A DNA stretch of 10,035 bases, taken from contig URTC01000036.1 of the NCBI GenBank assembly GCA_900550765.1, positions 1 through 10,035 on the forward strand, in the 5' to 3' direction. Every line of letters begins with the position of its first letter. Within the stretch, counting starts at the first letter, position 1. This stretch comes from an uncultured Clostridia bacterium. Lineage in GTDB: Bacteria > Bacillota > Clostridia > Christensenellales > QALW01. The notes beneath the pieces are model-generated. The model was not told the DNA's origin, searched no databases, and was given only the letters and a program-made list of their open reading frames with translations. Positions 1-10,035 of this stretch are shown one piece after another. The translations under genes were made by a program, and so were the position numbers.

Positions 1-169
1 CATTATCCGTGACCGCGCGCCAGAACGCCGGTCTGGGAGACCTGTACAGCCACTCTTTGCCATCCTTATATAAAGACTCCATGCCTCCGGAGCCCACGGA
101 GAAAATATAGGAAAAATCCTGTCCCTGTATACCGATAGTCACATCACCGATTACGATTCTGAGTGCCAT
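1..169 (-). CDS. lacM: Beta-galactosidase small subunit LacM (5' part, runs off the window edge)
   Basis: The first 56 codons are present; the rest lies beyond position 1. The encoded start is MALRIVIGDVTIGIQGQDFS, followed by a GGMESL box, KEWLYR and PRPAFWRAVTDN. These correspond to the opening of the LacM/LacZ domain 5 family, where G-Q-D-F-S-Y, K-E-W-L and F-W-R-A-x-T-D-N are hallmarks. In LacLM enzymes this chain completes the active site of the large chain to hydrolyse lactose in the cytoplasm. The ATG at 169 has a near-perfect ribosome binding site (AGGAGGTGAG, about 8 nt upstream) lying inside the end of lacL, and the two reading frames overlap by 26 nt. Translational coupling is therefore likely. 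The split is the genuine LacL/LacM arrangement known from lactobacilli, not a frameshift, because the second frame has its own start and ribosome binding site. Confidence 0.85.
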   Translation of the reverse strand, partial: MALRIVIGDVTIGIQGQDFSYIFSVGSGGMESLYKDGKEWLYRSPRPAFWRAVTDN

Positions 170-1841
170 AATAATATCTCACCTCCTGCATTGCCGGTTT
201 TTCACTACGGTCTGCGAATAAGATTCCATTCCCTGAGAATTCATAATCACTGGGTCTGTCATCAAAATCTCCTCCGTAGCGCAGTACTCTGCGTCCCGTC
301 ACTTCGTCCTTTACCCACAGTGCCTTGTCTATATAGTCCCAGATAAATCCACCCTGTGCATTCGGGTAGTTACGGAAAATATCCCAGTACTCTTTGAAGT
401 TACCAAGGGCATTACCCATTGCATGGGCATACTCAGACTGGATATACGGCAGCTTATTGCCGGTGTTTGTTACCTGACTCTTGACAGAATCCACACCCCA
501 GTACTGGGAGGAATAGATATCTACCATGGATTTTGTGCGGTCACCCTTTGTATAGCGGTTGTCACGCTCATATTTACGGATACGGGACGGGTCACGCTGC
601 AGGATCCACTGTGTGGAATTGTAGAAGCAGTAGTTCTCATCCATATTGTAAACCTGATAAGTAGCCTCATTACCAAGGGACCAGATCACTACGGATGGAT
701 GGTTTTTATCGCGCTCTACCATATTCTGGGTGCGGTCCATAACGGAAGTATTCCAGATCGGATATCCGGACGGGATGTTGCTGCTTGTCGCACCGATGTG
801 GGACTCTGCATTCGTCTCATCACAGATATAAATACCCAGCTCATCTGCCAGTCCGTACATATATGGATTGTTCGGATAATGGCTGGTACGGATCGCATTG
901 ACATTGAACTGTTTCATCATCTTCAGATCCGTCGTAATATCTTCTTTGGAGATTGCACGTCCGTCCTGGTCATCTGTTTCATGACGGTTTGTACCACGGA
1001 ACATGATCTTTTCACCGTTGATCTGTACCTGTTCCTGACCTGCTTCGTTGATATCTGCTTTGCTGATCTCGCGGAATCCGACTCTCTGAACAGTCGTCTC
1101 AATGACATTGCCGTTTTCATCTTTTAACTGAACAAGAAGCATATACAGATTCGGAGTATCTGCAAACCACTTGTCCGGATTGGTTACTTGTTTGCTTCCG
1201 CTAAAGGTTGCTCCCTTATCGTCTGCTTTCTCTGCCACACTTTCCTTTGCTGCCGGAACAGTTGCTTCGATCACCATCGGCTCAGACCACACTTTTGTCT
1301 TGCCGTCGATCTTATAAAGATCAGCAGATACGGTATATTTCTTGCCTGCTGCTGTATCATCACCGAGGTTACGGATATTTGCATCCAGCGTCAGCGTTGC
1401 ATCTTTATAGTTATCATCCAGATCTGTCTTTACAAACAGGTCACGCATCTCTACTTTTGCTTTAGAGTAAAGATTTACATCACGGAAAATACCGCTCATA
1501 CGGATAAAGTCCTGGTTCTCCAGATAACTTCCGGTAGACCAGCGATAAACTTCCACTGCGATGGTATTTTCGCCTTTTTTCAAATAAATCGAAGAGCCGG
1601 GAATCCCCACGGCACCGTCGGGAATATCATATTCCTTTGCCAAGTCAAGATTCTCAATCACCAAAACAGCCGTCATCACCTTGGTCGTACTGGCCATAGG
1701 CATCGGAGAATCCGCATTGGCCTCATACAACACCCGGCCTGTACTTTGTTCAATCACAATATAAGCCGAAGCCTCCAGTGCGGATACCGGAATTGTTAAA
1801 AAGCTGACAATAACAAAAAAAGCCGCAAATACTCTTTTCAT
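144..1841 (-). CDS. Chimeric ORF: DacF N-terminus fused in frame to LacL-type beta-galactosidase large subunit
   Basis: This 565-residue frame joins two unrelated proteins. Residues 1 to about 86 are a DacF-type D-alanyl-D-alanine carboxypeptidase start: a signal peptide (MKRVFAAFFVIVSF), a TGRVLYEAN box and the SxxK catalytic box ASTTK (Ser51, Lys54). The later SxN and KTG boxes are absent. From about residue 86 it is a GH2 beta-galactosidase large chain: RWSTGSYLENQDF, SGIFRDVNL, the acid/base glutamate in WSLGNE (Glu392), the nucleophile in SEYAHAMGN (Glu470), and QGGFIWDYIDKAL. The GH2 part lacks roughly the first 150-190 residues (sugar-binding jelly roll) expected of a LacL of about 620 residues. 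The start at 1841 is chosen over an ATG 18 nt upstream because GGAGG lies 5 nt before it. The join falls at 1566-1589, in a stretch both families can share (YLKKGEN). As written, neither half should be functional. Genome-assembly chimerism is as likely as real recombination, or more so. Confidence 0.85.
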   Translation of the reverse strand: MKRVFAAFFVIVSFLTIPVSALEASAYIVIEQSTGRVLYEANADSPMPMASTTKVMTAVLVIENLDLAKEYDIPDGAVGIPGSSIYLKKGENTIAVEVYRWSTGSYLENQDFIRMSGIFRDVNLYSKAKVEMRDLFVKTDLDDNYKDATLTLDANIRNLGDDTAAGKKYTVSADLYKIDGKTKVWSEPMVIEATVPAAKESVAEKADDKGATFSGSKQVTNPDKWFADTPNLYMLLVQLKDENGNVIETTVQRVGFREISKADINEAGQEQVQINGEKIMFRGTNRHETDDQDGRAISKEDITTDLKMMKQFNVNAIRTSHYPNNPYMYGLADELGIYICDETNAESHIGATSSNIPSGYPIWNTSVMDRTQNMVERDKNHPSVVIWSLGNEATYQVYNMDENYCFYNSTQWILQRDPSRIRKYERDNRYTKGDRTKSMVDIYSSQYWGVDSVKSQVTNTGNKLPYIQSEYAHAMGNALGNFKEYWDIFRNYPNAQGGFIWDYIDKALWVKDEVTGRRVLRYGGDFDDRPSDYEFSGNGILFADRSEKPAMQEVRYYYGTQNRNR

Positions 1842-1849
1842 AAATTCCT

Positions 1850-1885
1850 CCAAAAACAAAAATAGGGTTAATGTAATTTAACCCT
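1850..1885 (-). terminator. Rho-independent terminator after gerW, abutting the dacF ribosome binding site
   Basis: The minus strand shows an 8-bp stem AGGGTTAA/TTAACCCT (1864-1871 with 1878-1885) with a 6-nt loop, followed by ATTTTTGTTTTT. It lies 26 nt past the gerW stop codon. The U-tract runs directly into the GGAGG of dacF, leaving no room for a separate dacF promoter downstream of it, so some read-through or a conditional (attenuator-like) role is possible. Confidence 0.75.
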
Positions 1886-1911
1886 CGTTTTATAGTATTT
1901 ACAGTTTCGTT

Positions 1912-2298
1912 TTATTCAACAGTGGTATCTTCTTCCTTCCCCATATTCTTAATCTGTTCTACCACCTGCGGAACAAGATCGATAATTTTATCACAGCTGC
2001 TGCTTTTTTGTATCGGCAAAAAGCGAATCAGATCCCCGGAGATTACTAAAAATCCGCTGGGTTTTACCGAAATTCCCGCACCGGCACCGCCGGCAAAAGG
2101 AAATTCTTCTTTTTTACTCTGCGGAAATTCATATTCTCCGCCGCCGGAAGCAAATCCGAAGGCTAACTGAGATACCGGAATAATCGTAGCGCCGTTGGGA
2201 GCAATTACCGCATGACCGATCACCTTATCCACATCGATCATTTTATTGAGGCTTTCCATCGTAGAGGACATAATGTTTTCAATAGGATGCTTTTCCAT
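1912..2298 (-). CDS. gerW: GerW/YtfJ family sporulation protein
   Basis: A 128-residue protein with the full architecture of the spore YtfJ/GerW family. It has an N-terminal helix (HPIENIMSSTMESLNKMID), a VIGHAVIAPNGATIIPVS strand, a FGFASGGGEYE segment and the glycine-rich hallmark GGAGAGISVKPSGFLVI at residues 70-86. In Bacillus subtilis the homologue is made during sporulation and is needed for efficient spore germination. It has no signal peptide or membrane segment and is presumably a soluble forespore protein. The ATG at 2298 is supported by AAGGAG 8 nt upstream. The gene overlaps the end of the DUF2953 gene by 20 nt, which implies co-translation, and the pairing matches the B. subtilis ytfI-ytfJ order. 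A hairpin terminator follows the stop. Length and motifs look intact. Confidence 0.93.
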   Translation of the reverse strand: MEKHPIENIMSSTMESLNKMIDVDKVIGHAVIAPNGATIIPVSQLAFGFASGGGEYEFPQSKKEEFPFAGGAGAGISVKPSGFLVISGDLIRFLPIQKSSSCDKIIDLVPQVVEQIKNMGKEEDTTVE

Positions 2299-2785
2299 TT
2301 TTCTTACTCCTTAAAATTTCAAATATGGCAATTACAGTATGTACCATATTGGTACGCAATATACATTCGCCTAAAAAATCAAATTCTTTTTTATCAAAAA
2401 CAGGATTAATATCCAGCTTATACTCCTGATTTTTAGAAAGATTCGCCACTGCAGGCGCCAGAAATCCAAAAACCTGTCCGCTGATAATTGCTGTAGATGC
2501 AGCATCACCCGTACCGATATGAGAATTCAAAATAAGTTTTTTTATTTTTATATGTTTTCTGAACGCTCTGAAAATCCGTGCTTTACTGTATTTGCTTTTT
2601 TTGCCTGAAAAGAAAGATGCTATAACGTTTTTTACAGTTATGCTTTTTTGAAACAGCTTAATCGGAATCAAGCCCAAAAACATAAAATCTGCCTGCAGGT
2701 TAACAGCATCGTTTTTCGTGTCTGCCGCTATCCTGAATGTAAAAGGCAGCAGCAAAACAACAATGAAAAGCAACAAATAAAGCAC
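2279..2785 (-). CDS. DUF2953 family protein (YtfI-like), partner of GerW
   Basis: A 168-residue protein with one N-terminal hydrophobic segment (residues 2-17) and a body whose SHIGTGDAASTAI stretch (residues 88-100) is the family hallmark of DUF2953/YtfI. The C-terminal half carries the usual short beta-rich pattern (LDINPVFDKKEFDFLGE). Biochemical function is unknown; the family is usually encoded beside gerW in endospore formers, and that is the case here with a 20-nt overlap. The start is GTG at 2785, chosen because GAGGTGA lies 7 nt upstream and the hydrophobic segment begins at once. The start codon and ribosome binding site sit in a long hairpin (separate entry), so translation may be restrained by RNA structure. 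It is slightly short for the family at the N-terminus but otherwise intact. Confidence 0.85.
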   Translation of the reverse strand: MLYLLLFIVVLLLPFTFRIAADTKNDAVNLQADFMFLGLIPIKLFQKSITVKNVIASFFSGKKSKYSKARIFRAFRKHIKIKKLILNSHIGTGDAASTAIISGQVFGFLAPAVANLSKNQEYKLDINPVFDKKEFDFLGECILRTNMVHTVIAIFEILRSKKNGKASY

Positions 2786-2815
2786 AGACTTTCACCTCAT
2801 TAAAAGTCTGTGCTT
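2780..2815 (-). promoter_or_regulatory. 13-bp perfect hairpin holding the RBS (loop) and GTG start (stem) of the DUF2953 gene
   Basis: Positions 2780-2792 (AAGCACAGACTTT) and 2803-2815 are perfect inverted repeats separated by 10 nt. In the minus-strand RNA the GAGGTG of the DUF2953 gene starts in the loop and the GUG start codon is paired in the 3' arm. The structure lies 57 nt past the eamA stop, and a T-rich but interrupted tract (TTATTTGTTGCTTTT) follows it. It could therefore also serve as a weak terminator for the upstream operon. The inverted repeat is seen directly; either function is inferred. Confidence 0.7.
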
Positions 2816-2825
2816 ATTTTTATAA

Positions 2826-2854
2826 AATATACAATATCTTTATAAAAAGTCCAA
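2826..2854 (-). promoter_or_regulatory. Candidate sigma-A-type promoter for the DUF2953-gerW pair
   Basis: The minus strand has TTGGAC (2849-2854), a 17-nt spacer and TATATT (2826-2831). Transcription would begin near 2819, so the RNA would open almost directly with the 2780-2815 hairpin. The region is very AT-rich, so chance matches are likely. A sporulation sigma factor promoter could be expected for these genes; a loose sigma-F-like GTATA followed 14 nt later by GCACAGACTT is present but imperfect. Confidence 0.45.
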
Positions 2855-2871
2855 TTGTTACGCGTAAAATT

Positions 2872-3777
2872 TTATAAATTTAAAATGACCATTCCTACAA
2901 ACGCAATCACAGTACCTGCAATGCTTCTGGCATTAACCCGCTCTTTAAAAGCAATAGCGGACATTACCGTTGAACAAACCAGTGACAGTCCCTGCACCAT
3001 CGGAAAAAGTACGGAAGCCTCCAGTTCTGCAGCGGCAGCTGTCTGAAAAAAAGAATTGAGGAACAGAAAAATTGACATCAACACAATAATAAGATAAATT
3101 TTAGGTGTAACCGCCTGAGAATCCTCGGGCTTTTTTTCCGTCTTACTAAAATTTTTTATCATCAAAAAAACAAGCAGCAGTGTTATTGAGGCAAATACAT
3201 ACCCATAAAAATTAAACGCAGCATTGATATCGCCTGTTTCGGCCGCTGATCTGCTGAACATTTTTTGAGCAAGCCCGCTGAGGCCGTTGGAAAATCCGCA
3301 CACAAGCAGAATGGCAATGCCTTTCACGGTCAGCTTTCCTTTAATGGAATTGCTGTAGCCGCACATCAAATAGACAGCGGCACATAAAATCAGCACTCCG
3401 ATAATCTGATGGACGGAAGGTATTTCCCCAAACAAAATCGCTGACCCGATGATCGGAACAACCGTACCTAATACCAGAAAAATATCCAGCATAACATAGG
3501 CGCTGTATTGTACAGCAAAAAGCCAGGATACCGCCATTGCGGCCGTTCCGATTCCGTAAAGGAGCGAAAGCCCGACGGTCGGCGTATTAATAACAAGTCC
3601 CCCGAATCCGCTCTGTACCGTACAAAGCAAAAAGCCGATCACAACACAGACCGTCATCCGAAGAAGGTTGTAGAATGCTGCTTGTCTGAGCGTTGAAGTC
3701 CTCCCGCTGAGTTTTTTAGCTAAAAAGCCTTTTGATACCCCGGAAAATACAGCGATAACTACATAAAGATATCCCAT
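2872..3777 (-). CDS. EamA/DMT superfamily transporter
   Basis: A 301-residue, very hydrophobic protein of about ten membrane segments arranged as two repeats, the standard length and fold of the drug/metabolite transporter (EamA) family. The first repeat ends with VVPIIGSAILFGE (about residues 105-118) and the second with LFPMVQGLSLVCSTV and FKERVNARSIAGTVIAFVG, both typical positions of the conserved Pro and the (F/L)xE box. A charged central loop (residues about 208-226, KNFSKTEKKPEDSQ) separates the halves. Members move small metabolites across the cytoplasmic membrane by proton exchange or uniport; substrates cannot be read from sequence. The ATG at 3777 has AAGGTGG 6 nt upstream and lies 18 nt after the GH36-like gene, so it is the last gene of the glycyl radical enzyme operon. 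By context it probably imports the pathway substrate or exports a product. Confidence 0.88.
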   Translation of the reverse strand: MGYLYVVIAVFSGVSKGFLAKKLSGRTSTLRQAAFYNLLRMTVCVVIGFLLCTVQSGFGGLVINTPTVGLSLLYGIGTAAMAVSWLFAVQYSAYVMLDIFLVLGTVVPIIGSAILFGEIPSVHQIIGVLILCAAVYLMCGYSNSIKGKLTVKGIAILLVCGFSNGLSGLAQKMFSRSAAETGDINAAFNFYGYVFASITLLLVFLMIKNFSKTEKKPEDSQAVTPKIYLIIVLMSIFLFLNSFFQTAAAAELEASVLFPMVQGLSLVCSTVMSAIAFKERVNARSIAGTVIAFVGMVILNL

Positions 3778-3795
3778 GGAAGTCCACCTTTGCTG

Positions 3796-5874
3796 CTATT
3801 TTAAGATCTCATTTGCCTGTACTTTTTTAACATAAATATTCTCCCGCATTTTTTCAAAACCCGAAAGCGGCGTTTCACTGTATACAGCAAAAGTCCCCTG
3901 ATCCAGAACCAGGACACCTTCTATGATATTGCGAAAGGTTGCCGGCAACATAAACTTCTCCATCAATCCAAGCTCTGCCCTGCCCTCTTTGATTGGAACC
4001 AGCAAAAACAAACGAAAATCATCGTAATTTTCAAGAACGATCTTGAATTTTTCTCCTTTTTCTAAAACACGTGCTTCCTGGCGGAACCAGTCATACAGAC
4101 AATACCGACTCCGTCTAAGTGCATTAACATCCCGGGAAGAGATCTCTCCCCGAACGGGCTTTTCCTCCTTATTGAGATTGAATACCGCAAGAACACCGCA
4201 ATCCCTGATCGTATTTAAGACCTTAAAAATATTTCCGTTTGTCTCACAATCCTCAAACAAACATTCCTGACAGGGCAAAGCCGGATTTTCCAACCGAATA
4301 ATTCTGCCATCGGAAAATACCGTGGGCATGATCACCTCTTTTACACTTCTGCCCAGCTCATCGGACATATAGATCGGACCGCCGCTCATGCTGCGCAGCA
4401 CAGCATTCTTTTTTGCCTGTGCATCATCAGACCACCACATATCCCAATCACCAGTATAGACCGTTCCCTGAAAAAAAGCATTATAGCTGCATTGAAGCAG
4501 ATGCTGGATAAACCAGCTCCGGTTCTCTGGTTTAAAATCGCCGCTGAAACGATTGACATTGCTGTAGGTTCTGTTCCAAAAATTTTCTACCGGCATGACC
4601 ATGCTGTTAATCAATGCGACGTCATAATATTTTTTTGCTGTTTGTTCTATTGCGCGATGAAGATTTTTTGAACAAACGCCAATGGAGCCCTTACGGTAAG
4701 AAAACCGTTCTGTAGAGCCCTGATTATCCACTTTGGCAAAATCGATACTACAATCTTTATAGAAGGCATGTTGAGCATCATAATATTTTTCGATTTTCCT
4801 CTTTTCAAAGCTATGCATATAACGCGAGCCATCAGGCCAAAGACCCGGAATGGTATATTCCAATAGGTCCCCATGCGTTTTTGCCAGGGGCCCGTTTGGA
4901 TCGATCCCCCACCAATAGCCGCTGGTCGGATGCCATATCCCCACTGCAAGCCGGTATTGCTCCTTCAGCTTTTTTACGGCACCTTTTAATCCATTCGGAA
5001 AACGTTCGGGCGCAGCCTCCCAGCTGTTAAGCTCACGCGAATGCATTGTTTTTAAATCATTGCACGGAACATCTCCCCACATATCATCCAAGATGATCCA
5101 TCGCACCGGAATATCTTTTTCTTTAAATTCCTGCGCTTTATCCAACAGATTCTGCTCAGTAACATCCATATGAAAGGCATCCCAACTGCACCACCCGAGA
5201 TACTCAAATATTTCAGGATATTTTTTTGCCTTTCTAAGCTTACCGCGCTTTTTCATCTGCTTCAATCCAAAATCCACAACCAATTCAGGCAAAGCATACA
5301 CATCGTTTCCAATACCGCCGATAAAAATATATTCATCGATCTGATCCTGCACCGTATTGGAATGTGCGATCAAAGAAGCCCTCCTTCCAAAAGGAAACAG
5401 CTCCGTTTTAAAATCCTTATCGCAAACGGTCATAAAGAGCTCATATAAACCGCCCCTATCAAAAACCAGCGCCTGCGTACGCTCTTTCATTTCGCTGATC
5501 TTCCTTCCGATAAAAGGACGCTGCCAAAACATGCAGTTCATAAATGCATCAATATACTTTCCCTCATGCGGCATTCCGAAATCAATGCCTATCCCTTTAA
5601 AATCCTGCAAATGAGAACCGCGTCCATACGTGCCGGAAGGGTCATACCTGCCGGTTGCTTTTAACGCAAAGCAGCCGCCCCGCTCAATCAATGTGAGCAT
5701 AAGTACCGCCGTTTTATCCCGGCTTTCAAACCGCACCTCTTTTTCACCGGCCTCGACCACTGCCAAATCGATGCGGCTGCCTAAGGTAGAATTCATCCAA
5801 ACACTTAAAGTAGAGAGCACCTCGATATCATTAAAATAAACGGAAATATCCTCTTTGTTTTTAAATTTGTACAT
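3796..5874 (-). CDS. Raffinose synthase/alpha-galactosidase-like protein (GH36-type, Sip1-related)
   Basis: A 692-residue protein with no signal peptide, hence probably cytosolic. An N-terminal beta-rich region (about 1-210) leads into a TIM barrel of the raffinose synthase/seed imbibition protein family. Visible blocks are LGWCSWDAFHMDV (226-238), ILDDMW (261-266), GIWHPTSGYWWG (312-323), FAKVDNQ with the likely nucleophile Asp383, NRFSGDF with the likely acid/base Asp446, and GDWDMWWSDDA (475-485) followed by SGGPIYMSDELG. A C-terminal beta domain follows. The family includes plant galactosyltransferases and bacterial alpha-galactosidases. The usual S-D-D-F is S-G-D-F here, so activity or specificity may differ. 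The ATG at 5874 is preferred over one 45 nt upstream because GAGGAG lies 6 nt before it and the gene then starts 10 nt after the activase stop. Sitting between a radical SAM activase and a permease suggests it processes a galactoside or related glycoside feeding the radical enzyme. Confidence 0.85.
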   Translation of the reverse strand: MYKFKNKEDISVYFNDIEVLSTLSVWMNSTLGSRIDLAVVEAGEKEVRFESRDKTAVLMLTLIERGGCFALKATGRYDPSGTYGRGSHLQDFKGIGIDFGMPHEGKYIDAFMNCMFWQRPFIGRKISEMKERTQALVFDRGGLYELFMTVCDKDFKTELFPFGRRASLIAHSNTVQDQIDEYIFIGGIGNDVYALPELVVDFGLKQMKKRGKLRKAKKYPEIFEYLGWCSWDAFHMDVTEQNLLDKAQEFKEKDIPVRWIILDDMWGDVPCNDLKTMHSRELNSWEAAPERFPNGLKGAVKKLKEQYRLAVGIWHPTSGYWWGIDPNGPLAKTHGDLLEYTIPGLWPDGSRYMHSFEKRKIEKYYDAQHAFYKDCSIDFAKVDNQGSTERFSYRKGSIGVCSKNLHRAIEQTAKKYYDVALINSMVMPVENFWNRTYSNVNRFSGDFKPENRSWFIQHLLQCSYNAFFQGTVYTGDWDMWWSDDAQAKKNAVLRSMSGGPIYMSDELGRSVKEVIMPTVFSDGRIIRLENPALPCQECLFEDCETNGNIFKVLNTIRDCGVLAVFNLNKEEKPVRGEISSRDVNALRRSRYCLYDWFRQEARVLEKGEKFKIVLENYDDFRLFLLVPIKEGRAELGLMEKFMLPATFRNIIEGVLVLDQGTFAVYSETPLSGFEKMRENIYVKKVQANEILK

Positions 5875-5884
5875 AATTTTCTCC

Positions 5885-6718
5885 TCAATATGCAATACAC
5901 AAAATATTTCTCTCAGCAAAAGCAGATACGTCCTTATTTACCGCCTGCGTTTCATCAAAACATGGCAGGTACGATCTGCCTACGGTTCTATATTTTGCAC
6001 CCGTCATTCTATTATAGGGAATCAGTTCCACTGTTATCCTGTCCTTTGCCGGAGCAAGAAATTCTGCTATCCCGCTAAAATTCTCTTCGGTATCAGTCAG
6101 TCCGGGAATCAACGGCACACGTACGGTAAAATTCTTCCTGCTCTCCATTAACTGCCGTACATTTTGAAGGATCAATTCATTCCCTTGTCCGGTAAATTGG
6201 CGATGTTTGCGCGTTTGAATATGCTTGATATCAATAAAGATATCATTAATTTTTGCAATTGCCTGCTGAAAAACTCTGCCAGGAACGAACCCGCAGGTTT
6301 CTATCGCGGTAGGAAGTCCTGAAAGATACCGCAATGTTTCCCAAATAAAATCCGCCTGTTCCAGCGGCTCTCCTCCGGAAAACGTAACGCCGCCATATTT
6401 CAGAAAAGACTCATTTTTTCTTAATTGCGCCGCCAGCGCTTCCGGGGAATACTCCCGGCCGATCTTCCGCACATAATCGCCGGGGCATCTTTTCAAACAC
6501 ACGCCGAGCCCCCGGCATTCCTCATGCGCACATTTCTGCCGGCAAAGTCCGCAGCCGGTACATTTTCCGGTATTTCTGGCTACTTCAATCTCCGAAGAGA
6601 TTCCCTCAGGATTATGACACCAAAGGCAATGCAGCGGACAGCCTTTTAAAAATACCGTCGTACGCATCCCCCTGCCGTCATGAAGTCCGAATTCCTTAAT
6701 ATCAAATATAAGTCCCAC
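5885..6718 (-). CDS. Glycyl radical enzyme activating enzyme (radical SAM)
   Basis: A 277-residue radical SAM protein that would install the glycyl radical on the adjacent enzyme by cleaving S-adenosylmethionine. The CxxxCxxC cluster motif is CPLHCLWC (Cys27, Cys31, Cys34). SGGEP (114-118) binds SAM and an IDIK box (Asp163, Lys165) is typical of activases. Between the cluster and SGGEP sits a ferredoxin-like insert with Cys53, 56, 59, 63, 68, 74 and 78, which is seven cysteines in 26 residues; most such inserts have two CxxCxxCxxxC sets, so this one looks compacted. The start is GTG at 6718. Its G is also the last base of the TAG stop of the upstream enzyme gene (1-nt overlap), indicating translational coupling; an AGGA lies about 12 nt upstream. 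The conserved opening GLIFDIKEFGLHDGRGMRT supports this start. Confidence 0.93.
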   Translation of the reverse strand: MGLIFDIKEFGLHDGRGMRTTVFLKGCPLHCLWCHNPEGISSEIEVARNTGKCTGCGLCRQKCAHEECRGLGVCLKRCPGDYVRKIGREYSPEALAAQLRKNESFLKYGGVTFSGGEPLEQADFIWETLRYLSGLPTAIETCGFVPGRVFQQAIAKINDIFIDIKHIQTRKHRQFTGQGNELILQNVRQLMESRKNFTVRVPLIPGLTDTEENFSGIAEFLAPAKDRITVELIPYNRMTGAKYRTVGRSYLPCFDETQAVNKDVSAFAERNILCIAY

Positions 6719-8778
6719 TATTCGCTGAATTCCTGCCTTGCAATCAAATGATCTTGATATTCTTTATCCAGTTCCACAAAATAGGCGCTCCAGCCCCAAA
6801 TACGAACGATCATATTCCTATAGTTTTCCGGATGCTTCTGCGCATCCAGCATACGTTCCCGATTAATGGAATTGAGCTGAAGCTGATGCCCCCCTTTATC
6901 GATATACGCTTTAACCAGCGCTGCTACCTGCTCGATCCCCTCCTCGGTATTGAATACAGTAGAATGAAATTCCATCGTCAGCGGTCCGCCGTTGATCGCC
7001 CGCTGTACAGGGCACTTAGTAAAGGACTGGATAACCGAAAACGGTCCTTTTGATTTTACATACAGGCTTGGAGAAAAATTGGTGCCAAAAGGTTCTCCCT
7101 TGCGCCGCCCGTCAGGAGACGCCTCCAGTTCATTGGCATGCCACAAAAAAAACATGGCAGAGCCCGTACCGGCGCGGTAGATTCCTCCGCGTTCATTTTT
7201 CCTGCCCTCCAGGCTGTCCGCAAACCATCCCATTAACGCAGCGGCAATAGCATCCACGCTGTCAATGTTATCGCCCATTTTCGGCGTTTCATAGCGGCAG
7301 GCATGCAAAAGCTCCTCGTAACCGGAAAAATCCTTTTTTATGGCTTCTATCATTTGTACGGCAGTAACCGTCTTTTTTTCAAACACATGTATGCGAACCG
7401 CTTCCAGGGAATCAGCCGCAGTAGCAAGACCAGTACCGTGAATTCCAAAATTATTATAGCGGCCTCCCCTTGAGATATCGCGTGCATTTTGAATACAATC
7501 GTCCATTAAAACCGAATAAAACGGTGCGGGAACTACGTAAAGATCATGAATATCCGCGCAGATGCTTTCTGCCTGGGCATAAATCTCCTGCCTGACCTGC
7601 TCCAGCAATTCCTCAAAGCTGTTTACTTTTTCCAAATTCTGCAGCAACACATTCTGTACGGCCTTCGGATAGGACAGCGCGCCGATATTAGGAATATCCA
7701 TCGCACATCCGGCGGTAATAAATTCCCAACAGGCGGCAACCGAATAATTCCGTGCCGCTCTCTCATCATACCCCAGTGCCATCAGGCCCGGAATCACAAT
7801 GTCGTCATTAGAATACTGCGGAAATCCCAAGCCCGCTTTTGTAAGGCGCGTCCCTTCAACATATCGCTCAAACGGCGTATCCGAGGAAACCCGCAGATTG
7901 ATTTTAGGATCAATAAGCTTCAGCTCGCAGCTGGCGCGCAGGCACATTTCCGAAAGAAGATTATAGGCATCCCTGCCTTCTTCATCCACACCGCCCAGCA
8001 TCATGGACTGACCATTATCCCCCAGCTGCACGCCCACATATGTATCATTATCCCAGTTAAAGCTTAAAAAGAATTCCTCAAGCAGGCTCTCTGCCTGCTC
8101 TCTGGTAAGGATCCCAGCCTCCATATCTCTTTTTATATAAGGATACGCAAACTGGTCGAATCGGCCTATCGTATTGTGATATTCCCCCTCAGCCCAAAGG
8201 GTGTAATGCAGTACACGGAAGAACTGCAGCATCTCTAAAAACGAAGTTGCCCCTTTATGCGGAATATTTGTAAATACAGCGGCAATGTCCATCCGTCCCA
8301 GCTCCTCAGCCTCTATACGGTACCGATCACAAAGGCAAAATACTGCATCGATCGTGCGAATAACCGCCTCTAAAAACATTTTCCCCTCGGTATCGCCTTC
8401 TTTGCAGCACTGCTCAAAACGCTTTACCGCTTCTGCCCGCCGCACATCCAAACCGCAGGCTATCGTAGAACCATAATCCGCGCAAAGATTGGATACATAC
8501 CCCAGCTCATGCACAAAATGTGTATTTGTAATATCCGCCCATTCTTCTTCACTGAAGATACTGGGCACATCTATTACCGTGCGAAGGAACACGATCCGCT
8601 GTTTTTTTAAAATGACCGGTTCCTCCTGGGCAAACACGTCCTCTAATCGCATAGCCATACGCATGACCGGTGCAATGGAAGGATTTGTAAAATCAGACGC
8701 CCGTGCTACATCAAAGGGACGTCTAAAGCCATGATGTGCCCCTGAAAGCACCTGATCATATAATTCCTGATGATACAT
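6718..8778 (-). CDS. Glycyl radical enzyme of the pyruvate formate-lyase superfamily, substrate unknown
   Basis: A 686-residue GRE, short for the family (usually about 760-850). Family blocks in order: GRFDQFAYPYIKRDMEAG (205-222), LGFPQYSNDDIVIPGL, the thiyl cysteine in VAACWEF (Cys350, with Glu352), ATAADSLEAVRIHVF, SPDGRRKGEPFGTNFSPS (554-571), LQLNSINRERM, and the glycyl radical loop VRIWGWSAYFVEL (Gly662). The Cys-x-Glu pair resembles dehydratases, lyases and decarboxylases rather than pyruvate formate-lyase, which has Cys-Cys. The intervening Trp and the Trp-Gly-Trp radical loop, instead of the usual RVxGY, do not match any characterised subclass that I can name. There is no N-terminal microcompartment-targeting extension. 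The ATG at 8778 is chosen over one 57 nt upstream because GGAGG lies 7 nt before it and the upstream ATG would precede the apparent transcription start. It is first gene of a four-gene operon with its own activase. Confidence 0.92.
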   Translation of the reverse strand: MYHQELYDQVLSGAHHGFRRPFDVARASDFTNPSIAPVMRMAMRLEDVFAQEEPVILKKQRIVFLRTVIDVPSIFSEEEWADITNTHFVHELGYVSNLCADYGSTIACGLDVRRAEAVKRFEQCCKEGDTEGKMFLEAVIRTIDAVFCLCDRYRIEAEELGRMDIAAVFTNIPHKGATSFLEMLQFFRVLHYTLWAEGEYHNTIGRFDQFAYPYIKRDMEAGILTREQAESLLEEFFLSFNWDNDTYVGVQLGDNGQSMMLGGVDEEGRDAYNLLSEMCLRASCELKLIDPKINLRVSSDTPFERYVEGTRLTKAGLGFPQYSNDDIVIPGLMALGYDERAARNYSVAACWEFITAGCAMDIPNIGALSYPKAVQNVLLQNLEKVNSFEELLEQVRQEIYAQAESICADIHDLYVVPAPFYSVLMDDCIQNARDISRGGRYNNFGIHGTGLATAADSLEAVRIHVFEKKTVTAVQMIEAIKKDFSGYEELLHACRYETPKMGDNIDSVDAIAAALMGWFADSLEGRKNERGGIYRAGTGSAMFFLWHANELEASPDGRRKGEPFGTNFSPSLYVKSKGPFSVIQSFTKCPVQRAINGGPLTMEFHSTVFNTEEGIEQVAALVKAYIDKGGHQLQLNSINRERMLDAQKHPENYRNMIVRIWGWSAYFVELDKEYQDHLIARQEFSE

Positions 8779-8806
8779 AAATTTTCCTCCATTTTCAATA
8801 CGCTCT

Positions 8807-8835
8807 ATTATAGCATTAATAAAAACAGATTGCAA
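8807..8835 (-). promoter_or_regulatory. Sigma-A promoter of the glycyl radical enzyme operon
   Basis: The minus strand reads TTGCAA (8830-8835), a 17-nt spacer and TATAAT (8807-8812), with TG one base before the -10 box (extended -10). Transcription would start near 8800, giving a leader of only about 22 nt that contains the GGAGG ribosome binding site. Any regulation would thus act at or upstream of the promoter rather than through a leader RNA. Confidence 0.82.
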
Positions 8836-8937
8836 TATTAAAATCCCGCAAACGCAAGACGGCCCCTTCTCTTTCCGGCATACTCTGTACCTTTTTCAGC
8901 ATTTTTTATATCATAAATGTTTTTCATCTGAATTACA

Positions 8938-8968
8938 ATGGATTTTCCTATTTCATTTTATGGATTTT
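8938..8968 (-). repeat. 9-bp direct repeat 22 bp apart, upstream of the GRE promoter
   Basis: ATGGATTTT (plus-strand reading) occurs at 8938-8946 and 8960-8968, one start 22 bp from the other, about two helical turns. This spacing is compatible with an activator binding two half-sites, but the repeat is about 100 bp upstream of the -35 box, is short and AT-rich, and may be chance. The rest of 8836-8984 shows no other clear element. Confidence 0.3.
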
Positions 8969-8984
8969 TCAGTCATTCTGCCTT

Positions 8985-9022
8985 AAAACAAAAAAAACGG
9001 CTGAAATCATTTTCAGCCGTTT
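8985..9022 (-). terminator. Rho-independent terminator of the lipoprotein gene
   Basis: A perfect 12-bp stem (AAACGGCTGAAA pairing across 8995-9006 and 9011-9022) with a 4-nt loop is followed on the minus strand by eight or more T residues and then GTTTT. It lies 40 nt after the lipoprotein stop codon and insulates the GRE operon from upstream transcription. Confidence 0.93.
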
Positions 9023-9062
9023 CATCTCGAATCTGCTTCTACACATTTTTCCGAAAGCAAGC

Positions 9063-9737
9063 TTACGCAGCCGGTGCTTCGGTAACTTCCTCTGTAGGTT
9101 CGGGAGTAGCAATTCTATTCTGGAAATCTTCAAACTTATATCCATCCTGGCCGATAACGCCGAATTTCAACTCCTGAACTTCCATTTTGATAGCATCTTT
9201 TCCTTCTCTGCTATACTTTAAGCAAACATCGTAATCCGCATTAACATACATATTGATCTCCATGGGACCGCTCTTATAATAGTAATGGGTCGTTTGCAGA
9301 TCTGCAACTGTTTCCTCTCCCTGATTATCCATTTCAGCACCGCTTGCTTCATACTGCTTATGGGCACTGAAGGTTCCAAATACAGAAGTCTGTGAAGAAA
9401 CACCAAAGCTTGAAGTACCAGCTACGTTAAAGGACTCTCCGCCATCCTGACTGATAAGATACAGTCCGCTGTAGCCTACCTCAATATAGTTGGTAGTTTT
9501 TTCCTGAGTAACCATGTTCCCATTTTCATCCGGCTCCGTTACGGTCTGTGTTGCAGAAAATTTCAGGAAATAATTAGAAAGTTCCGTATCGCTCAAACCG
9601 CTGGTGGTATCCTTATACACCGGGGGAACTGTAGGTGTAACTTCTACTCCGTCACCTTCGCCATTATTGCAGGCAACCAGCGAAAACGCCATAGCACCTA
9701 CAAGAAGCATAACGAACAATTTTTTTAAATTTTTCAT
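9063..9737 (-). CDS. Lipoprotein of unknown function
   Basis: A 224-residue secreted lipoprotein. A charged MKNLKK start, a hydrophobic core and the lipobox LVAC (residues 20-23) predict cleavage before Cys23 and membrane anchoring on the outer face. A Thr/Pro linker (VTPTVPPVY) leads to a body of about 160 residues rich in Thr, Ser, Tyr and Gly with alternating beta-strand-like pattern (TTNYIEVGYSGLYLI, THYYYKSGPMEINMYV). The last 15 residues are a Pro/Glu/Thr tail (ATPEPTEEVTEAPAA). I recognise no family or catalytic motif. The ATG at 9737 has AGGAGG 7 nt upstream. It forms a single-gene unit with a perfect-consensus promoter and a strong terminator, so it may be abundantly expressed. No functional link to the downstream GRE operon is evident. 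Confidence 0.85.
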   Translation of the reverse strand: MKNLKKLFVMLLVGAMAFSLVACNNGEGDGVEVTPTVPPVYKDTTSGLSDTELSNYFLKFSATQTVTEPDENGNMVTQEKTTNYIEVGYSGLYLISQDGGESFNVAGTSSFGVSSQTSVFGTFSAHKQYEASGAEMDNQGEETVADLQTTHYYYKSGPMEINMYVNADYDVCLKYSREGKDAIKMEVQELKFGVIGQDGYKFEDFQNRIATPEPTEEVTEAPAA

Positions 9738-9781
9738 TTTTATTCCTCCTATAAGAAATAAATTATTTTTTCTACATTTGA

Positions 9782-9810
9782 ATTATATAAAGTTTTATTG
9801 CCTTTGTCAA
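9782..9810 (-). promoter_or_regulatory. Perfect-consensus sigma-A promoter of the lipoprotein gene
   Basis: The minus strand carries TTGACA (9805-9810), exactly 17 nt, then TATAAT (9782-9787). Transcription would begin near 9775 and give a leader of about 38 nt to the ATG at 9737. Both hexamers match the consensus in every base, suggesting strong constitutive transcription unless a repressor is involved. Confidence 0.9.
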
Positions 9811-9895
9811 CCACTCTTTTTAAGTTAAATAAAATATTAAAAGACCCTCCATGTATTATTCATACTTTATGCCGATTCCTCAAAAAAACATCCGA

Positions 9896-10035
9896 TCATT
9901 CCGCCGAAACTCCTCTTTTTCTTAACAAATTCGCACACCACAGCGCAATGGCTGCGGAAACAAAATCTTTAAGCAGATACGGTGCAGAAACCAGCATAAA
10001 AGCATCACCCCAATTTCGGCCGGAGATCAGCCTAT
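9896..10035 (-). CDS. C-terminal end of a small membrane protein, possibly BioY-type ECF component
   Basis: The last 46 codons of a gene that begins beyond the window, ending with TGA at 9896-9898. The fragment is GRNWGDAFMLVSAPYLLKDF followed by a hydrophobic helix (VSAAIALWCANLLRKR) and a basic end. The pattern of an A-P-x-L-x-x-D motif leading into a final membrane helix with an Arg/Lys-rich tail resembles the C-terminus of BioY, the biotin-binding subunit of energy-coupling factor transporters. This identification rests on a short stretch, and another small integral membrane protein is possible. The gene is co-oriented with the lipoprotein gene but separated from it by 158 bp containing a strong promoter. 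Confidence 0.5.
   Translation of the reverse strand, partial: RLISGRNWGDAFMLVSAPYLLKDFVSAAIALWCANLLRKRGVSAE

Follow-up and report, generated by a model that had tools for sequence, protein, structure and literature searches.

Glycyl radical enzymes (GREs) carry out signature chemistry of anaerobic life, and newly characterised classes of these enzymes have opened up pathways in gut and sediment. Among solved structures, the top profile matches of the GRE described here are B12-independent glycerol dehydratase (PDB: 1r8w) and the GRE 1,2-propanediol dehydratase (PDB: 5i2g), which have the same overall fold. YbiW and PflD are 1,5-anhydroglucitol/anhydromannitol 6-phosphate lyases, and their published route, as described in PMC12441222, begins with a PTS. 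Pyruvate formate-lyase has an adjacent Cys-Cys pair, C418/C419 (PMC12338860). The gene cassette examined here also encodes a glycoside hydrolase of family GH36, whose fold is matched, at 23% sequence identity, by the Arabidopsis alkaline α-galactosidase/raffinose synthase-type enzymes (PDB: 7exf, 7exg, 7exh and 7exj). Unlike these plant proteins, it is bacterial and adjoins a GRE and its activase.

Organization of the locus

The window, i.e. the whole stretch of 10,035 nucleotides that was analysed, comes from an uncultured Clostridia bacterium of gut type. The original prediction placed on its minus strand a four-gene operon of a GRE, an activase, a GH36-like protein and an EamA permease; open reading frames and Pfam domains agree with this layout, and the spacings are as predicted. 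The GRE and activase genes overlap by one nucleotide (the TAG of the former and the GTG of the latter have base 6718 in common), followed by gaps of 10 nt between activase and GH36 (5875-5884) and of 18 nt between GH36 and EamA (3778-3795). Upstream lies a promoter-like site (8807..8835, minus strand) of the form TTGCAA-17-TATAAT, in which a TG precedes the second hexamer; it was identified by consensus match only. It is a plausible promoter of the operon, but the window contains 23 sites of this kind, which is not above chance (20.0, sd 4.9, in shuffled sequences). At the other end, downstream of EamA, a terminator-like hairpin of 15 pairs (2780..2815, minus strand) separates EamA from the DUF2953 gene and overlaps the start region of the latter. 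By-eye comparison reveals a resembling hairpin sequence in front of the DUF2953 gene in a relative, locus L001.

None of the eight window proteins scanned is an aldehyde or alcohol dehydrogenase or a microcompartment shell protein, as had been claimed, which sets the locus apart from those of the glycerol and propanediol dehydratases; nor is there a PTS protein or a kinase among the eight, a difference from the YbiW/PflD systems.

A subclass of glycyl radical enzymes and its activase

The GRE gene occupies positions 6718..8778 (minus strand) and encodes 686 amino acids. The start at TTG 8835 assumed earlier has to be abandoned: this codon lies in the first hexamer (-35 box) of the promoter-like site. 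The ATG at 8778 is preceded by a GGAGG site, as in most homologues, and the family alignment begins at about the same point. Membership in the GRE superfamily is indicated by matches over cut-off to PF02901 (308.9 bits) and PF01228 (78.5 bits), by family alignments and predicted fold, by the R-x-x-G-x-S loop and thiyl cysteine, and by the neighbouring activase. The predicted fold is of the dehydratase/lyase GRE type, with the glycyl loop of the model at pLDDT below 50.

The predicted thiyl radical site is Cys350 in the motif ACWE (7729..7731, minus strand), aligned to Cys433 of 1r8w and occupied by cysteine in all 99 related rows. The predicted glycyl radical site is Gly662 in the motif RIWGWS (6793..6795, minus strand), aligned to Gly763 of 1r8w; glycine is found in 98 of the 99 rows, the remaining row being cut off there. 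ACWE together with R-x-WGWS marks, at the level of sequence, a widespread and uncharacterised subclass, encoded in at least 525 stretches in one scan of a species-genome collection. The 80 best of these relatives make up our locus set, though relatives with 75-84% GRE identity exist outside it (the best within it has 67%). The set was found by two peptide patterns, one of them containing WGWS, so that the presence of WGWS in 79 of 79 rows is partly built in. In 20 rows from a genome search that were not chosen by pattern, ACWE occurs in every row and WGWS in 19, the other row being cut off; both motifs are also invariant in a 27-row family alignment.

Comparison with the two dehydratases reveals a mixture of preserved and altered features. 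The thiyl cysteine, the glutamate of the C-x-E pair (C350-W351-E352, aligned to C433-V434-E435 of glycerol dehydratase), the equivalent of His281 and the glycyl position are all kept. In contrast, the window protein is about 100 residues shorter, has Trp in place of V434, and has IWGWS where the dehydratases have the VAGYS loop. Moreover, H164, S282 and D447, which we take to be substrate residues of glycerol and 1,2-propanediol dehydratases, are replaced by N97, N202 and N364, the first and last of which are found in 99 of 99 related rows and N202 in 78. With three pocket positions changed, a reaction other than dehydration is possible.

The prediction of a short GRE is borne out, and its profile scores lie far below every NCBIfam equivalog cut-off for which there is a hit, among them PFL2/glycerol dehydratase (TIGR01774, 326 bits against a curated cut-off of 678.2), trans-4-hydroxyproline dehydratase (305.7 against 1100), CutC (228.9 against 1050), HpsG and HpfG (235.1 and 269.9, each against 1000), indoleacetate decarboxylase (185 against 1100) and hydroxyphenylacetate decarboxylase (182.4 against 1150).

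The next gene (5885..6718, minus strand) starts with GTG and encodes a radical SAM protein of 277 amino acids, which scores 240.1 bits against the GRE activase profile TIGR02494 (cut-off 174.35) and matches PF04055 (radical SAM) and Fer4_12 in Pfam. Its translation contains the CxxxCxxC motif (CPLHCLWC) and a cysteine-rich ferredoxin-like insert, in agreement with the earlier view of a dedicated activase. An activase is found within 6 kb of the GRE in 68 of the 80 loci (best 80 of at least 525), as it is in the window.

The GH36 protein and its recurrent association with the GRE

The third gene (3796..5874, minus strand) encodes a protein of 692 amino acids with the raffinose synthase/alkaline α-galactosidase fold and a Raffinose_syn match (PF05691, 165.2 bits, cut-off 20). 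This bears out the GH36-like assignment made earlier, and the catalytic residues are kept. Asp383 (4726..4728, minus strand), the predicted nucleophile, aligns to the Asp that was changed to Ala in 7exg. Asp stands at this position in all 18 rows associated with a GRE, one of which is the window protein, and in 16 of 17 others. Asp446 (4537..4539, minus strand), which by analogy we take to be the acid/base, is Asp in all 18 and all 17, respectively. Fold, domain and residues argue for a plant-type α-galactosidase-like enzyme, the activity being predicted from these features. GH36 copies without a GRE keep identical catalytic residues, which thus say nothing of a GRE-linked function.

Co-occurrence of the two genes in other genomes was a check proposed with the original prediction, and the GRE-GH36 link proved to be genuine. 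We left out one locus (L078) in which no GRE frame was called, and found a GH36 gene of the window type within 6 kb of the GRE in 11 of the remaining 79 loci (best 80 of at least 525), where about 0.02 would be expected from 23 GH36 copies in 391 genomes at an assumed 2.4 Mb per genome. Full flanks are available in 38 of the 79 loci, and 11 is therefore a lower bound; in the other 68 loci no GH36 of this type lies within that distance. In seven of the 11 the GH36 gene directly follows the activase gene. Cultured hosts of the cassette include Acetatifactor muris (locus L053) and Ructibacterium gallinarum (L068). Open reading frames were called by a simple longest-frame method, by which genes may be missed or mis-started. 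Viewed from the GH36 side, in two unselected genome samples, a GRE lies within about 7 kb in nine of 26 places; the other 17 have no nearby GRE, and several of them are on short contigs, some below 5 kb. Apart from the GRE genes, no other gene appears around GH36 in more than four of 34 loci, 11 of which were selected for holding both genes, for which reason the GRE count in this set is not evidence.

The association is scattered over the GRE tree, with at least eight forced changes, which suggests repeated gain or assembly, or loss, and not a single origin. The GH36 label requires 12 changes, against 15.1 with shuffled labels, and 6 of 500 shuffles are as low; the tree is a quick one, built from GRE frames of at least 600 amino acids, with 31 open forks and one duplicate pair (L068/L136).

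As a separate observation, 14 of 120 listed GRE clusters may be co-located with listed GH36 clusters, a suggestive count obtained indirectly and by eye, and not read in DNA.

Among the titles and beginnings of abstracts listed from the open-licence literature, we found no description of a GRE clustered with a raffinose synthase-like enzyme, of the subclass, of its motif signature or of the GH36 cassette; nor was any open-licence literature found that joins raffinose synthase with glycyl radical.

EamA as a lineage-specific addition

The last gene (2872..3777, minus strand) encodes an EamA/DMT permease of 301 amino acids, which resembles other members of this family in one EamA stretch, in the C-terminal half, that scores over the PF00892 cut-off (53.4 bits). 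Thirteen homologues at E≤1e-10 were found among 7996 candidates scored. The expected co-occurrence of EamA with the GRE was not observed: in the 80 GRE loci (best 80 of at least 525) BLAST detects no homologue at E≤1e-5 and no credible weaker match, in a search with one query protein that would miss a very divergent DMT permease. Locus L001, the nearest among those fetched (67% GRE identity), has the GRE-activase-GH36 genes followed by the same DUF2953-YtfJ-DacA block as the window, and at the site of EamA there are just 50 nt and the similar hairpin between GH36 and DUF2953. No EamA match occurs anywhere in the L001 genome, and distant matches elsewhere in the genome (27-29% identity) occur in three of nine genomes. 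On indirect grounds, EamA may also stand beside GH36 in one further lineage (P0242, 67%; with P0123). EamA is a lineage-specific addition and lies outside the conserved unit; of the two co-occurrences by which the original prediction was to be judged, that of GRE and GH36 survives and that with EamA fails. The four-gene operon is thus right for this window, while the conserved unit is the three-gene set GRE-activase-GH36.

Proposed pathway and its alternatives

Our main reading, to which we assign a probability of about 0.48, is that an imported α-galactoside is cut in the cytosol and that a sugar or polyol without phosphate then undergoes radical C-O elimination by the GRE. The α-galactoside, for example a raffinose-family sugar or a galactosyl-polyol such as galactinol, would be taken up by a transporter encoded outside the operon, and GH36 would release galactose and the aglycone. 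The activase would set the radical on Gly662; the GRE would pass it to Cys350, take hydrogen from a hydroxyl-bearing carbon of the substrate and eliminate the neighbouring C-O bond, by dehydration or ring opening, to give a deoxy-carbonyl product. We infer this elimination step because the Cys350/Glu352 pair is kept and the fold is that of the dehydratases and lyases; elimination or ring opening is our best guess of the reaction. Reduction or fermentation of the product would fall to enzymes that the operon does not encode, and EamA is probably the membrane transporter of a small product or substrate. Several points speak against this reading: the 68 GRE loci and 17 GH36 places described above where the partner gene was not seen nearby, the varied glycosidase genes next to other members of the subclass, the GH36 copies that have no GRE and yet keep the catalytic residues, the three altered pocket positions and the low pLDDT of the glycyl loop. 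In addition, the galT-like gene and GHMP kinase gene of the relative G001 suggest that galactose may be used there independently of the GRE.

Which part of the glycoside reaches the GRE is a matter on which several readings diverge. The GH36 enzyme may cut galactinol, galactosylglycerol or a galactosyl-cyclitol, with galactose going to the Leloir pathway and the GRE dehydrating the polyol or cyclitol. The glycerol and diol dehydratases at the top of the structural matches fit this, as does the galactinol complex 7exh among the GH36 fold matches. A search of nine genomes, two of them without the cassette, for one galT family gave galT_2 matches in four of the seven cassette genomes, over cut-off in one; in genome G001 the galT-like gene sits beside a GHMP kinase gene, both below their equivalog cut-offs. 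However, the other three cassette genomes have no galT_2 match, no polyol gene was recognised among recurrent neighbours labelled by eye, and the GRE relatives that adjoin arabinofuranosidases are not readily reconciled with a polyol aglycone. On balance we regard this version as unlikely.

Slightly less favoured, and in our view likewise unlikely, is a reaction on the freed galactose or pentose, as the free pyranose, yielding an anhydro-ketose or deoxy-osone that serves as fermentation entry or electron sink. The neighbours of other subclass members speak for it. Ten neighbour proteins were scanned, chosen and not random, so that they show a theme and not its frequency; among them are two arabinofuranosidase-type proteins, GH127, GH94, a rhamnosidase-type protein and a sugar-porter transporter. 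Further neighbours are FGGY kinases, a PfkB kinase and, in one locus, an SDR and an AKR; aldose-epimerase-like proteins were recognised by eye. The theme is carbohydrate catabolism wider than galactosides alone, and with such varied glycosidases the substrate need not derive from a galactoside. Both radical loops also carry conserved Trp, which could stack on a sugar ring. Against this, some hosts may possess ordinary routes, and the loci do not all share any one downstream enzyme. Arabinose isomerase is also rare: AraA scores over cut-off in none of the seven cassette genomes and, across the order, in 47 of 396 genomes, three of which are among the 20 that are GRE-positive. With AraA rare in hosts and non-hosts alike, replacement of the arabinose isomerase route by the GRE is not indicated. 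LacI and AraC regulators were also labelled by eye among the neighbours.

We consider it improbable that the GRE opens the ring of a phosphosugar, with an anhydropolyol phosphate as its substrate, in the manner of YbiW/PflD: the window protein shows 22-25% identity, scores 259.1 bits against 1109 for the E. coli PflD-type equivalog (PRK09983, NF007437), and has no PTS protein or kinase beside it among the eight window proteins scanned. A pyruvate formate-lyase variant with an incidental GH36 neighbour, in keeping with the names 'pyruvate formate-lyase' or 'formate C-acetyltransferase' given to relatives where a source names them, is very improbable, since the GRE has A349-C350 at the cysteine pair, scores 77.3 bits against 994.2 for TIGR01255, and in G001 coexists with a separate true pyruvate formate-lyase (1173.2 bits) and is thus not that cell's enzyme of this kind.

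Significance

The reaction class, that of GRE lyases and dehydratases, is already known; there is a fair chance that the substrate class is new. A broader generalisation, possible although tentative, is that the CWE/WGWS GREs form a new functional class that converts unphosphorylated sugars or cyclitols, freed by intracellular glycosidases, into deoxy-carbonyl products, with Trp at both radical loops as a sugar-binding innovation. Clostridia, Bacteroidales, Lentisphaerota and other anaerobes would then ferment plant sugars by a radical route that is widespread among them. The subclass is common, is called pyruvate formate-lyase where it has a name, and reaches no NCBIfam equivalog cut-off. The recurrent link to GH36 supplies a concrete substrate panel and makes the function of the GRE testable with two purified enzymes and the activase. 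Other gut bacteria likewise pair an oxygen-sensitive GRE with GH36, a recurrence that points to a mode of plant-sugar fermentation not yet described.

Features flanking the operon in the window

At the left end of the window, one open frame on the minus strand (144-1859) fuses parts of two products, DacA-like and LacZ-type. Its N-terminal ~95 residues correspond to the start of a D-Ala-D-Ala carboxypeptidase, with 60% identity to DacA of L001, the closest fetched relative of the window locus, and the remainder to a central portion of a LacZ-type GH2 beta-galactosidase; the junction lies at an IYLKKGE stretch common to both halves. This frame is likely an assembly misjoin, and the sequence left of ~1600 may therefore be foreign to this genome. 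Further in, a hairpin (2780-2815, minus strand) overlaps the region in which the DUF2953 gene starts, and a similar hairpin is present in L001; it could either terminate transcription or act as a translation switch on the sporulation genes. At the other end, a small predicted lipoprotein (9063-9737, minus strand; LVACN lipobox, judged by eye), for which no Pfam match was found, is preceded by a sigma-70-type site (12/12) at 9810-9782.

Gene neighbourhoods of related glycyl radical enzymes

In three loci from other genomes, a different GRE with its own activase is found upstream of the GRE-activase-GH36 cassette (L048:4947-7358, L053:7589-9889 and L068:7011-9017), adjoined by genes of Gfo/Idh type in L048 and L053 and of xylulokinase type in L068; one pathway with two radical steps is possible there. 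No activase was found in the 22-kb loci L019, L025 and L066 (Victivallales/Verrucomicrobia), where the GRE lies amid other genes, so activation may occur in trans. DUF4867 (PF16161 scored in L056; L017 assigned via the same BLAST cluster) is encoded near the GRE in both loci, along with kinases or a HAD phosphatase. Arabinofuranosidase-type, GH127 or rhamnosidase-type genes are located near same-subclass GREs of L005, L010, L012 and L074, and the CWE/WGWS subclass is therefore linked to several plant sugars.
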